Source of the DNA: Pandoraea pnomenusa
GTDB taxonomy: Bacteria > Pseudomonadota > Gammaproteobacteria > Burkholderiales > Burkholderiaceae
DNA: 64,000 nt
Direction of reading: 5' to 3'
Assembly: GCF_000767615.3 (NCBI RefSeq)
Contig: NZ_CP009553.3
Span: 1,054,001-1,118,000 of the forward strand
Under the pieces are notes generated by a model. That model was not told where the DNA came from, did not search any database, and worked only from the letters and a program-made list of their open reading frames with translations. Numbering within the stretch: the stretch's first letter is position 1; the number at the start of each line of letters is the position of its first letter. This document shows, piece by piece, positions 1 to 64,000 of the stretch. A program made the position numbers and the translations under genes.

Positions 1-99
1 AGCGCAGCCACGAAGTCCAGCGCATCTGATCATTGAATTCATCTCGACTAACCGCATCAGGCAGATCTCGGCCAGTTGCAGTCACTAGCCCGTCCCGCA

Positions 100-122
100 A
101 AACTTCCGCTTAAACGAAGCGG
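100..122 (-). terminator. Possible intrinsic terminator downstream of the Rrf2 gene
   Basis: Read on the minus strand there is a perfect stem CCGCTT / AAGCGG with a 5-nt loop, followed by a short T-rich stretch (AAGTTTT). It lies about 75 nt past the stop of the Rrf2 gene. In the rest of the first 195 bases I see no gene that I can support. Confidence 0.4.
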
Positions 123-195
123 CGGGTTCGCATTCCAATCCTGCCAATTGCCCAGGTCTGCATCGTGGAACCAGACGGGCCGCATACGGCGACCG

Positions 196-648
196 CTATT
201 TATTCCCTGCGCGAGACGATTTCGACCGCAACGCCGAAGTTTCAACCTCTCCAGCAAGCATCGCAATGGTGACCGTCCCGAACTTTTTCAGCAGGACAGC
301 CTCGGCTTCGAGAAGCGTCGCCGAAAGATGGGCATTCACAGCTTGTTCGACAAGACATTCCGGATGATCCTCCGAAACAAGATGCGAGAAAAGCGAAGGT
401 TCGCCGACCGCACGGTAGACGTCCAGTAGCGTGATGTTTTCGAGGGATTCGGCCAGCACCCAACCGCCTCCGTGCCCTTTCTCCGAAGTGACGTATCCAA
501 TATCGCGCAGGCCGCTGAACAAGCGCCTCACGACGACGGCGTTCGTGCACAGCATTTCACCGAGCGCTTCGGAGGTGAGCGGACCATCCGCATGCTTCAT
601 GTGAATCAACGCGTGCAAGACGCGAGACATGCGGCTATCGGTCTTCAT
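196..648 (-). CDS. Rrf2 family transcriptional regulator
   Basis: A 150-residue protein with the winged-helix layout of the Rrf2 family: helix-turn-helix around residues 25-50, a Gly-rich wing near 58-62 (GHGGGW) and the family signature TLLDVYRAVGEPSLF near 73-87. It has only two cysteines (34 and 98), so the three-cysteine cluster that holds Fe-S in IscR/NsrR is absent. It may therefore respond through a thiol or another ligand. I chose the ATG at 648; a GTG nine bases upstream is the alternative. It is divergent from a thioredoxin-reductase-like enzyme, and a perfect inverted repeat lies in the 100-bp gap. It is therefore probably the local regulator of that enzyme and of itself; this is inference from layout. 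Confidence 0.88.
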   Translation of the reverse strand: MKTDSRMSRVLHALIHMKHADGPLTSEALGEMLCTNAVVVRRLFSGLRDIGYVTSEKGHGGGWVLAESLENITLLDVYRAVGEPSLFSHLVSEDHPECLVEQAVNAHLSATLLEAEAVLLKKFGTVTIAMLAGEVETSALRSKSSRAGNK

Positions 649-667
649 CGTGGGCACTCATCTCAAG

Positions 668-693
668 AAACTTTTCAAGTTGCGTAAAAGTTT
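668..693. promoter_or_regulatory. Perfect inverted repeat, candidate Rrf2 operator
   Basis: AAACTTTT, ten bases, AAAAGTTT lies in the divergent intergenic region between the Rrf2 gene and the flavoenzyme. It overlaps a plausible promoter for the plus-strand gene: TTGCGT near 680 and TATCAT near 704, 18 nt apart. Position and symmetry suggest the operator; no binding data are implied. Confidence 0.5.
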
Positions 694-749
694 AACATGG
701 CGCTATCATGCAACTCTCAATGTTGCGTGATGATCTGGAGAGGGAACGT

Positions 750-1655
750 ATGGACGAGCACTACGATGTCATCGTGATCGGCGGCAGCTTCGCCGGTCTT
801 TCCGCCGCAATGCAGCTGGCGCGCGCGCGACGGCGTGTGCTTGTGCTCGATAGCAGAACGCCACGCAATCGATTCGCATCGCACGCTCATGGTTTTCTCG
901 GGCAGGATGGCAAGGCGCCCGGCGAGATCATCCATGAGGCGACGGCGCAACTCTCGGCGTATCCGACGGCGCACTTCGCGACAGGCGAAGCACGCACGGC
1001 GGAGCGTGTTGACGATGGCTTCATCGTCACGCAAAGCAGTGGGAGCATCGCAAGCGCGGATCGATTGATCCTTGCGACGGGCGTTCGAGACGAACTGCCC
1101 TCTCTCCCCGGCCTGGATGAACGATGGGGTATCAGCGTGCTGCATTGTCCGTATTGTCACGGTTACGAAGTCGCGGACAAACGGCTCGGCGTCCTGGCGA
1201 CGCATTCATTATCGATTCATCAGGCGATGCTCGTTCCCGACTGGGGGCCGACAACCTGGTTTTCGCAAGGCATCGTCGAGCCGTCGCCCGAAGAGACTGC
1301 GTTGCTCGAAGCCCGCAATGTGCGAATCGAACGGACGCCGGTCGTGGAAGTGCTTGGCGACGTACCCGGCATGACAGGATTGCGTCTCGCCGACGGCCGC
1401 GCCATCGACATCGATGCACTGTTTGTGGGGCCGCGCACCCAGATGGCAAGTCCGCTCGCAAAGCAGCTCGGATGCGAGTTCGACGAAGGTCCGATAGGTC
1501 CCGTTATCCGCGTGGACGACTGGAAGCAGACCACCGTTCCGGGAGTGTTTGCCGCTGGCGATGCGGCGAGCGCATGGTCCAACGCGACGTTCGCCTCGGC
1601 CGCCGGCGTTGCAGCGGGCGTCGCGGCACATCGCTCGCTCATTTTTGGCTTGTAA
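750..1655 (+). CDS. NAD(P)/FAD-dependent oxidoreductase, thioredoxin-reductase-like
   Basis: A 301-residue flavoprotein. The N-terminal FAD-binding Rossmann motif is at residues 10-20 (IGGSFAGLSAA), a CPYC redox-active disulfide at 133-136 and the C-terminal FAD motif FAAGDA at 267-272. This is the low-molecular-weight thioredoxin reductase fold. The central NAD(P) loop is degenerate, as in the subgroup usually annotated simply as NAD(P)/FAD-dependent oxidoreductase. The electron acceptor cannot be read from sequence. I chose the ATG at 750 because it follows a good ribosome site (GGAGAGGG) and begins directly at the FAD fold. It is divergent from an Rrf2 regulator, a common pairing for redox or stress-responsive enzymes. 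Confidence 0.88.
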   Translation: MDEHYDVIVIGGSFAGLSAAMQLARARRRVLVLDSRTPRNRFASHAHGFLGQDGKAPGEIIHEATAQLSAYPTAHFATGEARTAERVDDGFIVTQSSGSIASADRLILATGVRDELPSLPGLDERWGISVLHCPYCHGYEVADKRLGVLATHSLSIHQAMLVPDWGPTTWFSQGIVEPSPEETALLEARNVRIERTPVVEVLGDVPGMTGLRLADGRAIDIDALFVGPRTQMASPLAKQLGCEFDEGPIGPVIRVDDWKQTTVPGVFAAGDAASAWSNATFASAAGVAAGVAAHRSLIFGL

Positions 1656-1993
1656 TCGATCGTGGAAGTGGCCGCGCCCTGGCAGCGGGCGCTAACGCGT
1701 CGAGTGCATCAACCGCCTATCCGCGGGGCTCGCAGTCGTCCGAGGTGGCCACGGGGCGGTCCGGTCGATCATTCGTGCGCCTTGGCTCTTCCCACGAGCA
1801 GGTAAAGGCCATTGAGGCCGGAAGCCGAACGGCTACTTCACAGGCGAGAATCGCCATTCAACCGGCCGTGTGTCAAGTGACTCGGCTGGGTCGGAAATGG
1901 GCTCTCGTGACCGGCCGCAATCGGCCAAACTCGGACATTGGTGGTGGTCATGGGACCGGCCGCACGCCGATCAGAACCAGTCGCTCAACCTGT
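1656..1993. other. Intergenic region with one copy of a dispersed repeat
   Basis: There are 338 bases between two converging genes with no credible coding sequence. The right half contains the 53-bp repeat copy listed separately and GC-rich dyads (CCGGCCG). No clear intrinsic terminator with a T-run is visible. Confidence 0.5.
1889..1941 (+). repeat. 53-bp repeat, copy A, left of the beta-lactamase operon
   Basis: This matches 6392-6444 at 47 of 53 positions in the same orientation, beginning GGTCGG and ending CATTGG, with core GCTCTCGTGACCGGC then GCAATCGGCCAAA. The two copies enclose the four-gene bla operon. I do not recognise a named repeat family. Confidence 0.75.
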
Positions 1994-3187
1994 TCACTCG
2001 ATTCGAGATTGAGGGTGTTCGGCGTCAGGTTGATTCCGCTCGTTGTACTCGCTATTAGGTCGAGATCTTCTCGGAATCAGCCACCGGCGCACAATGCGAC
2101 TCGACGGTTCAGCGTACATTCGCGCGATGGATACGCTCAGGCAGGCAGAAAGCAACAGATAACCGACCAGAACCGCCAGTTTCTCGTCGCCCGTCACGCC
2201 GGAAGGCGGGAAAATCGTCCGCAACAGGCCCAGCACGATAAGGTGAAACAGATAGAGTTCATAGCTAAGCCTTCCGAACCCTTCTAGCACAGTGGACGCA
2301 CGCGTGCTTCGTACTATTGATCCGTCCGGGCGATCATTTGCGGCCAGCAGCAAAACCGCAGTGCCGAAGGCAATTGCCGTGACACCGAACACGTTGCTTT
2401 CGTGGATCGGCCAGGCCAGATAAACGAACGTCATGGCCACCGCCGTCGGCCACGCCAACATGCTCCACGCGCGGCCACGCCACACGGCGCGCCTCGCGAG
2501 CAGCGCCGCGCAACAGCCGGTGGCGATTGCGTCGAAGCAGGCGAAATACGCGTAGAGATAACCACCCTCGTCACCTTGATGCAGGAAACGGTAAGCCGGA
2601 CCGACGACGATGCACGCGAGCCAGAAAGCAACGAGCTGCCCCTCCCTGCGAAACGCGAGACAAAGCAGAGGAAACGAGAGGTAAAACACCTCCTCGACGG
2701 AAAGCGACCACAACACGCCGAGCGCATAGTTGGTCCAACCGTGCGTGCTGATCAACACGTTCATCCAGAACGTCAACGAAGCCAGATTTACTAGCCAAAA
2801 CGAAACTGGTGTCCCGGCCGGCGAGTGGTTCTGGAAGACGGCGATGCCGGCTAGCGCCAGCGCATTGACGACGGCCAATAGCAGCAACAGGCACGGAACG
2901 ATGCGCGCAATGCGTAAGCCGTAAAACGCCCGGACATCGACCTGGCCGAGTTCGGACCAGCGACGAATTGCGTTGCTCGTGATCAGATAGCCCGAAATCA
3001 CGAAAAACATCGTGACCCCGTAGTTGCCGTTTCTCACAACGGCCCGAACCGCCTCCCAGCCGAATACGCGCGACAGAAAAGTGTCGTTCAGCCGATAGGC
3101 GATATTGAAGTGGTGAAACAGCACGAGCAGGATCGAGATGCCACGGAGGAAATCGATCTTCCGGTTTCGCGTGGTGACGTCGGTCAT
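1994..3187 (-). CDS. Acyltransferase 3 family membrane protein (OafA/OatA type)
   Basis: About 397 residues, very hydrophobic, with around ten membrane segments. The acyltransferase-3 hallmark DFLRGISILLVLFHHF near the N-terminus includes the conserved His pair. The family transfers acyl groups, usually acetyl, onto envelope sugars: O-antigen, exopolysaccharide or peptidoglycan. There is no C-terminal SGNH domain, so it is the membrane half only. The start at 3187 is favoured over one six codons upstream, because its ATG overlaps the beta-lactamase stop in an ATGA arrangement, implying translational coupling. Being last in a BlaI / receptor / beta-lactamase operon suggests expression during cell-wall stress. 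The acyl acceptor is unknown. Confidence 0.88.
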   Translation of the reverse strand: MTDVTTRNRKIDFLRGISILLVLFHHFNIAYRLNDTFLSRVFGWEAVRAVVRNGNYGVTMFFVISGYLITSNAIRRWSELGQVDVRAFYGLRIARIVPCLLLLLAVVNALALAGIAVFQNHSPAGTPVSFWLVNLASLTFWMNVLISTHGWTNYALGVLWSLSVEEVFYLSFPLLCLAFRREGQLVAFWLACIVVGPAYRFLHQGDEGGYLYAYFACFDAIATGCCAALLARRAVWRGRAWSMLAWPTAVAMTFVYLAWPIHESNVFGVTAIAFGTAVLLLAANDRPDGSIVRSTRASTVLEGFGRLSYELYLFHLIVLGLLRTIFPPSGVTGDEKLAVLVGYLLLSACLSVSIARMYAEPSSRIVRRWLIPRRSRPNSEYNERNQPDAEHPQSRIE

Positions 3188-4056
3188 GCCGCGCTCGTGG
3201 CCCACTGCACGAACGCCGTGCCCGCTTCGCGCAAAACGGCCTCACGCGCGTCCATGCTGACGCCCGGCGCATCGTAGTAGACAGCAACGAGCAACGGCGC
3301 GCGCCCAGGCGGGCGCACGAGCGCGTAGTCGTTGGTTTCGCTCTCGACGCTGGTACCGGGCCGGTCGGCCGCCTGCCAGCCGGCCGGCAACACGGCGCGA
3401 ATCCGGTTAAGCCCCGGCTTGCAGTCGGTCATTCCGCGTTCCAGTTGTGCGCGAGAGCTGGCGCTCAGAGCATCACCGAGCAGAAGGTGTTGCGCCGTGG
3501 TGATGATGGCCTTCGGCGTCGTGGTGTCGAGCACACCGCGATAACGGTTCGACTCCGGCTCATAGCGGTCCGAGCGCGTGACCGGATCGCCAAGTCCACG
3601 AACGAACCGGGTCAATGCCGCGGGACCACCGGCGCTGCGCATTAGCAAGATCGCGGCCGTGTTGTCGCTCTCCACCAGGGTCGCCTGGCAGAGTGCGTCG
3701 ATCGACAACGCACCACGCGCGACGTTGGCCTTGGTCACGGGTGACGTGAAAATAAGGTCCTTTTCCGTGTAGTGAACGAGTCGATCGAGTCGCTCCGCGC
3801 CGCTATCGACGCGTGACAGTATCTGCGCTGCGAGCAATCCCTTGAACGTGCTGCACATCAAGAAGCGTTCGTCGGCGCGGTGGCTCAATGTGCGGCCCGA
3901 GCCTGTATCGATCGCAAACACGCCGAGGCGGCCGCCATGGCGACGCTCGATATCGGAGAACGGTGAATCGGCTGCACGCAATGCGGGAGCCACGCCCATG
4001 CCGGCGAGCAGCGGCAATCCAATCAACAGCTTTCGACGCGTGATCGAGTGAGTCAA
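3184..4056 (-). CDS. Class A beta-lactamase-like serine hydrolase with altered KTG box
   Basis: A 290-residue member of the class A serine beta-lactamases. A twin-arginine-type signal (TRRKLLIG) precedes a hydrophobic stretch and a probable AxA cleavage site near residue 28. Active-site motifs are present: STFK with the nucleophilic Ser, preceded by Cys as in several carbapenemases; SDN; and the omega-loop EPESN with the general-base Glu. The third box, normally KTG, reads RPG: the KTG Lys is Arg and the Thr is Pro (codons CGG CCC GGT). This should affect carboxylate recognition, so activity is uncertain. No ATG fits; translation probably starts at the TTG at 4056. It is third in the operon, 50 nt after the receptor gene. 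Confidence 0.85.
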   Translation of the reverse strand: MTHSITRRKLLIGLPLLAGMGVAPALRAADSPFSDIERRHGGRLGVFAIDTGSGRTLSHRADERFLMCSTFKGLLAAQILSRVDSGAERLDRLVHYTEKDLIFTSPVTKANVARGALSIDALCQATLVESDNTAAILLMRSAGGPAALTRFVRGLGDPVTRSDRYEPESNRYRGVLDTTTPKAIITTAQHLLLGDALSASSRAQLERGMTDCKPGLNRIRAVLPAGWQAADRPGTSVESETNDYALVRPPGRAPLLVAVYYDAPGVSMDAREAVLREAGTAFVQWATSAA

Positions 4057-4106
4057 GGTTAGGTCCAGTTAGTCAGAGTGAGGAAACGCGGTTAGCGCGA
4101 CGAACG

Positions 4107-5864
4107 TCAAGCCAGCTTGTGGGCGAGCAGGAGGCGACGGATGTTGATCGCGTCGCGCGCAGGGAACGCAGCCGGCCCGGCGTCCAGAAACACCATCGTG
4201 ACGCTGTCCCGAACCGAGCGCAGCCGCATGATCAGGCAACGTCCGGCCGCGTCGGTAAAGCCGGTCTTCGATAACGCGATGTCCCAGCCTTTTTGCCCAA
4301 CGAGTGGATTCGTGTTCTGGTACTCGACGAGCTTGCCGTCGATCGGGACGACGCTGCGGGGGGCAGTCGTGGCACGCACGATGGCCGGATAGCGGGCCGC
4401 CGCGTTCACCATGACCGAGACGTCGCTTGCCGTCGACGTGTTGAGCGGCGAGAGGCCGGTCGGCTCACTGATCGTCGTGTGCTTCAGCCCGAGCGCCGCG
4501 ATCTTGGCGCGCATCGCGGCCTGGAATGCCGGGAAGCCGCCAGGATAGCCATGCGCCAGCGCATACGCGGCGCTGTTGTTCGACGACATCAGCGCGAGTT
4601 GCAACACTGCGTAAAGCGGCAGGCTCGTGCCGACTGGCAATCCTGTGCGGCTGGGACGCACCGCCTCGGCGTTGCCGGCGTCGATACGAATGATCCGATT
4701 CATGTCGGGCCGTGCGTCGAGCACGACCATTGCCGTCATCAATTTAGTCAACGATGCGATCGGCACGATATCGTCGGGTCGCTTTTGGAACAGGACCTGA
4801 CCGGAGTTGTCGTCGATCACCACGACGTGGTTCGATGCGAGCAACCCGACTGGCACGATGCCCGCCTCGTGTTGCGACACGGGCGCGTGCCACAGTGTCT
4901 GCGCCGTCACGCACAACGCGACGAAGCCGGCTGTGATAGCCGCGTACGCGACCCAATGCGGCGAGGACGGGACGGGGTGGCAGAGGCGCTTGATGCGATC
5001 CAGCAAGTGGCCACCCCGCGCCGATTGCGCGACTGGCGAGTATCCGGCACTCGTCGATTGAAGAGCGTCCAGCTGCTCAAGCGCAAGCGCCAAACGTCGC
5101 GGGTTTTGAATAAGCGTGCCAGCGATTTGATCAGCGACGTATTCACGCTCAATACGAATTTGTTGCGACAGCCACCACACTGCTGGATGAAAAAAGAGCA
5201 GCGCCTCGATCACGCTTTGCAGCAGGTTGACCAGATAGTCGGCGCGTTTGATATGCGCGATTTCGTGCGCAAGCAACGCTTCGAGCAGATCGGGTGGCAT
5301 GCGCGCCAGCAACGCAGCCGGAACGAGCACCAGCGGTCGCCACCAGCCGATCGTCAGCGGGCTTGCGAGATGCCTTGCCACGCACAGCGTCACCGGACGC
5401 GACAGCCCGCAACGCGCGGCCAGCGCCGACACGTAGGCCTGCCACCGGGTATCCGGCCAATCGGGAAACGTGTGGCCGATCCGACGAACCCACAGCAAGC
5501 CGGCGGCCAGACGGCACGACATGGCCGCGACACCGATTAGCCATGCCGCAACCAGCCAAGGCAGGACGTTCTCAATCGTAACCACCTCGCGTGTGTGTTC
5601 CGTTGGCACGATCAGAGAATCGGTCGCGCGAAACCAGCCGGATGGCCGCGACGCGGCTTCGATACCCCGGTACACGTCGAGCACTGGTATCGCGAGACAC
5701 AAAAGAAGCGAAAGGCAGAGGAGCGCATAGCGACCTTGCGGGCTGGCGTCACGCATTAGCCGCAACGACAGTGCCGTTACCACGCCGATCAAGGCGCCCT
5801 TCCACGCGAAGTGAATGAGCGCCCATCCCAATACCTGAACAAACGTCCAGGCAAACGGGCTCAT
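4107..5864 (-). CDS. BlaR1-like M56 metallopeptidase fused to a PBP7-type S11 D,D-peptidase sensor
   Basis: A 585-residue membrane receptor. Residues 1-130 hold three membrane segments (about 8-34, 45-64, 99-126). An M56 zinc-protease domain follows, with HEIAH at 200-204 and the third-ligand region EREYVAD near 239-245. A last membrane segment lies at about 303-325. BlaR1/MecR1 proteins then carry a class D-like penicillin-binding sensor. Here residues 345-585 instead match the S11 D-alanyl-D-alanine endopeptidase family (PBP7/PbpG): SLTK at 371-374, SNN at 428-430, TYPGG-like YPGGFPAF at 440-447, and SKTGF at 532-536. It follows blaI with an ATGA overlap. Inferred role: sense beta-lactam or wall status in the periplasm and trigger BlaI cleavage. 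Confidence 0.88.
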   Translation of the reverse strand: MSPFAWTFVQVLGWALIHFAWKGALIGVVTALSLRLMRDASPQGRYALLCLSLLLCLAIPVLDVYRGIEAASRPSGWFRATDSLIVPTEHTREVVTIENVLPWLVAAWLIGVAAMSCRLAAGLLWVRRIGHTFPDWPDTRWQAYVSALAARCGLSRPVTLCVARHLASPLTIGWWRPLVLVPAALLARMPPDLLEALLAHEIAHIKRADYLVNLLQSVIEALLFFHPAVWWLSQQIRIEREYVADQIAGTLIQNPRRLALALEQLDALQSTSAGYSPVAQSARGGHLLDRIKRLCHPVPSSPHWVAYAAITAGFVALCVTAQTLWHAPVSQHEAGIVPVGLLASNHVVVIDDNSGQVLFQKRPDDIVPIASLTKLMTAMVVLDARPDMNRIIRIDAGNAEAVRPSRTGLPVGTSLPLYAVLQLALMSSNNSAAYALAHGYPGGFPAFQAAMRAKIAALGLKHTTISEPTGLSPLNTSTASDVSVMVNAAARYPAIVRATTAPRSVVPIDGKLVEYQNTNPLVGQKGWDIALSKTGFTDAAGRCLIMRLRSVRDSVTMVFLDAGPAAFPARDAINIRRLLLAHKLA

Positions 5865-6244
5865 CGCTCATCTCCATGGAGAAACTTGCGAATTTCCTCC
5901 CGTTCCTCCTGACTAACGTGCTTGCGCAAAGCGGCCATGACGAGTGCCTTGCCCGAACCCGAGAACGCCTTGTGAATCAGTTCCTTCAGCAGGCTGGTTT
6001 GCAGCATGTTCTGGCTTTGCGCGGGCGCGTAGATGTGGGAACGCTCGCTTTCGTCGCGCGTAAGCAGCCCCTTCGCATGCATGACCTGCATCTGGCGCAA
6101 TACGCTGGCATAGGTAACGTCCGCACGTTCCTCATGCATGGCCTGATGGACCTGCTTGACGGTGGCGGGGCCGATTGGCCATAGAACCCGCAGGAGTTCG
6201 AGTTCAGCCGCAGTCGGCCTGTTCGCGGGAGTAGCTTTGGTCAT
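5861..6244 (-). CDS. blaI: BlaI/MecI/CopY family transcriptional repressor
   Basis: A 127-residue winged-helix repressor. The N-terminal DNA-binding domain (residues 8-75, with TAAELELLRVLWPIGPATVK and the recognition region TYASVLRQMQVM) is followed by a helical dimerisation tail. In staphylococci and bacilli such repressors are inactivated by cleavage initiated by the BlaR1/MecR1 receptor. I chose the ATG at 6244, which follows a GAAGGTG ribosome site and matches family length; an upstream in-frame start at 6328 would add 28 residues that do not look like the family. It is the first gene of the operon and its stop overlaps the receptor start as ATGA, so the two are stoichiometrically coupled. 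Confidence 0.88.
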   Translation of the reverse strand: MTKATPANRPTAAELELLRVLWPIGPATVKQVHQAMHEERADVTYASVLRQMQVMHAKGLLTRDESERSHIYAPAQSQNMLQTSLLKELIHKAFSGSGKALVMAALRKHVSQEEREEIRKFLHGDER

Positions 6245-6276
6245 GACGGCACCTTCGTGCAAAGACGGGATGACGT

Positions 6277-6312
6277 AGAGTAGTTTGTCTAGACCTGATT
6301 GTCTATATTGAC
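6277..6312 (-). promoter_or_regulatory. Candidate promoter/operator of the blaI operon
   Basis: On the minus strand, TAGACA (6305-6300) and TACTCT (about 6282-6277) are 17 nt apart. The interval contains the perfect palindrome GTCTAGAC (6287-6294). On the plus strand TTGTCTA occurs twice, at 6285-6291 and 6299-6305, 14 bp apart. BlaI-type repressors bind dyads overlapping their own promoter, so this is the natural candidate, but it does not match the staphylococcal operator. Confidence 0.4.
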
Positions 6313-6391
6313 GTGGTCGTGTCCTCACTGCCGGCGTCTGTTCATGGCTTCCCTTGAGTCATACGAGTCGCGCTCTTAACCGACGCTTCAG

Positions 6392-6444
6392 GGTCGGCAA
6401 CGGGCTCTCGTGACCGGCAGCAATCGGCCAAATTCTGCCATTGG
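6392..6444 (+). repeat. 53-bp repeat, copy B, right of the beta-lactamase operon
   Basis: Direct repeat of 1889-1941 with 47 of 53 identical bases and the same orientation. The pair brackets the bla operon together with its promoter. A weaker relative lies near 7478-7512. Confidence 0.75.
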
Positions 6445-6562
6445 ACCAAGACTCGATGCGCGCGTTTGAGCGACGCTTGATGCCTGAACTCCAGCCATTC
6501 TTCCATCGATTCCTCTACCTGTTGACCGAGCTCCGAGAGCTTGATAGGATGGAACCACTTTC

Positions 6563-6600
6563 AAAACGCTCTCCCGGTTCGCCGGGAGGGCGTTTCGTTT
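6563..6600 (+). terminator. Strong stem-loop with T-rich tail
   Basis: AAACGC-CTCCCGG pairs with CCGGGAG-GCGTTT around a TTCG-type loop, followed by CGTTTTGG. It looks like an intrinsic terminator. No gene ends just upstream on the plus strand, so it may be the remnant of a lost gene. It lies 30 bp before the hydrolase start. Confidence 0.55.
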
Positions 6601-6630
6601 TGGTTCCCTTAATCACGATGGAACCTTGGA

Positions 6631-7428
6631 ATGAAAGTACCCGTTGAAATCCGCCCTGGATCTGAAGCAATCCTCGGATATGTGCAGTATGGCAATGGCC
6701 CCGTTCGTGTGCTGGTCATGCATGACTGGCTGGGCGATCACTCCAGCTACGATGCAGTCATGCCCTGGCTTGATGGCCACGCGTTCACGTATGTCTTTGT
6801 CGATTTGCGTGGCTACGGACAGTCCATTGAATTGGCCGGTGAATACACGGTAGAAGAGATCGCCGCCGATTGCCTCACGCTTGCGGACCACCTCGGTTGG
6901 GAGTACTTCCACGTAGTTGGTCACTCGATGACCGGGATGATTACGCAACGCGTCGCTGCAGACGCTCCGTCTCGCATCACGAGCGCGATCGCCGTATGTC
7001 CCGTTTCTGCCGCTGGTAATCGGTTGAGTCCGGACGCCCGCGCTTTCTTTGGCAGCACGATAGAAAGCGATGAGGCCCTTCGGCGACTGTTCAAATTCGT
7101 CACCGGCGGCCTTTCCGATGCGTGGGCGGATCGCAAAGTGCGACAAAGCCGCGACACAGTCTCCTCGGTCTGCCGGACGAGATACCTTGAAATGCTGATC
7201 ACGGCCGACTTCGTCGATGACATTCGGGGGCTTGAAACGCCCTTTTTGGTGATTGTCGGTGACAGGGACCCCGGACTCGATCCGGAAGCAATGAAACGAA
7301 CCTTCCTCGCGTGGCATCCGAACGCGGAACTGCACGTTATCCCCAACTGCGGTCACTACCCAATGCAGGAGTGCCCGCCTTATTTCGCGACCACCATCGA
7401 GGGCTTCCTGAAACGCAAATTCCTTTGA
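6631..7428 (+). CDS. Alpha/beta hydrolase
   Basis: A 265-residue alpha/beta-hydrolase. The oxyanion/turn region HDWLGDHSSY is near residues 31-40, the nucleophile elbow GHSMTG at 97-102 makes Ser99 the nucleophile, the acid is in VGDRDPG and the catalytic His in NCGHYPMQE near the C-terminus. No signal peptide is present, so it should be cytoplasmic. The sequence resembles the group containing esterases, lactonases and haloperoxidase-like enzymes; substrate cannot be assigned. It stands alone, preceded by a terminator hairpin and followed by a repeat-containing gap. Confidence 0.85.
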   Translation: MKVPVEIRPGSEAILGYVQYGNGPVRVLVMHDWLGDHSSYDAVMPWLDGHAFTYVFVDLRGYGQSIELAGEYTVEEIAADCLTLADHLGWEYFHVVGHSMTGMITQRVAADAPSRITSAIAVCPVSAAGNRLSPDARAFFGSTIESDEALRRLFKFVTGGLSDAWADRKVRQSRDTVSSVCRTRYLEMLITADFVDDIRGLETPFLVIVGDRDPGLDPEAMKRTFLAWHPNAELHVIPNCGHYPMQECPPYFATTIEGFLKRKFL

Positions 7429-7477
7429 GCTGATTGGCTGAAGGAAAACTGAAAGCGGACATATTCGAGCACCGGCT

Positions 7478-7512
7478 CGGATTGTCCGCAATGGGTCGGA
7501 AGCAGTCATCCG
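7478..7512. repeat. Diverged relative of the intergenic repeat
   Basis: ATTGTCCGCAATGGGTCGGAAGCAG is followed by TCATCC. It shares the GTCCG, GCAAT and GGTCGG blocks of the two 53-bp copies in rearranged order. It may be a degenerate member of the same family; similarity is weak. Confidence 0.3.
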
Positions 7513-7581
7513 TGACGAGCATTTCCCACGGTGATCACTTCCGCAACGGTGCACCAAACGTGCGCCGATTTTTCAAACGTC

Positions 7582-7995
7582 TCAAGCCACCTTTGCACGC
7601 GGATCGTCGATGAATTGCTGCGAGATTTCGTATCGGACGCCCTGGCGATCCTGTATTCGCACGTGCTTCACCACCAACGCCAACGCAGTGAGGAAGGTGT
7701 CGGCGCGCCCGTGCCGCTCGTATGCCGCCTGATCGACCCAGCCCTCGACCAGATGAAAGAGGTTGGGGTCCGTAAGATCAGCCGCAAATGCGTAGTAGAC
7801 GCATCCCGGCATCCGCCTTGCGGCCGTCATTTCCGGAATGACGACGTCGATGAAGGTCTGCCGATCCGAAGGATGCACGCGGTAGTAAGCGGTGACGACA
7901 ATGCCTGTCGAGACGTTCTTGTCATGATCCGCCGGCGATCGCCCGTGGTCGGGAAACTGCGCGCTGTAATCGCCGGGAATGGTAGATGGGTGCAT
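7582..7995 (-). CDS. Antibiotic biosynthesis monooxygenase (ABM) domain protein, putative quinol monooxygenase
   Basis: About 137 residues. After a 30-residue leader, the ABM dimeric ferredoxin-like barrel begins with GIVVTAYYRVHPSDRQTF. It continues with the conserved central stretch EMTAARRMPGCVYYAFAADLTDPNLFHLVEGW and ends with a His-containing helix (VKHVR). Family members include YgiN-like quinol monooxygenases and cofactor-free oxygenases; many act on aromatic or quinone substrates. I chose the ATG at 7995; longer starts add non-family residues. It is followed on the same strand by nothing nearby, and an NTF2-like protein lies 60 bp upstream in the same direction, so the two are probably co-transcribed. 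Confidence 0.82.
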   Translation of the reverse strand: MHPSTIPGDYSAQFPDHGRSPADHDKNVSTGIVVTAYYRVHPSDRQTFIDVVIPEMTAARRMPGCVYYAFAADLTDPNLFHLVEGWVDQAAYERHGRADTFLTALALVVKHVRIQDRQGVRYEISQQFIDDPRAKVA

Positions 7996-8057
7996 GTTGG
8001 GCTCCGATGAAGTCGACCGGGTTGGGCTTCGCTGGGCGGGCGCGAGCAAGACGACGC

Positions 8058-8453
8058 TCAGGCGGGCGAGAACGCCGTTGCCGCAGCGACGGTGTCGAGC
8101 GCTTCGCGAAGCAGTGCAATCTTTCCGTCTCGCGCGACAAGTCGTCCCGCGTACATCTGGCGGTAGATTTTTCCCGTCGACGGAACCAGAGCTTCGACTT
8201 CGTACTCGGCAAACACCTGCTCAGGTGTCTCGATCAGAAAGCGTGCGTTGTGAAATCGGAAGTCGGGCACCTTCGTAAGCAACGACGCGATGAAACGCTC
8301 GATCGCTTCAGTACCCCGGGCATGCGCATCGATGCCGAGCGATTTCAAATATGGCAACTCCAGTACGCCGTCATCGGCGAACAGCGCAGCGGCCTTACGT
8401 GGATCACGAATGGCCTGGAGGTAGTCGGTAAGCAGTTGGGTAGCGTTTTTCAT
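8058..8453 (-). CDS. Nuclear transport factor 2-like / SnoaL-like domain protein
   Basis: A 131-residue single-domain protein of the NTF2-like alpha+beta barrel fold. It has the usual N-terminal helix (YLQAIRDPRKAAALFADDGVLELPYL), the middle element GTEAIERFIASLL, and strands ending GKIYRQMYAGRLVARDGKIALLREALD. Such proteins may be isomerases, cyclases or ligand carriers; no catalytic dyad can be assigned. The start at 8453 is the second of two close ATGs and fits the family better than a start five codons earlier. It probably forms a two-gene unit with the downstream ABM monooxygenase. A LysR gene on the same strand begins about 1 kb upstream. Confidence 0.8.
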   Translation of the reverse strand: MKNATQLLTDYLQAIRDPRKAAALFADDGVLELPYLKSLGIDAHARGTEAIERFIASLLTKVPDFRFHNARFLIETPEQVFAEYEVEALVPSTGKIYRQMYAGRLVARDGKIALLREALDTVAAATAFSPA

Positions 8454-8603
8454 GATGAATCCGATCAAGTATCAAAGCGTGTTCAAGGACGACTGTGAAG
8501 TCCATGGCGTCCAGAATAGATACCTGACATGATTCTCGAAATAGAAAAGATTGAAATTTATTGTTGCGTTATTGAAATGATCGCTCTCGGGCGCATCCGG
8601 CAA

Positions 8604-9521
8604 TCACTTCGGCCATCGCCAGGTCGGTTCGCTCAGGTGTTCGGCAAAGTAGTCCGACAAAGCGCTCACCTTGGCCGGGCGCGCGCGCGCCGACGGTGTG
8701 ACGAAATACAGCCCGCCTTTCGTCAACGACCAGTCGGTCAGAATCGCTTCGAGCCGGCCATCGCTCAGATACTCCGCCGCGATGAATTCCGGCAACTCGG
8801 CAATCGCCAGACCTTCGAGCAGCATCGGTAACAAGGCATCGGAATTCGTCACGCGCAGCGGGCCGTTCGGCAGCACAGGTTCCTCGTCGCCGGCGTCGTT
8901 GACGAAGCGCCATACATCGCTGCGCGCGCGATAGGCATAAGACATGCAAGGCCGGTCCACCAGCTCGCGCGGATGCATGGGTCGTCCCTCGCGGGCTAGA
9001 TAGCCGGGCGAGGCGACCACATATTGCGTGACCGCGCACAGACGCCGCGCCACCAGCGACGAATCGGGTAAAGCGGCGATGCGCAGTGCCGCATCGAACC
9101 CGTCGGCCACCAGATCGACGGTCGAGTCGGCCAGATGCAGATCGACCTGCACGTCCGGGTAACGGCGGAAGAACTCTGGCATCAGCGGCGCGACCCAGCG
9201 CAGCCCGAACGACATCGGCACCGCAAGTCGCACGAGCCCGCGCGGCTGCACCGACAACTCGCGTGCCGCACCCTCGGCAGCCTCGGCCTGCCGATAGATC
9301 TCTCCCGCCTTCTCGCATAGCGTCCGGCCAAACTCGGTCAACGCGAGCTGGCGCGATGTGCGATTGAGCAACCGCGCACCCAAACGCTCCTCCAGACGCG
9401 CAACGCCGCGCGACACCGTGGCGACCGACACCCCCATCTCGCGTGCCGCAGCCGCGAACGAGCCTTCCTCGGCCACCTTGGCGAACATCGCGAGTCCTTC
9501 GAAATCAGGCAGCTTCGACAT
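8604..9521 (-). CDS. LysR family transcriptional regulator
   Basis: A 305-residue LysR regulator. The N-terminal winged helix-turn-helix (residues 5-65: FEGLAMFAKVAEEGSFAAAAREMG, then VSVATVSRGVARLEERLG) is joined to a periplasmic-binding-like effector domain from about residue 90. The start is the ATG at 9521. It is divergent from a short-chain dehydrogenase at 9688, and LysR proteins usually control the divergent neighbour. The 166-bp gap contains TTGCAA twice and a perfect palindrome. The inducer is unknown. Confidence 0.9.
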   Translation of the reverse strand: MSKLPDFEGLAMFAKVAEEGSFAAAAREMGVSVATVSRGVARLEERLGARLLNRTSRQLALTEFGRTLCEKAGEIYRQAEAAEGAARELSVQPRGLVRLAVPMSFGLRWVAPLMPEFFRRYPDVQVDLHLADSTVDLVADGFDAALRIAALPDSSLVARRLCAVTQYVVASPGYLAREGRPMHPRELVDRPCMSYAYRARSDVWRFVNDAGDEEPVLPNGPLRVTNSDALLPMLLEGLAIAELPEFIAAEYLSDGRLEAILTDWSLTKGGLYFVTPSARARPAKVSALSDYFAEHLSEPTWRWPK

Positions 9522-9540
9522 GATCACTCTTCATTTCAAA

Positions 9541-9579
9541 TTTGCAACGTTGATTTGCAATTGATTCTATTTCGAAATC
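9541..9579. promoter_or_regulatory. Candidate LysR binding region: TTGCAA direct repeats and ATTTCGAAAT palindrome
   Basis: TTGCAA occurs at 9542-9547 and 9555-9560, followed by the perfect palindrome ATTTCGAAAT at 9569-9578. All lie in the divergent gap between the LysR gene and the dehydrogenase it probably controls. Assignment is by position only. Confidence 0.35.
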
Positions 9580-9687
9580 ATCGGTCCGTCGATATTCTTC
9601 ACACATCGCAGCACACAACTCGCCGCGAACGCCGAAACCCGAAACCCGGCGCAACCATCGACATCACCGAAACGAAGGAGTTACACC

Positions 9688-10452
9688 ATGGCACGCAAGC
9701 TCGAAAACAAAATCGCACTCGTCACCGGCGCCACCAGCGGTATCGGTCTCGCCACCGCCCAGCGCTTTGCCGCCGAAGGCGCGCACGTTTATCTGACCGG
9801 TCGCCGTCAGGCCGAACTCGACGCGGCCGTCGCATCGATTCGCGACGCCGGCGGCGCGGCCACCGGCCTGCGCATCGATTCGACGAAGCTCGACGAACTC
9901 GATGCGCTCTACGCGCAAATCGCCAAAGCCCACGGGCGTCTCGACGTGCTGTTCGCCAATGCCGGCGGCGGCTCGATGCTCGCCTTCGGCGACATTACCG
10001 AAGCGCACTACGACGAAACGTTCGATCGCAACGTGAAGGCCGTGCTGTTCACGGTACAGAAGGCGCTGCCGCTGCTGGCGGACGGCGCGTCGGTGATCCT
10101 GGCCGGCTCCACGGCCGGCAGCTCCGGCACGGCGGCGTTCAGCGTGTACTCGGCGTCGAAGGCGGCAGTGCGCGCATTTGCCCGCAACTGGATTCTCGAC
10201 CTGAAGCCGCGTCACATCCGCGTGAACACGATCAGCCCGGGGGCGACCCGCACGCCCGGCCTGCTGGATCTGGCCGGTGACGACGCCGCACAACGCCAGG
10301 GGCTGGCCGATTACCTCGCCGCGCAGATCCCGCTGGGACGCCTGGGCGAGCCCACGGAAATTGCCAGCGCGGCCCTGTTCCTCGCCTCCGACGACGCCAG
10401 CTTCGTCAACGGCGCCGAGTTGTTCGTCGACGGCGGCCAACAACAGATCTGA
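9688..10452 (+). CDS. Short-chain dehydrogenase/reductase (classical SDR)
   Basis: A 254-residue classical SDR. It has the NAD(P)-binding motif TGATSGIG near residues 13-20, NAG in FANAGGG near 90, a Ser in the ILAGSTAGS segment and the YSASK catalytic Tyr/Lys motif near 153-157. It ends with the usual [12 protein letters not shown]. It oxidises or reduces an alcohol/carbonyl pair; the Arg after the third beta strand (GRRQAEL) suggests NADPH. The AAGGAG ribosome site sits 8 nt before the ATG. It is divergent from a LysR regulator, and a pirin gene begins about 80 nt downstream, so the three may form a small detoxification module. Confidence 0.9.
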
Positions 10453-10530
10453 ACGGGATGAGCGCCGAGCCCGGTGGCCGACTGCGCACGACGCGTGGTG
10501 GCGCAACCGGGCGGCGCCAGAGGACGCATC

Positions 10531-11247
10531 ATGATCGAACATCGCCCGTTTGCGACGTTGTCCACGCTCTCGCGTGATTGGCTCAAGGCCCGACTGCACT
10601 TCCGCGTGGGCAATTCCGGTCACCCGAAACATTGCGCCCCGGCGCCGTTGTTGGTGTGGAACGACGACGAAGTGGCGCCGCGCTCAGGCTTCGGGCTGCA
10701 TTCGCATCGCGACATGGAAATCGTCACGTGGGTGCGCTCGGGTGCCATCACGCACGAAGACGATGCGGGCAATCGTGCGCGTCTGGTTGCCGGCAGCGTG
10801 CAGGCCATGCACGCGGGCACGGGCATTCACCACGCCGAGCGCAATGAGGAGGCGGTACCGGCGCGGATGTTTCAAATCTGGCTGCGGCCCCGTGCGCCCG
10901 GCGGCACGCCGAGCTGGACGATGCGGAGCTGCTGCCCGGGGCGGCGTGACGGACGCTTCGTGACGCTCGCTAGCGGCGATCCTGCCGATGTGCGGGCAGG
11001 GGCGTTACCGATCGACGCCGACGCGCGCGTGAGGATTGCCACCCTGCGCGAAGGGGCATCGATTCGCGTGGCCCTGGCGTCGCCTCATGCGGCGTACTTC
11101 GTGCCCGATCACGGCGGAATCGACCTCGCGGGGGTACGGCTCGATGCACGCGACGGTGCGCTGGCGATGGACGAAGACAACTTGTCGCTCACCGCATTGA
11201 GCGACACGGACGTTCTGATGGTCGAGTTGTTGGGCGGCAGCGCGTGA
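10531..11247 (+). CDS. Pirin family protein
   Basis: A 238-residue bicupin. It has the pirin N-domain signatures ARLHFRVGNSGHP-type opening, GFGLHSHRDMEIVTWV (metal-binding His pair and Glu) and MHAGTGIHHAERNEE. The N-terminal cupin metal site (two His, His, Glu) looks intact. Pirins bind Fe and some have quercetinase activity; others act as redox-sensitive cofactors. The C-terminal half is shorter than in canonical YhhW-like proteins but typical of the YhaK/YhhW group. The ATG at 10531 follows AGAGGA. It lies in the same direction and shortly after the SDR, with no terminator between them. Confidence 0.85.
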   Translation: MIEHRPFATLSTLSRDWLKARLHFRVGNSGHPKHCAPAPLLVWNDDEVAPRSGFGLHSHRDMEIVTWVRSGAITHEDDAGNRARLVAGSVQAMHAGTGIHHAERNEEAVPARMFQIWLRPRAPGGTPSWTMRSCCPGRRDGRFVTLASGDPADVRAGALPIDADARVRIATLREGASIRVALASPHAAYFVPDHGGIDLAGVRLDARDGALAMDEDNLSLTALSDTDVLMVELLGGSA

Positions 11248-11371
11248 CGCGCGATCATCCCCGCAAGTGATCGCCTTCCCCCGGCGCGTTTCCCGCCATT
11301 CGGCCACTCCGGCAGGAGGCTTGACCGATGCGACGTCGTGCCGACGAACGCGAGGCACGTCGGCGTTTGCG

Positions 11372-12295
11372 CTATTTCGCGCCCCGAGGCTTGAGCACCG
11401 ACGCCATGTATTGCGTCGCGAAGTCGACAAACGCCCTCACTCGCATCGGCATCGCGCGTTGCGCGGGATAGACGATGTGCGCTTCGAGCGGCGTCGCGTG
11501 CCATTTGGGCAGCACCCGCGCGACGCTTCCCGACTGCAAGTCTTCTTCCACGAGCCACTCGGGCAGCACCGCGACGCCGAGCCCCATTCGCACCGCTTCG
11601 CGAATGCTGGCACTGCCCTCCGTGACGAACAATGGCTCCATTTCGAGAGTACGACTCACAGACCCCGAGTGCAGCGCGACCTGCCTTGGCCCCCCGAACT
11701 GACTCCCTGACAACCCGATCCACGGAAGCCTGACCAACGCATCAGGATGGCCCACCTTTGCATGGTCCTTGAGGAGCGACGGTGACGCGACGACGAATCG
11801 CCGGATCTCGCCCAGCGAGCGCGCCACGACCCGATCGTCGGTCAACGTGCCGGCAAGAATGCCTGCGTCGCATCCCTCTTCGATCATGTGCAAGGGCCGG
11901 TTCGTGTACCCCAGTTCGATGCGTACCGCCGGGTTGGCCTGAAGGAAGCTGCTGATCAGGCGGCTTACCACCGACTGACCGAAGTCGATGGTGGAGAAGA
12001 CGCGAATCCGTCCGCTCAATGTGGTCTCACTCGTGTGCAACCGGGCCTCGAATTCCTCGGCCATCGAGAGTAACGCGCGAGCGTCGGCAAGGATTTGCTG
12101 ACCCGTGTCGGTCAGACTCATGCGGTGCGTGTCGCGGCGCAGAAGCTCGGCGCCGGCCGCGGTCTCGAGCGCCCGCAACTGGCGGCTCAGCGTGGGCTGG
12201 CTCACCCGCAGCCGACGGGCGGCCGAAGAAATGCTGCCACTGTCGACGATGGCGACAAAGGCGCGAAGAAGGTCGAGATTGTCGAAGATGCTCAT
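11372..12295 (-). CDS. LysR family transcriptional regulator
   Basis: A 307-residue LysR protein. The N-terminal winged helix-turn-helix (residues 5-65) contains AFVAIVDSGSISSAARRL and RVSQPTLSRQLRALE. An effector-binding domain (about 95-295) follows. The ATG at 12295 matches the family start. It is divergent from an SDR / SDR / aldo-keto reductase series beginning at 12407, and is the likely regulator of that operon. The 111-bp gap contains an ATAA / TTAT dyad around a LysR-type interval. This is the second LysR-SDR divergent pair within 4 kb. Confidence 0.9.
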   Translation of the reverse strand: MSIFDNLDLLRAFVAIVDSGSISSAARRLRVSQPTLSRQLRALETAAGAELLRRDTHRMSLTDTGQQILADARALLSMAEEFEARLHTSETTLSGRIRVFSTIDFGQSVVSRLISSFLQANPAVRIELGYTNRPLHMIEEGCDAGILAGTLTDDRVVARSLGEIRRFVVASPSLLKDHAKVGHPDALVRLPWIGLSGSQFGGPRQVALHSGSVSRTLEMEPLFVTEGSASIREAVRMGLGVAVLPEWLVEEDLQSGSVARVLPKWHATPLEAHIVYPAQRAMPMRVRAFVDFATQYMASVLKPRGAK

Positions 12296-12304
12296 ACAAA
12301 AAAA

Positions 12305-12330
12305 GCATAACCGATATTTGGATTATTCGG
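12305..12330. promoter_or_regulatory. Candidate LysR operator dyad
   Basis: ATAA at 12307-12310 and TTAT at 12323-12326 form an inverted repeat around 12 bases in the divergent gap. This resembles the spaced dyad of LysR recognition boxes. It lies only about 15 bp from the LysR start, consistent with autoregulation. Confidence 0.35.
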
Positions 12331-12406
12331 CTACCGTTTAACCAGGTGTCCCGCGAGAATTCACTCATCGCAGTCAACCCACGATGTTTTCTCAAGGAGA
12401 TTTGCC

Positions 12407-13168
12407 ATGAACACCCAAGCCCACAACACGGAATTTGCCAAGGTCGCGATCGTCACGGGCGCCTCCCGCGGTATTGGCGCCGCCATTGCGCGGCGCCTCG
12501 CGGCGGACGGCATTGCGGTCGTCGTGAACTACGCCGGACGCGAAGCCGATGCCTTGCGCGTGGTGCAATCGATCCAGGCGGCGGGCGGTCGTGCGGCGGC
12601 GGTGCGCGCCGATGTGACGGTTCCTGCGCAGGTGGCGGCGATGTTCGATACGGCCGTCACGATGTTCGGCGGAGTCGACATTCTTGTGAACAACGCCGGG
12701 ATCATGCAGCCCGGGCTGGTCGCACTCGTCGACACCGACGACGCCCTGTTCGATCGTCTGGTTGGCATCAACCTGAAGGGCACCTTCAACACGTTGCGCG
12801 CCGCGGCCAGGAAGATGCGTCCGGGCGGTCGCATCGTCAATTTCTCGAGCAGCATGAACGGCCTCTCGCAGCCCGGTTACTCGGTCTATGCGGCAACGAA
12901 GGCCGCTGTCGAGACGATGACCAACATCTTCGCCAAGGAGCTGCGCGGCCGGAACATCGCCGTCAACGCCGTGGCGCCGGGCCCGACGGCCACGGAACTC
13001 TTCCTCAAGGACAAGACGCCGGAGCAGATCGACCGCATCGCCAAGGCGCCGCCGATGGAGCGCCTCGGCGAGCCGGAAGACATCTCCGAGGTGGTCGCCT
13101 TCCTCGTGAGCAAGGCGGCGAGCTGGATCGACGGCCAGACCATTCGTGTCAACGGCGGCATCATCTGA
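12407..13168 (+). CDS. Short-chain dehydrogenase/reductase
   Basis: A 253-residue classical SDR of the 3-oxoacyl-ACP-reductase-like type. It has TGASRGIGAA near residue 18 (NADPH-type, Arg after Ser), NNAG near 97, the Ser of NFSSSMNG and the YAATK active-site pair near 160-164. The C-terminus is WIDGQTIRVNGG. The start follows a strong AAGGAG site. It is first of a probable three-gene operon with another SDR 35 bp downstream and an aldo/keto reductase; all three use NAD(P)H on carbonyls, suggesting detoxification of aldehydes or ketones. The specific substrate is not visible. Confidence 0.9.
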   Translation: MNTQAHNTEFAKVAIVTGASRGIGAAIARRLAADGIAVVVNYAGREADALRVVQSIQAAGGRAAAVRADVTVPAQVAAMFDTAVTMFGGVDILVNNAGIMQPGLVALVDTDDALFDRLVGINLKGTFNTLRAAARKMRPGGRIVNFSSSMNGLSQPGYSVYAATKAAVETMTNIFAKELRGRNIAVNAVAPGPTATELFLKDKTPEQIDRIAKAPPMERLGEPEDISEVVAFLVSKAASWIDGQTIRVNGGII

Positions 13169-13203
13169 ACCCGGTCACGGCAATCACGAACAAGGAGATC
13201 CAA

Positions 13204-14100
13204 ATGAAGCAAGTGATCGTAGTGACCGGTGCTTCGAGCGGCTTCGGCCGCCTGACGGCGGAAGCGCTCGCGCAGGCGGGCCACACGGTGTATGCAAGCA
13301 TGCGCGCGACCGAGGGCCGGAATGCGGCAGTTGTGGCATCGATGGCGGAATTCGCCGGCACCCACGGCTTGGACCTTCGTACCGTCGAGCTCGACGTGGC
13401 ATCGCAAGTCTCGGTCGACCAGGGCATCGGGCAAATCGTCGAGCAAGCGGGGCGCATCGACGTCGTCGTCCATAACGCCGGCCATATGGCCTTCGGTCCG
13501 GCCGAAGCCTTCCTGCCGGAGCAGTTCGCGCAGCTGTACGACACGAACGTCGTGGGCGCCCAACGCGTCAATCGGGCGGTGCTCCCACACATGCGAGCGC
13601 AAAAGCGCGGGCTCCTGCTGTGGGTGTCGAGCAGCAGCTCCGCCGGGGGAACGCCGCCCTACCTCGCGCCGTATTTCGCCGCGAAAGCGGCGATGGACTC
13701 GCTCGCCGTTCAATATGCGCGCGAACTCGCGGTGTGGGGCGTCGAGACATCGATCGTCGTGCCGGGCGCATTCACGTCGGGCACGAATCACTTCGCGCAC
13801 GCCGGTCGCCCCGACGATCAGGGCGTGCTGGACGAGTACGAAAGCGGTCCTTGCGCAGGATGGGGCGAGCGAATTCAGAACGCGTTCGCCGCCATCGTGC
13901 CGCCCGAGGCCGACGCAAGCGACGTCGCTAACGCTATCGCCAAGGTGGTCGACACGCCGTTCGGGCAGCGTCCGTTCCGGGTGCACATCGATCCGGCGCA
14001 GGACGGTGCGGATGTGGGTTTTGCTGTACTCGATCGTCTCAGGGCCGAAATGCTGCATCGCGTCGGCATGTCCGAATTGCTTCGCCCCCGGGTTTACTGA
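13204..14100 (+). CDS. Short-chain dehydrogenase/reductase (extended C-terminus)
   Basis: A 298-residue SDR with TGASSGFGR at residues 8-16, HNAGHMAFG near 90-98, Ser residues in WVSSSSSAGG and the YFAAK catalytic motif. The roughly 45-residue longer C-terminus after the fold resembles the retinol-dehydrogenase / ketoreductase-like SDRs. The ATG at 13204 follows AAGGAG; the same frame is open far upstream but overlaps the preceding SDR, so longer starts are rejected. It lies 35 bp after one SDR and 34 bp before an aldo/keto reductase, consistent with one operon. Confidence 0.9.
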   Translation: MKQVIVVTGASSGFGRLTAEALAQAGHTVYASMRATEGRNAAVVASMAEFAGTHGLDLRTVELDVASQVSVDQGIGQIVEQAGRIDVVVHNAGHMAFGPAEAFLPEQFAQLYDTNVVGAQRVNRAVLPHMRAQKRGLLLWVSSSSSAGGTPPYLAPYFAAKAAMDSLAVQYARELAVWGVETSIVVPGAFTSGTNHFAHAGRPDDQGVLDEYESGPCAGWGERIQNAFAAIVPPEADASDVANAIAKVVDTPFGQRPFRVHIDPAQDGADVGFAVLDRLRAEMLHRVGMSELLRPRVY

Positions 14101-14134
14101 CCCGAGGTCCAACGAAACGTCACGGAGAATTCTC

Positions 14135-15139
14135 ATGAAGATTCGACATCTCGGCCAGAAAGGTCCTGTCACGTCGGCCATCGGGCTGGGTTGCATGGGC
14201 ATGTCCGATTTGTACGGGCCGGCCGACCGTCGCGAAAGCATCGCGACCATCCACGCCGCGCTCGAAGCCGGCGTCACGCTCCTCGACACGGGCGATTTCT
14301 ACGGCATGGGGCACAACGAAATGCTTATCCGCGATGCCTTGTCGACGTTGCCGCCGTCACGCCGGGATACGGCCGTCATCAGTGTGAAGTTCGGTGCGTT
14401 GCGCGATCCCGCGAGCGGCTGGCATGGGTATGATGCCCGCCCGCAGGCCGTGCGGAATTTCGTCGCCTATTCGCTGCAACGGCTCGGTGTGGACCATATC
14501 GACATCTACCGTCCGGCACGACTGGACCCGGCGGTGCCGATCGAAGAGACCGTGGGGGCGATTGCCGATCTGGTCAAGGCGGGATATGTGCGCCACATCG
14601 GCTTGTCCGAGCTGAGCGCCGATTCGATCCGACGTGCGGCAAGCGTGCATCCGATCAGCGACCTGCAGATCGAATACTCGCTGATTTCCCGCGGCATCGA
14701 AGACGCCATCCTGCCTGTATGCCGCGAACTCGGCGTTGGCATCACGGCCTACGGCGTGCTCTCTCGCGGCCTGATCAGTGGTCATTGGCAAGCGGGCGCG
14801 AAGCCGAATGACTTCCGTGCCGCCAGCCCGCGCTTTCAGGGCGAGAATGTTGCGCACAACCTGGCGCTGGTCGACGCGCTTCGCTCGATGGCTGATCGCA
14901 AGGGGGTAACGGTTGCCCAGCTCGCCATTGGTTGGGTCGCGGCACAGGGCGCGGACATCGTGCCGCTCGTCGGCGCGCGCACGCGAGAGCGTCTCCATGA
15001 GGCGCTGGGCGCCGTCGGGCTCACGCTCGACGCGGCTGATCTTGCCGCCATCGAGCGGGCGATTCCCAAGGGCGCGGCGGCCGGGGGGCGGTACGCACCC
15101 GCGCTTCTGGCCGAACTCGATAGCGAACAACAACGCTGA
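14135..15139 (+). CDS. Aldo/keto reductase lacking the usual catalytic His
   Basis: A 334-residue (beta/alpha)8 aldo/keto reductase. It has the N-terminal LGLGCMGMS-type strand (IGLGCMGMS), the Asp/Tyr of LLDTGDFYGMGHNE and the Lys of SVKFG. The HRVDP segment that normally supplies the catalytic His reads PARLDP, so the His is replaced by Ala. The C-terminal cofactor segment (VPLVGARTRERL) is intact, indicating NADPH binding. I recall a natural subgroup with this change, so I do not read it as a broken gene. The ATG at 14135 follows ACGGAGAA. It is last in the SDR operon and followed by a terminator. Confidence 0.87.
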   Translation: MKIRHLGQKGPVTSAIGLGCMGMSDLYGPADRRESIATIHAALEAGVTLLDTGDFYGMGHNEMLIRDALSTLPPSRRDTAVISVKFGALRDPASGWHGYDARPQAVRNFVAYSLQRLGVDHIDIYRPARLDPAVPIEETVGAIADLVKAGYVRHIGLSELSADSIRRAASVHPISDLQIEYSLISRGIEDAILPVCRELGVGITAYGVLSRGLISGHWQAGAKPNDFRAASPRFQGENVAHNLALVDALRSMADRKGVTVAQLAIGWVAAQGADIVPLVGARTRERLHEALGAVGLTLDAADLAAIERAIPKGAAAGGRYAPALLAELDSEQQR

Positions 15140-15217
15140 CGGCGCGTCGCCGGTGTCGCGATATCGCTCGGAAGAAGCACGACGGCGCATGACGAAGCAA
15201 ACCGGGCAAAACGATCG

Positions 15218-15245
15218 ATGCCCCGACATCCCGGGGCATTTGTCT
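15218..15245 (+). terminator. Intrinsic terminator after the aldo/keto reductase
   Basis: ATGCCCCG pairs with CGGGGCAT around a short loop, followed by TTGTCTT. It lies about 80 bp after the reductase stop and could also serve the small minus-strand gene that ends at 15272. Confidence 0.6.
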
Positions 15246-15271
15246 TCGGTCCGGTGCGTTGCGTCGCCGGC

Positions 15272-15352
15272 TCACTGGAACATGGGGGAGGCGGCCGAGA
15301 GCAGTCCGAGTACGTACATGGCGCCTTCGGCGAGAACGGGAAGCAGCGGCAT
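15272..15352 (-). CDS. Possible 26-residue hydrophobic peptide
   Basis: A short frame beginning at ATG 15352, with a good ribosome site (AAGGAG) 8 nt upstream. It encodes a mostly hydrophobic peptide starting MPLLPVLAEGAMYVLGLL and ending SPMFQ. That would suit a single membrane segment. It lies in the 400-bp gap between the aldo/keto reductase and the cytochrome gene, with a bidirectional terminator beyond. I do not recognise it. The ribosome site is the main support; conservation would decide. Confidence 0.35.
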   Translation of the reverse strand: MPLLPVLAEGAMYVLGLLSAASPMFQ

Positions 15353-15554
15353 GGCGATTCTCCTTGAGTTCGGCTTTGCGCGTGATTGCGTGAGCCGTTG
15401 AACGCAGTATCGCGCTGATGCCTGCGCGCCGAAACTGCGATTTATACGACTCGGGAGATCGACCGGATGGGGGCTTTCGTGTCCCGACACGGTCGCCTGA
15501 AGACCGATACCACGATACGCTGTCGTCGTCGCGGGGTTTCGCCCCCGCGAAATA

Positions 15555-16004
15555 TCACTTGAACGTGCGCAGATAGGCAATGAGGTCGGCAACCTTGCGT
15601 TCGTTGCCGATGCCCCAAAAGCGCATCCTGGTCCCTGGCACGGTCTTGCCCGGGTTGGCGATGAATGCGGCGAGCGTCCTGTCATCCCACACGATCCCGG
15701 ACTGTTTCATCTCCTTCGAGTAGTCGAAGTCCGCCAGACTGCCGGCGCGCCGGTTGACCACGCCGTTGAGTTGCGGTCCGAACCCGGACGCCGCCATCGG
15801 TCCGATCGAATGGCACGACGCACACCGGGCACCGAACAGCGCCTTGCCCGCCTCGACGTCGCCGGCCGCTCGCGCAGTCGCCGGGATGACCGCGAGGGAC
15901 GCGAGGGCCGCGAGCGCGCCAGCCAGCATGCCGCAACCACGGCGAACACGCGTCAGACGGGGGCGCAGGCGCAGGGTCGGGAGTGCGGTTCGGGCGGTCA
16001 TCAT
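15555..16004 (-). CDS. Class I cytochrome c (c2/c550-like)
   Basis: About 149 residues: an Arg-rich start, a hydrophobic Sec signal with probable cleavage after ATARA near residue 46, then one haem-binding CASCH at 61-65. The axial Met lies in the PGTRMRFWG segment near 128-136 and a terminal helix ends DLIAYLRTFK. This is the mono-haem periplasmic electron carrier fold. No SoxA, oxidase or dehydrogenase gene is adjacent, so its partner is unknown. I favour the ATG pair at about 16004; a TTG at 16034 would lengthen the N-region by ten residues. No strong ribosome site is visible. Confidence 0.87.
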   Translation of the reverse strand: MMTARTALPTLRLRPRLTRVRRGCGMLAGALAALASLAVIPATARAAGDVEAGKALFGARCASCHSIGPMAASGFGPQLNGVVNRRAGSLADFDYSKEMKQSGIVWDDRTLAAFIANPGKTVPGTRMRFWGIGNERKVADLIAYLRTFK

Positions 16005-16169
16005 GAGGTGCGGAAAAAGCGGCGTGAAAGACAATCCGCTAAGTTACGCCTTTCCCGGTTGCGCGGCCAGCGAATCTCAATTCGCGCGGTGCGACATCCT
16101 GTCGCGACCGTCGATTGTCGCCGAGGCCGGACTCGCCTACCCACGCATCCCCCCGTCCGACCTGTCATG

Positions 16170-16206
16170 AAAAACGCCAGCGCGCCCTGGAGGCGTCGCT
16201 GGCGTT
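16170..16206 (-). terminator. Intrinsic terminator of the amino-acid ABC operon
   Basis: On the minus strand AACGCCAGCG pairs with CGCTGGCGTT around a GC-rich loop and is followed by TTT. It lies about 70 nt after the stop of the binding-protein gene. Confidence 0.7.
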
Positions 16207-16276
16207 GCGCGTCGAACATCGACGAGGTTCGATTCCGGTGGGCGCGGCCGGAATGGCGTGCCCTCGGATCATTCGA

Positions 16277-17083
16277 TCAGGCGGCTCCCTTGATCACGCT
16301 CTCCGGCAGGTCGCGGCCGTGATACTTCTTGTAGATCGCGTTGAGCTTGCCGTTCTTCAGGTTGGTCTTCACCCAGTTGTTGATCCATGCCTTGAGCGCC
16401 GGCTGGTTTTTGTTGAGCGCGATGCCCAGATCGAATTCCTTCTGCGCGAACTTGAGTTCGAGCTGCTTCTCGGGCGCGCGCTTTTGCATCTCGCCAAGGT
16501 TCGACGGCGTACTCGAGAAGATGTCGACCTGACCCGTGACCATCGACGTGATTAACGTCGCATCGTCCTCGTAACGCACGATTTGCGCGCCCTTGGCGTT
16601 CTGCGTCGTGAGGGTGTCGTTGACGGTCGCGCGCGTGAGACCGATGCGCTTGCCGTTCAGATCGTCATAGCCCTTGATGACGATATTCTTCGGGCCGCCC
16701 ACGATGATCGAAATGACGGCGTAGGGAATCGAGAAGTCGATCACCTGGGCGCGCTCGGGCGTGATCGAGAGATCGGCCACCACGATGTCGGCCCGGTTCG
16801 CCTGCAACGTGGGCACGCGCGCCGCGTTGGTAACCGACACGATATCGAGCTTCACGCCCAGATCCTGCGCCAGCAACTTGGCGGTGTCGACGTCCGAGCC
16901 GGCCGGCTGGAGGTTCGCGTCGGCGAACGAGTACAGGGGCGTGCCCATGGCGATCGCCACCCGGATCTTCCCGGCTTTGCGGATGTCGTCGAGCTGATCG
17001 GCGAGCGCGGCGTGTGCCATGGCACCGAGCAGGATGGCGGCGCACGCCTGCGTGGCAAACGTCTTGAACGACTTGAGCTTCAT
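16277..17083 (-). CDS. Polar amino acid ABC transporter substrate-binding protein
   Basis: A 268-residue periplasmic binding protein of the SBP_bac_3 family. The Sec signal has cleavage near AHAALA (about residue 28). The mature start is LDDIRKAGKIRVAIAMGTPLYSF, with ADIVVADLSITPERAQVIDFS as the central family signature and a second lobe containing GKRIGLTRATVND. The ligand is a polar or charged amino acid by family; specificity is not readable. The ATG at 17083 follows AAGGAGA. It is last in a permease-permease-ATPase-binding protein operon with a clear terminator downstream. Confidence 0.9.
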   Translation of the reverse strand: MKLKSFKTFATQACAAILLGAMAHAALADQLDDIRKAGKIRVAIAMGTPLYSFADANLQPAGSDVDTAKLLAQDLGVKLDIVSVTNAARVPTLQANRADIVVADLSITPERAQVIDFSIPYAVISIIVGGPKNIVIKGYDDLNGKRIGLTRATVNDTLTTQNAKGAQIVRYEDDATLITSMVTGQVDIFSSTPSNLGEMQKRAPEKQLELKFAQKEFDLGIALNKNQPALKAWINNWVKTNLKNGKLNAIYKKYHGRDLPESVIKGAA

Positions 17084-17142
17084 GCAAGGGTCTCCTTCGT
17101 TGGATGTGTTGTGATGCAATGCGGGCGACGGCGCGCCCAGGG

Positions 17143-17871
17143 TTACAGGCCGTTGGCGAGAAACGCCCGCAACTCGGGCGTTTGCGGATCGTCGATCATC
17201 TCGCCCGGACCGACTTCCCACACCTTGCCCTGATGCATGTAGATGATCTGGTCCGCCACCCGCTTCGCGAATGCCATTTCGTGGGTGACGAGCAGCATCG
17301 TCATGCCGTCGGCGGCGAGGTCTTCCATCACACGCAGCACCTCGCCGGTGAGTTGCGGATCGAGCGCGGATGTCACTTCATCGAACAGCATGACCTTCGG
17401 CGACATGGCGAGCGAACGCGCGATCGCCACGCGTTGCTGCTGGCCACCCGAAAGTTGCTCGGGATAGCTCTCGGCCTTGTCGGAGAGGCCAACCTGAGCG
17501 AGTACACGCCGCGCGACGTCTTCGGCCTCGCTTCGTGTCATGCGCTTGACGTGACGCAGCGCGAGCATGATGTTCTCGCGCACGCTCAGATGCGGAAACA
17601 GGTTGTAGCTCTGGAATACGATGCCGACCTCGCGGCGCAACTGATGCAGATCGACTTTCGGGTCTTCCACGCGGATGCCGCACACTTCGATCGAGCCGTC
17701 GTCGATGGTCTCGAGCCGGTCGATACACCGCAAGGCCGTGCTCTTGCCCGAGCCGCTCGCACCGATGATCGCGACCATCTGGCCGCGCTCCACTTCGAAC
17801 GACACGCCCTTGAGGACCGGGTTGTCGCCGAAGCGCTTGTGAATCTGGTTGACCTTAACGATTGCCGACAT
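17143..17871 (-). CDS. Amino acid ABC transporter ATP-binding protein (GlnQ/HisP type)
   Basis: A 242-residue ABC ATPase. Walker A GASGSGKS is at 37-44, the Q-loop near VFQSYNLFPHL (85-95), signature LSGGQQQR at 140-147, Walker B VMLFDE at 160-165 and the switch His in LLVTHEM near 200. It energises uptake through the two upstream permeases. It overlaps the preceding permease gene by 17 bp and is followed after 59 bp by the binding protein. Confidence 0.92.
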   Translation of the reverse strand: MSAIVKVNQIHKRFGDNPVLKGVSFEVERGQMVAIIGASGSGKSTALRCIDRLETIDDGSIEVCGIRVEDPKVDLHQLRREVGIVFQSYNLFPHLSVRENIMLALRHVKRMTRSEAEDVARRVLAQVGLSDKAESYPEQLSGGQQQRVAIARSLAMSPKVMLFDEVTSALDPQLTGEVLRVMEDLAADGMTMLLVTHEMAFAKRVADQIIYMHQGKVWEVGPGEMIDDPQTPELRAFLANGL

Positions 17872-18508
17872 TGAGCCTGTCCTCCAGGGCGGCGCTCCAG
17901 CGCGAGAGCGGGTAGCACAGTACGAAATAAAACACTCCCACGAGCGAGAACACGAGGAAGGGCTGGAAAATCGAGTTGTTGATGATCTGCCCGGCGCGGG
18001 TGAGCTCGACGAAGCCGATCACGGAAGCGAGCGACGTCATCTTGATGATCTGCACCAGAAAGCCGATGGTCGGCGGCAGCGACAGCCGCACGGCCTGCGG
18101 AATGATGATCAGGCGCAGCGTCTGCCAGCGTGAGAACGACAGGCACTCGGCCGCCTCCCACTGCGCGCGCGGCATCGCCTCCACGCAGCCACGCCAGATG
18201 TCGCCGAGATACGCGCTCGTGTAGACCATCAGCGCCAGCGCGGCGGCCACGATCGCGGGCAGTTCGAAGCCATACACCGACAACCCGAAATACACGATGA
18301 AGAGCAGGATGAGCAGTGGAATGCCCTGGATCGCCTCGATGAAGATTTGCGAGGGAAGACGCAGCCAGCGGCGCGGCGAGATGCGCGCGAGCATCACCAG
18401 AAAGCCGCCCGCGCTGCCGAGCACGAAGGCAATGAGCGAGAGCACCAGCGTCCAGCCGATCGACTGCACGAGATACAGGAAGTAGGTCCAGGAGAAGTTG
18501 CCGATCAT
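17855..18508 (-). CDS. Amino acid ABC transporter permease
   Basis: A 217-residue HisM/GlnP-type permease. The N-terminal segment WTYFLYLVQSIGWTLVLSL is followed by about five membrane helices. The cytoplasmic coupling loop with the EAA motif is EAAECLSFSRWQTLRLIIIPQAVRLSLP. It forms the membrane channel with the adjacent permease. Its ATG overlaps the stop of the upstream permease (ATGA), and its own end overlaps the ATPase start by 17 bp. The four genes are therefore tightly co-translated. Confidence 0.92.
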   Translation of the reverse strand: MIGNFSWTYFLYLVQSIGWTLVLSLIAFVLGSAGGFLVMLARISPRRWLRLPSQIFIEAIQGIPLLILLFIVYFGLSVYGFELPAIVAAALALMVYTSAYLGDIWRGCVEAMPRAQWEAAECLSFSRWQTLRLIIIPQAVRLSLPPTIGFLVQIIKMTSLASVIGFVELTRAGQIINNSIFQPFLVFSLVGVFYFVLCYPLSRWSAALEDRLNVGNR

Positions 18509-19335
18509 GAGGCGCTCCGTTGTGCGGCGTTGCCGGTCGACGCATCTGCCATGCCGCCCGTCCCCACCGTGCCCGCGGCGCCCGGCGCGTTGCCGTTGCC
18601 GTTGCCCGCGCGTACCGCCGCGGCCCGACGGCGCGCAGCCTGCGCGGTTTGCGCCGCGGCGCGTCTGACCGTGCGCCGGCGCCGGAAGAAGTATTCGCCT
18701 GCCGCCCACGCCAGGAGCTTTACGAGCAGGGAAAGCACGAGGTAGAGCGCGGCGACCACGATGTAGGTCTCGAGGGACCGAAACGTATCGGACTGCACCG
18801 TGTTGGCCACTGCCGTGAGTTCCTCGGCCGAAATCTGCGAGGCCATCGCGGAAGCCTGCATCATCAGGATGAACTGCGTGGTGAGGGCCGGATAGACCTT
18901 CTCGATGGACGGCTGCAGCATGACATGCCATGCGATACGCCACTTCGACAGGCCGAGACACTCGGCCGCTTCGATCTGTCCGCGTGGCACCGACTCGAGC
19001 CCCGCGCGAATGATTTCCGCCGCGTAGGCGCCGATGTTGATCACCATGGCAATGACGGCGGCGGCGAATGTCGGCATGTGCACGCCCACGCTGGCCAGGC
19101 CGAAGTACAGCAGGAAGATCTGGACGAGGAACGGCGTGTTGCGCACCGCTTCGATATAGATCGCGCACAAACGCGCGAGCCAGCGATGACGACCGCGCTT
19201 CGCGAAGGCGACCAGCGTGCCGAGCGCCGTGCCGATGACGACTGCCAGCGCCGTCATCCTCAACGTCAGCCATGCGCCTTCAAGAAAGACCGGCCAGTAC
19301 GGCACCAGCGGGGCGAAATTCAACGAGAAATGCAT
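18505..19335 (-). CDS. Amino acid ABC transporter permease with basic C-terminal tail
   Basis: A 276-residue HisM/GlnP-type permease with five to six membrane helices and the EAA loop EAAECLGLSKWRIAWHVMLQPSIEKVYPAL. Family members usually end about 225 residues in, just after the last helix. Here an extra tail of roughly 50 residues follows: first Arg/Ala-rich, then Gly/Asn/Ala-rich and low in complexity. The ATG at 19335 fits the family start; upstream in-frame codons would add non-family sequence. It is the first gene of the operon and overlaps the next permease by ATGA. Confidence 0.88.
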   Translation of the reverse strand: MHFSLNFAPLVPYWPVFLEGAWLTLRMTALAVVIGTALGTLVAFAKRGRHRWLARLCAIYIEAVRNTPFLVQIFLLYFGLASVGVHMPTFAAAVIAMVINIGAYAAEIIRAGLESVPRGQIEAAECLGLSKWRIAWHVMLQPSIEKVYPALTTQFILMMQASAMASQISAEELTAVANTVQSDTFRSLETYIVVAALYLVLSLLVKLLAWAAGEYFFRRRRTVRRAAAQTAQAARRRAAAVRAGNGNGNAPGAAGTVGTGGMADASTGNAAQRSAS

Positions 19336-19787
19336 GGCTGACGCTTGTCTCCGGTGACGTTCGGGGCCGACGCGCCAGGCGGCACTGACGCGCCAGCCTT
19401 CCGCGTCGACCATGGTGAGTCTTTCTTGTACGTCGTCATATAAGTGATGTGATTTTGCGCAGCGCGTCGTGGCGTTGTCAATAGCGCGGCCTTGGGGGGA
19501 TACCCTCGCTATCACCTTGATGGAACAAGGGTTAAAGGGGGTGGGGGTGGGGGCGGGCCGGCGCAAGGGCGCAGTGCGGCTTGCGTGAGGCGGCTTCAAT
19601 GACGGGTTGATGTCGGAGGTTATCTGCCTTGTCATCGTATGTCTTGCCGCGCGATCGCGGGCGCCCCCACTGCGGGCTGCCGGTTCTATAATCGCGCTTT
19701 GCCGCCGCCGGGCGGGTGTGTGCGGACTCGGGGCACACGACGCGATGCCATCCGGCGGCCTCCAACCCTTTGCGAAGGCGCAGCCTG
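19336..19787. other. Divergent control region between the ABC operon and an Lrp-type regulator
   Basis: There are 452 bases with no credible gene. It contains an AT-richer stretch near 19425-19455, a G-rich run near 19540-19560 and a consensus -10 TATAAT at 19687-19692 facing the Lrp gene. The divergent layout suggests that the Lrp-type regulator controls the transporter. I see no clear palindromic operator. Confidence 0.5.
19687..19692 (+). promoter_or_regulatory. Consensus -10 box of the Lrp/AsnC gene
   Basis: A perfect TATAAT sits about 95 bp before the start codon in otherwise GC-rich sequence. No good -35 is obvious at 16-18 bp spacing. Confidence 0.4.
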
Positions 19788-20249
19788 ATGACTCTTTCCG
19801 CCAAAGCGCTCGATGAACTCGACCGTAATCTGCTTGCGCTTCTGCGGGTCAACGCGCGCGAGAGCACGGCCAATCTGGCGCGGCGCCTGGGCGTGGCCCG
19901 CACGACTGTCGTGGCGCGCATCGGCAGGCTCGAGCAGGCGGGTGTCATCGCGGGGTACACGGTGCGCCTCGGGCAGGATGCCGCCGATGGCGGATTGCAG
20001 GCCTGCGTCGGCATCAGCGTGCAACCGCGCTCGGGCCGGGACGTGTTGCGGCGTCTGAACAAGATGCCCGAAATCCACCTGCTGTGCACCGTCAGCGGGG
20101 AGTTCGACTACGTTGCCTGGCTGCACGCGGCGTCGGCCGATCAACTCGACGCGCTGCTCGACACCATCGGCGAAATCGATGGCGTGACACGCACCACGAC
20201 CTCGGTCGTGCTCGCCCGCAAGATCGACCGGGGCGGTGTGCTGCCCTGA
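19788..20249 (+). CDS. Lrp/AsnC family transcriptional regulator
   Basis: A 153-residue Lrp-type regulator. The N-terminal helix-turn-helix (about 8-60) includes LDELDRNLLALLRVNARES and ARRLGVARTTVVARIGRLEQAGVI. The C-terminal RAM/ligand domain (about 70-145) has VSGEFDYVAWLHAASADQLDALLD and the final TRTTTSVVLA. Such proteins sense amino acids and form octamers. It is divergent from a polar amino-acid ABC operon, which is its most likely target. The ATG at 19788 matches the family start. Confidence 0.9.
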   Translation: MTLSAKALDELDRNLLALLRVNARESTANLARRLGVARTTVVARIGRLEQAGVIAGYTVRLGQDAADGGLQACVGISVQPRSGRDVLRRLNKMPEIHLLCTVSGEFDYVAWLHAASADQLDALLDTIGEIDGVTRTTTSVVLARKIDRGGVLP

Positions 20250-20391
20250 GCGTTCCCCGCGCAGCGTCGACGCCCGTAATCTCTCGTAATCCGTCGCTAA
20301 GAATCGCGTGCCAATCGCGCGTCGGCCCCGCCGGTGCTCGCGCCGGGCGATCCTGTCCCTGCGTTCCCCATCTTGTCCGCCACGCTCCGGT

Positions 20392-20438
20392 TTGTCTGGT
20401 TGTGGCGATGGTGCTAAACTTATTGAGAATTGTTTGCA
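20392..20438 (+). promoter_or_regulatory. Promoter and candidate Fur box of the ftr operon
   Basis: TTGTCT (20392-20397) and TAAACT (20415-20420) are 17 bp apart. Immediately downstream, TGAGAAT-T-GTTTGCA (20424-20438) matches the 7-1-7 Fur consensus at about 10 of 14 positions. It sits where Fur would block the promoter, as expected for an iron-uptake operon. Confidence 0.55.
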
Positions 20439-20466
20439 TTAACTTCTTCATCAAACTGGAGTGCGT

Positions 20467-21089
20467 ATGCGCGTGAAATCCCTCGTGGCGGCGATGTTGC
20501 TCGCCGGTGCGGCCACCATGACTTCGGCCGCCGAGTTTCCGATCGGCAAACCGCTGAATGCGGGAGGCATGGAAATCAACACGGTGTATCTCCAGCCGAT
20601 CACCATGGAGCCGGCCGGCATGATGCGCGACGCGGCGAAGTCGGACATCCACCTCGAGGCCGACATTCACGCGATCAAGAACAACCCGAACGGCTACGCC
20701 GAGGGCGACTGGATTCCGGGTCTGGAGATCACGTACAAGCTGCAGAAGATGAAGTCCGATGGCAAGACGCCGGATGGCGCCGCCATCGACGGCCTCATGA
20801 TGCCGATGGTCGCGAGCGATGGTCCGCACTACGGCGATAACGTGAAGCTGGCCGGCGTGGGCAAGTACAAGCTGACGATGGTGGTGAACGCGCCGGGCAC
20901 GCTGCAGGAATTCGGTTGCAAGATGGGGGGGCACCCGCGGCGGGCGCCCACGCCGCGCATGGCGGGATGGGCCCATGGTGTTTCGGTCGTCACGTCGACA
21001 AGGAAACCGGCGTGGGTCCGTGGTTCAAGCCGATCACGAAGGAAGTCGATTTCACTTTCTCGGGTATCGGCAAGAAGGGTGGCTACTAA
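20467..21089 (+). pseudogene. ftrA: Iron transport periplasmic protein FtrA (P19/Tpd family), frameshifted
   Basis: The P19-type periplasmic copper/iron-binding subunit of a ferrous-iron uptake system. It has a signal peptide to about residue 23, then EFPIGKPLNAGGMEINTVYLQP, the Met/His copper-iron ligand segments, and KYKLTMVVNAPG near 142-153. At a run of seven Gs (about 20935-20941) the frame is lost. In the original frame 50-odd nonsense residues follow to 21099. One extra G restores AHGGMGPWCFGRHVDKETG, then VGPWFKP and the family C-terminus GKKGGY with a stop at 21087-21089, giving 207 residues. FtrA is needed in Bordetella and Brucella. The lesion is a real or phase-variable deletion, or a sequencing error in the homopolymer. 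Confidence 0.82.
20935..20941 (+). repeat. G7 homopolymer at the ftrA frameshift
   Basis: Seven consecutive G. Eight would keep the conserved P19 C-terminus in frame. Such tracts are prone to slipped-strand change and to base-calling error. Confidence 0.75.
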
Positions 21090-21107
21090 GCCGACATAAT
21101 CTGGATG

Positions 21108-21140
21108 CAGCGTTGGCCTGAGGCCAGCGCTGTTTTCGTT
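21108..21140 (+). terminator. Stem-loop with T-run between ftrA and ftrB
   Basis: CAGCGTTGGCC pairs with GGCCAGCGCTG around TGA (one bulge) and is followed by TTTTCGTT. It looks like an intrinsic terminator inside the operon, which could lower ftrB-D expression relative to ftrA. Confidence 0.55.
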
Positions 21141-21152
21141 TGGAGCACAAGG

Positions 21153-21509
21153 ATGAATCAGCGCATCGCGCGCCTGCTGGCCACGATGGCGGCCGTGGGG
21201 GCCGCCATGTTCGCACTGGGCGGCACGTCGCTCGCGCGTGCCGACGAGTTGCCCACCTTCAAGCTGGAAATGAACAACGGCAAGCTCAACCCGGCGCGCA
21301 TCGAGGTGCCGGCCGGCAAGCGCATCAAGATCGAGGTGCACAACACCGGCACGAACGCCGTGGAGTTCGAAAGCCTGCAACTGCGCAAGGAAAAGGTGCT
21401 CGCACCGGGCGCGCAGTCGTTCGTGGTGATTGCGCCGCTGCAACCGGGCGAATACAAGTTTTTCGACGATTTCCACCAGCAGGCGCAAGGCGTGATCGTC
21501 GCCAAGTAA
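21153..21509 (+). CDS. ftrB: Cupredoxin-domain protein FtrB
   Basis: A 118-residue secreted single-domain cupredoxin. The signal peptide ends near ARA (about residue 29). The beta-sandwich follows: LPTFKLEMNNGKLNPARIEVPAGKRIKIEV, NTGTNAVEFES, and the C-terminal PGEYKFFDDFHQQAQGVI. This is the small EfeO-N/FtrB-like subunit thought to bind copper and oxidise Fe(II) for transfer to the permease. It stands in the ftrA-ftrB-ftrC-ftrD order known from Bordetella and Brucella. The ATG at 21153 follows CAAGGA. Confidence 0.87.
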   Translation: MNQRIARLLATMAAVGAAMFALGGTSLARADELPTFKLEMNNGKLNPARIEVPAGKRIKIEVHNTGTNAVEFESLQLRKEKVLAPGAQSFVVIAPLQPGEYKFFDDFHQQAQGVIVAK

Positions 21510-21565
21510 GCGCTGCGGGTATCGTTTCAGTCACACGGTAGGACACGCATCACAAGAGGAATCAG

Positions 21566-22402
21566 ATGGGTCAGGTCATGTTCATCGTCTGGCGCGAAAG
21601 CGTCGAGGCACTGCTGGTCGTCGGCATTCTCCATGCCTGGCTGGCCAACCCGGATCACGGCGCCAAGCGCGGCTTGCCGTATCTGTGGGCTGGCGTCGTA
21701 CTTGGTATTGCCGCCGCCGTGGGCCTTGGCGCCGCGCTGGTGGGCTTCACCGAGGTGCTCTCCGGCGACGCCCAGGATTACTTCCAGACCGCCATGGTGC
21801 TCATCGCCTGCGTGCTGATCGTGCAGATGGTGTTCTGGATGAAGCGCCACGGGCGAACGCTCAAACGCGACATGGAGTCATCGCTGCAGAAAAACCAGGA
21901 CCAGGGCACCTGGTGGGGCGTGCTCGTGCTCGTGGCGCTGGCCATTGCCCGCGAAGGCAGCGAGACGGCGATCTTCCTCTATGGCATCGGGTTCGGTCAG
22001 CAGGGCAGCGTATCGGCGTCGATGTGGCTGGCCGTGCTCGTGGGATTCGGACTGGCGCTCGTCACCTTCTGGCTGCTGCAACTGGGTGGGAAGATTTTCT
22101 CGTGGCGTCTGTTCTTCCGCGTGACGGAAATCATGTTGCTGTTCCTCGCGGCCGGTCTGCTGGAGGCCGGTCTGGACCGCCTCATTTCGCTGGAGTTTGT
22201 GCCGACGCTGGTCGACCAGTTGTGGGATACTTCCGCGCTTCTGGACGACGCCAGCCCGTTCGGTAGCCTCGTGGCCACGCTGACCGGCTATCGTGCGCAT
22301 CCGTCCGGCATGAATCTGTTGGTGTATGCGCTGTACTGGCTGTTCATCTGGGCGTTGCTCAAGCGTGCCGGAGCGCCGGCCAAGCAGGTCAAGCCCGCAT
22401 AA
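21566..22402 (+). CDS. ftrC: FTR1 family iron permease FtrC
   Basis: A 278-residue membrane protein of the iron/lead transporter family with seven predicted helices. It has the two diagnostic REXXE iron motifs: RESVE near residue 9-13 in the first helix and REGSE near 130-134 in the fourth. It conducts iron across the inner membrane after oxidation by the periplasmic subunits. The ATG at 21566 follows AAGAGGA. It lies between ftrB and ftrD. Confidence 0.92.
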   Translation: MGQVMFIVWRESVEALLVVGILHAWLANPDHGAKRGLPYLWAGVVLGIAAAVGLGAALVGFTEVLSGDAQDYFQTAMVLIACVLIVQMVFWMKRHGRTLKRDMESSLQKNQDQGTWWGVLVLVALAIAREGSETAIFLYGIGFGQQGSVSASMWLAVLVGFGLALVTFWLLQLGGKIFSWRLFFRVTEIMLLFLAAGLLEAGLDRLISLEFVPTLVDQLWDTSALLDDASPFGSLVATLTGYRAHPSGMNLLVYALYWLFIWALLKRAGAPAKQVKPA

Positions 22403-22559
22403 GCGGGCGGGTGCAACGGGCGGCGCGGTGTCGCCCGGCGCACCGCAACGGTCCGAGTCCCGGTCCGTTCACAAGAGTCCGGACAGACGCGCACATCGAC
22501 GCCCGCACAGCGCGTTCGTCAGCCCGGCAAGGTTGTTCCCCCGACGCAAGAGTTTGAGC

Positions 22560-23954
22560 ATGAGTATCGCCATCCCTGTCCCGAACCGACTGGCCCGTCT
22601 GGGCCTCTGGATGCAACGCCACGGCAAATTGATACGCGGCGTGCAGTGGGGCGTCGTGCTCGTCTATGCCTTCCTCATCTGCGTGCCGGTCGTGCTGCCG
22701 TTGCCCGACGAGACCGCGCATATCCTCAACAATCTCACGGTGTTCGCGCAGTTCACGTTCTGGGGGATCTGGTGGCCGTTCGTGCTCATCAGCATGGTGC
22801 TCATGGGCCGGGTCTGGTGCGGTGTGCTGTGCCCCGAAGGCACGCTCTCCGAATTTGCGAGCCGTCACGGTCGCGGACGCGCGATTCCGCGTTGGATGCG
22901 ATGGGGCGGCTGGCCCTTCGTGGCGTTTGCCGGTACCACGCTGTACGGTCAGATGGTGAGCGTCTACCAATACCCGAAGGCGGTGCTGCTGGTGCTTGGC
23001 GGCTCGACCATCGGCGCGATGGTCATCGGTTATTTCTACGGTCGCGACAAACGGGTGTGGTGCAAGTATCTCTGTCCGGTCAACGGCGTGTTCTCGCTGC
23101 TCGCGCGCCTCGCGCCGTTTCACTTCAAGGTCAACGAGGACGCCTGGCGCCAGTCGTATCACACCAACGGCCACAAGATCATCCCGATCAATTGCGCGCC
23201 GATCGTGCCGCTGCGCAACATGAAGGGCGGTGCGCAGTGCCACATGTGCGGCCGCTGCGCCGGTCATCGCGACGCCATCGCGCTCACGAGCCGCTCGCCG
23301 AGCGAGGAGATCGTGACGTTCGGTGCGACGGAGAACAACAGCGTCTGGGACAGCGTGCTGGTCATGTACGGTCTGCTCGGCGTGGCCATCGGCGCATTCC
23401 ACTGGACGGTCAATCCGTGGTTCGTCGCGACCAAGACCGCGCTGGCCACGTGGCTCATCGATCGCAACATCATGTGGCCGTTCGAGACCAACGCGCCGTG
23501 GTTCGTCTTCACCAACTACCCCGAACAGAGCGACGTCTTCACATGGCTCGACGGCGGCATGGTCGTCACGTACATCCTCGGCAACGGCCTGGTGCTGGGG
23601 CTGGCGTTCACGGCCATCTTCGCGCTGGCCAATCGTGCGATGGGGCCGTGGCGCACCGCGCGCTTCAATCATCTGGTGCAGTCGCTCATTCCGATTGCCG
23701 GGGCCGGCGTCTTCATCGGTCTGTCGGCCACGACGGTCAGCCTGCTGCGCGCCGAACACCTGCCGGTGTACTGGGCGAACGACGTGCGCGCCGCGATTCT
23801 CGCCGCGACCACGCTCTGGAGCCTCTGGCTGGGCTGGCGCGTCACCGGACGGCATGCCGTCTCGCCCGTGCGGCGCCTGGCCGGCATGGCCGGGATTGTC
23901 GCGGCGCTCGCGCTGATCAACTGGCTCTGGCTGCTGATGTTCTGGATCTGGTGA
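22560..23954 (+). CDS. ftrD: Polyferredoxin-like 4Fe-4S membrane protein FtrD
   Basis: A 464-residue integral membrane protein with about six helices. The CxxxCP motifs are [11 protein letters not shown] and [11 protein letters not shown], and a [10 protein letters not shown] cluster sits near the middle. These are typical of NapH/NosR/CcoG-like polyferredoxins. In the ftr system FtrD is thought to recycle electrons from Fe(II) oxidation. The start at 22560 is chosen because the longer in-frame start lies inside ftrC's 3' end. The reading frame is intact, so the remainder of the operon looks functional despite the ftrA lesion. Confidence 0.9.
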
Positions 23955-24048
23955 CGGCTCCGGCGCGGCACGGGCCCGGCCTGGATTGGCGAGCCCGCGC
24001 CGCCTGGCCTACAATGACGGCCACAAGTCTTTCTGTGTGACGCCGCCC

Positions 24049-24921
24049 ATGTTGCTCGCTCAACGCCTTCCGCTGTATTTCCGCCTCGTTCGCCTGGACA
24101 AGCCGATCGGCACGGTGCTCCTGCTGTGGCCGACGCTCTCGGCGCTGTGGATCGCGTCCAACGGCCATCCCGACCCGCTGCTCGTCGTCATCTTCACGCT
24201 CGGCACCTTTCTGATGCGCTCGGCGGGCTGCGCCATCAACGATTATGCCGATCGCGACTTCGACAAGTTCGTCAAGCGCACGAAGGAGCGGCCGATCACC
24301 TCGGGACGCATTCGCGCCTGGGAGGCGGTGGCGGTGGCGGCCACGCTCGCGCTCGCGAGCTTCCTGCTGATTCTGCCGCTCAATGCCCTGACCAAATGGC
24401 TCTCGATCCCGGCGCTGTTCGTGGCCGGCACGTATCCGTTCACGAAGCGCTTTCTGGCGATTCCGCAGGCTTACCTCGGCGTGGCATTCGGCTTCGGCAT
24501 TCCGATGGCCTTTGCCGCGGTGCAGGACCAGGTGCCGGTGCTGGCCTGGGTGCTGCTGCTCTCGAACGTGTTCTGGTCGGTGGCCTACGACACCGAATAT
24601 GCGATGGTCGACCGCGACGACGACCTGAAGATCGGCATCAAGACGTCGGCGATCACGTTTGGCCGCTTCGATGTGCTGGCCATCATGCTCTGCTACGCGG
24701 TCGCCCTCGGCATTCAGGCGGGCGTGGGTGTGTTGCTCGGCTTCGGCTGGCCGTTCTGGCTCGGCATGGCCGTGGCGGTGAGCTTCGCCATCTATCACTA
24801 CTTCCTGATTCGCGGTCGCGAGCGCATGCCCTGCTTCGCTGCGTTTCGCCACAACAACTGGCTCGGTGCCGTCGTGTTCGCGGGCATCGCCGGTCACTAT
24901 CTGCTCACCGCACAAGGCTGA
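24049..24921 (+). CDS. ubiA: 4-hydroxybenzoate octaprenyltransferase
   Basis: A 290-residue membrane prenyltransferase, the second step of ubiquinone synthesis. It has eight to nine helices. The first Asp-rich motif NDYADRDFD is at 64-72, followed by KRTKERP, and the second is [16 protein letters not shown] near 183-198. Both bind prenyl-diphosphate through Mg. It has its usual N-terminus ([23 protein letters not shown]). The ATG at 24049 is preferred over upstream codons that add non-family sequence. It stands alone between ftrD and the convergent proC. Confidence 0.93.
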
Positions 24922-25076
24922 TCCCCCCGGTCCGTGCCGACCTCTGAATGACGCTCGCCCCCGGATCGCGAACGCGAATCCGGGGGCGAGGCGTGCAGTA
25001 CGGCGTCAGCGGGTTCGGTCGACGGACCGGCGCCAGCCATTATCTGCCATCGATCATCGAGAGGGCGCGCGATCGA

Positions 25077-25889
25077 TCAGGCGTCGCCGAGTTCGTCACC
25101 CAGTTCGCGCGCGCGCGTATTTGCGGCGCTCACGCCGCGCACGATGGCGGCCTTGATGTTGTCGCGCTCGAACGAACTCAACGCGGCGAAGGTGGTGCCG
25201 CCCTTGGACGTCACACGCTCACGCAACACGCTCGCCGGTTCGCTCGATTGTGCGGCCAGTTGCGACGCGCCGGTAAACGTGGCGATGGCGAGCTGGCGTC
25301 CCTGCTCGGGCGTGAAGCCGAGTTCGCGCGCCGCTTGCTCCAGCGCTTCGATGAAATAGAACACGTAGGCCGGGCCGCTGCCCGAGATGGCGGTCACGCC
25401 GTCGAGCTGGCTTTCCTTGTCGACCCAGACGATCTGCCCGGCCGCGCCCAGCACGCTTTCCGCGCGCTTGCGCTGGTCCGAGTCCACGCCGGAGAGCGCG
25501 GCCAGACCGGTGATGCCCATGCCGATGAGCGCCGGCGTGTTCGGCATGCAGCGCACGATCTGGTTGTGTCCGCCGAGCCAGCGGGCGAGGTCCGAGGCGC
25601 GAATGCCGGCGGCGATACTGATGACGAGTTGGCCGTTCAGATGCGGCTGGAGGGCCTGTGCCACATCCTTGAGCACCTGCGGTTTGACGGCCAGCACAAG
25701 CGTGTCGTAATCGCGCAGGCGGTCGCTCGAAGCGCTGGCCGTTTCGATCCCGTATTGCTTGACCAGACCCTCGCGGGTCGATTCGTTGACGTCGATCGCG
25801 AGAATGTCGCGCGGGGCCGTGCCGCGCTTGACGAGTCCGCCGATCAGGGCGTTGGCCATATTGCCGCCGCCGATGAATGCAATTCTCAT
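25077..25889 (-). CDS. proC: Pyrroline-5-carboxylate reductase
   Basis: A 270-residue enzyme for the last step of proline synthesis. It has the N-terminal NADPH fold IGGGNMA at 6-12, the central CMPNTPA substrate segment and the C-terminal dimer helix ISGSGPAYVFYFIEAL with VTSKGGTT. Length is normal. The ATG at 25889 is preferred to a codon two residues upstream and to the longer frame. It lies about 120 bp downstream of the yggS-like gene, the standard YggS-ProC order. Confidence 0.94.
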   Translation of the reverse strand: MRIAFIGGGNMANALIGGLVKRGTAPRDILAIDVNESTREGLVKQYGIETASASSDRLRDYDTLVLAVKPQVLKDVAQALQPHLNGQLVISIAAGIRASDLARWLGGHNQIVRCMPNTPALIGMGITGLAALSGVDSDQRKRAESVLGAAGQIVWVDKESQLDGVTAISGSGPAYVFYFIEALEQAARELGFTPEQGRQLAIATFTGASQLAAQSSEPASVLRERVTSKGGTTFAALSSFERDNIKAAIVRGVSAANTRARELGDELGDA

Positions 25890-26007
25890 AACCATCCTTT
25901 GCGTTTCGTGTATGCGTGGATCTTGCCGCGGCCCGGGGCATCGCCCGTGTCGCTGTAACTTCAGGGGGCGACCGGCATCGCGAGGCGCCCGCCGTCGAGT
26001 GCCGCGA

Positions 26008-26721
26008 TCAGGCCTTGGGGCCGTAATTGCGCGCACCGAAAATCGCTGTACCGATGCGCACCATTGTCGCACCTTCGGCAATGGCCGCCTCGAGGTCGCC
26101 CGACATGCCCATCGAGAGTGTGTCGAGGGGCAGGCCCCCGGCGCAGAGCGCGTCGAACAATTCGCGCACCGCCCTGAATGGGGCGCGCTGGCGGGCCGGA
26201 TCGTCCTCCGGTTCGGGAATCGCCATCAGGCCGCGCAACCGCAGGTTCGGCAAGGCGGCAATGGCGCGCGCCACGGCGGGAACGTCGCCCGGTGCGACCC
26301 CGCTCTTGCTCGCTTCGCCGCTGATGTTGACCTGAAGGCAGACCTGCAACGGCGCCATGCCGGTCGGTCGTTGCGCGCTCAGGCGTTCGGCGATCTTCAG
26401 GCGGTCCACGGAATGCACCCAGTCGAAATGCTCGGCCACCGGCCGGGTCTTGTTGCTTTGCAGCGGTCCGATGAAGTGCCACTCCAGCCGCTCGCCGTCG
26501 ACTCTCTCGCCGGCCAGCGCGGCGATCTTGTCGAGCGACTCCTGCACATAGTTCTCGCCGAACGCCCGTTGCCCGGCGGCTGCGGCCTCGCGCACGGCGT
26601 CGGCGCCGAACGTCTTGGACACTGCCAGCAAGCGCACGCTGTTCGCCGGTCGGCCAGCATCGGCGGTGGCTCGGGCGATTCGGGAAAGCACGTCGTGGAG
26701 ATGTGCGGCAATGGTCGACAT
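26008..26721 (-). CDS. yggS: YggS family pyridoxal phosphate homeostasis protein
   Basis: A 237-residue single-domain (beta/alpha)8 PLP-binding protein related to the N-domain of alanine racemase, with no known catalysis. The PLP Lys is in LLAVSKTF (Lys36). FGENYVQE, EWHFIGPLQSNK and GMSGDLEAAI are the other family signatures. It buffers pyridoxal phosphate and affects amino-acid and vitamin B6 homeostasis. It is the upstream partner of proC on the same strand. The start at 26721 gives the family N-terminus. Confidence 0.93.
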   Translation of the reverse strand: MSTIAAHLHDVLSRIARATADAGRPANSVRLLAVSKTFGADAVREAAAAGQRAFGENYVQESLDKIAALAGERVDGERLEWHFIGPLQSNKTRPVAEHFDWVHSVDRLKIAERLSAQRPTGMAPLQVCLQVNISGEASKSGVAPGDVPAVARAIAALPNLRLRGLMAIPEPEDDPARQRAPFRAVRELFDALCAGGLPLDTLSMGMSGDLEAAIAEGATMVRIGTAIFGARNYGPKA

Positions 26722-26800
26722 GAGGCGGGTTCGGGCGTGGCTGAGGCGATGACGTAAGCGCGGAGCGCGACTGGTCAACGATTATAGCTGTGCCGGCGCC

Positions 26801-26836
26801 CGAGGTGCTACCCGGTCAAAATCGAGGTGCTACCCG
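26801..26836 (+). repeat. Two-copy 14-bp direct repeat
   Basis: CGAGGTGCTACCCG occurs at 26801-26814 and again at 26823-26836, 22 bp apart, upstream of the glutathione peroxidase gene. It may be a regulatory repeat or a small duplication; I cannot assign it. Confidence 0.4.
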
Positions 26837-26946
26837 CGAGGCCGGGTACGGTGCGGAGCGCCGAATGGCGCGCCTTGTGGCAGACTGCGCGGAGCCGGCA
26901 TCCACCGGCGTCCGCGGGTATCCGCCAGCATCGACAGGGAGCAGAG

Positions 26947-27444
26947 ATGAGCGCGACTTCGCAGCAGGTGTACGACTTTTCGGTCCAGACGCTGTCCGGC
27001 GAGACGGTCAGTCTCGCGCAATATCGCGGCAAGGTGCTGCTCATCGTCAACACGGCCAGCGAATGCGGGTTCACGCCGCAATACGCCGGATTGCAGGCGT
27101 TGTACGAAGCGCTCGCGCCGCGCGGCTTCGAAGTACTCGCGTTTCCGTGCAACCAGTTCGGCAAGCAGGAGCCCGGTGACGCCCAGGCGATTCGCAGCTT
27201 CTGCGATCTGCGCTTTCACATCACGTTCCCGATGTTCGCCAAGATCGACGTGAAGGGGCCGGATGCCGCCCCCCTGTACCGCTTTCTCACTCAGGAGAAG
27301 CCCGGCGTGCTCGGCACGAAGGCCATCAAGTGGAATTTCACGAAGTTTCTTGTCGACCCGCGGGGGAACGTGGTGGCGCGCTACGCGCCGAGCGCGAAAC
27401 CCGAGACCCTGCGCGCCGATATCGAGCGGCTGCTGGCCGTCTGA
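26947..27444 (+). CDS. Glutathione peroxidase (thioredoxin-fold, BtuE type)
   Basis: A 165-residue peroxidase. The catalytic residue is Cys40 in NTASECGFTPQY (cysteine, not selenocysteine). The Gln is in FPCNQFGKQEPG, and the Trp/Asn pair is in KWNFTKFLVD. In bacteria these enzymes reduce hydroperoxides, usually with thioredoxin. No signal peptide is present. The ATG at 26947 follows GGGAGCAGAG. It is a single gene, divergent from yggS. Confidence 0.93.
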   Translation: MSATSQQVYDFSVQTLSGETVSLAQYRGKVLLIVNTASECGFTPQYAGLQALYEALAPRGFEVLAFPCNQFGKQEPGDAQAIRSFCDLRFHITFPMFAKIDVKGPDAAPLYRFLTQEKPGVLGTKAIKWNFTKFLVDPRGNVVARYAPSAKPETLRADIERLLAV

Positions 27445-27492
27445 ACGTTTGCATCGCGCTCTCGTCTCGCCTCCGGGCCGCGCGCCCGGGGT

Positions 27493-28023
27493 TCAGACGC
27501 CAAGGCGTGCGCGCAGGCGTTGCCACAGGCTCGCGCGGGCCGTCCCGTCCCTCACGGCAAGCTCGGCGCCCGTGTCGCTGGTCAACGCCTGCCAGCCGGT
27601 CGTGGGAATCACGCAAACCTCGCCCGCCGCGAGCGACACCGTCGTTTGCCAGACGCTCGCCGCCATCCAGCGCGGCGCCAAGGTCAGCGTGACCCGGCCG
27701 CGCTGCACGTGCAGCACCGTGCCGCGAGCCAGGTAGCCGTGGAACGACTGACCTCCCGCCAGCACGATGACCGACGCACGCGTCCCGGGGGCGTCGTGCG
27801 GGCGGCCGGGAGCCGCATCGCCAGCCGCCTGTGGCGGCGTCGCGTCGCGAGAGGCGGTTGAGTGCTGGGCGGTCGGCGAAGGCGGGGACAGGGGCGAGAG
27901 CGGTGACAGCGACGACAGCGGAGCCGCCAGACTCATCGACGCGAGCGACGACGGGGTGCCGACCGACGAAGCAGTGAGCGACGAACGGGAAGCGCGGGAA
28001 AAGTGCGAGCGGGGCGTGGCCAT
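27493..28023 (-). CDS. DUF2917-like protein with a low-complexity N-terminus
   Basis: A 176-residue protein. Residues 1-85 are Ser/Ala/Pro-rich with repeated SPLSPLS-type units. The second half resembles the DUF2917 domain common in Burkholderiaceae: a cupin-like series of strands containing SFHGYLARGTVLHVQRGRVTLT, then a Trp (APRWMAASVWQT), GEVCVIPTTGWQALTSD and a final VRDG. Function is unknown. The ATG at 28023 follows CGGAG at good spacing; a start six codons upstream has no ribosome site. It is divergent from a MocR regulator, and the MocR operator lies in their shared gap. Confidence 0.68.
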   Translation of the reverse strand: MATPRSHFSRASRSSLTASSVGTPSSLASMSLAAPLSSLSPLSPLSPPSPTAQHSTASRDATPPQAAGDAAPGRPHDAPGTRASVIVLAGGQSFHGYLARGTVLHVQRGRVTLTLAPRWMAASVWQTTVSLAAGEVCVIPTTGWQALTSDTGAELAVRDGTARASLWQRLRARLGV

Positions 28024-28110
28024 GGCGGACTCCGAGGGCATTGAACAGGTAGGAACAGCGTATCGGCGGCTGTCCCGTCCCGGTAGGCACACAGCGCGGC
28101 GGCCGCCCGC

Positions 28111-28170
28111 GTAACAGAACGTCGCACGGTGTTCTGTTACGATGCCAATTCGACGAATCTGTATCTGTTA
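28111..28170 (+). promoter_or_regulatory. Three-half-site operator, probable MocR binding region
   Basis: GTAACAGAAC (28111-28120) and GTTCTGTTAC (28131-28140) form a perfect 10-bp inverted repeat with a 10-bp spacer. A third half-site TCTGTTA lies at 28164-28170, 31 bp (three helical turns) after the corresponding bases of the second arm. MocR regulators such as PdxR and TauR bind arrays of direct and inverted repeats of this kind. The array lies directly before the MocR gene, so autoregulation is likely. Confidence 0.6.
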
Positions 28171-28182
28171 TGGTCCTGTGCA

Positions 28183-29754
28183 ATGCCCGATGATCTGCGC
28201 ATGGATGCCGCCACTCCCGACCTTGCCAACCCGGACGACACGCCGCTGAGCCCGTCCGCTCCCCGTACCCTCGGCCCCGCACCGGTGGCGGCTTCGGCGC
28301 CGGAAGAGCGCACACCGCTCTACCGTCAGCTCGCCGACCATTACCGGCTCGCCATCGAGGCCGGTACGCTCGCGCCGGGCGACCGCATGCCCAGCGTGCG
28401 AACGCTGATGGAGCGCCATCGGGTCAGCCTGTCGACGGCGCTGCAAACGTGCCGCCACCTCGAGGCGCAGGGCATGCTGGAGGCCCGCCCCCGCTCGGGC
28501 TACTTCGTGCGCACGCCCGCCCGGGCCAGCCTCGTGCCGGTCCCCGAGCCGCGCCCGTGGGTGCCGGATCTGCTCCAGTACGTGGGGATCAACCAGCGGG
28601 TCTCGTCAATACTCGCGCGCGGGCTCCAGGCCGACGTCAAAGTCAATCTCGCGGTAGCGCACGGTTCGCCGTCGCTCTACCCGGTCAACGAACTGCGCCA
28701 GGCAACGATCCGCGCGTTGCGCGATCATCCGCTGCTCTTCGGCAACCCGCCGCCCGGCGGCGGCGAGTCGCGTTTTCGCGCGGCGCTCTCCCGACGGGCG
28801 CTGGAAGCCCGCATGCACATCAACCCCGAAGAGATCGTCGTCACGCACGGCTGTATCGAGGCGATCAATCTCGCGCTGCGCGCCGTGGCGAGCGCCGGAG
28901 ATCTCGTGGCGGTCGAATCGCCGACGTATTACGCGCTGTTGCAGACGCTGGAGAGCATGGGCATACGCGCGCTCGAGATTCCAACGAGTCCGCAAACGGG
29001 CATTTCGCTCGATGCGCTGGAGCTGGCGAGCCAGACGTACGACAACATCAAGGCCGTTATCGTCGTGCCGCACTTTCAGAATCCGCTCGGCTCGGTAATG
29101 CCGGATTCGCACAAGGCGCAGTTGGTGAAGTGGGCCGAGTCGCGCGGCATCGCGATCATCGAAGACGACACCTACGCCTCGCTGGGCGACGACGGCGTCA
29201 TTCCCGCCGCCATCCGCTCATGGGATACGACGGGAAACGTGATTCATTGCGCCTCGCTGCACAAGACGCTTGCCCCGGGCATGCGTCTGGGCTGGATCGC
29301 CGGCGGCAAGTGGCAATGGCGTGTGGAAATGCTGAAGTACGCGCAGACGCGCCCGAATGAAGCGCTGGCTCAGATTGCGATGGGCGAGTTCATCGATTCT
29401 CCCCGGTACGACCGGCATCTTCGGCATCTGCGCACGCAACTGCGCGAGCATCGCGCGGCGATGGCCGAGGCGATCGCGACGTATTTCCCTGCGGGCACGC
29501 GCCTGACGCTGCCCGCGGGCGGGTTGAGTCTGTGGGTGGAAATGCCGGGCGGCGTGAGTTCCGAACGATTGTTCGATGCGGCGCTGGCGAAGGGGATTCG
29601 CGTTGCGCCGGGCAGCCTCTTTTCCAATTCTGCGCGTTACGACCATTTCTTGCGGATCAATGGCGGACAGCCGTTCACGCGCGAGGTCGACAAGGCGGTG
29701 CGCACGCTGGCCACCGAAGTGATCCGGCTGCTCGACGCGAATGGGGCACCCTGA
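28183..29754 (+). CDS. MocR-type GntR regulator with PLP-dependent aminotransferase domain
   Basis: About 523 residues. The N-terminal winged helix of the GntR type lies at roughly 45-112 (YRQLADHYRLAIEAGTL, then RMPSVRTLMERHRVS). A fold-type-I aminotransferase domain (about 130-520) has the PLP Lys in CASLHKTLAPGMRLGW, the Asp/Tyr pocket in IVVPHFQNPLG and the C-terminal INGGQPF. MocR proteins sense PLP or an amino compound and control an adjacent pathway. Here the neighbours are a DUF2917 gene and glycolate-oxidase genes; the effector is unknown. The ATG at 28183 is favoured over an upstream ATG that overlaps the operator. Confidence 0.87.
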   Translation: MPDDLRMDAATPDLANPDDTPLSPSAPRTLGPAPVAASAPEERTPLYRQLADHYRLAIEAGTLAPGDRMPSVRTLMERHRVSLSTALQTCRHLEAQGMLEARPRSGYFVRTPARASLVPVPEPRPWVPDLLQYVGINQRVSSILARGLQADVKVNLAVAHGSPSLYPVNELRQATIRALRDHPLLFGNPPPGGGESRFRAALSRRALEARMHINPEEIVVTHGCIEAINLALRAVASAGDLVAVESPTYYALLQTLESMGIRALEIPTSPQTGISLDALELASQTYDNIKAVIVVPHFQNPLGSVMPDSHKAQLVKWAESRGIAIIEDDTYASLGDDGVIPAAIRSWDTTGNVIHCASLHKTLAPGMRLGWIAGGKWQWRVEMLKYAQTRPNEALAQIAMGEFIDSPRYDRHLRHLRTQLREHRAAMAEAIATYFPAGTRLTLPAGGLSLWVEMPGGVSSERLFDAALAKGIRVAPGSLFSNSARYDHFLRINGGQPFTREVDKAVRTLATEVIRLLDANGAP

Positions 29755-29859
29755 CGGAACGGGCCCGGCGCGCGAAGGGGCGGCGGGGCAGTCAAGGCTG
29801 CGGGCCGTTCTGCGCGCCGCCCGGCTCGAGCGCAGGCGCGAGGTGCGGGCCCGTCGCAG

Positions 29860-30951
29860 TCAAAACTCCGGATACATGCGTCCCGGATTGAAAATGCCAG
29901 CCGGATCGAACACCGACTTCAGGTTGCGATGAATGCGCATGACCGGTGCCGGCAGCGGCGTGAACACGCCCACGCCCGGTTCGCCGTAGCGAAAGAGCGT
30001 GGCGTGGCCCCCATCCTGGCGCGCCGCCGAGCGCACGATCTGCGCATCGGCATCGGTGATCCACCAGCGCTGTGCGCCCCCCCATTCGATCAGTTGCTTG
30101 CCCGGCAGGCGGTGCGGCTCCGCGGTCGACGGCACCGCCAGGCGCCATAGCGCCTGGCCCGGCCCGGCATCGGCGAAGAAATTGTCGGTCTGCTCTCGAA
30201 TCGCATGCCAGAACTTGGCGGCGTGAATCGCATCGACCAACTCGCCTCCCATCTTCACGCGCGCGGCCTTGATGGCCGCCGACGCTCCCGCCAGACGAAT
30301 CACGAGCAAATCGCTGCGCCACGCACTACCAGTGATCGGCAACGGCTGCCCGCCCCATTCATTGAGCTTGCGCACCGCATCGACGGCGTTCATTTCGAAT
30401 TGCAGCGTGAGTTCGGCGAACGGCTGCGGCAGGACCTTGAGCGACACTTCGAGGATCAGACCCAGCGTGCCGAGCGAACCCGCGAGCATGCGCGATACGT
30501 CGTAACCCGCGACGTTCTTCATCACCTGTCCGCCGAAGTTCAGCACGTGTCCACGACCGTCCATCAACTTCGCCCCGAGCACGAAATCGCGCACCGAGCC
30601 GACCGCGCTGCGCCGCGGCCCGGCGAGCCCGGCCGCCACCGCGCCGCCGATGGTGGCGCCGGGCCCGAAGTACGGCGGCTCGAACGGCAGCAACTGGTTG
30701 TGCTCGGCGAGCGCCGCTTCGACATCGGCGAGCGGCGTGCCGCAGCGCACGGTGATGACGAGTTCGGCGGGATCGTAGGCGACGATGCCGCTGTAGGCGC
30801 GCGTGTCGAGCACGTCTCCCACGCGCTGCTGGCCGTACCAGGCCTTGGTGCCGCCGCCGCGAAGCTGGAGCGGCGAGCGTCGGGCCGTGGCCTGTTCGAT
30901 GACGGCGCGGAAATGCTCGAGGGTGTCGGTCGTGTCGGTCGTTTCGGTCAT
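29860..30951 (-). CDS. glcE: Glycolate oxidase FAD-binding subunit GlcE
   Basis: A 363-residue FAD-linked oxidase subunit. The PCMH FAD-binding half (about 20-190) has LRGGGTKAWYG and GATIGGAVAAGLAGP. A shortened C-terminal oxidase half ends GIFNPGRMYPEF. In E. coli GlcD, GlcE and GlcF together oxidise glycolate to glyoxylate. GlcE here is preceded by an ion-channel gene, with which it overlaps by one base (TGATG), and glcD lies beyond that. No glcF follows: after the stop the next gene is on the other strand, so the Fe-S subunit is missing from this locus. Confidence 0.9.
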   Translation of the reverse strand: MTETTDTTDTLEHFRAVIEQATARRSPLQLRGGGTKAWYGQQRVGDVLDTRAYSGIVAYDPAELVITVRCGTPLADVEAALAEHNQLLPFEPPYFGPGATIGGAVAAGLAGPRRSAVGSVRDFVLGAKLMDGRGHVLNFGGQVMKNVAGYDVSRMLAGSLGTLGLILEVSLKVLPQPFAELTLQFEMNAVDAVRKLNEWGGQPLPITGSAWRSDLLVIRLAGASAAIKAARVKMGGELVDAIHAAKFWHAIREQTDNFFADAGPGQALWRLAVPSTAEPHRLPGKQLIEWGGAQRWWITDADAQIVRSAARQDGGHATLFRYGEPGVGVFTPLPAPVMRIHRNLKSVFDPAGIFNPGRMYPEF

Positions 30952-31820
30952 CAGCTCGGTTCTGGCGGCGGTGGCATGTCGGATTGATAGGCCCCCAGCG
31001 TGCCGCCGCAATGCTTGCAGTAGCGTGCGTCGGGGTCATGACCTTCGGAAAGGCATTGCGGGCACGTGCGCGTCGTGACAGTCCTCTTGCGCATGGCCGA
31101 GTGAATCTCCGCACCCATGATGCCGGTGGGAATCGCGATCACACTGTAGCCGAGCAGCATCACGAAGCCGGTGATCGCCTTGCCCAGACCGGTCACGGGC
31201 ACGACGTCGCCGTAGCCTGTGGTCGTGAGCGTCACGATCGCCCAGTAGATGCCCACCGGGATGCTCGTGAAGCCGTGCTCGGGCCCCTCGATGATGTGCA
31301 TGAGCGTGCCGAAGATCACCACGATGATCGAGATGAAGCCGAGAAACACGAGAATCTTGCGGCGTGCGTTATAGAGGGCGATGCTCAGCACGCCGGCTTC
31401 GTTGACATACGCCGTGAGCTTCAGGATCCGGAAGGCGCGCATGAGGCGCAGCAACCGCACGTCGATCAGTCCGTGCAGTTCCGGCACGAGAATCGCGAGA
31501 TAGGTCGGGAGGATGGCAAGCAGATCGATGATGCCGTAGAACGACAGCGCGTAGCGCAACGGCCGATGCGCACTGAGCAGGCGTGCAATGTATTCGGCCG
31601 TGAAGAGCAGCGTGAAGAACCACTCGAGGATCGCCATCGGCAGCGACGCGGAGGCCTGCACGGCAGGCACGCTCGAGACGACGACCGTGAGTACCGACAG
31701 AATGATGGCGATGAGCAACGCGATGTCGAACAGTCGCCCTTCGCGCGTATCGGCTTCGAAGATGATGATGTAGAGACGCTGCCGCCAATCGTGCGGCAGC
31801 CAGTCCGACAGCGGGCGCAT
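30951..31820 (-). CDS. Voltage-gated potassium channel-like protein with C-terminal zinc ribbon
   Basis: A 289-residue six-helix cation channel of the voltage-gated type. S1-S3 lie around residues 30-110. S4 carries regular Arg/Lys at 122-134 (RLLRLMRAFRILK). The pore helix and selectivity filter TTTGYGD (199-205) indicate potassium. S6 follows, then a cytoplasmic tail with a CPxC...CxxC zinc ribbon (Cys253, 256, 268, 271) and a Pro-rich end. The gene lies inside the glcD-glcE run: it starts two bases before the glcD stop (the genes do not overlap), and its stop overlaps the glcE start. Why a channel is coupled to glycolate oxidase genes is unknown. Confidence 0.87.
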   Translation of the reverse strand: MRPLSDWLPHDWRQRLYIIIFEADTREGRLFDIALLIAIILSVLTVVVSSVPAVQASASLPMAILEWFFTLLFTAEYIARLLSAHRPLRYALSFYGIIDLLAILPTYLAILVPELHGLIDVRLLRLMRAFRILKLTAYVNEAGVLSIALYNARRKILVFLGFISIIVVIFGTLMHIIEGPEHGFTSIPVGIYWAIVTLTTTGYGDVVPVTGLGKAITGFVMLLGYSVIAIPTGIMGAEIHSAMRKRTVTTRTCPQCLSEGHDPDARYCKHCGGTLGAYQSDMPPPPEPS

Positions 31821-31821
31821 G

Positions 31822-33366
31822 TCAGAACCTCGGCAGGTCGGGGTGCGGCAGCAGTCCGCCGCGAACGAGTTGCTTGCCGTATTCGGCACAGCGCGCCCGC
31901 GTCGGAATACCCTTGTCCGGATTGAGCAGCCCGACCGGATCGAATGCGCGCTTCACCCCGAAGAACGCGTCGCGCTCCTGGGCCGAGAATTGCACGCACA
32001 TCGAATTGATCTTCTCGATGCCCACGCCGTGCTCGCCGGTAATCGTGCCGCCGAGTTCCACGCACGCTTCCAGAATGTCGCAGCCGAATGCCTCGGCGCG
32101 ATGCCACTCGTCGAGGTCGTTGCCGTTGAAGAGAATGAGCGGATGCATATTGCCGTCTCCCGCGTGAAAGACGTTAATACAGCGCAATCCGTATTGTTGT
32201 TCCATGCCTTCGATGCGTTTGAGTAATGTCCCAATCGCACGGCGTGGAATCGTGCCGTCCATGCAATAGTAGTCGGGCGAGATGCGTCCCGCCGCCGGGA
32301 ACGCGTTCTTGCGACCTGACCAGAAACGCAGACGCTCTTCTTCGCTTCGCGAGATTTGCAGTCGCGTCGCGCCCGACGTTCGCAGCACGTGGGAGATGCG
32401 CATGATCTCCTCGGCGACCTCTTCCGGCGTGCCATCCGATTCGCACAACAGGATGGCGGCGGCGTCCAGGTCGTATCCGGCATGCACGAACTCCTCGACG
32501 GCGCGCGTTGCCGGCTTGTCCATCATCTCCAGTCCGGCCGGGATGATGCCCGCGGCGATGATGGCCGCCACGGCGTTGCCGCCGGTCTCCACGTCGTCGA
32601 AGCTTGCCATGATGACCTGTGCCATCTGCGCCTTGGGCACCAGTCTGACCGTGATCTCGGTCACCACGCCGAACATGCCTTCACTGCCGATGAAGACGGA
32701 AAGCAGGTCGAGGCCCGGGGCGTCGGGACCGAGCGAGCCGAATTCGATGGATTCGCCCGACATCGTGATGGCGCGCACGCGCAGCACGTTGTGCACGGTC
32801 AGCCCGTATTTCAGGCAGTGCACGCCGCCCGAGTTTTCGGCGATGTTGCCACCGATGGTGCACGCGATCTGAGACGACGGATCGGGCGCGTAATACAGGC
32901 CGTAGGGGGCGGCGGCTTCGGAGATCGCGAGATTGCGCACGCCGGGTTGCACTGTCGCGGTGCGGGCGTACGGGTCGACCTCGACGATCTTCTTGAACTT
33001 CGCGAGCGAGAGCACGAGCCCGTCGGCGATCGGCATGGCGCCGCCGGAAAGACTGGTGCCGGCGCCGCGAGGCACGACCGGAATGCCCAACTGGTGGCAG
33101 GCCTGCAAAATGCGCTGGACCTGCGATTCCGATTCGGGCAACACCACCGCGAGCGGTACGCGGCGGTATGCCGCCAGTCCATCGCACTCGTAAGGCGTGG
33201 TGTCCTCGCGGCGATGCAGGATGCAGTTCGCCGGCAGGATCTGGGTAAGCGCGTCGAGCAGCAGGCGTTGACGCGTAGCCAACGCATCGGCATCGTCGAG
33301 CGCGGCCCCCGCCTGCTGCGGCCCAGATGCGTCGCCAGGCCTGTCCGGTGTGTTGGGTGCGTTCAT
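31822..33366 (-). CDS. glcD: Glycolate oxidase FAD-linked subunit GlcD
   Basis: A 514-residue FAD-binding oxidase. The PCMH FAD domain has VPRGAGTSLSGGAMPI (about 104-119) and SSQIACTIGGNIAENSGG. The C-terminal FAD-oxidase domain has HAGDGNMHP and TGEHGVGIEK. The sequence fits GlcD rather than D-lactate dehydrogenase. The ATG at 33366 has no clear ribosome site and lies next to low-complexity repeats, so the exact start is uncertain. It is first of a glcD-channel-glcE run and comes 179 bp after a second FAD oxidase on the same strand. Confidence 0.9.
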   Translation of the reverse strand: MNAPNTPDRPGDASGPQQAGAALDDADALATRQRLLLDALTQILPANCILHRREDTTPYECDGLAAYRRVPLAVVLPESESQVQRILQACHQLGIPVVPRGAGTSLSGGAMPIADGLVLSLAKFKKIVEVDPYARTATVQPGVRNLAISEAAAPYGLYYAPDPSSQIACTIGGNIAENSGGVHCLKYGLTVHNVLRVRAITMSGESIEFGSLGPDAPGLDLLSVFIGSEGMFGVVTEITVRLVPKAQMAQVIMASFDDVETGGNAVAAIIAAGIIPAGLEMMDKPATRAVEEFVHAGYDLDAAAILLCESDGTPEEVAEEIMRISHVLRTSGATRLQISRSEEERLRFWSGRKNAFPAAGRISPDYYCMDGTIPRRAIGTLLKRIEGMEQQYGLRCINVFHAGDGNMHPLILFNGNDLDEWHRAEAFGCDILEACVELGGTITGEHGVGIEKINSMCVQFSAQERDAFFGVKRAFDPVGLLNPDKGIPTRARCAEYGKQLVRGGLLPHPDLPRF

Positions 33367-33500
33367 GGGCGCGGTAGTGGACGCGGTAGTGAGTGCGGTG
33401 GTCGGGGCGCTGTTTGCGGCGCTATTTTCGTTGCTGATGGGAACGCTGATTAGGACGCCGGTTAGGACGCCGGTCGGGTCGCTGGTTGGGGCGGCCGCGG
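33367..33500. repeat. Low-complexity stretch of short degenerate repeats before glcD
   Basis: Near 33370-33405 a GCGGTAGT unit recurs. Near 33449-33490 TTAGGACGCCGG appears twice, followed by TCGGGTCGCTGG. It lies between two FAD oxidase genes and keeps frames open on both strands, but nothing here resembles a protein family. It probably reflects short-repeat expansion. Confidence 0.45.
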
Positions 33501-33545
33501 GCGCGATGCGGATCGCGCGCGCTCGGAGTTGCGCCCCAGCGGCGA

Positions 33546-34967
33546 TCAGCCCGCCGCGCGTAGCCGGAAAATCTTGCCCGGATTGAACAGGTTCTGCGGG
33601 TCGAGCGATGTCTTGATCGCGCGCATCACGTCGATGGCATCCTCGCCATGCTCGGTCACGAGAAATCCCATCTTGTGCAAGCCCACGCCGTGTTCGCCAG
33701 TGCATGTGCCACCCATGCGGATGGCACGTTCGACGATGCGCTGATTGAGTCGCTCGGCCTCTTCGATTTCCTCGGGCTTGTCGGGGTCGATCAGGATCGC
33801 CACGTGGAAATTGCCGTCGCCCACGTGACCGACGATCGGGCAGGGCAGGCTCGATGCGCGCAGATCCTCCTCTGTCTCGCCGACGCATTCGGCCAGGCGG
33901 GAGATGGGCACGCATACGTCCGTGGTGACGGCGCGACAGCCGGGCTTGAGCTGGAGCATGGCGAAGTACGCACTGTGACGCGCGCTCCACAAACGGTTCC
34001 GGTCCTCGGTGCGCGTGGCCCATTCGAAGCCGGTGCCGCCGTTGTCCTTGGCCAGTTCCTGCACCGTCTCCGCCTGTTCCTTCACGCCCGCTTCGCTGCC
34101 ATGGAATTCGAAGAACAGCGTTTGCGTTTCGGGCAGCTCCATCTTCGAGTGCTTGTTGATGGCGCGAACCGCCAGCGAATCGACGAACTCCACGCGTGCG
34201 ACGGGCACCCCCAACTGAATCGTCTGGATGGTGCAGTTCACGGCGTCCGTCATGCTTGGGAACGAGCAGATGGCGGCCGAGACGGCCTCGGGCTGCGGGT
34301 ACAGGCGCACCGTGGCCTCGGTGATGATGCCCAGCGTGCCCTCGCTGCCGACGAACAGGCGCGTGAGGTCATAGCCGGCGGAGGATTTGCGTGCGCGCGT
34401 GCCGGTGTGGATGACGCGGCCGTCGGCGAGCACCACCGTGAGGGCGAGCACGTTCTCGCGCATGGTGCCGTAGCGCACGGCGTTCGTGCCGGACGCCCGG
34501 GTGGCGCACATGCCGCCGATGCTGGCGTCTGCGCCCGGATCGATGGGGAAGAACAGCCCGGTGTCGCGCAGCGCTTCGTTGAGTGCCTTGCGGGAGATGC
34601 CCGGCTGCACGGTGACGGTCAGGTCCTCGGCGTTGATGGACACGACCTGATTCATCTCCGAGAGGTCGAGCGACAGACCGCCCTCGACCGCAAGCAGGTG
34701 GCCTTCGAGCGACGAGCCCGCGCCGTAGGGAATGATGGGGGTGTCGTATTTGGCGCAGAGCTTGACGATCTGCGCGACTTCGTCGGTGCTGTGCGCGAAG
34801 GCGACCGCGTCGGGAAGCATCGGGTCGAACGGCGACTCGTCCCGGCCGTGATGCTCGCGCAGCGCTTCCTTGGTGCTGACGCGCTCGCCCAGCAAGGCTT
34901 GCAACTCAGCGAGCAGGGCGTCAGGGAACGCGCGCTTGGCGGCGAACGGCAGATGGGGGTGATTCAC
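33546..34967 (-). CDS. FAD-binding oxidoreductase, GlcD/D-lactate dehydrogenase type
   Basis: A 473-residue protein with the same two-domain layout as GlcD: FAD motif IIPYGAGSSLEGHLL, GADASIGGMCATRASG, then HVGDGNFH and TGEHGVGLHK. The SSLEGHL and ASGTNAVRYG forms resemble the D-lactate dehydrogenase (cytochrome-type) or DLD/D2HGDH branch. The substrate is a 2-hydroxy acid. Translation appears to begin at the GTG at 34967, because AAGGAG precedes it by the right distance and the next Met is far inside. It lies upstream of glcD on the same strand. Confidence 0.85.
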   Translation of the reverse strand: MNHPHLPFAAKRAFPDALLAELQALLGERVSTKEALREHHGRDESPFDPMLPDAVAFAHSTDEVAQIVKLCAKYDTPIIPYGAGSSLEGHLLAVEGGLSLDLSEMNQVVSINAEDLTVTVQPGISRKALNEALRDTGLFFPIDPGADASIGGMCATRASGTNAVRYGTMRENVLALTVVLADGRVIHTGTRARKSSAGYDLTRLFVGSEGTLGIITEATVRLYPQPEAVSAAICSFPSMTDAVNCTIQTIQLGVPVARVEFVDSLAVRAINKHSKMELPETQTLFFEFHGSEAGVKEQAETVQELAKDNGGTGFEWATRTEDRNRLWSARHSAYFAMLQLKPGCRAVTTDVCVPISRLAECVGETEEDLRASSLPCPIVGHVGDGNFHVAILIDPDKPEEIEEAERLNQRIVERAIRMGGTCTGEHGVGLHKMGFLVTEHGEDAIDVMRAIKTSLDPQNLFNPGKIFRLRAAG

Positions 34968-35299
34968 GGCTTTCTCCTTCGGGTCTCCGGGTTGCCGACG
35001 CCGGGCGGCGGCGGCAAGCGCCATATCGGGCGGGGTCTCGGGAGCGGCGCGCCCGAATCATCGGATCGCCGGCGGCGCCCCCTGACACCTCATGAGCGGG
35101 GATTTTACGCCGGGACGGCGTTTTTCCCCACCCTTTGCGTCATATCATACGGACTGGCTGCATTGCAGCGCCATCGGAATTGCCCGAAAAGCGGGCATTC
35201 CGGGGCGGAACCGGTCAATTTCAATCCATGAAGGTCCACCGCGCAGCCGCCGATCCGGCGCTGCGTTCACGGGCTGCCGCAAGGGGTAGGTGTCAGAAG
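34968..35299. other. Divergent intergenic region with a hairpin
   Basis: There are 332 bases between the FAD oxidase and the adenosyltransferase. It holds a compact stem ACGCCG-GGA-CGGCGT followed by TTTT (35107-35125) and an AT-richer stretch TATCATAC near 35142-35150. No riboswitch motif that I know is visible. Confidence 0.45.
35107..35125 (+). terminator. Terminator-like hairpin upstream of the adenosyltransferase gene
   Basis: A six-base perfect stem, three-base loop and T-run. It lies about 175 bp before the start codon on the same strand with no gene before it, so it could act in the leader rather than after a gene. Confidence 0.35.
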
Positions 35300-35872
35300 A
35301 TGGGCAATCGTTTGAGCAAGATCGTCACGCGTACGGGCGACGGGGGGAAAACCGGCCTTGGCGACGGGGCGCGCGTGGACAAGTTCAGCCAGCGGATCGT
35401 CGCCATCGGCGAGATCGATGAAACCAATTCGCACATCGGTGTACTGCTTTGCGAGGCGTTGCCGGCCGACGTCCGGGCGATGCTGCTCGATATCCAGCAC
35501 GATCTGTTCGATCTCGGCGGTGAGTTGAGCATGCCGCGCCAAACGCTACTCGGCGACGCGCACGTCGTGAAGCTCGACGACTGGTTGGCGCACTACAACG
35601 CGGAATTGCCGCCACTCAAGGAATTCATTCTGCCGGGCGGCTCGCGCGCGGCGGCGCTGGCGCATGTGGTGCGGACCGTGGCGCGCCGGGCCGAACGGGC
35701 CATGGTGGCCCTCGGAGCCGAGGAGACGGTGAATCCGGCGCCGCGTCAGTACATCAACCGGCTTTCCGATCTGATGTTTGTCCTCGCCCGGGTGCTCAAC
35801 CGGGCTGCCGGCGGCGCCGACGTACTGTGGCAGCGCGACCGGGCGGCCACGCCCGGCGACGGGGCGCGGTAA
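35300..35872 (+). CDS. Cob(I)yrinic acid a,c-diamide adenosyltransferase (PduO type)
   Basis: A 190-residue ATP:cobalamin adenosyltransferase. The N-terminal ATP loop is SKIVTRTGDGGKTGLGDG. The active-site helix bears FILPGGSRAAALAHVVRTVARRAERAMV, and the end is INRLSDLMFVLARVLNR. It makes adenosylcobalamin from cob(I)alamin and ATP. The ATG at 35300 matches the family start. It converges on aroG with only 18 bp between the stops. Confidence 0.93.
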   Translation: MGNRLSKIVTRTGDGGKTGLGDGARVDKFSQRIVAIGEIDETNSHIGVLLCEALPADVRAMLLDIQHDLFDLGGELSMPRQTLLGDAHVVKLDDWLAHYNAELPPLKEFILPGGSRAAALAHVVRTVARRAERAMVALGAEETVNPAPRQYINRLSDLMFVLARVLNRAAGGADVLWQRDRAATPGDGAR

Positions 35873-35890
35873 GCCCGGCGCTTCGCGAAC

Positions 35891-36964
35891 TCAGTTGCCC
35901 GCGCCGCGCTTCAGGCGGCGCTCGCGCACCGCCTCGGCCAGCGTTTCGAGCACGCGCAGGCTGTCTTCCCAGTCGATGCAGGCGTCGGTGATGCTCTGAC
36001 CGTAGGTCAGGGGCTTGCCCGGCACATGGTCCTGACGACCGGCCACCAGATGCGACTCCACCATCACGCCGATGATGCGATCGTCGCCGCCGGCGATCTG
36101 GCGCGCGATGTCTTCGCACACCGGGATCTGGTTTTCATGCTTCTTCTGGCTGTTGGCGTGCGAGGCGTCGATCATCACCCGTGCGGCCAGGCCGGACTTC
36201 GCGATGTCTTCGCAGGCGCTCTGCACGCTCGCGGCGTCGTAGTTCGGCGCCTTGCCGCCGCGCAGAATCAGGTGGCAGTCTTCATTGCCCGACGTCGACA
36301 CGATGGCCGAGTGCCCGCCCTTGGTCACCGACAGGAAATGGTGCGGCTGCGATGCGGCCTTGATGGCGTCGACGGCGATCTTCACGTTGCCGTCCGTGCC
36401 GTTCTTGAAGCCGACCGGGCACGACAGACCCGATGCCAGTTCGCGGTGCACCTGCGACTCCGTGGTGCGCGCCCCGATGGCGCCCCATGACACGAGATCG
36501 GCAATGTACTGCGGACTGATCATGTCGAGGTATTCGGTGCCGGCGGGCAGTCCCATTGCGTTGATCTGGGCCAGCAGTTCGCGCGCGAGGCGCAGGCCGT
36601 CGTTGATCTTGAAGCTGTTGTCCATGTGCGGGTCGTTGATCAGACCCTTCCAGCCCACCGTCGTGCGCGGCTTTTCGAAGTACACGCGCATCACGATCTC
36701 CAGCTCGCCCTTGAAGCGCTCACGCTGCTCGACCAGCCGCGAGGCGTACTCCAGCGCGGCTTTCGTGTCGTGGATCGAGCAGGGGCCGATGATGACGACG
36801 AGTCGGTCTTCCATGCCGTGCAGCACGCGGTGGATCGCGCCGCGCGAGCGATGGATGAGGTCCGCGCTCTTCTCCGAGCAGGGATATTCGCGAATCAGGT
36901 GCGCCGGGGGCGTCAGTTCCTTCAGCTCGCGAATACGGACGTCATCGGTATTGTGGGGAGGCAT
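35891..36964 (-). CDS. aroG: 3-deoxy-7-phosphoheptulonate synthase (class I DAHP synthase)
   Basis: A 357-residue enzyme joining phosphoenolpyruvate and erythrose-4-phosphate at the entry to the shikimate pathway. It shows IGPCSIHD, MRVYFEKPRTTVGWKG, GARTTESQVHRELASG, and the metal-site His/Glu motifs SHANSQKKHENQ and VMVESHLV. These are typical of AroFGH. The ATG at 36964 follows AGGAGA. The 200-bp leader encodes a Phe/Tyr-rich peptide and a mutually exclusive hairpin set, so transcriptional attenuation by aromatic amino acids is strongly suggested. That is unlike E. coli aroG, which is under TyrR. Confidence 0.95.
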   Translation of the reverse strand: MPPHNTDDVRIRELKELTPPAHLIREYPCSEKSADLIHRSRGAIHRVLHGMEDRLVVIIGPCSIHDTKAALEYASRLVEQRERFKGELEIVMRVYFEKPRTTVGWKGLINDPHMDNSFKINDGLRLARELLAQINAMGLPAGTEYLDMISPQYIADLVSWGAIGARTTESQVHRELASGLSCPVGFKNGTDGNVKIAVDAIKAASQPHHFLSVTKGGHSAIVSTSGNEDCHLILRGGKAPNYDAASVQSACEDIAKSGLAARVMIDASHANSQKKHENQIPVCEDIARQIAGGDDRIIGVMVESHLVAGRQDHVPGKPLTYGQSITDACIDWEDSLRVLETLAEAVRERRLKRGAGN

Positions 36965-37039
36965 GGATTTTCTCCTGGGCAGTTCGGACTGCGGTTCGTT
37001 GCTTGGGGTATGGGTGAAAACCGGCGTTAAAACCGGGGT

Positions 37040-37072
37040 AAAAAAAAACCGCCAGACTCGCTGGCGGTTTTT
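37040..37072 (-). terminator. Attenuator terminator in the aroG leader
   Basis: On the minus strand CCGCCAG, loop CGAGT, CTGGCGG is followed by nine Ts. The stem can be extended by A/T pairs. It lies between the leader peptide and the aroG start. Its 5' arm (CCGCCAGCG, 37059-37067) is perfectly complementary to CGCTGGCGG in the leader reading frame, giving an alternative antiterminator. Confidence 0.85.
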
Positions 37073-37089
37073 CAGGATTCGTTCGGTGC

Positions 37090-37170
37090 TTACTGCTGCA
37101 ACTGTCCCTCTCCATCCGCCAGCGGTGTGAGATACGCAAAAAAGTAAAAGTAAAACTTGCTGGCGTTCAT
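37090..37170 (-). CDS. aroG leader peptide (Phe/Tyr-rich, attenuation)
   Basis: A 26-codon frame just upstream of the aroG terminator hairpin. It starts MNASK, and residues 6-13 read FYFYFFAY, seven aromatic residues in eight. It then continues LTPLADGEGQLQQ to a TAA stop. Such clusters of regulatory codons are the mark of leader peptides in ribosome-mediated attenuation, as in pheA and trp leaders. Segment 1 (GCCAGC, codons 3-4) can pair with segment 2 (GCTGGC, codons 16-18), and segment 2 with the terminator's 5' arm. Ribosome stalling at Phe/Tyr codons would free segment 2 to form the antiterminator. The ribosome site is weak, as is common for leaders. Confidence 0.85.
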   Translation of the reverse strand: MNASKFYFYFFAYLTPLADGEGQLQQ

Positions 37171-37221
37171 GACGGATGTCTTGGACAGGCTTTGCAGGCG
37201 GTTGCCATGCACAGAAACCAC

Positions 37222-37250
37222 TTTATACGCTGAATCGCATGACGTCGCAA
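37222..37250 (-). promoter_or_regulatory. Promoter of the aroG leader transcript
   Basis: On the minus strand TTGCGA (37250-37245), 17 bases, TATAAA (37227-37222). This close sigma70 match puts the transcript start about 45 nt before the leader peptide ATG. Confidence 0.75.
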
Positions 37251-37348
37251 CCGTGTGAGATCGCCATTCGTCGGGAAAACGCGCGGAAAATCCGCATTTC
37301 GATTCTTTGAATTGCGGCGAAATTCCGCTGTTTTTGGATTTTCATGCG

Positions 37349-37373
37349 AAAACGCCCGGTTTGACCCGGGCGC
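37349..37373 (-). terminator. Intrinsic terminator of tldD
   Basis: CGCCCGG and CCGGGCG form a stem with a six-base loop. On the minus strand it is followed by TTTT, about 55 bp after the tldD stop. It insulates the aroG promoter from tldD read-through. Confidence 0.7.
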
Positions 37374-37425
37374 TTTGCTGAGCTTCACGCATTTTTTGCG
37401 GCGCGTCACACGGGGCGAGACGCGC

Positions 37426-38886
37426 TTATGCCGTGCCGCCGACCGTCATGTTCTCGATGCGCAGCGTCGGCTGGCCCACGCCCACCGGCACGCTTTGGCC
37501 TTCCTTGCCGCACACGCCCACCCCCGAGTCGAGCGACATGTCGTTGCCGATCATGGTCACGTCCTTGAGCGATTCCGGGCCGTTGCCGATCAGCGTGGCG
37601 CCTTTGACCGGATAGGTGATCTTGCCGTCCTCGATCATGTAGGCCTCGGACATCGAGAAGACGAACTTCCCGTTGGTGATATCCACCTGACCGCCGCCGA
37701 AGTTCACGGCGTAAAGCCCGCGCTTGACCGACTTGATGATTTCCTCCGGGTCCTTGTCACCGCCGAGCATGTACGTGTTGGTCATGCGCGGCATCGGCAA
37801 CGCCGCATATGACTCACGGCGTCCGTTGCCCGTGACGGGCATCTTCATCAGGCGTGCGTTCAGGCTGTCCTGCATGTAGCCGCGCAGAATCCCGTCTTCG
37901 ATCAGGGTGGTGCACTGGGTGGGATTGCCTTCGTCGTCGACGTTGAGCGAACCGCGGCGGTTCGACAGCGTGCCGTCGTCGACCACCGTGACGCCCTTGG
38001 CGGCGACACGCTCGCCGAGGCGGCCCGAGAAGGCCGACGATCCCTTGCGGTTGAAGTCGCCCTCGAGCCCATGGCCGATGGCTTCGTGCAGCAGCACGCC
38101 GGGCCAGCCCGGGCCGAGCACGACGGTCATGGCGCCGGCGGGCGCGGGACGGGCATCGAGCTTGACGATCGCGCCGTCGACGGCTTCCCTGACGTACTTT
38201 TCGATCAGGTCGTCGGTGAAGTAGCCATAGTCCAGGCGTGCACCGCCGCCGCTATTGCCGATTTCGCGGCGACCGTTCGATTCGACGATCACGGTGACGG
38301 ACACGCGCACGAGCGGGCGCACGTCGGCGGCGATCACGCCATCGCTGCGCGCCACGAGCACGACGTCGTACTCGCCGGCGAGTCCGGCCATGACCTGCGA
38401 TACGCGCGGATCGCGGGCGCGGGCGAGTTTCTCGATGCGCTCGAGCAGGGCGACCTTGCCGTTGGCGTCGAGCGAGGCAAGCGGGTCGGACGGCAGATAC
38501 AGCCCGTGCCCCGACATGTTCGAAAGCTTGTTGCCGACCTTCACGCGACCGCGTCCGGCCGAGGCGATGCTGCGAGTGGCGGCGGCCGCGTCCTTGAGCG
38601 CGATCTCGGAGATGTCGTCGGAGTAGGCGAACGCGGTGCGGTCGCCCACGATGGCACGCACCCCCACGCCCTGATCGATCGAGAACGACCCCGATTTGAC
38701 GATGCCTTCCTCGAGGCTCCACGCCTCGCTGCGCGTGTACTGGAAATACAGGTCGGCGTAATCCACGCGGTGCGTGAAGATGTCGCCGAGGGCACGTTGC
38801 AGGTGGCTTTCGTCAAGGCCGTACGGCGTGAGCAGCAGCTCACGGGCGGTGGCCAGGTTCTGGATGCCGGTGTCGATGATTTTCAT
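37426..38886 (-). CDS. tldD: Metalloprotease TldD
   Basis: A 486-residue TldD subunit of the TldD/TldE (PmbA) zinc protease, which trims unfolded peptides and matures microcins. It has the HEAIGH metal motif at 267-272 and the C-terminal Cys/Gly segment [14 protein letters not shown]. Length is normal. The partner PmbA is not in the window, as is usual. It lies downstream of the nitrilase on the same strand, within 60 bp, and a YhdP-like gene precedes that; this order is common in Burkholderiaceae. Confidence 0.94.
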
Positions 38887-38939
38887 GCGGTGTCAGGCCA
38901 AGGAAATGTATACGATAGATGGGGGCGGATTCGGCAATG

Positions 38940-39794
38940 TCAACCTTGCAGGACGCGATGCCGCCACGCCGGCAGACTCTGGCGCACGCCCGTCAGTCGG
39001 CTCGGATCCAGGTCGCCGACGACGACGCCCGCGCCTTCAGGCTCGCGCTGCGCAACGATGTCGCCCCACGGGTCGATCAGCATGGAATGCCCCCAGGTCC
39101 GCCGTCCGTTCTCGTGATGGCCGCCCTGCGCGGAAGCGAGCACGTAGCACTGGTTTTCGATGGCGCGGGCGCGCAGCAACAGTTCCCAGTGCGCGCGGCC
39201 CGTCGTGTACGTGAAGGCGGCGGGTACGACCATGAGCGTACAGTCGCCCATGGCGCGGTACAACTCGGGAAAACGCAGGTCGTAGCACACCGACAGCCCC
39301 ACGCGGCCAAAGGGCGCTTCAAACGTGCGTACGGCATCGCCGGGGCGGATGGTGCGCGCTTCGTCGTACGCCTCGTCGCCCTTGACGAAATTGAACAGGT
39401 GGATCTTGTCGTAACGTGCGGCCGGCGTCCCGTCAGGCCCGAACACGAGCGTCGTGTTGAGCACCCGGTCGGGCTCGGGCGCCGCCAGCGGCAGCGTGCC
39501 GCCAACGAGCCAGACACCGTGGCGGCGGGCCGTCTCGGCGAGGAAGTCCTGAATCGGGCCCTGCCCCGGCGTTTCGCGCAAGGCGAGCTTGTCGGTATCG
39601 CGCTGGCCCATGTAGCAGAAATACTCGGGCAACAGCACCAGTTGCGCGCCGGCGTCGGCGGCTTGCGCCACCAGTTGGCCGGCATCTTGCAGGTTGCGTT
39701 CGACGTCGGGCGCGCTCACCATCTGCGCGGCCGCCACGCGAACCGGGGCGGCGCAGGGCGAAGGGGCGGCGGAGGGCGTGTCGGGACTCGTCAT
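38940..39794 (-). CDS. Carbon-nitrogen hydrolase (nitrilase family, NIT2-like amidase)
   Basis: A 284-residue member of the nitrilase superfamily with the catalytic triad Glu57 (PEYF), Lys130 (YDKIHLF) and Cys170 (SVCYDLRFPE). It resembles the NIT2/YafV branch, which includes omega-amidase and deaminated-glutathione amidase. A Pro/Ala-rich 17-residue N-terminus precedes the fold. It lies between the YhdP-like gene and tldD, all in one direction with small gaps, so it is probably co-transcribed with tldD. Confidence 0.9.
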   Translation of the reverse strand: MTSPDTPSAAPSPCAAPVRVAAAQMVSAPDVERNLQDAGQLVAQAADAGAQLVLLPEYFCYMGQRDTDKLALRETPGQGPIQDFLAETARRHGVWLVGGTLPLAAPEPDRVLNTTLVFGPDGTPAARYDKIHLFNFVKGDEAYDEARTIRPGDAVRTFEAPFGRVGLSVCYDLRFPELYRAMGDCTLMVVPAAFTYTTGRAHWELLLRARAIENQCYVLASAQGGHHENGRRTWGHSMLIDPWGDIVAQREPEGAGVVVGDLDPSRLTGVRQSLPAWRHRVLQG

Positions 39795-39856
39795 GTCGTG
39801 GCTGAATTCGTCGCGCGTGGCGCGTGGCGTATGCGGGAAGCGTTCCCCGTGCGCGC

Positions 39857-42800
39857 TCAGTTGCCGCGCACTCCGGTGGGCGGGACGTTGTTTTGCGTCT
39901 CCGGCCGGACTTCCGGGGATGCATCGATCTTACTCTTATTGCCGCTGCCCTGTCCGATGACCGGATTGTCCCAGGAACCGGTCACGTGGTACGTGGTGGA
40001 GAGCGTGCGCGAGAGCTGGTCGCCGAGCGCCAGCTGGGCGAAGAACGAGCCGATGCCCAGCGCCGGGTTGATGATCGCCCAGGCCAGCGACGCCGACGCC
40101 GCATTGATCTTCGGCAGCACCAGCACGTTCAGGTCCTGCGTCTCGCGAGCCAGATCGGTGTGCCCGTCGATCTTGATCGTCGCCGCGTTGGCATTGATCG
40201 TCAGGTCGCTGGTATTGGCGACGCCGCCCTGAATCGTGGCGTTCCCGTCGATGCTGTCGAACGGCAGGCCGCTGCCGATCACGCTGTTGAAGTCGAACGT
40301 GAGGATCTTGGCGAGCGTTTGCAGCGACAGAATGCCGAGCAGCTTGGCGAGCCCCGGGTCGGCTTTCAGGATCTGCCCGCGCCGCAGGTCGACCTTCACG
40401 CGCCCGAACAGCGTCGGATAGTCGATGGCGTCGGGACCGCCGCGCCAGCCGAAGCGGCCCGACACGGCACCCGAGCCGTCCTTGAGCGTCCTGGGCAGGC
40501 CCAGCCGGTCGAGCAGACCGCCCGCGTTCTTCACCTCCAGATTGAAGTCGAGGAGGGTGCGGCGTGGCACGTCGTCGTCGCTGCCCGCGACCGCCGCCCG
40601 GCGGCGCGACGTACGCCAGTTGCCCTTGATGTCGAGCGTGGCGGCGTCGTTGCGGAGCTCGAGCTTGGTCAATTGCCACACGGGCACGCCATCCTCGACG
40701 TCGTTATGGGCATTGAGCTGCAGCCGGCCGAGCGGCTTGTCGCGCAGCACGAAATCGTTGGCGACCACGTCGATGGCGGGGAATTCGTCGCTCGGTTCGT
40801 CGAGTACCTGCGTGAGCACGTCACTGCCGTGCTCCTCGCGGGGAATCACGAGCTTGGCGAGCCGTGCGCGGATCTCGCCCGACGGGTTCTTGTCGTCGGG
40901 TGCCTTCCATTCCGCGAAGCCGGACACGAGATCGGACGCGAGACTGACCTGCCAGTCGCGGTCGTTGCGCTGTGCACCGACCACCAGCTCCGGCCATAGG
41001 CGCGACATCAGGCGCACCTGCTTTGCGTGAAGCGCCAGCCGTGTGGGCACATACGGGGTGAGGGCGCCGAATTCGTCGCGTGCCGCCGCGGCCGTGGCCG
41101 CAGGCGCGGGCGGCGTGCCCTGGGTACCCGGCGTGACCGAGTCGCTGCCGAGCGACGCGACCACACCGCGCCAGGCGTCCACGTCGAGCGTGTCGAACTG
41201 CGCGGCGGCCTGCACGCCCTCGCGCGGCGCCGGCACCGGCTGGTTGATGCCGATGCCGCCGCGCAATACGTCCACGCGCGCGCCGTTGCGTTGTTGCACG
41301 TAGCTCGCCTGCACGCTGCCGATGGAGATGTCGAGCGTATCGGTGCGACGCCCGCCCGGATTGGGTTGGGGCCGCAACGTGAAGCGGGCCGGCAGCGCGG
41401 TCTCGGCGCTCTTGCCCAGCGGTGCGGGCAGATTCAAGGCGAGTCCGGCGAGCGTGGACTGCACCGCCACGTCGGTCATGCCCTGGCGCACGGTGACCGT
41501 GGCCGTATAGGGCGTGCTGCCGGTCATGCGCTTGGCCAGTTGCGCGAGCGACGCGTTCTCGCGATTCTCGCGCAGCCCCTGCGCGCTCATCGTGCCGTTG
41601 ACGTTCAGCGCGATCGTGCCGTCGTTGCGACTGCCGCCGGAGGCGCGCACGTCGCCGCCGAGGAACGTGCCGCGCAGATTGTCCAGCGAGATGCCGCGTT
41701 CGGTGAACGCAAGTTCACCGTCCACGGCGCCGAAGGTCGGCAGGCCGCTCAGCAGCGTGACATCGTTGCGCAGGAAACGCGCCCGGCCGGTGACCCTGGA
41801 CCGGTCGGTATGGTCGAGCGGCATCGACACTTGCATGGCGAGCTGCGTGGTACCGCTCGCGCGTGTCTCGTCGGTGAAGTCGCCGATCCAGTGGCCAACC
41901 GGGCTGTTGTTCAGATACTTCACGAAGTCTGCCGCCGGGCCGCGCGCGTCACCCTTGAGCGTGAGCGTCGAGTCGTCCTGGCCGATATTGTTGATGTCGC
42001 CCTGCACCTGCGTGAGCGTCACGCCATAGACCGAGCCGCTGTCGATCGCGATGTGCAGCTTGTCGGCGTCGAAGCGCAGGTTGCCGCGAACCTTCTCGAA
42101 CGCTGGCCAGACTTCCGTGTGGCCGGGGCGCAGCGGCGACGGGTTGAAGGTCACGTCGGCGAGCGGAATGTCGATGCGGAACTTGCCGCCCCCCTTGCCG
42201 TATGGGAAATCGTCCAGATCGCCCTGCACCGCGAACGGCGCATTCTGCACCGTGCCCGCAAGCAGGGCGCGTTGCAGATAGTCGCGCACGCTCGCGCCGA
42301 TGTCCGTGGGCAGATAGCGCGGCACCGACGCCGCGTTCACGCGCGCCACGGTGCCTTTCAGGTCGACGATGCCGTTGCCCTTGCCGCCGTTGCGCCAGGT
42401 GCCGCTCACGTCGCCGGCCAGTTCGGCGTTTTGCAGGTGCAGTGCGTCGACGCGCACCCGCACGTCCGCCGGCGCGTCGCGCCGGGTCGCCGAATGCGAG
42501 ACGCGCCAGGCGCTGCGCGCCGTGAGCGTGTCGAGGTCGATGCGAGGCTGATCGAAGCGGCCGGGGAAATCGAGCACGGCGTTGCGGCTGTTGAGCGTCA
42601 GGCTGCCACGCGACTGGTCGGCGTCCACATGCCCGCTGAGGTTGGCGAAGCCGGGCCGGCCGGCGTTAGGCGAACCGGGTCTGGGCGCGGCCTGACTCGG
42701 CTGGCTGTCGATGCCGAGGCCTTCGAAATCGGCGACCACGCGATAGCGATCGCGCTCGGGCGGCAGTTGCTTGATGCCGGGCAGATCGCGCCAGTTGCCC

Positions 42801-44287
42801 GGGCCGTGCGGCTTGGGGGCCTGATAGCTGATGTCGAATTTCGCGAGACGCCCGCGTGGGCGGAAGCTCGCCAACGTATCGCGCGTTTGCGCGTCGACCG
42901 GCATCGACGGGATGAGCGCCATGGCGGCACCGATGTCTAGGCGTTGACCCGAGACCGCGACGTGCAGTCCCTGGTCGGCGGTACCCGGGGCGTAGCTGGC
43001 TCGCAGATCGGGCACGTCCAGCGTCGGGCGGCCGGCGGCTTGCAGGGTCAGATCGCGCGCGCGCAGGTTCCATCCGGCGTCGGGCCTGGGTCCGGCGCGG
43101 GTCACGTCGATGCGCCCCTGCGTGGTGTCGAACGTCAGCGGCGCAAGGTCGTCGGCCAACTGCACGGAGGTGTTCGCTCCGGCAGCGCGCAGAGTCGCAC
43201 CGGTGATCTCCCCGCTGTCGAAGTCGACCCATGCCCGGGCGGCCAGACGCCCGCGCGGATGCTTGCCCGGCAGCTCGACGTAACGCGCGAGTTCGGTCAG
43301 GTCGAGCGTGCCGATATCACCGTACACCTGGCCGCGCCAGCGCCTGACTTCGCCGGGACGCGCGAAGAGCGGATTGGTGAAGCGCGCACGAATGTCGAGC
43401 GGCGCGACGATGCCCGCCGGCGGGTTTGCCTGCATGCCGAAGCGATGCTCGAAGCCGCGATTGCGCAGCATGGCGTTCACGTGCGTGACGACGACTTCCG
43501 GCACGTCGCGCGTGGCGTCGCGCCATCGCACCGTGCCGTTGCGGATGACGACCCGTGCCTGGCGCAGCAGCCAGTCGCCGGCGCGCGTGTCCGCGGTGTT
43601 GCCGTTGCCGGCCACGGGAATGCCTGCCACGAGAATCGCGCCGTCGACGAGACGCTCGACGGTCAGGTCCGGTTCGTACAACGTGAGGTTCGACAGGCGC
43701 AGATCGAAGTGGATCAGGCTGGTCCAGGAGAGCACGGCGTCGAGCCGGTGCAGGGTGAGGCTCGGTTCGACCGGGGGCGGCGCGCCGGGTGGCGCGAAGG
43801 TCACCGGGGGATTGTCCGGCGCGGCGGAGGCCGACGCCACCGACGTGGCTGACGCGGCGGGTGCCGCCGATGCCGCTGATGCCGCTGATGCCGCCGATGC
43901 CGCCGATGCCGCCGATGCCGCCGCAGGCACCGGCTTGACGACGCGCGCGATGAGCGACGCCTTGGGCGGCGGACCCGCGGCGGTGCGCGTGATGCGCACG
44001 TCTTCCAGAGTGAGATAGGGGTGCCAGCCTCGCCAGACAGCGTCGACGCGGCCGATGGTCACCGGCAGGCCGATGGCGCGGGTGGCTGCCGCTTCGATTT
44101 GTGGACGGTAATCCGCCACGCGTGGGAGGATCACGTACCGGGTTGCGAGGATGACGGCGCCCAGGCCGAAGTAGGCGACAACGACGAGCGCGAGCAGCCA
44201 TTCCAGGCCCAGGCGCAAGCCACGCGGCAGTGACGAGAACCAGGACCGGGTCGCAGTGGGCGAGGCGGGCGGCTTACGGTCGGTCAT
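39857..44287 (-). CDS. YhdP family AsmA-like envelope protein
   Basis: A 1476-residue protein. One N-terminal membrane anchor (about 25-52) is followed by a huge periplasmic region ending in the AsmA-like C-terminal domain (about 1050-1430). This is the layout of YhdP, which together with TamB and YdbH carries phospholipids to the outer membrane; that role is known in E. coli and inferred here. Residues near 120-150 form an Ala-Ser-rich linker encoded by tandem 9-bp repeats, so the linker length may vary between strains. It is divergent from glnE and is followed by the nitrilase and tldD genes. Confidence 0.88.
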   Translation of the reverse strand: MTDRKPPASPTATRSWFSSLPRGLRLGLEWLLALVVVAYFGLGAVILATRYVILPRVADYRPQIEAAATRAIGLPVTIGRVDAVWRGWHPYLTLEDVRITRTAAGPPPKASLIARVVKPVPAAASAASAASAASAASAASAAPAASATSVASASAAPDNPPVTFAPPGAPPPVEPSLTLHRLDAVLSWTSLIHFDLRLSNLTLYEPDLTVERLVDGAILVAGIPVAGNGNTADTRAGDWLLRQARVVIRNGTVRWRDATRDVPEVVVTHVNAMLRNRGFEHRFGMQANPPAGIVAPLDIRARFTNPLFARPGEVRRWRGQVYGDIGTLDLTELARYVELPGKHPRGRLAARAWVDFDSGEITGATLRAAGANTSVQLADDLAPLTFDTTQGRIDVTRAGPRPDAGWNLRARDLTLQAAGRPTLDVPDLRASYAPGTADQGLHVAVSGQRLDIGAAMALIPSMPVDAQTRDTLASFRPRGRLAKFDISYQAPKPHGPGNWRDLPGIKQLPPERDRYRVVADFEGLGIDSQPSQAAPRPGSPNAGRPGFANLSGHVDADQSRGSLTLNSRNAVLDFPGRFDQPRIDLDTLTARSAWRVSHSATRRDAPADVRVRVDALHLQNAELAGDVSGTWRNGGKGNGIVDLKGTVARVNAASVPRYLPTDIGASVRDYLQRALLAGTVQNAPFAVQGDLDDFPYGKGGGKFRIDIPLADVTFNPSPLRPGHTEVWPAFEKVRGNLRFDADKLHIAIDSGSVYGVTLTQVQGDINNIGQDDSTLTLKGDARGPAADFVKYLNNSPVGHWIGDFTDETRASGTTQLAMQVSMPLDHTDRSRVTGRARFLRNDVTLLSGLPTFGAVDGELAFTERGISLDNLRGTFLGGDVRASGGSRNDGTIALNVNGTMSAQGLRENRENASLAQLAKRMTGSTPYTATVTVRQGMTDVAVQSTLAGLALNLPAPLGKSAETALPARFTLRPQPNPGGRRTDTLDISIGSVQASYVQQRNGARVDVLRGGIGINQPVPAPREGVQAAAQFDTLDVDAWRGVVASLGSDSVTPGTQGTPPAPAATAAAARDEFGALTPYVPTRLALHAKQVRLMSRLWPELVVGAQRNDRDWQVSLASDLVSGFAEWKAPDDKNPSGEIRARLAKLVIPREEHGSDVLTQVLDEPSDEFPAIDVVANDFVLRDKPLGRLQLNAHNDVEDGVPVWQLTKLELRNDAATLDIKGNWRTSRRRAAVAGSDDDVPRRTLLDFNLEVKNAGGLLDRLGLPRTLKDGSGAVSGRFGWRGGPDAIDYPTLFGRVKVDLRRGQILKADPGLAKLLGILSLQTLAKILTFDFNSVIGSGLPFDSIDGNATIQGGVANTSDLTINANAATIKIDGHTDLARETQDLNVLVLPKINAASASLAWAIINPALGIGSFFAQLALGDQLSRTLSTTYHVTGSWDNPVIGQGSGNKSKIDASPEVRPETQNNVPPTGVRGN
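43863..43926 (-). repeat. Tandem 9-bp repeat within the YhdP-like gene
   Basis: About seven units of GATGCCGCC or GATGCCGCT in tandem. On the coding strand they give an Ala-Ala-Ser repeat. A 9-bp unit keeps the frame whatever the copy number. Confidence 0.8.
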
Positions 44288-44460
44288 GCTGCGCGTCTAC
44301 AAGGGAATGTGGTAGTTTCTGTGGCAAAGACTGTAACACAAGCCCAAGGCCGTTCGACGGCCCGGCCGTAGGAGAAACAGACGTGTGATCCGGCGTTTCA
44401 TCACGCCCGGGTGAGCATGCGAAAGTCTCTTCATTCTCATTGCTGACCGGAACCCCGCCA

Positions 44461-47337
44461 GTGAGTTCACCTGAATATCCGATCGAAATCACGTCCTACT
44501 CGCGTTACGCCGCGCGCATGCTCGCGAGCCGGCCCGCGCTCGCCGAGGCGCTGCCTACCCTCGCCGAGCACCCGGTCGATGCCCGCTGGCTGGCGCACCG
44601 CTTCGAGGCGATCACCGGCACGGTGCTCTCGCCGCCCGATCAGCCGTCGGGCGTCGCCGGCGCTCCGGGCCTCGACGAGGCGGGGTTGGCCCGTGCGCTG
44701 CGCGTGTTGCGCGTCGAGGCGATCTGCGCGGTCATGCAGCGCGATCTGGACGGACGCGCGGAACTCGCCGAGGTGACCGAGGCGATGACGGCGCTGGCCG
44801 AGTTCGCCGTGCAGGCGGGCATCGCGGTGCTCTCGCGCGAACTCGAGGCGATCCACGGGGTGCCGCGCAATGCCGAGGGCGAGCGCCAGACGCTCGGCGT
44901 GGTGGGCATGGGCAAGCTCGGCGGGCGCGAACTGAACGTATCGTCCGACATCGACCTGATCTTCCTTTACGAGGACGACGGCGAGACTTCCGCACCGGAC
45001 GACGCCGATCCGGCTGCCGCCGGCCGCCTGCGCCTGCTGTCGAATCACGAATTCTTCACCAAGCTAGGCCGCAAGCTGATTGGCATGATCTCGGAGCTCA
45101 CGCCGGATGGCTATGTGTTCCGCGTGGACATGCGCCTGCGTCCGAACGGCGATTCCGGGCCGCTCGTGTGCAGCCTGCCGATGCTCGAGGAGTATTTCTA
45201 TGTGCAGGGGCGGGAGTGGGAGCGCTATGCCTGGATCAAGGGGCGGCTGGTGTCCGAGGTGGCGAGCGAACCGGGACGTCGCGTCGAGCGTCTGCTGTCG
45301 TCGCTGGTGCAGCCGTTCGTCTTCCGTCGTTATCTCGATTACGGTGTGATCGGGGCGATTCGCGCGCTGCACGAACAGATTCGGCACGAGGCGGAGCGTC
45401 GGGCGCGCGCGAAGCCGGCGCGCATCAACGACATCAAGCTCGGGCGCGGCGGCATTCGCGAAATCGAATTCTCGGCGCAGGTCTTCCAGTTGATTCGCGG
45501 CGGACAGGAGCCGGAGCTGCGCGTGCGGCCGACGCTGGCGGTGCTGGGCGTGGCGGCGCGTCGGGGCTGGCTGGCGCAGCACGTGGCCGACGAACTTGCC
45601 AACGCCTACGTATTCCTGCGCAAGCTCGAACACCGCATCCAGTATCTGGACGACGCGCAGACGCACGTCCTGCCGGCCGCCGGCGAGGACCGCCTGGCGG
45701 TGGCCCGCGCCATGGGCTTTCCCGACGAAGCCACATTCATGACGGTGCTCGACGAGCATCGCGAATTCGTGGCGGCGCAGTTCGACGAGATCTTCGCCGA
45801 CAAGGACAAGGCCGGCACAGGCGGACGCAAGGGAGCGTCGTCCGGCGGCGACTGCAGTTGCCCGCCGGAACTCTGGAGCGAATGCCTGGCCGACGAGGCG
45901 CAGACGGGTGACCTCGGCAACCAGCTCACGCAACTCGGCTTTGCCGATGCCCCCGGTGCGCTCGACCGACTGCGCGCGGTGTGGACGTCGTCGCGCTACA
46001 AGGCGCTCGGCGAGACCAGCCGGCGGCGCTTCGACCAGCTGGTGCAGCGCGCGGTGCAGGGCGCGGCGGGCACGGGCGAGGCCGACGCCGTGCTCGCACG
46101 CATGCTCGATCTGCTCTCGACCATCAGCCGTCGCAGCTCCTATCTGGCGCTGCTCACGGAGTATCCGCGCGCGCTCGAGCGTGTGGTCAAGGTGCTGGCG
46201 GGGTCGCGATGGGCGGCGGGGTATCTGATCAGCCACCCGCAATTGCTCGATGAGTTGCTCGACGACGAGGCGCTCGCCGCGCCGTTCGACTGGCCGTCGT
46301 TCAAGACGCAACTGCTGCTGAGCCTGAACGCCTCGGGCGCCGCGGGCAATGTCGAAGTGCAGATGGACATTCTGCGGCGCGCGCACCACGCCGAGGTTTT
46401 CCGCATTCTGCTGCTGGATCTGCAGGGCACGCTATCGGTGGAGGCCATCGGCGACCGGCTCTCGGAGCTGGCCGACATCATCGTCGACGTGACCATTGCC
46501 ACCGTCTGGCCGCACGTGGCCACGCGCCATCGCGAAGTGCCCCGCTTCTCGGTGATCGCGTACGGCAAGCTCGGCGGCAAGGAACTGGGCTATGCGTCCG
46601 ACCTGGACCTGATCTTCCTTTATGACGATGACGACGAGCGCGCGCCCGACGCTTACGCGGCGCTCGCCCGTCGCTTTGTCACCTGGCTCACCACGCACAC
46701 CGGCGCCGGCATGCTGTTCGACGTGGATTTGCGTCTGCGCCCGAATGGCCTGTCGGGCCTGTTGGTGACGAGTCTCGAGAGTTTCCGGCAGTACCAGTTC
46801 CGCGAAGGCAACGCGAATACGGCGTGGGTGTGGGAGCATCAGGCGCTCACGCGCGCGCGTTTCTGCGCGGGCGACGAGGACATCGGCGCCGCGTTCGAGC
46901 GCATCCGCGCGCAGGTGCTCGCCACGCCGCGCGAAGCGCTACCGCTCGCGCAGGAAATCGTCGCCATGCGCCGCAAGGTGACGGAAGGGCACCCGAACCC
47001 GACGCAACTCTTCGATCTGAAGCACGATCGTGGCGGTATGGTCGACATCGAGTTCACCGTGCAGTACCTGGTGCTACTGCACTCGGGGGCGCATCCGGCG
47101 CTGTTGCGCAATGCCGGCAACATCGCGCTGCTGCGCGAATCGGCGCAACTCGGGTTGATCGATGCGAACCTCGCCGACGGGGCGGCCGCCGCATATCGGA
47201 CGTATCGCAAGCGTCAGCACAAGCTGCGGCTCGACGGCGTGGAAGCGGCGCGCGTACCGGCCGAGCAAGTGGCGACCGAGCGCGAGGCCGTGATCGCGCT
47301 GTGGGATTCGGTGTTTTCGGCCGTCGCCCCGGCCTGA
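44461..47337 (+). CDS. glnE: Glutamine synthetase adenylyltransferase/adenylyl-removing enzyme
   Basis: About 958 residues with two nucleotidyltransferase domains joined by a helical linker. The N-terminal adenylyl-removing half contains GKLGGRELNVSSDIDLIFLY (about 153-172). The C-terminal adenylyl-transferring half contains GKLGGKELGYASDLDLIFLY. It reversibly modifies glutamine synthetase under PII control. The likely start is the GTG at 44461; a TTG at 44440 is the alternative, and neither has a strong ribosome site. It is divergent from the YhdP-like gene and convergent with recN. Confidence 0.94.
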   Translation: MSSPEYPIEITSYSRYAARMLASRPALAEALPTLAEHPVDARWLAHRFEAITGTVLSPPDQPSGVAGAPGLDEAGLARALRVLRVEAICAVMQRDLDGRAELAEVTEAMTALAEFAVQAGIAVLSRELEAIHGVPRNAEGERQTLGVVGMGKLGGRELNVSSDIDLIFLYEDDGETSAPDDADPAAAGRLRLLSNHEFFTKLGRKLIGMISELTPDGYVFRVDMRLRPNGDSGPLVCSLPMLEEYFYVQGREWERYAWIKGRLVSEVASEPGRRVERLLSSLVQPFVFRRYLDYGVIGAIRALHEQIRHEAERRARAKPARINDIKLGRGGIREIEFSAQVFQLIRGGQEPELRVRPTLAVLGVAARRGWLAQHVADELANAYVFLRKLEHRIQYLDDAQTHVLPAAGEDRLAVARAMGFPDEATFMTVLDEHREFVAAQFDEIFADKDKAGTGGRKGASSGGDCSCPPELWSECLADEAQTGDLGNQLTQLGFADAPGALDRLRAVWTSSRYKALGETSRRRFDQLVQRAVQGAAGTGEADAVLARMLDLLSTISRRSSYLALLTEYPRALERVVKVLAGSRWAAGYLISHPQLLDELLDDEALAAPFDWPSFKTQLLLSLNASGAAGNVEVQMDILRRAHHAEVFRILLLDLQGTLSVEAIGDRLSELADIIVDVTIATVWPHVATRHREVPRFSVIAYGKLGGKELGYASDLDLIFLYDDDDERAPDAYAALARRFVTWLTTHTGAGMLFDVDLRLRPNGLSGLLVTSLESFRQYQFREGNANTAWVWEHQALTRARFCAGDEDIGAAFERIRAQVLATPREALPLAQEIVAMRRKVTEGHPNPTQLFDLKHDRGGMVDIEFTVQYLVLLHSGAHPALLRNAGNIALLRESAQLGLIDANLADGAAAAYRTYRKRQHKLRLDGVEAARVPAEQVATEREAVIALWDSVFSAVAPA

Positions 47338-47396
47338 CGGCCGCGAGAGTCCGCCGGCTCGAGATGGCGCCGGCGGTGCGGTTGCGCAAGGCGGCG

Positions 47397-49061
47397 TTAC
47401 AGCGCCAACATTTCGCGTGCGTGCTTGCGCGTCGTGGCCGTGATCTCGACGCCACCCAGCATGCGCGCGATTTCCTCGACGCGCTCGGTCCGTCCGAGCG
47501 GTTCGATCTCGCTCATGGTCGTGTCGCCGTCGCTGCGCTTTTTCACCCGCAGATGCTGGTGGCCGAGTGCGGCGACTTGCGGCAAGTGGGTCACGCACAG
47601 CACCTGGCGTCCCTGACCCAGCTCGCGCAGCAACCGGCCCACCACTTCGGCCACCGCGCCGCCGATGCCGGAATCCACCTCGTCGAAAATCAGCGTAGGC
47701 GTGAGGCTCGCGCTGCTGGCGATCACCTGCAACGCGAGGCTGATGCGTGCGAGTTCGCCGCCCGACGCCACTTTCGCCAGCGGCCGGGTGGGTACACCCG
47801 GGTGGCCGGCCACCAGGAATTCCACCGTCTCCATGCCAAACGATTGCGGTTCTGTCGTGGGGCTGAGCGCGACTTCGAAGCGTCCGCCCGGCATCGACAG
47901 GTCCTGCATCGCGCGCGTGACTTCGCGCGCGAGCGACGCCGCCGCCCTGGCGCGCTCCCTGGACAACGTCTTTGTCAGTTTCAGATAGGCCGCCTGCGCG
48001 GCGTCGGCGGCGGCTTGCATCGCGGCCATGTCCTGCGACGCGGTCAGTTCGGCGAGCTGGGCCCGGCGCTCGGCATGTTCGGCGGGCAACTGCTCGGGCG
48101 TAACGCGGAATTTGCGTGCGGTCGAATGCAAGGCGTCCAGACGTTGCTCGACCACGGCAAGCCGCTCCGGGTCGAGATCGATGCGCTGCGCGTAGTGCGT
48201 GAGCGAGTGAACCGCCTCGCGAAGCTGGATCTCGGCGGGCTCGAGCGCGGCGAGCGTGTCGGCGAGTCCGGCGTCGATCTCGGCCAGTTCGCGGATCTGG
48301 TGCACCACGTGGCCCAGCGACGGGACGATGGCGCCGTCGGCTTCGGCCAGCGCGTCGAGCGCGCCCTGCACGCCGTTGATGAGACTTGCTGCGTGCGACA
48401 GACGCCGATGCTCGGCGCTCACCTCGTCCCATTCGCCTTCCTGCGGATTGAGCTTGTCGAGTTCGGACGTTTGCCATTCGAGGCGCTCGCGTTCGAGCTG
48501 CAACTCGCGGTCGCGCCCGTGGGCTTCCTCGCAACGCTTGACGAGACGGCGCCACTCCCTGTGCGCGGCCGCGGTGTCGGCGGCCAGCGCCGTGGCGCCT
48601 GCGTGCGAGTCGAGCAGCCGGCGCTGGGCGTCGGGGCGAAGCAGTTGCTGGTGAGCATGCTGGCCGTGAATGTCGACGAGCATCTCGCCGAGCTCGCGGA
48701 GCTGCGCGAGCGTGGCGGGCGTGCCGTTGATGAAGGCGCGCGAGCGGCCGCCGGAATCGAGCACGCGGCGCAGCAGCACGCCGCCGTGCTCTTCCAGCGT
48801 GAGCGCCTGCGCCTGCAGCCAGGCTTCGAGATCGGGGCGCGCTTCGGCGTCGGCGGCGAACTCCGCGGTGATGTCGGCGCGCGTTTGCCCGGTGCGCACC
48901 ATGCTGGCGTCGCCACGCTCGCCCATGGCCAGGGCCAGCGCGTCGATCAGGATCGATTTGCCCGCGCCGGTCTCCCCCGAGAACACGGTGAAACCGGCGG
49001 AGAATTCCAGGTCGAGACGATCGACGATCACGAAATCGCGAATCGAGAGACTGCGTAGCAT
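47397..49061 (-). CDS. recN: DNA repair protein RecN
   Basis: A 554-residue SMC-like ATPase. It has Walker A GETGAGKS at 29-36, a long coiled coil (about 150-370), the ABC signature VASGGELARISLALQ and Walker B TLIFDEVDSGIGG. RecN organises broken DNA for recombination. It follows nadK on the same strand with a 22-bp gap, the usual nadK-recN pair. A LexA box was not evident in the short gap. Confidence 0.94.
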   Translation of the reverse strand: MLRSLSIRDFVIVDRLDLEFSAGFTVFSGETGAGKSILIDALALAMGERGDASMVRTGQTRADITAEFAADAEARPDLEAWLQAQALTLEEHGGVLLRRVLDSGGRSRAFINGTPATLAQLRELGEMLVDIHGQHAHQQLLRPDAQRRLLDSHAGATALAADTAAAHREWRRLVKRCEEAHGRDRELQLERERLEWQTSELDKLNPQEGEWDEVSAEHRRLSHAASLINGVQGALDALAEADGAIVPSLGHVVHQIRELAEIDAGLADTLAALEPAEIQLREAVHSLTHYAQRIDLDPERLAVVEQRLDALHSTARKFRVTPEQLPAEHAERRAQLAELTASQDMAAMQAAADAAQAAYLKLTKTLSRERARAAASLAREVTRAMQDLSMPGGRFEVALSPTTEPQSFGMETVEFLVAGHPGVPTRPLAKVASGGELARISLALQVIASSASLTPTLIFDEVDSGIGGAVAEVVGRLLRELGQGRQVLCVTHLPQVAALGHQHLRVKKRSDGDTTMSEIEPLGRTERVEEIARMLGGVEITATTRKHAREMLAL

Positions 49062-49083
49062 GGGATATCGATGAGGCGTGGAG

Positions 49084-49992
49084 TCAGTTCTGCGGCGTAT
49101 CTTCGTCGGAGATATGCTCGTTCCAGTGCAGTTTGCGGCGCAGCGTGGCGTAGTAGTTGTAGCCGACCGGGTGCAGGAACGTCACCTGATGCTCGGAGCG
49201 GCCCACCAAAATCTGGTCGCCCTGCCGCAGTTCGGCGAACGACTGCATGTCGAAGTTGGCGCCGACCTCGCGTCCGCCAGTGATCGTGATGACGATGTCG
49301 CTCGAGTCCGGCAGCACGATGGGGCGATTCGACAAGGCGTGCGGGGCGATCGGCACGAGCACCACGCCGCCCAGGCGCGGATGCAGGATCGGCCCGCTTG
49401 CCGAGAGCGCGTAAGCCGTCGAGCCCGTCGGGGTGGCCACGATCAGCCCGTCCGAGCGCTGTTTGTACATGAAGCGGCCGTCCACGTCCACGCGCAGCTC
49501 GACCATGCCGGAGATGCCCGAGCGATTGACGACCACGTCGTTGAACGCCAGCGTTTCGTAAAGCGTCTTGCCATCGCGCTCGATGCGCGCGGCCAGCAGT
49601 GTGCGCTGCTCTGCTTCGAAGTGACCTTCGAGCATGGCCGGCACGACCTGGCGCATCTCGTCGAGCGGAATATCGGTGATGAAGCCGACGCGACCATGAT
49701 TCACGCCGATGAGCGGCACCTTCGACGCCGCGAGCTGACGGCCGATGCCGAGCATCGTCCCGTCGCCGCCCACGACCACCGCCACGTCGGTCTGCGTGGC
49801 GATTTCCTGGATGTCGAGGGTTCCGTAAGGATCGGCGGCCGCACCGATGTTGTGCGCCGTGTCGCGCTCGAAGACGACGTGGTGCCCGCGCTGGGCGATG
49901 CATGCCGCGAGCGTGAGCAGGGGTTCGGCAACGCCGTCGGCATGATATTTCCCGACGAGCGCCACGGTCTTGAAGGGGCTCCCAGTTTTCAT
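49084..49992 (-). CDS. nadK: NAD kinase
   Basis: A 302-residue NAD kinase converting NAD to NADP. It has the GGDGT motif at 75-79, NRSGISGM and [20 protein letters not shown]. Length is normal for proteobacteria. The ATG at 49992 follows family alignment; the longer frame reaches into the hrcA gap. It is divergent from hrcA and co-directional with recN. Confidence 0.95.
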
Positions 49993-50109
49993 GCCGCCAT
50001 TACACCATAAGTCGATGACAGCAACCATCGCCACGCAAGGCCCGCGGCGGTTTCCGCCTCGGGGTTTGCCGCACGCCGCGTATGCATATTTCGCGTTACA
50101 ATTTTTGCC

Positions 50110-51138
50110 ATGCTAGATCAACGTGCGCAAACGCTTCTCAAAACCCTGATCGAAAGGTACATCGCGGATGGCCAGCCGGTCGGCTCGCGCACGCTTTCCC
50201 GATACTCGGGGCTCGACCTCTCGCCGGCGACGATCCGCAATGTGATGGCGGATCTGGAAGCCCTCGGCTTCGTGGCCAGTCCGCATACGTCGGCCGGGCG
50301 GGTGCCAACGCCACGCGCGTACCGCCTGTTCGTCGACACGATCCTCTCGGTGCGTCCGCTCGAAGATGCCGTGCACCATCTCGCGTCTCAGGTGCAGAAC
50401 CGCCTGCAACCGGCCGGGCCGCAACAGCTGGTCGCCTCCGCGGCCCAGGTGCTCTCCAATCTGTCGCAGTTCGCCGGCGTGGTCCTCACGCCGCGTCGTA
50501 GCCAGACCTTCCGACAGATCGAATTCCTGCGGTTGTCCGAAAAGCGCGTGCTGCTCATCATCGTCACGCCTGATGGCGACGTGCAGAACCGCATCATCCT
50601 GACCGAAAAGGATTATTCGCCGGCGCAACTGGTCGAGGCGGCAAACTACCTGAACGCCAATTTCGGCGGCCACAGTTTCGATGAGGTGCGCGCTTACTTG
50701 CGCGGCGAGCTCGACGCATTGCGTTCCGACATGAGCGCGCTGATGCAGGCGGCGGTGCAGGCCGGCAGCGATGCCATGGCCGACACCAGCCGTGAGAGCG
50801 TGCTGATCTCGGGCGAGCGCAATCTGCTGGGCGTGGAGGACCTGTCGTCGAACATGGAGCGGCTTCGCAAGCTCTTCGACGTGTTCGAGTCCAAGACCGG
50901 TCTGCTGCAGTTGCTCGACGTGTCGAGCCGTGCCTCGGGGGTGCAGATCTTCATTGGCGGCGAGTCGAATCTGGTGCCGATCGAGGAGATGTCAGTCGTG
51001 ACGGCGCCTTACGAGGTCGACGGCGAGGTCGTCGGCACGCTGGGCGTGATCGGCCCGACGCGCATGGCGTACGAGCGTGTGATTCCGATCGTCGACATCA
51101 CCGCCAAGCTCCTGTCCAACGCGCTTAGCCAGCATTGA
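50110..51138 (+). CDS. hrcA: Heat-inducible transcription repressor HrcA
   Basis: A 342-residue repressor with a winged helix at 1-70 ([21 protein letters not shown] and [18 protein letters not shown]) and a GAF-like dimer domain. HrcA binds CIRCE elements and is tuned by GroEL. I see no CIRCE inverted repeat within this window, including before grpE and dnaK, so its targets (probably groESL) are elsewhere. A TACAAT -10 box lies directly upstream at 50097-50102. Confidence 0.94.
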
Positions 51139-51440
51139 TGGGCCCCGTGGCGCGCGTCGCCCGGGCGTCCGGGTCGCCACTTCGGCCCGTGCACGCCATC
51201 CATCGGCCGCCGCCCCGGCGCAGCGATCCGCCGCGCGATGCCGGCCGGGGCTTCCGGTTACATGCCCGTAGCATTCCTTTACACGCTGTCACACGCGAGG
51301 GGCTTACGCTCGAGGTGTCACTTGCGGCGAAGTCCCCGGAATGGCGGGTGTCAGGTTCGCCGAAGGATTCGGACAGAAGAATGAAGGTGGCATGCCGGCA
51401 CCGTTGATCGGCGCGTTGCCCGAAGGGCCTCGGAGTCTTT
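51139..51440. other. Intergenic region between hrcA and the FecR/DUF6600 gene
   Basis: There are 302 bases without a credible gene. The stretch TTTACACGCTGTCACACG near 51277-51295 is less GC-rich and could hold a promoter, but I could not settle on a -35/-10 pair. No terminator with a clear T-run follows hrcA. Confidence 0.4.
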
Positions 51441-53945
51441 ATGAACCCCCTGATTTCCTGGCGGACCGCGGTCCGCCAACTCGGCGTCGTCGGCGTTGGG
51501 CTGGCGCTCGGGGTGCTTGGCGTGGCGGGCATGCCCGCCTTCGCGCAGGCGCAGAGCGCCGACCCCCCTGGGCGTGTGGCGCGTCTGAGTCAATTCGACG
51601 GCACCGTGACCTTCTCGCCGGACGGCACGGGCGACTGGCGCTACGCCGAGCGAAACCGTCCGCTGACCACGGGCGACGCCGTCTGGGTCGATCGCAACAG
51701 CCGCGCGGAAATGCGCGTGGGTGGCGCGGCGGTGCGCCTGGGAGCGTCGACGAGTGTCGCGCTCTCGGCCGTCACCGACCAGAATGTGCAACTGAACGTA
51801 ACGCAGGGCACGGTCGGGCTGCGTCTGCGCGGCTATGACCCGAATCAGCCTTACGAGATCGACACGCCGAACCTCGCTTTCGTCCCGCAGCAAGCCGGCG
51901 AGTACCGCCTCGACGTCGATCCCAATGGCGTGACGACCGTGAGCGTGTCGCGTGGCGCGGCCACCGTGTACGGGCAGGGCGCGTCGGTGCCGTTGCAGCA
52001 GGGCCAGCGGGTGGCATTCGTGGGGCAGAATCTGACGCAGCAGCCCGCCGGGCCTTCGCGCGCGGATGCGTTCGACCAGTGGGTGCGGCAGCTCGACGCC
52101 CGGGAAGACGCCTCCGTGTCGGCCCGCTACGTGTCGCGCGACATGACCGGCTACGAGAGTCTCGACGATTACGGCACCTGGCAGGAGACGCCGGACTACG
52201 GCGCGGTGTGGGTGCCTTCGGATGTGCCGTCGGGCTGGGCGCCTTACCGCACGGGCCACTGGACCTGGGTCGATCCGTGGGGATGGACCTGGGTCGACGA
52301 TGCGCCCTGGGGCTTTGCGCCGTATCACTATGGCCGGTGGGCGTACGTCGATGCCCGCTGGTGCTGGGTGCCGGGACCGGTGGCGGTGCGTCCGGTGTAC
52401 GCGCCTGCGCTCGTCGGCTGGGTCAATGGCAGCAGCGGTGGAAATGCCTGGGGGGTCGCGTTTGCCGCCGGCGGCGTGGGACTCGCATGGTTCGCGCTGG
52501 GACCGCATGACGTCTATCGACCGGCCTATCACGCCAGTTCCGCGTACATCACGAATATCAACCGCACGACGGTGATACGCAACACCAACATCACGAACAT
52601 CAACAACATCTACGTGAACCGCAACGTGCGAGGCGCGATCTCGACGATGCGCGCGCAGGCCTTCGTGCAGGGACGCCCGGTCGGTGCGCCCGCCGCCCTG
52701 GCCACGCCGCCGCGCAATACGCCGGGGCGCGCACCGGACCAGAGGCCGGGATGGCACGTGGGCAATACGCCTGGCGTTGCACCGGTACAGCAGAGTGTGT
52801 TCGGCAACAGCCGTCCTGCCGCGGGCGCGCCGCCTGCCGGCGTGTTCAACCGCGCGGTGCTGGCCACGCGCGCGCCGGTGGCGCGCACGACGCCGTCGCG
52901 AGAACTCACGAGCCAATTGCATCCCGTGCCGAACGCCGGCGGCGCGCCACTGTCTTTCGACCGGGCCGCGCAGCCGGCCCGGCGGGGCCTACCGACTGCA
53001 TCGACCGCACCGAGTGCGCCGCGCGTACAGCCTCGCGTGACGGTCGTCGGTACGCACGGGCCCGTCGGCGCACCGATCGGTGTGAATGGGCCGACGCCCG
53101 CACAGCCGGCGATCGGCGCGACCGGTTCGGCGCCTGCGCAGGGCGCTCACCCGGGCACTGGCGCCATGCCGCCTCGATATGGCGCACCCGGCGTTCCCGG
53201 TCGACCGGGCGTGCCGGGAACGCCGGGTGTTCCGGGGCAGCCCGGTGTCCCGGGAGCACCGGGAGAGCCTGGTGTACCCGCTCATGGCGCATATGGCGGG
53301 TATCCGTATCGCCCGGGACAGCCGGCGCCGTCCGGCGTGCCGCATCCGCCCGGAGTGGCGGAGGGGGCGGGCGCGGCGGGACAGCCCGTCGGACGAGGCG
53401 AGGCGCCGCGGGCGGTGCCGCAGCCCGGGCATGACACCGCGCAGCGGGAGATGCAGATGCACCGTTCGGTGCCGCAGGGCTTGCCTGACGTGCCTCGGAC
53501 GCCCGGTGCGCTGAATGCACCGGGTGCGCCCGAGATGTCACAGCGTGCGCGCCCCGAAGCCGCCGAGCCGACGCGTCAGCCCCAGCAATGGCAGTCGCAC
53601 GGCCAGCCGCAGCCGCAACCCCAGATGTCGCCGCAGCCGCGTGTGCAGGCGCCGATGGAGCGCGGGCAACCGCGTCCTGAGCCGCAGATTGCACCGCGAC
53701 CCGAACCGCAGCGGCAGGAGCGTGCGCAGGAACGGCCGCAGGCGCCGCGTTCCCAACCTCAACCCGAACCTCAACCCCAACCTCAGCCGCAAGCCGCGCC
53801 TCATCCGCAGCCGCAGGAGCGTGCACATCCGCAGCCTGCGCCGCGCGAAGGACGCCCAGAGGGCGCACGTGCGCCGTCGCATGAGAGCGAGCACGCCGCG
53901 TCGGCGCATCGGTCGCCGCGCGAAGGCGAGCACTCGCACGGCTGA
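51441..53945 (+). CDS. FecR/DUF6600 secreted protein with collagen-like and Pro/Gln-rich regions
   Basis: An 834-residue exported protein. The signal peptide ends near AFAQA (36-37). A FecR-like beta domain (about 45-190) contains [13 protein letters not shown] and [13 protein letters not shown] Trp-rich DUF6600 region (about 230-320) has [20 protein letters not shown] and [15 protein letters not shown]. From about residue 400 the protein is low in complexity. Residues near 580-613 are about ten Gly-X-Y triplets of collagen type ([13 protein letters not shown] and similar), and 700-805 is Pro/Gln/Arg-rich. Function is unknown; a cell-surface or envelope role is inferred. The ATG at 51441 follows GGAG. 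It lies between hrcA and hemH, where related genomes usually have none that I recall. Confidence 0.85.
53189..53284 (+). repeat. Collagen-like Gly-X-Y coding repeat
   Basis: Nine-base GC-rich units (GTGCCGGGA, GTTCCGGGG, GTCCCGGGA and variants) encode about ten consecutive Gly-X-Y triplets, rich in Pro in the X and Y positions, within the FecR/DUF6600 gene. Confidence 0.75.
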
Positions 53946-54043
53946 GTGCCGGAATGACGTCGCCCTGCGTCGATTTCCCCGACGCCGGGCGGGCGCGCAA
54001 TGCACTGCCGGATTTGCGCCGGGTTTGCGGTAAAGTACGCTTC

Positions 54044-55231
54044 ATGCGCTTCGATCCAGAACCCATTTCGCACGGTCCGTCCGGAAAGACGGCCGTCCTG
54101 CTGATCAACCTCGGCACCCCCGATGAGCCACGGCCGGCGGCCGTGCGCCGTTATTTGCGCGAGTTCCTGTCGGATCCGCGTGTCGTGGAGATTCCTTCCT
54201 TCGTCTGGCAACCGTTGCTGCGGCTGGTGATCCTGCCGTTGCGCTCGCGCCAGTCGGCGCAGAAGTACGCGACCGTTTGGACACGCGAAGGCTCGCCGCT
54301 CAAGGTCAACACCGAGCAGCAGACGAATGCCTTGCGCGGCCTGCTGCATGCCAACGATTACGACGTCGTCGTCGATTACGCGATGCGCTACGGCAATCCG
54401 TCGATCGCGGATCGCATTCGCGCGCTGCGGCAAAACGGCGTCGAGCGGATTCTGCTGCTGCCGTTGTATCCACAGTATTCGAGCAGTACGACCGCGACCG
54501 CTACCGACGCCGTGTTTCGTGTGCTCGGGCGGCTGCGAAATCAGCCCGACGTGCGTACGGTGCGTGACTATCACGACCATCCGGCGTATATCGAGGCCCT
54601 GCGCCAGCAGGTCGAAGGTTACTGGCAGCAGCACGGCCGGCCCGACTTCGCGGCAGGCGAGCGACTGCTCCTTAGCTTCCACGGCGTGCCGCGCCGCACG
54701 CTCGATCTGGGCGATCCGTACCACGATCAATGCGTGAAGACGGCACGTCTGCTGGCTGCCGCGCTCGGCCTCGACGAGACCACCTGTCGCCTCACGTTCC
54801 AGTCCCGTTTCGGCAAGGCCGAATGGCTTCAGCCCTACACGGCGCCCACCCTGGAGGAGCTCGGCCGGGGCGGCACGCCGCGTGTGGATGTCTTCTGCCC
54901 GGGCTTCACTTCGGACTGTCTGGAAACGCTGGAAGAAATCAATATGGAAGGCCGTCACGCCTATCTGTCGGCCGGCGGCAAGGCGTTCCATTTCATTCCG
55001 TGCCTGAACGGCGCGAGCGCCTGGATCACGGCGCTCGGCGAGATCGCTGCGCGCCACCTGCAGGGGTGGCCGGTGCTCACGCCGGAAGGCGTGGCCGATG
55101 CGGCCGCAGCGGCTGCGGCATCGACCCGTCAGCGACAGGTTGCCGCGGTTGCCGCCTTCGACTCGGCCAACGCCGCGGCGGCCGCTGCCGCGCAGGTGGC
55201 GGAACCGACGGCGCCGGGAGCGCGCACGTGA
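54044..55231 (+). CDS. hemH: Ferrochelatase
   Basis: A 395-residue enzyme inserting Fe into protoporphyrin IX. It has [41 protein letters not shown], the catalytic His in [12 protein letters not shown], and [18 protein letters not shown]-terminal extension of about 45 residues, Ala-rich and low in complexity, goes beyond the normal family end. The ATG at 54044 is chosen by family alignment. Its stop overlaps the GTG start of the following hslR. Confidence 0.94.
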
Positions 55232-55629
55232 CGATCAAGGTCGACGATTCGCCGCACGCCGCAACGCGTATCGACAAATGGCTGTGGGCTGCCCGGTTCT
55301 TCAAGACGCGCTCGCTCGCCACGCAGGCGGTCGACCGCGGGCGCGTGCTGTGCAACGAAGCGCGCGTGAAACCGGCGCGCGACGTGCGCCCGGGCGACGT
55401 CGTGACAGTGGACAACGGCAGCACGAAGTGGGAAGTGCGAGTCAAGGCCATCGCGGAGGTTCGCGGCTCTGCGCCGGTCGCGCAGTCGCTCTACGAGGAA
55501 ACGGAAGCCAGTATTCGCGCTCGTGCCGACGAGAGTGAGCGCCGGCGCCTGTTTCAGGAGCCGGCCGCGCAGATGCATGGCCGACCAACCAAGCGCGACC
55601 GTCGCCGACTGGGCGGTATCGGCGAATAG
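55228..55629 (+). CDS. hslR: Heat shock protein 15 (S4-domain ribosome-rescue factor)
   Basis: A 133-residue protein with an S4 RNA-binding domain at about 12-75 ([23 protein letters not shown] and [13 protein letters not shown]), followed by a basic helical tail ending [12 protein letters not shown]. In E. coli Hsp15 binds stalled 50S subunits carrying peptidyl-tRNA. Translation appears to start at a GTG overlapping the hemH stop as GTGA, so expression is coupled. It lies just before the grpE-dnaK cluster. Confidence 0.92.
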
Positions 55630-55842
55630 CGCCGTGGTCCGGCGGATCCGTCGCGCAAAGCGACGTTGCGTGGCATCCCGGGCGCGACGGTTCGAATTTT
55701 CCGAGGCACGAATGGACGCCGCCGTCGGCGCAGGGCCGGACGGCGGGCGGGAGATCGGGAGTCAGCGGTCCCGGAAGGGGAACGAGAGGACCAAGGGAAA
55801 CGCAGCCCGTGAGCGTGGCGACGTATCGCGCGCCCGGAGCGA

Positions 55843-56034
55843 TCAGCGCGAGGGGATTCCGGAGTTGGACGAGCGATGGGCTGGCATGCCCGGCATCTCG
55901 ACATAGTGATGCAGCACGGCCCGCACGCTGCCGTACTCGGTGTCGCGCCGGGTGACCGCGCCTGACAGGCAGATCGTAATCGTTACCGTCGTCACCAACG
56001 CAAGGATGAAGACAACAGCCAGTGGCAGCTTCAT
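55843..56034 (-). CDS. Small membrane or secreted protein, 63 residues
   Basis: It begins MKLPLAVVFILALVTTVTI, one hydrophobic N-terminal segment, followed by a hydrophilic tail rich in His, Arg and Ser. The ATG at 56034 has an ideal AAGGAG site seven bases upstream. I do not recognise a family. It sits on the opposite strand between hslR and grpE, and its start faces the grpE promoter region. A small single-pass inner-membrane protein or lipoprotein-like peptide are both possible; the Cys at 22 in ITICLSG is a weak lipobox-like feature. Confidence 0.55.
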   Translation of the reverse strand: MKLPLAVVFILALVTTVTITICLSGAVTRRDTEYGSVRAVLHHYVEMPGMPAHRSSNSGIPSR

Positions 56035-56341
56035 GATGCGCTCCTTACACCTGTAAACATCGGTTCGGACGTGAGTGTCCGTCCGGCCGACGGCCGGGTC
56101 CGGTGCGGCACTTCGCATCACCAGACCGTAATTCATGTTAGGTCGCAGCAACGGCCGATACAATAGAGGACTCGTAACGCGTGTAACCGGATATTTACCG
56201 GCACGCGGCAAGCACCGGTATGGCGCACGGAATGCCCGCCAGCTCTTGAAATCGGTGTGAACGCCCCTACTATCCAAAGGGATTTGAACCGGTGGCGCAT
56301 CGTCTTGGTGCGCTGCGAAAACCTTTTGACGACTCAAGCTC
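56035..56341. other. Divergent control region upstream of grpE
   Basis: There are 307 bases between the small minus-strand gene and grpE. The main element is the sigma32-type promoter at 56245-56269. No CIRCE repeat is seen. Confidence 0.6.
56245..56269 (+). promoter_or_regulatory. Sigma32 heat-shock promoter of the grpE-dnaK-dnaJ cluster
   Basis: CTTGAAA (56245-56251), twelve bases, CCCCTA (56264-56269) then CTAT. The -35 is a perfect match to the RpoH consensus and the -10 a close match. It lies 72 bp before the grpE start. Confidence 0.8.
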
Positions 56342-56887
56342 ATGACTGAACAGCAAAACACCCCCGACCAGCCGATTCCGTCCCAGGCCGAAGCGGCCCC
56401 GAACGACGCTGAGCTCGCGAACGACGCGCTGCCCTCGGTCGAGGCGCAGTTGCTGGCCGCGCAGGCCGAGGCGGCCAGTCTTCGCGACGAAGCGCTGCGT
56501 GCCCGGGCCGAAATGGAAAACGTGCGCCGCCGCGCCGAAGAGGAAGTGACCAAGGCGCGCAAGTTCGCCGTGGAAAGCTTCGCGGAGAACCTGCTGCCGG
56601 TGATCGACAGTCTGGAAGCCGCCGCCGCCGACAAGAGCGGCGACGTGGCCAAGCTGCAGGAGGGCGTGGCCCTGACCCTGCGCCAGCTCATCTCGGCCCT
56701 GGAGCGCAGCAAGGTTTCCGTTATCGACCCGGCCGGCGCAAAATTCGATCCGCATCAACATCAGGCCATTTCGATGGTGCCGGCGGAGCAGGAACCGAAT
56801 ACCGTGGTATCGGTGCTGCAAAAAGGTTATCTGATCGCCGATCGCGTGCTGCGCCCGGCGTTGGTGACGGTCGCCGCAGCCAAGTAA
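56342..56887 (+). CDS. grpE: Nucleotide exchange factor GrpE
   Basis: A 181-residue cochaperone with an acidic N-terminus, a long helix (about 35-100: [21 protein letters not shown], then [15 protein letters not shown]) and a C-terminal beta domain with FDPHQHQAI and [13 protein letters not shown]. It releases ADP from DnaK. It is the first gene of a heat-shock cluster led by a sigma32 promoter, followed by a thioredoxin-like gene and dnaK. Confidence 0.95.
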
Positions 56888-57021
56888 GGCCGCCGACGGC
56901 CGACGGGACCTGCCGATGCGACGCCCCGCTCTGCCATCCCATCATGGCAAGCTTTGGGCTCGACAGGCGGAGGTGCCGGTGTTGCGGCCTTGCCGGACGA
57001 TGAAGACGAGGACGTAGGGAC

Positions 57022-57450
57022 ATGGCGGGCGATCATCCGGGCATGAAGGGCGTGGACGGTACGGCGTTCGAGGCATTTTCGATGGACGAACTCACGGCCG
57101 CCACCTTCGACGACGGGCTGCGAGAGGCGGGCGATGCGCTCGCCGTGGTGTTCTTCTGGGGCGTCGACTGTTTCAACTGCGAAGTCGCCAAGAAGACCAT
57201 GCTCGCGCAGCGCGACGCGATCGAGGCGCTCGGACTGCGCTGGTTTCACGCCAACGTGTATGCGGACATGGCGCTGGCCAGGCGCTTTGCGCTGCACGGG
57301 GTTCCGACGTTTTTCTTCTTCCATCGAGGGAAGAAACTGGGCCGGGCGACCGGTTGGCACGGTCTGCCCCAGTTCCGGCTGGCGGTCGCCGCCGCCCGCG
57401 AGAAGATCGCGGCGGCCGGGGGCAAAACCGGACCGCAAGAAGGGTCTTGA
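57022..57450 (+). CDS. Thioredoxin family protein
   Basis: A 142-residue single-domain thioredoxin-fold protein. The active-site disulfide is CFNC at 50-53, in FFWGVDCFNCEVAK, and the cis-Pro is in GVPTFFFF. No signal peptide is present, so it is cytoplasmic. It lies between grpE and dnaK on the same strand, about 95 bp before dnaK, and is probably part of the heat-shock transcript. Function as a disulfide reductase for misfolded or oxidised proteins is inferred. Confidence 0.9.
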   Translation: MAGDHPGMKGVDGTAFEAFSMDELTAATFDDGLREAGDALAVVFFWGVDCFNCEVAKKTMLAQRDAIEALGLRWFHANVYADMALARRFALHGVPTFFFFHRGKKLGRATGWHGLPQFRLAVAAAREKIAAAGGKTGPQEGS

Positions 57451-57545
57451 AAAGCACCGGGCTGCACCCATATGACGTGCAGATCAACGAATTGAACGGG
57501 CCACGGGCCTGACGGAAAGACGCAAAGGACGCTAGGAGAAACAAT

Positions 57546-59471
57546 ATGGGCAAAATCATCGGCATCGACCTGGGCACCACGAACTCGTGCGTGGCCGTTA
57601 TGGAAGGCAACCAGGTCAAGATCATCGAGAACGCGGAAGGTGCACGCACCACGCCGTCGATCATCGCCTACATGGACGACGGCGAAATCCTGGTCGGCGC
57701 GCCGGCCAAGCGCCAGGCGGTGACCAATCCGAAGAACACGCTGTACGCGGTCAAGCGACTGATCGGCCGTCGCTTCGAAGAAAAGGAAGTGCAGAAGGAC
57801 ATCGGCCTGATGCCCTACACGATCGTCAAGGCCGACAACGGCGACGCCTGGGTGGAAGTGCGCGACCAGAAGCTGGCCCCGCCGCAGATTTCCGCCGAAG
57901 TGCTGCGCAAGATGAAGAAGACCGCCGAGGACTACCTTGGCGAGCCGGTCACGGAAGCCGTGATCACGGTGCCCGCGTACTTCAACGACAGCCAGCGCCA
58001 GGCGACCAAGGACGCCGGCCGCATCGCCGGTCTGGAAGTCAAGCGCATCATCAACGAGCCGACGGCCGCCGCACTGGCTTTCGGCCTCGACAAGAAGGAA
58101 GGCGGCGACCGCAAGATCGCGGTGTATGACCTGGGTGGCGGCACGTTCGACATCTCGATCATCGAAATCGCGGACGTGGACGGCGAGCACCAGTTCGAAG
58201 TGCTGTCGACCAACGGCGACACGTTCCTGGGCGGCGAAGACTTCGACCAGCGCATCATCGACTACATCATCGCCGAGTTCAAGAAGGAACAAGGTGTCGA
58301 TCTGTCGAAGGACGTGCTCGCGCTGCAACGCCTGAAGGAAGCCGCCGAAAAGGCCAAGATCGAGCTGTCGTCGAGCCAGCAGACCGAGATCAACCTGCCG
58401 TACATCACGGCCGATGCCTCGGGTCCGAAGCACTTGAATCTGAAGATCACGCGCGCCAAGCTCGAAGCGCTGGTCGAGGACCTGATCGCCCGCACGATCG
58501 AGCCCTGCCGTCTGGCCATCAAGGATGCCGGCGTGAAGGTCAGCGACATCGACGACGTGATCCTGGTCGGCGGCATGACCCGCATGCCGAAGGTGCAGGA
58601 GAAGGTCAAGGAGTTCTTCGGCAAGGATCCGCGCAAGGACGTGAACCCGGACGAAGCCGTGGCGGCGGGCGCGTCGATTCAGGGCTCGGTGCTTTCGGGC
58701 GATCGCAAGGACGTGCTACTGCTCGACGTGACGCCGCTCTCGCTCGGTATCGAAACGCTCGGCGGCGTGATGACGAAGATGATCACGAAGAACACCACGA
58801 TTCCGACGAAGCACTCGCAAGTGTTCTCGACGGCCGACGACAACCAGCCGGCCGTGACGATCAAGGTGTTCCAGGGTGAGCGCGAGATGGCCGCCGGCAA
58901 CAAGTCGCTGGGCGAGTTCAACCTCGAGGGGATCCCGCCGGCGGCACGCGGCACGCCGCAGATCGAAGTGACCTTCGACATCGACGCCAACGGCATTCTG
59001 CACGTGGGCGCGAAGGACAAGGCCACCGGCAAGGAAAACAAGATCACCATCAAGGCGAACTCGGGCCTGTCGGACGCCGAGATCGAGCAAATGGTGAAGG
59101 ATGCCGAGCTCAACGCCGAGGAAGACAAGAAGGCGCGCGAGCTGGCCGATGCCCGTAACCAGGGCGACGCGCTGGTGCACAGCACCCGCAAGGCGCTCAC
59201 CGAGTACGGCGACAAGATCGAAGCGTCGGAGAAGGAAGCCATCGAATCGGCGATCACGGCACTGGAAGGTGCGCTGCGCGGTTCGGACAAGGCGGACATC
59301 GATGCCAAGGTCGAAGCGCTGGGCACCGCCAGCCAGAAGCTCGGCGAGAAGATGTATGCCGACATGCAGGCCCAGGCCGGCGCTGCGGGTGCCGCGGGCG
59401 CCGAGCAGGCCAAGCCGCATGACGATAACGTCGTCGACGCAGAAGTGAAGGAAGTCAACGACAAGAAGTAA
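57546..59471 (+). CDS. dnaK: Molecular chaperone DnaK (Hsp70)
   Basis: A 641-residue Hsp70. The ATPase domain begins [20 protein letters not shown] and has [13 protein letters not shown] and [11 protein letters not shown]. The interdomain linker is DVLLLDVTP. The beta-sandwich substrate domain and helical lid follow. The final residues are NDKK rather than the eukaryotic EEVD. The strong AGGAGA site precedes ATG 57546. It works with grpE and dnaJ next to it. Confidence 0.96.
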
Positions 59472-59514
59472 GGCTTGCATGGCGCGCGGTGTCCGGTGAC
59501 GGGCGCCGCGTGTA

Positions 59515-59563
59515 GGCCGGGTATCGAAGTTCTCTGCGAAGGGAATCTCGACCCGGCTTTTTG
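59515..59563 (+). terminator. Stem-loop with T-run between dnaK and dnaJ
   Basis: GCCGGGT (59516-59522) pairs with ACCCGGC (59551-59557), followed by TTTTT. An intrinsic-terminator shape in the 128-bp dnaK-dnaJ gap would give more dnaK than dnaJ transcript. Confidence 0.65.
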
Positions 59564-59599
59564 CCTGATGGCGGACATGCGCCAACACTGGAAAGACTT

Positions 59600-60742
59600 A
59601 TGGCCAAACGTGATTACTACGAAGTCCTTGGCGTGGCCAAGAACGCCACCGACGACGAAATCAAGAAGGCGTATCGCAAGCTGGCGATGAAGTACCACCC
59701 GGACCGCAATCCGGACAGCAAGGACGCCGAAGAGAAGTTCAAGGAGGTCAAAGAGGCCTACGAGATGCTCTCCGAGCCGGAGAAGCGCGCGGCGTACGAC
59801 CAGTACGGCCACGCGGGCGTCGACCCGAACATGGGCGGCTTCGGCGGGGCGGGCGGTCAGGGCTTCGGCGGCTTTGCCGACGCGTTCGGCGATATCTTCG
59901 GCGACATCTTCGGCCAGGGCGGCCCGGGTGGGCGCGGTGGCCGGGGCGGCCCGCAGGTGTATCGCGGCGCGGATCTGCGGTACAACATGGAGATCACGCT
60001 CGAGCAGGCGGCAAACGGTTTCGACACGCAGATTCGCGTGCCGAGCTGGGAGGAGTGCGAGGTGTGCCACGGCAACGGCGCGAAGCCGGGCACGAAGCCC
60101 GAGACCTGCCCGACCTGTAACGGTTCGGGTTCGGTGCGCATGTCGCAGGGCTTCTTCAGCATTCAGCAGACCTGTCCGAAGTGCCACGGCACGGGGTCGT
60201 ACATTCCCGAGCCGTGCACCAACTGCCATGGTTCGGGCAAGCTCAAGAAGACCAAGACGCTGGAGATCAAGATCCCGGCGGGCATCGAAGACGGCATGCG
60301 CATTCGTTCGGCCGGCAACGGCGAACCGGGTGTGAATGGTGGACCGGCGGGCGACCTGTACGTGGAAATCCACATCAAGCCGCACAACGTGTTCGAGCGC
60401 GACGGCGACGACCTGCACTGCCAGATGCCGATCTCGTTCGCGACGGCGGCGCTCGGCGGCGACATCGACGCGCCCACGCTGCACGGCAAGGCGACCTTCG
60501 AAGTGCCGGAAGGCACGCAGACGGGCAAGACGTTCCGCCTGCGCGGCAAGGGCATCAAGGGGTTGCGTGCGAGCTACCCGGGCGATCTGTACGTGCACGT
60601 GCAGGTGGAAACGCCGGTCAAGCTCGACGACAAGCAAAAGCAGTTGCTGCGCGACTTCGACGCCTCGCTCAAGGCGGGCGGCGCGCGCCACAGCCCGCAG
60701 ACCAAAGGCTGGTTCGACCGTGTGAAGCAGTTCTTCGAGTAA
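59600..60742 (+). CDS. dnaJ: Chaperone DnaJ (Hsp40)
   Basis: A 380-residue type I J-protein. The J domain (1-70) has HPD at 33-35. A Gly/Phe-rich region follows (about 75-130), then four CXXCXGXG zinc repeats ([32 protein letters not shown]), and the C-terminal client domains. It stimulates DnaK ATPase. The ATG at 59600 matches the family start. It is followed four bases later by the pabB-type gene. Confidence 0.96.
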
Positions 60743-60746
60743 TTTC

Positions 60747-62675
60747 ATGCAAAGTGAAGCGCCCTTGGCCGCGTTCGCACTGTTGGACGACAGCGCGGAT
60801 CCGGTCGGTGGAGCGCGTCTGTATACCGGGCTCGTGCGCGAGGTGACTTGCGACGAGCCCGGTGTGCTTTCCGACGCGCTTCGCGAAGTGGAGGAAGCCA
60901 CGCGCGACGGCCTGCATGCCGTGCTGCTGGCCGATTACGAATTCGGCGTGCGCCTGGCCGGCGTGCATACGGTCGCGACGCGTCGCGCACCCGGGCAGTT
61001 CCGCGCCCTGTTGTTCGCCACCCTGGCGCACCTGAGCGCCGCGCAGACGCAAGCCTGGCTGGCCGGCCGTGAGGCCGCCTGCGCGCAGGCGAGCCCACGG
61101 GACATCGATCACGCCGCCGGCACCGACGATATCGCGCCGCCGGGCGTGGCAGGCGTTGCCGCGTTGCAGGACGACGTGAGCGATGCGGCCTTCGACGACG
61201 CCATCGCTCGCATTCAAGACTGGCTCGCGCAAGGCGAGTGCTACCAGATCAATTACACCTATCGCCTGAATTTCGACGCATTCGGCTCGCCCGTGGCACT
61301 GTACCGCCGCTTGCGTGCGCGCCAGCCCGTGCCTTACGGGGCGCTGGTGATGCTTCCCGGTGCCGGATGCGTGGCAGGTCGGGCGATACTCTCGCTCTCG
61401 CCCGAGCTGTTCCTGCGTCATTCGCGCGGACGGGTCGAGGCGCGGCCGATGAAGGGCACCGCCCCCGCGTGCGGCGACGCCGCCGTCGACGCCGAGCGCA
61501 GTGCGGCGCTTGCCGCCGACGAGAAGAACCGCGCCGAGAACCTGATGATCGTGGACCTGCTGCGCAATGATCTCGGGCGCGTCGCCACACCGGGGTCCGT
61601 CAAGGTGCCGAAACTCTTCGAGGTCACCCGCTTCGCGAGCGTGCTGCAGATGACGTCGACCGTTACGGCCACGCTACCGCCCTCGGCCTCGTTGGCTGAC
61701 GTCATGCGTGCGCTGTATCCCTGTGGCTCGATCACCGGTGCGCCGAAGTATCGTGCGATGCAACTGATCGGCGAGCTCGAAACGTCGCCGCGCGGGCTCT
61801 ATACCGGTGCCATCGGCTGGCTCGATGCCCGCGAAGACGCGCCGGAAGCGCTCGGCGACTTCTGCCTGTCGGTCGCCATTCGAACCCTCGAACTCGATGC
61901 ACCCATGGCCAGCGGATTACGTCGCGGACGTCTCGGTATCGGTGCGGGCATCGTGCTCGACAGCCGTGCCCGCGAGGAGCGCGAGGAATGCAGGCTCAAG
62001 GCGCGTTTCCTGAGTGCGCTCGACCCGGGGTTCGAGATCTTCGAGACCATGCGGGCGACACCGTTGTCGGGCATCGACCATCTCTCGCGCCATCTGGCGC
62101 GTCTGGCGGCGTCGGCAAAGTACTTCGGCTTTCGTTTCGACGAGGCGTCGTTGCGGGCACAACTCGACGCGGTGGTCGCAACACTCGACGCGAGCGAGAT
62201 CCATCGCGTGCGCCTCGCCCTCTCGCACGACGGCGCCGCCACGATCACGCACGGCGTGCTCGAACCGCTCGCGCAGCCGAGCGTGACGGTGTGGCTCGCG
62301 AACATGAGCGAGGCGACGCGTGCCGACGATCTCTTCCTGCGTCACAAAACGACCGTGCGCGAGCGCTACGATACGGCGTGGAAGGCGGCGCAGGCCCGTG
62401 GCGCGTTCGACATGCTGTTCTTCAACGAGCGCGGCGAGCTGACCGAGGGCGGGCGCAGCAGTGTGTTCGTCAAGCGCGACGGTCTCTGGGTGACGCCCCC
62501 GCTGTCGTGCGGGTTGTTGCCGGGGATCATGCGCGGCGTGATGCTCGACGACCCGTCGTGGGCCGCCGTCGAGGACGTGCTGACCCGTGAAGACGTCGAG
62601 AACGCGCAGGCCATCGCGGTTTGCAACGCATTGCGCGGCGCGCTACCCGCGAAGCTGGCTCGCGCACCCGCTTGA
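60747..62675 (+). CDS. pabB: Aminodeoxychorismate synthase component I fused to a class IV aminotransferase (PabB-PabC)
   Basis: A 642-residue fusion. The N-terminal two-thirds is a chorismate-binding enzyme. It has [11 protein letters not shown], the PabB-type Lys motif RPMKGTAP (TrpE has Ala in place of Lys here), [15 protein letters not shown], and [12 protein letters not shown] with [12 protein letters not shown]. From about residue 425 a class IV PLP aminotransferase fold follows ([21 protein letters not shown] and [15 protein letters not shown]). Together they would make 4-aminobenzoate from chorismate with glutamine amidotransferase PabA supplied elsewhere. It starts four bases after dnaJ, so it lies at the end of the heat-shock cluster. 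Confidence 0.92.
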
Positions 62676-62710
62676 CGAGCGCCCCTCACCGCTCCCGCTC
62701 CTGAAATGCA

Positions 62711-62740
62711 CAGCGGCGCCCTCGGGCGCCGCTGCGTTTC
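62711..62740 (+). terminator. Intrinsic terminator after the pabB-pabC gene
   Basis: CAGCGGCGCC, loop CTCG, GGCGCCGCTG, then CGTTTC. A perfect ten-base stem, 35 bp after the stop, between two converging genes. Confidence 0.8.
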
Positions 62741-62854
62741 TCCTCGACCTGCACGTCGACCTGCACATCGCTTCACGCATCGCGGCCCGCGCTGGGACCG
62801 TCGATGCGCGCGGAGCGTTGCGTGTCGCGTATCGTGCGAGGCGTGTCGCGTCGC

Positions 62855-63892
62855 TCAGCTTCCCTGACGCGACGCCATCTCCGGCACGAACAGTTCGCTC
62901 CACTTCGCCGGCCGCGTCTTGATCGTGCCCGCGCGGCTCATGAATTCGACATATTGCATCAGGCCGTTGGGCGTGGTGGTGAACTGCAGGCCCGGATCGG
63001 CCAGCATCTGTTCGATCTCCGCTTGCGGAAGGTTCATCTTCGACACGCGCAGGAAGGTCTTCGCCGCGCCCACGTGATCCTTCGCGATATAGGCCGCGGC
63101 TTCGTCCTGTGCCGCCAGAATCGCCTGGACCAGCTTCGGATTCTGCACCGTGAACTGCTTCGGCGCGAATACCACGTCGATGGTGATGTTGCCGAGCACG
63201 TCGGTCGAATTCAGCACGCGCTTGATGCGCGGGTCCTTCAGCTCCTGATACGAGAACGGCGGCGAGGTGAAGTGCGCGGTGATCTCCGTCTTGCCCGAGA
63301 GCAGGGCGCTCACGGCTTCCGGATGGCTCAGGCTGACGGTTTGCGGGTCGAGCTTCGCATAGTTCTCGATGCCGAAGGTCTTTGCCACGGCCATTTGCAG
63401 CAGCACGGCCGAGAGCGATGTCTTGATACCCGGAATCGCGATCTTGTCCTTCGGCGTGAAGTCCTTGAGCGTCTTGATGTTCGGGTTGTTCGTGTTGAGC
63501 CAGAGCGGGCCGGTCGACAGCGCCGACAGGCCGATCACCTCCGAGCGCGGAATGCCGTGCGCCTTCGACCACAGCGTGACGAAGCCCGGTGCGCCGGTGC
63601 CGGCCACGTCGAGATTGCCGGCGAGCATCGCGTCGTTGATCACGTTGCCGCCGTCGAGAATGGTCCACGTGGTCTTCACGTCGCCCAGACCCATTGCCTT
63701 GGCGTGCTTCTCGATCAGATGCTGGTCGCGCATGACCATGAGTGGCAGATAGAGAATGCCGTAGCCGTGCGACAGGCGCACGGTGCTCGCTTCGGCGTGG
63801 GCAACGTTGCCCAGCGGTGCGAGCGTGGCCGCGGCCGTCGTGACCGCCAGCGCGAGCGTGCTGGCCCAGCGCGTGAAATGACGTCGATTCAT
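62855..63892 (-). CDS. ABC transporter substrate-binding protein (SsuA/TauA/NrtA-like)
   Basis: A 345-residue periplasmic binding protein of the sulfonate/nitrate/taurine type. The Arg-rich N-terminus MNRRHFTRW, followed by a hydrophobic signal, could use Tat or Sec. The mature fold begins STVRLSHGYGILYLPLMVM, with MLAGNLDVAGTGAPGFV and LLQMAVAKTFGIENY. The ligand cannot be read from sequence. It lies on the minus strand, 54 bp downstream of a partial permease gene at the right window edge, forming the end of an uptake operon. Confidence 0.88.
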   Translation of the reverse strand: MNRRHFTRWASTLALAVTTAAATLAPLGNVAHAEASTVRLSHGYGILYLPLMVMRDQHLIEKHAKAMGLGDVKTTWTILDGGNVINDAMLAGNLDVAGTGAPGFVTLWSKAHGIPRSEVIGLSALSTGPLWLNTNNPNIKTLKDFTPKDKIAIPGIKTSLSAVLLQMAVAKTFGIENYAKLDPQTVSLSHPEAVSALLSGKTEITAHFTSPPFSYQELKDPRIKRVLNSTDVLGNITIDVVFAPKQFTVQNPKLVQAILAAQDEAAAYIAKDHVGAAKTFLRVSKMNLPQAEIEQMLADPGLQFTTTPNGLMQYVEFMSRAGTIKTRPAKWSELFVPEMASRQGS

Positions 63893-63946
63893 GATGTTGT
63901 CGTCTCCGGATAGTTGGAATTATTCATGCCCCCGAGGGGGCGTCGA

Positions 63947-64000
63947 TCAATGCTGCATGCCCCAGCGATGCAGCGTGCGTTTCTCGATACGGGCGAACAG
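63947..64000 (-). CDS. ABC transporter permease, C-terminal fragment (runs off the window)
   Basis: The last 17 codons and the stop of a gene that continues past the window. It ends LFARIEKRTLHRWGMQH, which fits the usual tail of SsuC/TauC-type permeases (EKRxxxW). The ABC-binding-protein gene follows at once, supporting this call. Confidence 0.6.
   Translation of the reverse strand: MFARIEKRTLHRWGMQH

Follow-up and report, generated by a model that had tools for sequence, protein, structure and literature searches.

A BlaR1-type membrane protease carrying an S11/PBP7-type sensor domain in a BlaI/beta-lactamase operon

The window (the whole stretch of 64,000 nucleotides that was analysed) encodes a receptor in which a BlaR1-type M56 zinc protease is fused to a sensor domain of the S11/PBP7 type, and the gene lies in a BlaI/beta-lactamase operon; domain models, structural comparisons and gene neighbourhood support this assignment. 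The reading we prefer, with a probability of roughly 0.77, is that the protein acts as sensor and transducer for an inducible beta-lactamase operon on the BlaR1 plan, equipped with a different antenna. The receptor gene is a single open frame without interruption (ORF check), and its parts are as follows.

4107..5864, minus strand: M56-S11 fusion receptor, BlaR1-type protease plus PBP7-type sensor, 585 amino acids (HMMs, PDB search, AlphaFold/Foldseek)
4890..5864, minus strand: protease half, residues 1-325, with helices at 3-36, 42-72 and 91-132 and a fourth at 304-325
5253..5267, minus strand: HEIAH zinc motif (H200, E201, H204), aligned with HExxH of BlaR1
5142-5144, minus strand: third zinc ligand E241, aligned with the downstream E of BlaR1
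4110..4859, minus strand: S11/PBP7-type sensor domain, residues 336-585
4743..4754, minus strand: SxxK motif S371-L-T-K374 (S and K in 78/78 fused proteins)
4575..4583, minus strand: SxN motif S428-N-N430 (S in 78/78, N in 77/78)
4260..4268, minus strand: KTG motif K533-T-G535 (K in 77/78, T in 78/78, G in 77/78)

Pfam places Peptidase_M56 on residues 27-251 (E 3.5e-28; 99 bits, cut-off 31) and Peptidase_S11 on residues 342-562 (E 4.7e-46; 158 bits, cut-off 27.6). Beta-lactamase2 and Peptidase_M48 score above threshold too, at the much lower values of 27 and 28 bits, and the weaker Beta-lactamase2 and bla_class_A matches are taken as a sign of the shared superfamily. HEIAH is located at residues 200-204, SLTK at 371-374, SNN at 428-430 and SKTGF at 532-536; the surrounding sequences YPGGFPAF and TDAAGRCLIM, which a preliminary description of this DNA had pointed out, are also present.

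The zinc protease domain spans about residues 139-295. With HExxH, the additional Glu and four membrane helices, the receptor has the features of an M56 gluzincin, and H200, E201, H204 and E241 are all present in 78/78 aligned fused proteins, that of the window included. This half was folded separately because S11 chains took up all the fold matches listed for the complete protein, and its structural alignment with solved BlaR1 gave about 14% identity. The full-length AlphaFold model has a pTM of 0.51, so the relative placement of the receptor domains is not fixed by it.

For the C-terminal half, the best NCBIfam model is PBP7/PbpG (NF008668, PRK11669) with 221.4 bits, below the cut-off of 294 for free-standing PBP7, and the best sequence relatives in the PDB are the PBP7-type endopeptidases 6azi and 6muq (39% identity over 245 residues to PBP7/PbpG structures). 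The S11 catalytic motifs and the PBP7 fold occur together in this half. It shares with PbpG the S11 fold, the SxxK/SxN/KTG set and the PBP7-type surroundings; PbpG is a free protein, whereas the receptor domain is fused behind a membrane protease and encoded in a blaI/beta-lactamase operon. A class D-like sensor was considered and rejected, given that no Transpeptidase or class D model matched at E<=1 in Pfam and that BlaR1 models fit the protease half only; NCBIfam blaR1_generic aligns there over profile positions 104-249 of 585 with 59.1 bits, which leaves the receptor short of that family's membership threshold of 400. The near-invariance of the zinc and serine-enzyme residues across the 78 fused proteins suggests that both halves are active.

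The preliminary description had read the N-terminal half as an M56 protease with membrane helices and HEIAH, as Pfam and the BlaR1 structural alignment do, and the C-terminal half as S11/PBP7 rather than class D-like, where Pfam, NCBIfam, PDB and fold matches concur. The pair of Pfam domains that it expected from an HMM search was found, and the listed fold matches of the AlphaFold model that it proposed are PBP7/S11.

The closest functional parallel is BlaR1/MecR1 of S. aureus (M56; PDB 8exp-8ext), which shares with the receptor the four-helix zinc protease with HExxH and downstream E, a C-terminal domain of the penicillin-recognising superfamily, a blaI partner and a beta-lactamase in the cluster. 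It differs in that the sensor of the receptor has the S11/PBP7 fold, not a class D-like one, and in that the blaI, receptor and bla genes of the window lie on one strand. From its domain composition we judge that the receptor would work like BlaR1, yet stands outside the BlaR1 family by the criterion of a class D-like sensor.

A frameshift or assembly error joining a BlaR-like gene to pbpG would produce a similar frame, but this explanation has no observation in its favour and a negligible probability, and is already refuted by the recurrence of the open-frame fusion across genomes. The fusion is found in one frame in 25 ORFs of the compared loci (two of them duplicates), and at least 120 homologous clusters carry both Pfam domains (120/120 among the best 120 of 2634 relatives, the latter obtained at E<=1e-3 from 8000 scored candidates). 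It also occurs in named, independently sequenced genomes. Receptor matches at E<=1e-62 are present in 8/249 Burkholderiaceae genomes, including the window's own and one (G387) with a fragment, and full-length matches in 4/399 genomes of an order-wide sample. The Janthinobacterium fusion was matched in at least 90/195 genomes of the family of G239, with at least 16 matches covering both domains, at a threshold that missed the fused gene of G239 itself. M56-S11 receptors are a recurring, mainly Burkholderiales family, a point that the preliminary description lacks; the search for other such fusions that it proposed also brought out their blaI and beta-lactamase neighbours. The two errors that could have undone the initial reading, a class D/BlaR sensor recognisable by HMM and a gene-joining artefact, were both examined and neither occurred. 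Three long M56 ORFs (L145, L148, L149) were considered as fusions and are unfused by the criterion used. Relatives bear the public names ‘M56 family metallopeptidase’, ‘serine hydrolase’ and ‘PBP7’, and Pfam pre-annotates both domains.

On the minus strand, the order in the window is operator, blaI, receptor, class A beta-lactamase and acyltransferase-3, the last of these genes being absent from the preliminary description.

6276..6305, minus strand: putative operator for BlaI, TAGA-N8-TCTAGA-N8-TCTA, ending some 30 bp ahead of the ATG of blaI
5861..6244, minus strand: blaI, Penicillinase_R repressor (PF03965, E 1.6e-22; 80 bits, cut-off 22.6)
3184..4056, minus strand: class A beta-lactamase (NF033103, 269 bits, cut-off 200; Beta-lactamase2)
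1994..3187, minus strand: acyltransferase-3 family membrane protein (PF01757, E 1.6e-31)

BlaI has 127 amino acids counted from the ATG at 6244, and its ORF reaches back to a GTG at 6328. The 3’ end of blaI overlaps the receptor start by ATGA (5864-5861), and a second ATGA overlap (3187-3184) joins the beta-lactamase to the acyltransferase-3 gene. The intact BlaI/receptor/beta-lactamase operon described earlier thus stands, as does the ATGA coupling of blaI to the receptor; receptor and beta-lactamase are not coupled in this way, being separated by a gap of 50 nt (4057-4106). The beta-lactamase (290 amino acids, TTG start) has blaPAD as its second-best model and a possible twin-arginine leader, TRRKLL, identified by eye. 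It contains STFK and SDN, with RPG in the expected position of KTG. RPG is also found in 11/11 rows of aligned class A enzymes (9 distinct loci), and is therefore a conserved trait of these enzymes rather than a chance mutation.

Allowing gaps of 6-9, the operator pattern has a single site in the 5,389,285-base host genome, the one at 6276-6305, so this operon is probably the sole target of BlaI, barring weaker sites. The pattern is present in 32/32 fused loci that have upstream sequence (23 including the window, plus L181, L182 and L122-L128) and in 8/69 non-fused BlaI upstreams, where BlaI is 61-69% identical to that of the window (the query carrying one extra leading residue). The searched lengths were 170 bases for fused loci and 250 bases before plus 120 after the ORF start for non-fused ones; shuffled upstreams carry the pattern at 4e-5 each, in a single-base shuffle that ignores dinucleotide bias. 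A BlaI gene in the same predicted transcription unit, behind a conserved operator-like motif, gives the receptor a BlaR1-like setting. A scan near the operator found no sigma-70-like promoter at 9/12; by eye, TAGACA-17-TACTCT, which matches sigma-70 at 8/12 and overlaps the operator, may be suggested.

Neighbouring genes were compared across 33 non-duplicate fused loci, i.e., the 25 fused ORFs less the duplicate genomes L130 (equivalent to L007) and L141 (equivalent to L009), plus the window, L181, L182 and L122-L128. The contig-cut L011, where a class A beta-lactamase adjoins, and the fragment L136 were left out of this count. A blaI gene lies directly upstream in 32/32 fused loci with sequence there (the sequence of L004 starts 250 bases before the receptor frame, too close to count), and its last four bases are ATGA or GTGA in 23/24 loci (two of them duplicates) and ATAA in L140. 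The next downstream gene encodes a beta-lactamase in 26 of the 33 loci. Ten of these enzymes belong to class A (those of the window, of Paraburkholderia, of Herbaspirillum and of one further relative), 4 to class D and 12 to subclass B3, the B3 cases all coming from one close Janthinobacterium-like group. Class A calls are based on curated models for the window, L008 and L134 and on 65-95% identity to the window's enzyme for the rest, class D calls on curated models for all four genes, and B3 calls on curated models for five genes and 87-93% identity to that of L137 for the other seven. Since the fused loci are related and the B3 cases form one group, the counts correspond to about three joinings of the receptor with a beta-lactamase class, not 26. 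Elsewhere the next gene encodes a TonB-dependent receptor (6/33; L010, L140, L142, L143, L144 and L182), one of these loci having a class C enzyme as its second gene, or a response-regulator/histidine-kinase protein (1/33).

The acyltransferase again lies 3’ of the beta-lactamase in the class D loci, and a Paraburkholderia caribensis plasmid has the same four genes, whose annotation goes no further than BlaI/MecI/CopY regulator for the first, M56 family metallopeptidase for the receptor, and class A beta-lactamase and acyltransferase for the other two. Acyltransferase-3 is kept with the class A and class D versions; in Herbaspirillum (L008, L009) it lies upstream, in the opposite direction.

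The strict linkage to blaI and the conservation of the operator bear on another reading, in which the S11 domain is a working tethered periplasmic D,D-endopeptidase, the M56 half an unrelated protease that is constitutive or otherwise triggered, and the operon not inducible by beta-lactams. Several relatives are indeed named PBP7 endopeptidase by JGI, and the catalytic residues are intact. The host genome, however, encodes three further S11 proteins above cut-off, leaving no obvious need for a tethered one, and other members of the order have free-standing PBP7-type proteins; together with the blaI and operator conservation, this makes the reading very improbable.

According to the accessible parts of two papers on BlaR1 (PMC7593790, PMC5957439), a beta-lactam acylates the sensor serine; signalling across the membrane is followed by activation of the zinc protease and degradation of BlaI. 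In the corresponding scheme for the window, BlaI would bind the TCTAGA operator and silence its own operon. The S11/PBP7-type domain would lie in the periplasm, where a beta-lactam would acylate Ser371, a step we infer because the SxxK/SxN/KTG set is intact. Once acylated, the sensor would touch the membrane helices differently, whereupon the M56 zinc protease, predicted to face the cytoplasm, would become active and cut BlaI, and loss of BlaI would allow the receptor, the class A beta-lactamase and the acyltransferase to be made. What points most strongly to a beta-lactam as the ligand is that unrelated beta-lactamase classes, which share the beta-lactam as substrate, are found beside the receptor. 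Counting against the scheme are the 7/33 fused loci without an adjoining beta-lactamase, the small number of independent joinings, the negative promoter scan, the low identity (about 14%) of the protease half to solved BlaR1 and the low pTM of the full-length model; in addition, low-mass D,D-peptidases can deacylate fast, so the S11 domain may not keep the acyl group for as long as signalling needs.

The same loci are relevant to the alternative that the sensor mainly reads the cell wall, with the S11 domain binding or cleaving muropeptides or crosslinks, the loss or build-up of that substrate under PBP block activating the protease, and beta-lactams acting indirectly or as one ligand among several. 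The PBP7-type domain keeps its catalytic motifs and is nearer to D,D-endopeptidases than to beta-lactamases, six fused loci continue with a TonB receptor and one with a signalling kinase, and wall fragments may modulate expression via BlaR1/BlaI in Gram-positives (2026 review, PMC13204101, in its accessible part). We nevertheless consider wall reading as the main function unlikely, since a beta-lactamase of one of three unrelated classes as next gene in 26/33 loci is hard to explain unless the signal is mostly a beta-lactam. The preliminary description had suggested that the receptor could sense peptidoglycan peptides directly; the gene neighbourhood speaks for beta-lactams as the chief signal, but the TonB-receptor loci may leave room for another, and they are the best argument that the signal is broader or of another kind. 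On a more speculative note, the S11 antenna might still be a working D,D-endopeptidase, with the receptor gauging whether its site is occupied by crosslinked peptidoglycan or by a beta-lactam; this is rather doubtful, and if true would make the receptor a general wall-status switch that has been plugged into classes A, D and B3 and elsewhere into TonB-dependent uptake.

Beta-lactamase induction in Gram-negatives is usually ascribed to AmpR-type regulators or two-component systems. A one-protein receptor on the Gram-positive plan, with a PBP7 antenna and beside class A, D and B3 enzymes in Burkholderiales, suggests a little-noticed Gram-negative route for switching on resistance. Fused-receptor relatives lie directly upstream of THIN-family subclass B3 genes (Janthinobacterium) and of OXA-1043/OXA-42/OXA-364-like class D genes (Ralstonia/Cupriavidus), which makes the inducibility of THIN-family and comparable enzymes a prediction open to test. 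The receptor is in effect a naturally exchanged sensor on a single protease scaffold, and it could also separate features of BlaR1 signalling that depend on the class D fold, such as the lysine chemistry reportedly proposed for S. aureus BlaR1, from those that need acylation only. In the open-access literature searched, we found neither a regulator of the M56-S11 kind for THIN or other B3 enzymes nor a description of an M56-S11 receptor, subscription journals being mostly outside this coverage; the accessible parts of PMC13204101, PMC5324141, PMC7593790 and PMC5957439 describe no such receptor.

All 33 fused domains fall into one group of the S11 tree, the sole ‘solo’ row among them being the contig-cut L011 (support 99/88 without L181, 88/60 with it). 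Two changes are needed on this tree, where one would mean a single clade; the second is L011, and single-change trees make up 0% of the bootstraps. This grouping is compatible with a single fusion event after which the output gene was exchanged, and one receptor type thus seems to have become linked to beta-lactamases that are unrelated to one another. The M56 tree, built with a quick method, also requires two changes, either a gain and a loss or two gains; the loss reading concerns 28 non-fused rows, mostly Oxalobacteraceae, in which the sensor may have been lost later. Three Oxalobacteraceae-type regions (L195, L196, L197) encode a non-fused M56 and a free S11 protein about 15 kb apart. Such a split arrangement in Massilia-type genomes was considered as a possible ancestor of the fusion. 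The free S11 adjoins the fused domains on the S11 tree with weak support, and the ORFs between the two genes are only partly shared across the three regions.

The four-gene operon of the window is bracketed by the two copies of a direct repeat, which has two matches in the host genome.

1879..1941, plus strand: direct repeat, left copy, 63 nt
6382..6444, plus strand: direct repeat, right copy, 63 nt, 84% identical

Two genomes of the same genus match the left flank at 93-95% identity up to 1927-1936, inside the repeat, and beyond this point the operon is absent from the compared stretch of those genomes. At 1e-62, the receptor has no match in the other sampled genomes of the host genus, and blaI DNA has none in 31 other genomes of that genus. 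The operon was probably acquired. Among the matches listed, the nearest named relatives of the receptor are mostly from Paraburkholderia. A remnant is found in Burkholderiaceae G387 (L136, 3656-5345), comprising an acyltransferase and a short receptor fragment that is 96% identical, with a space between the two that is too small for a beta-lactamase gene.
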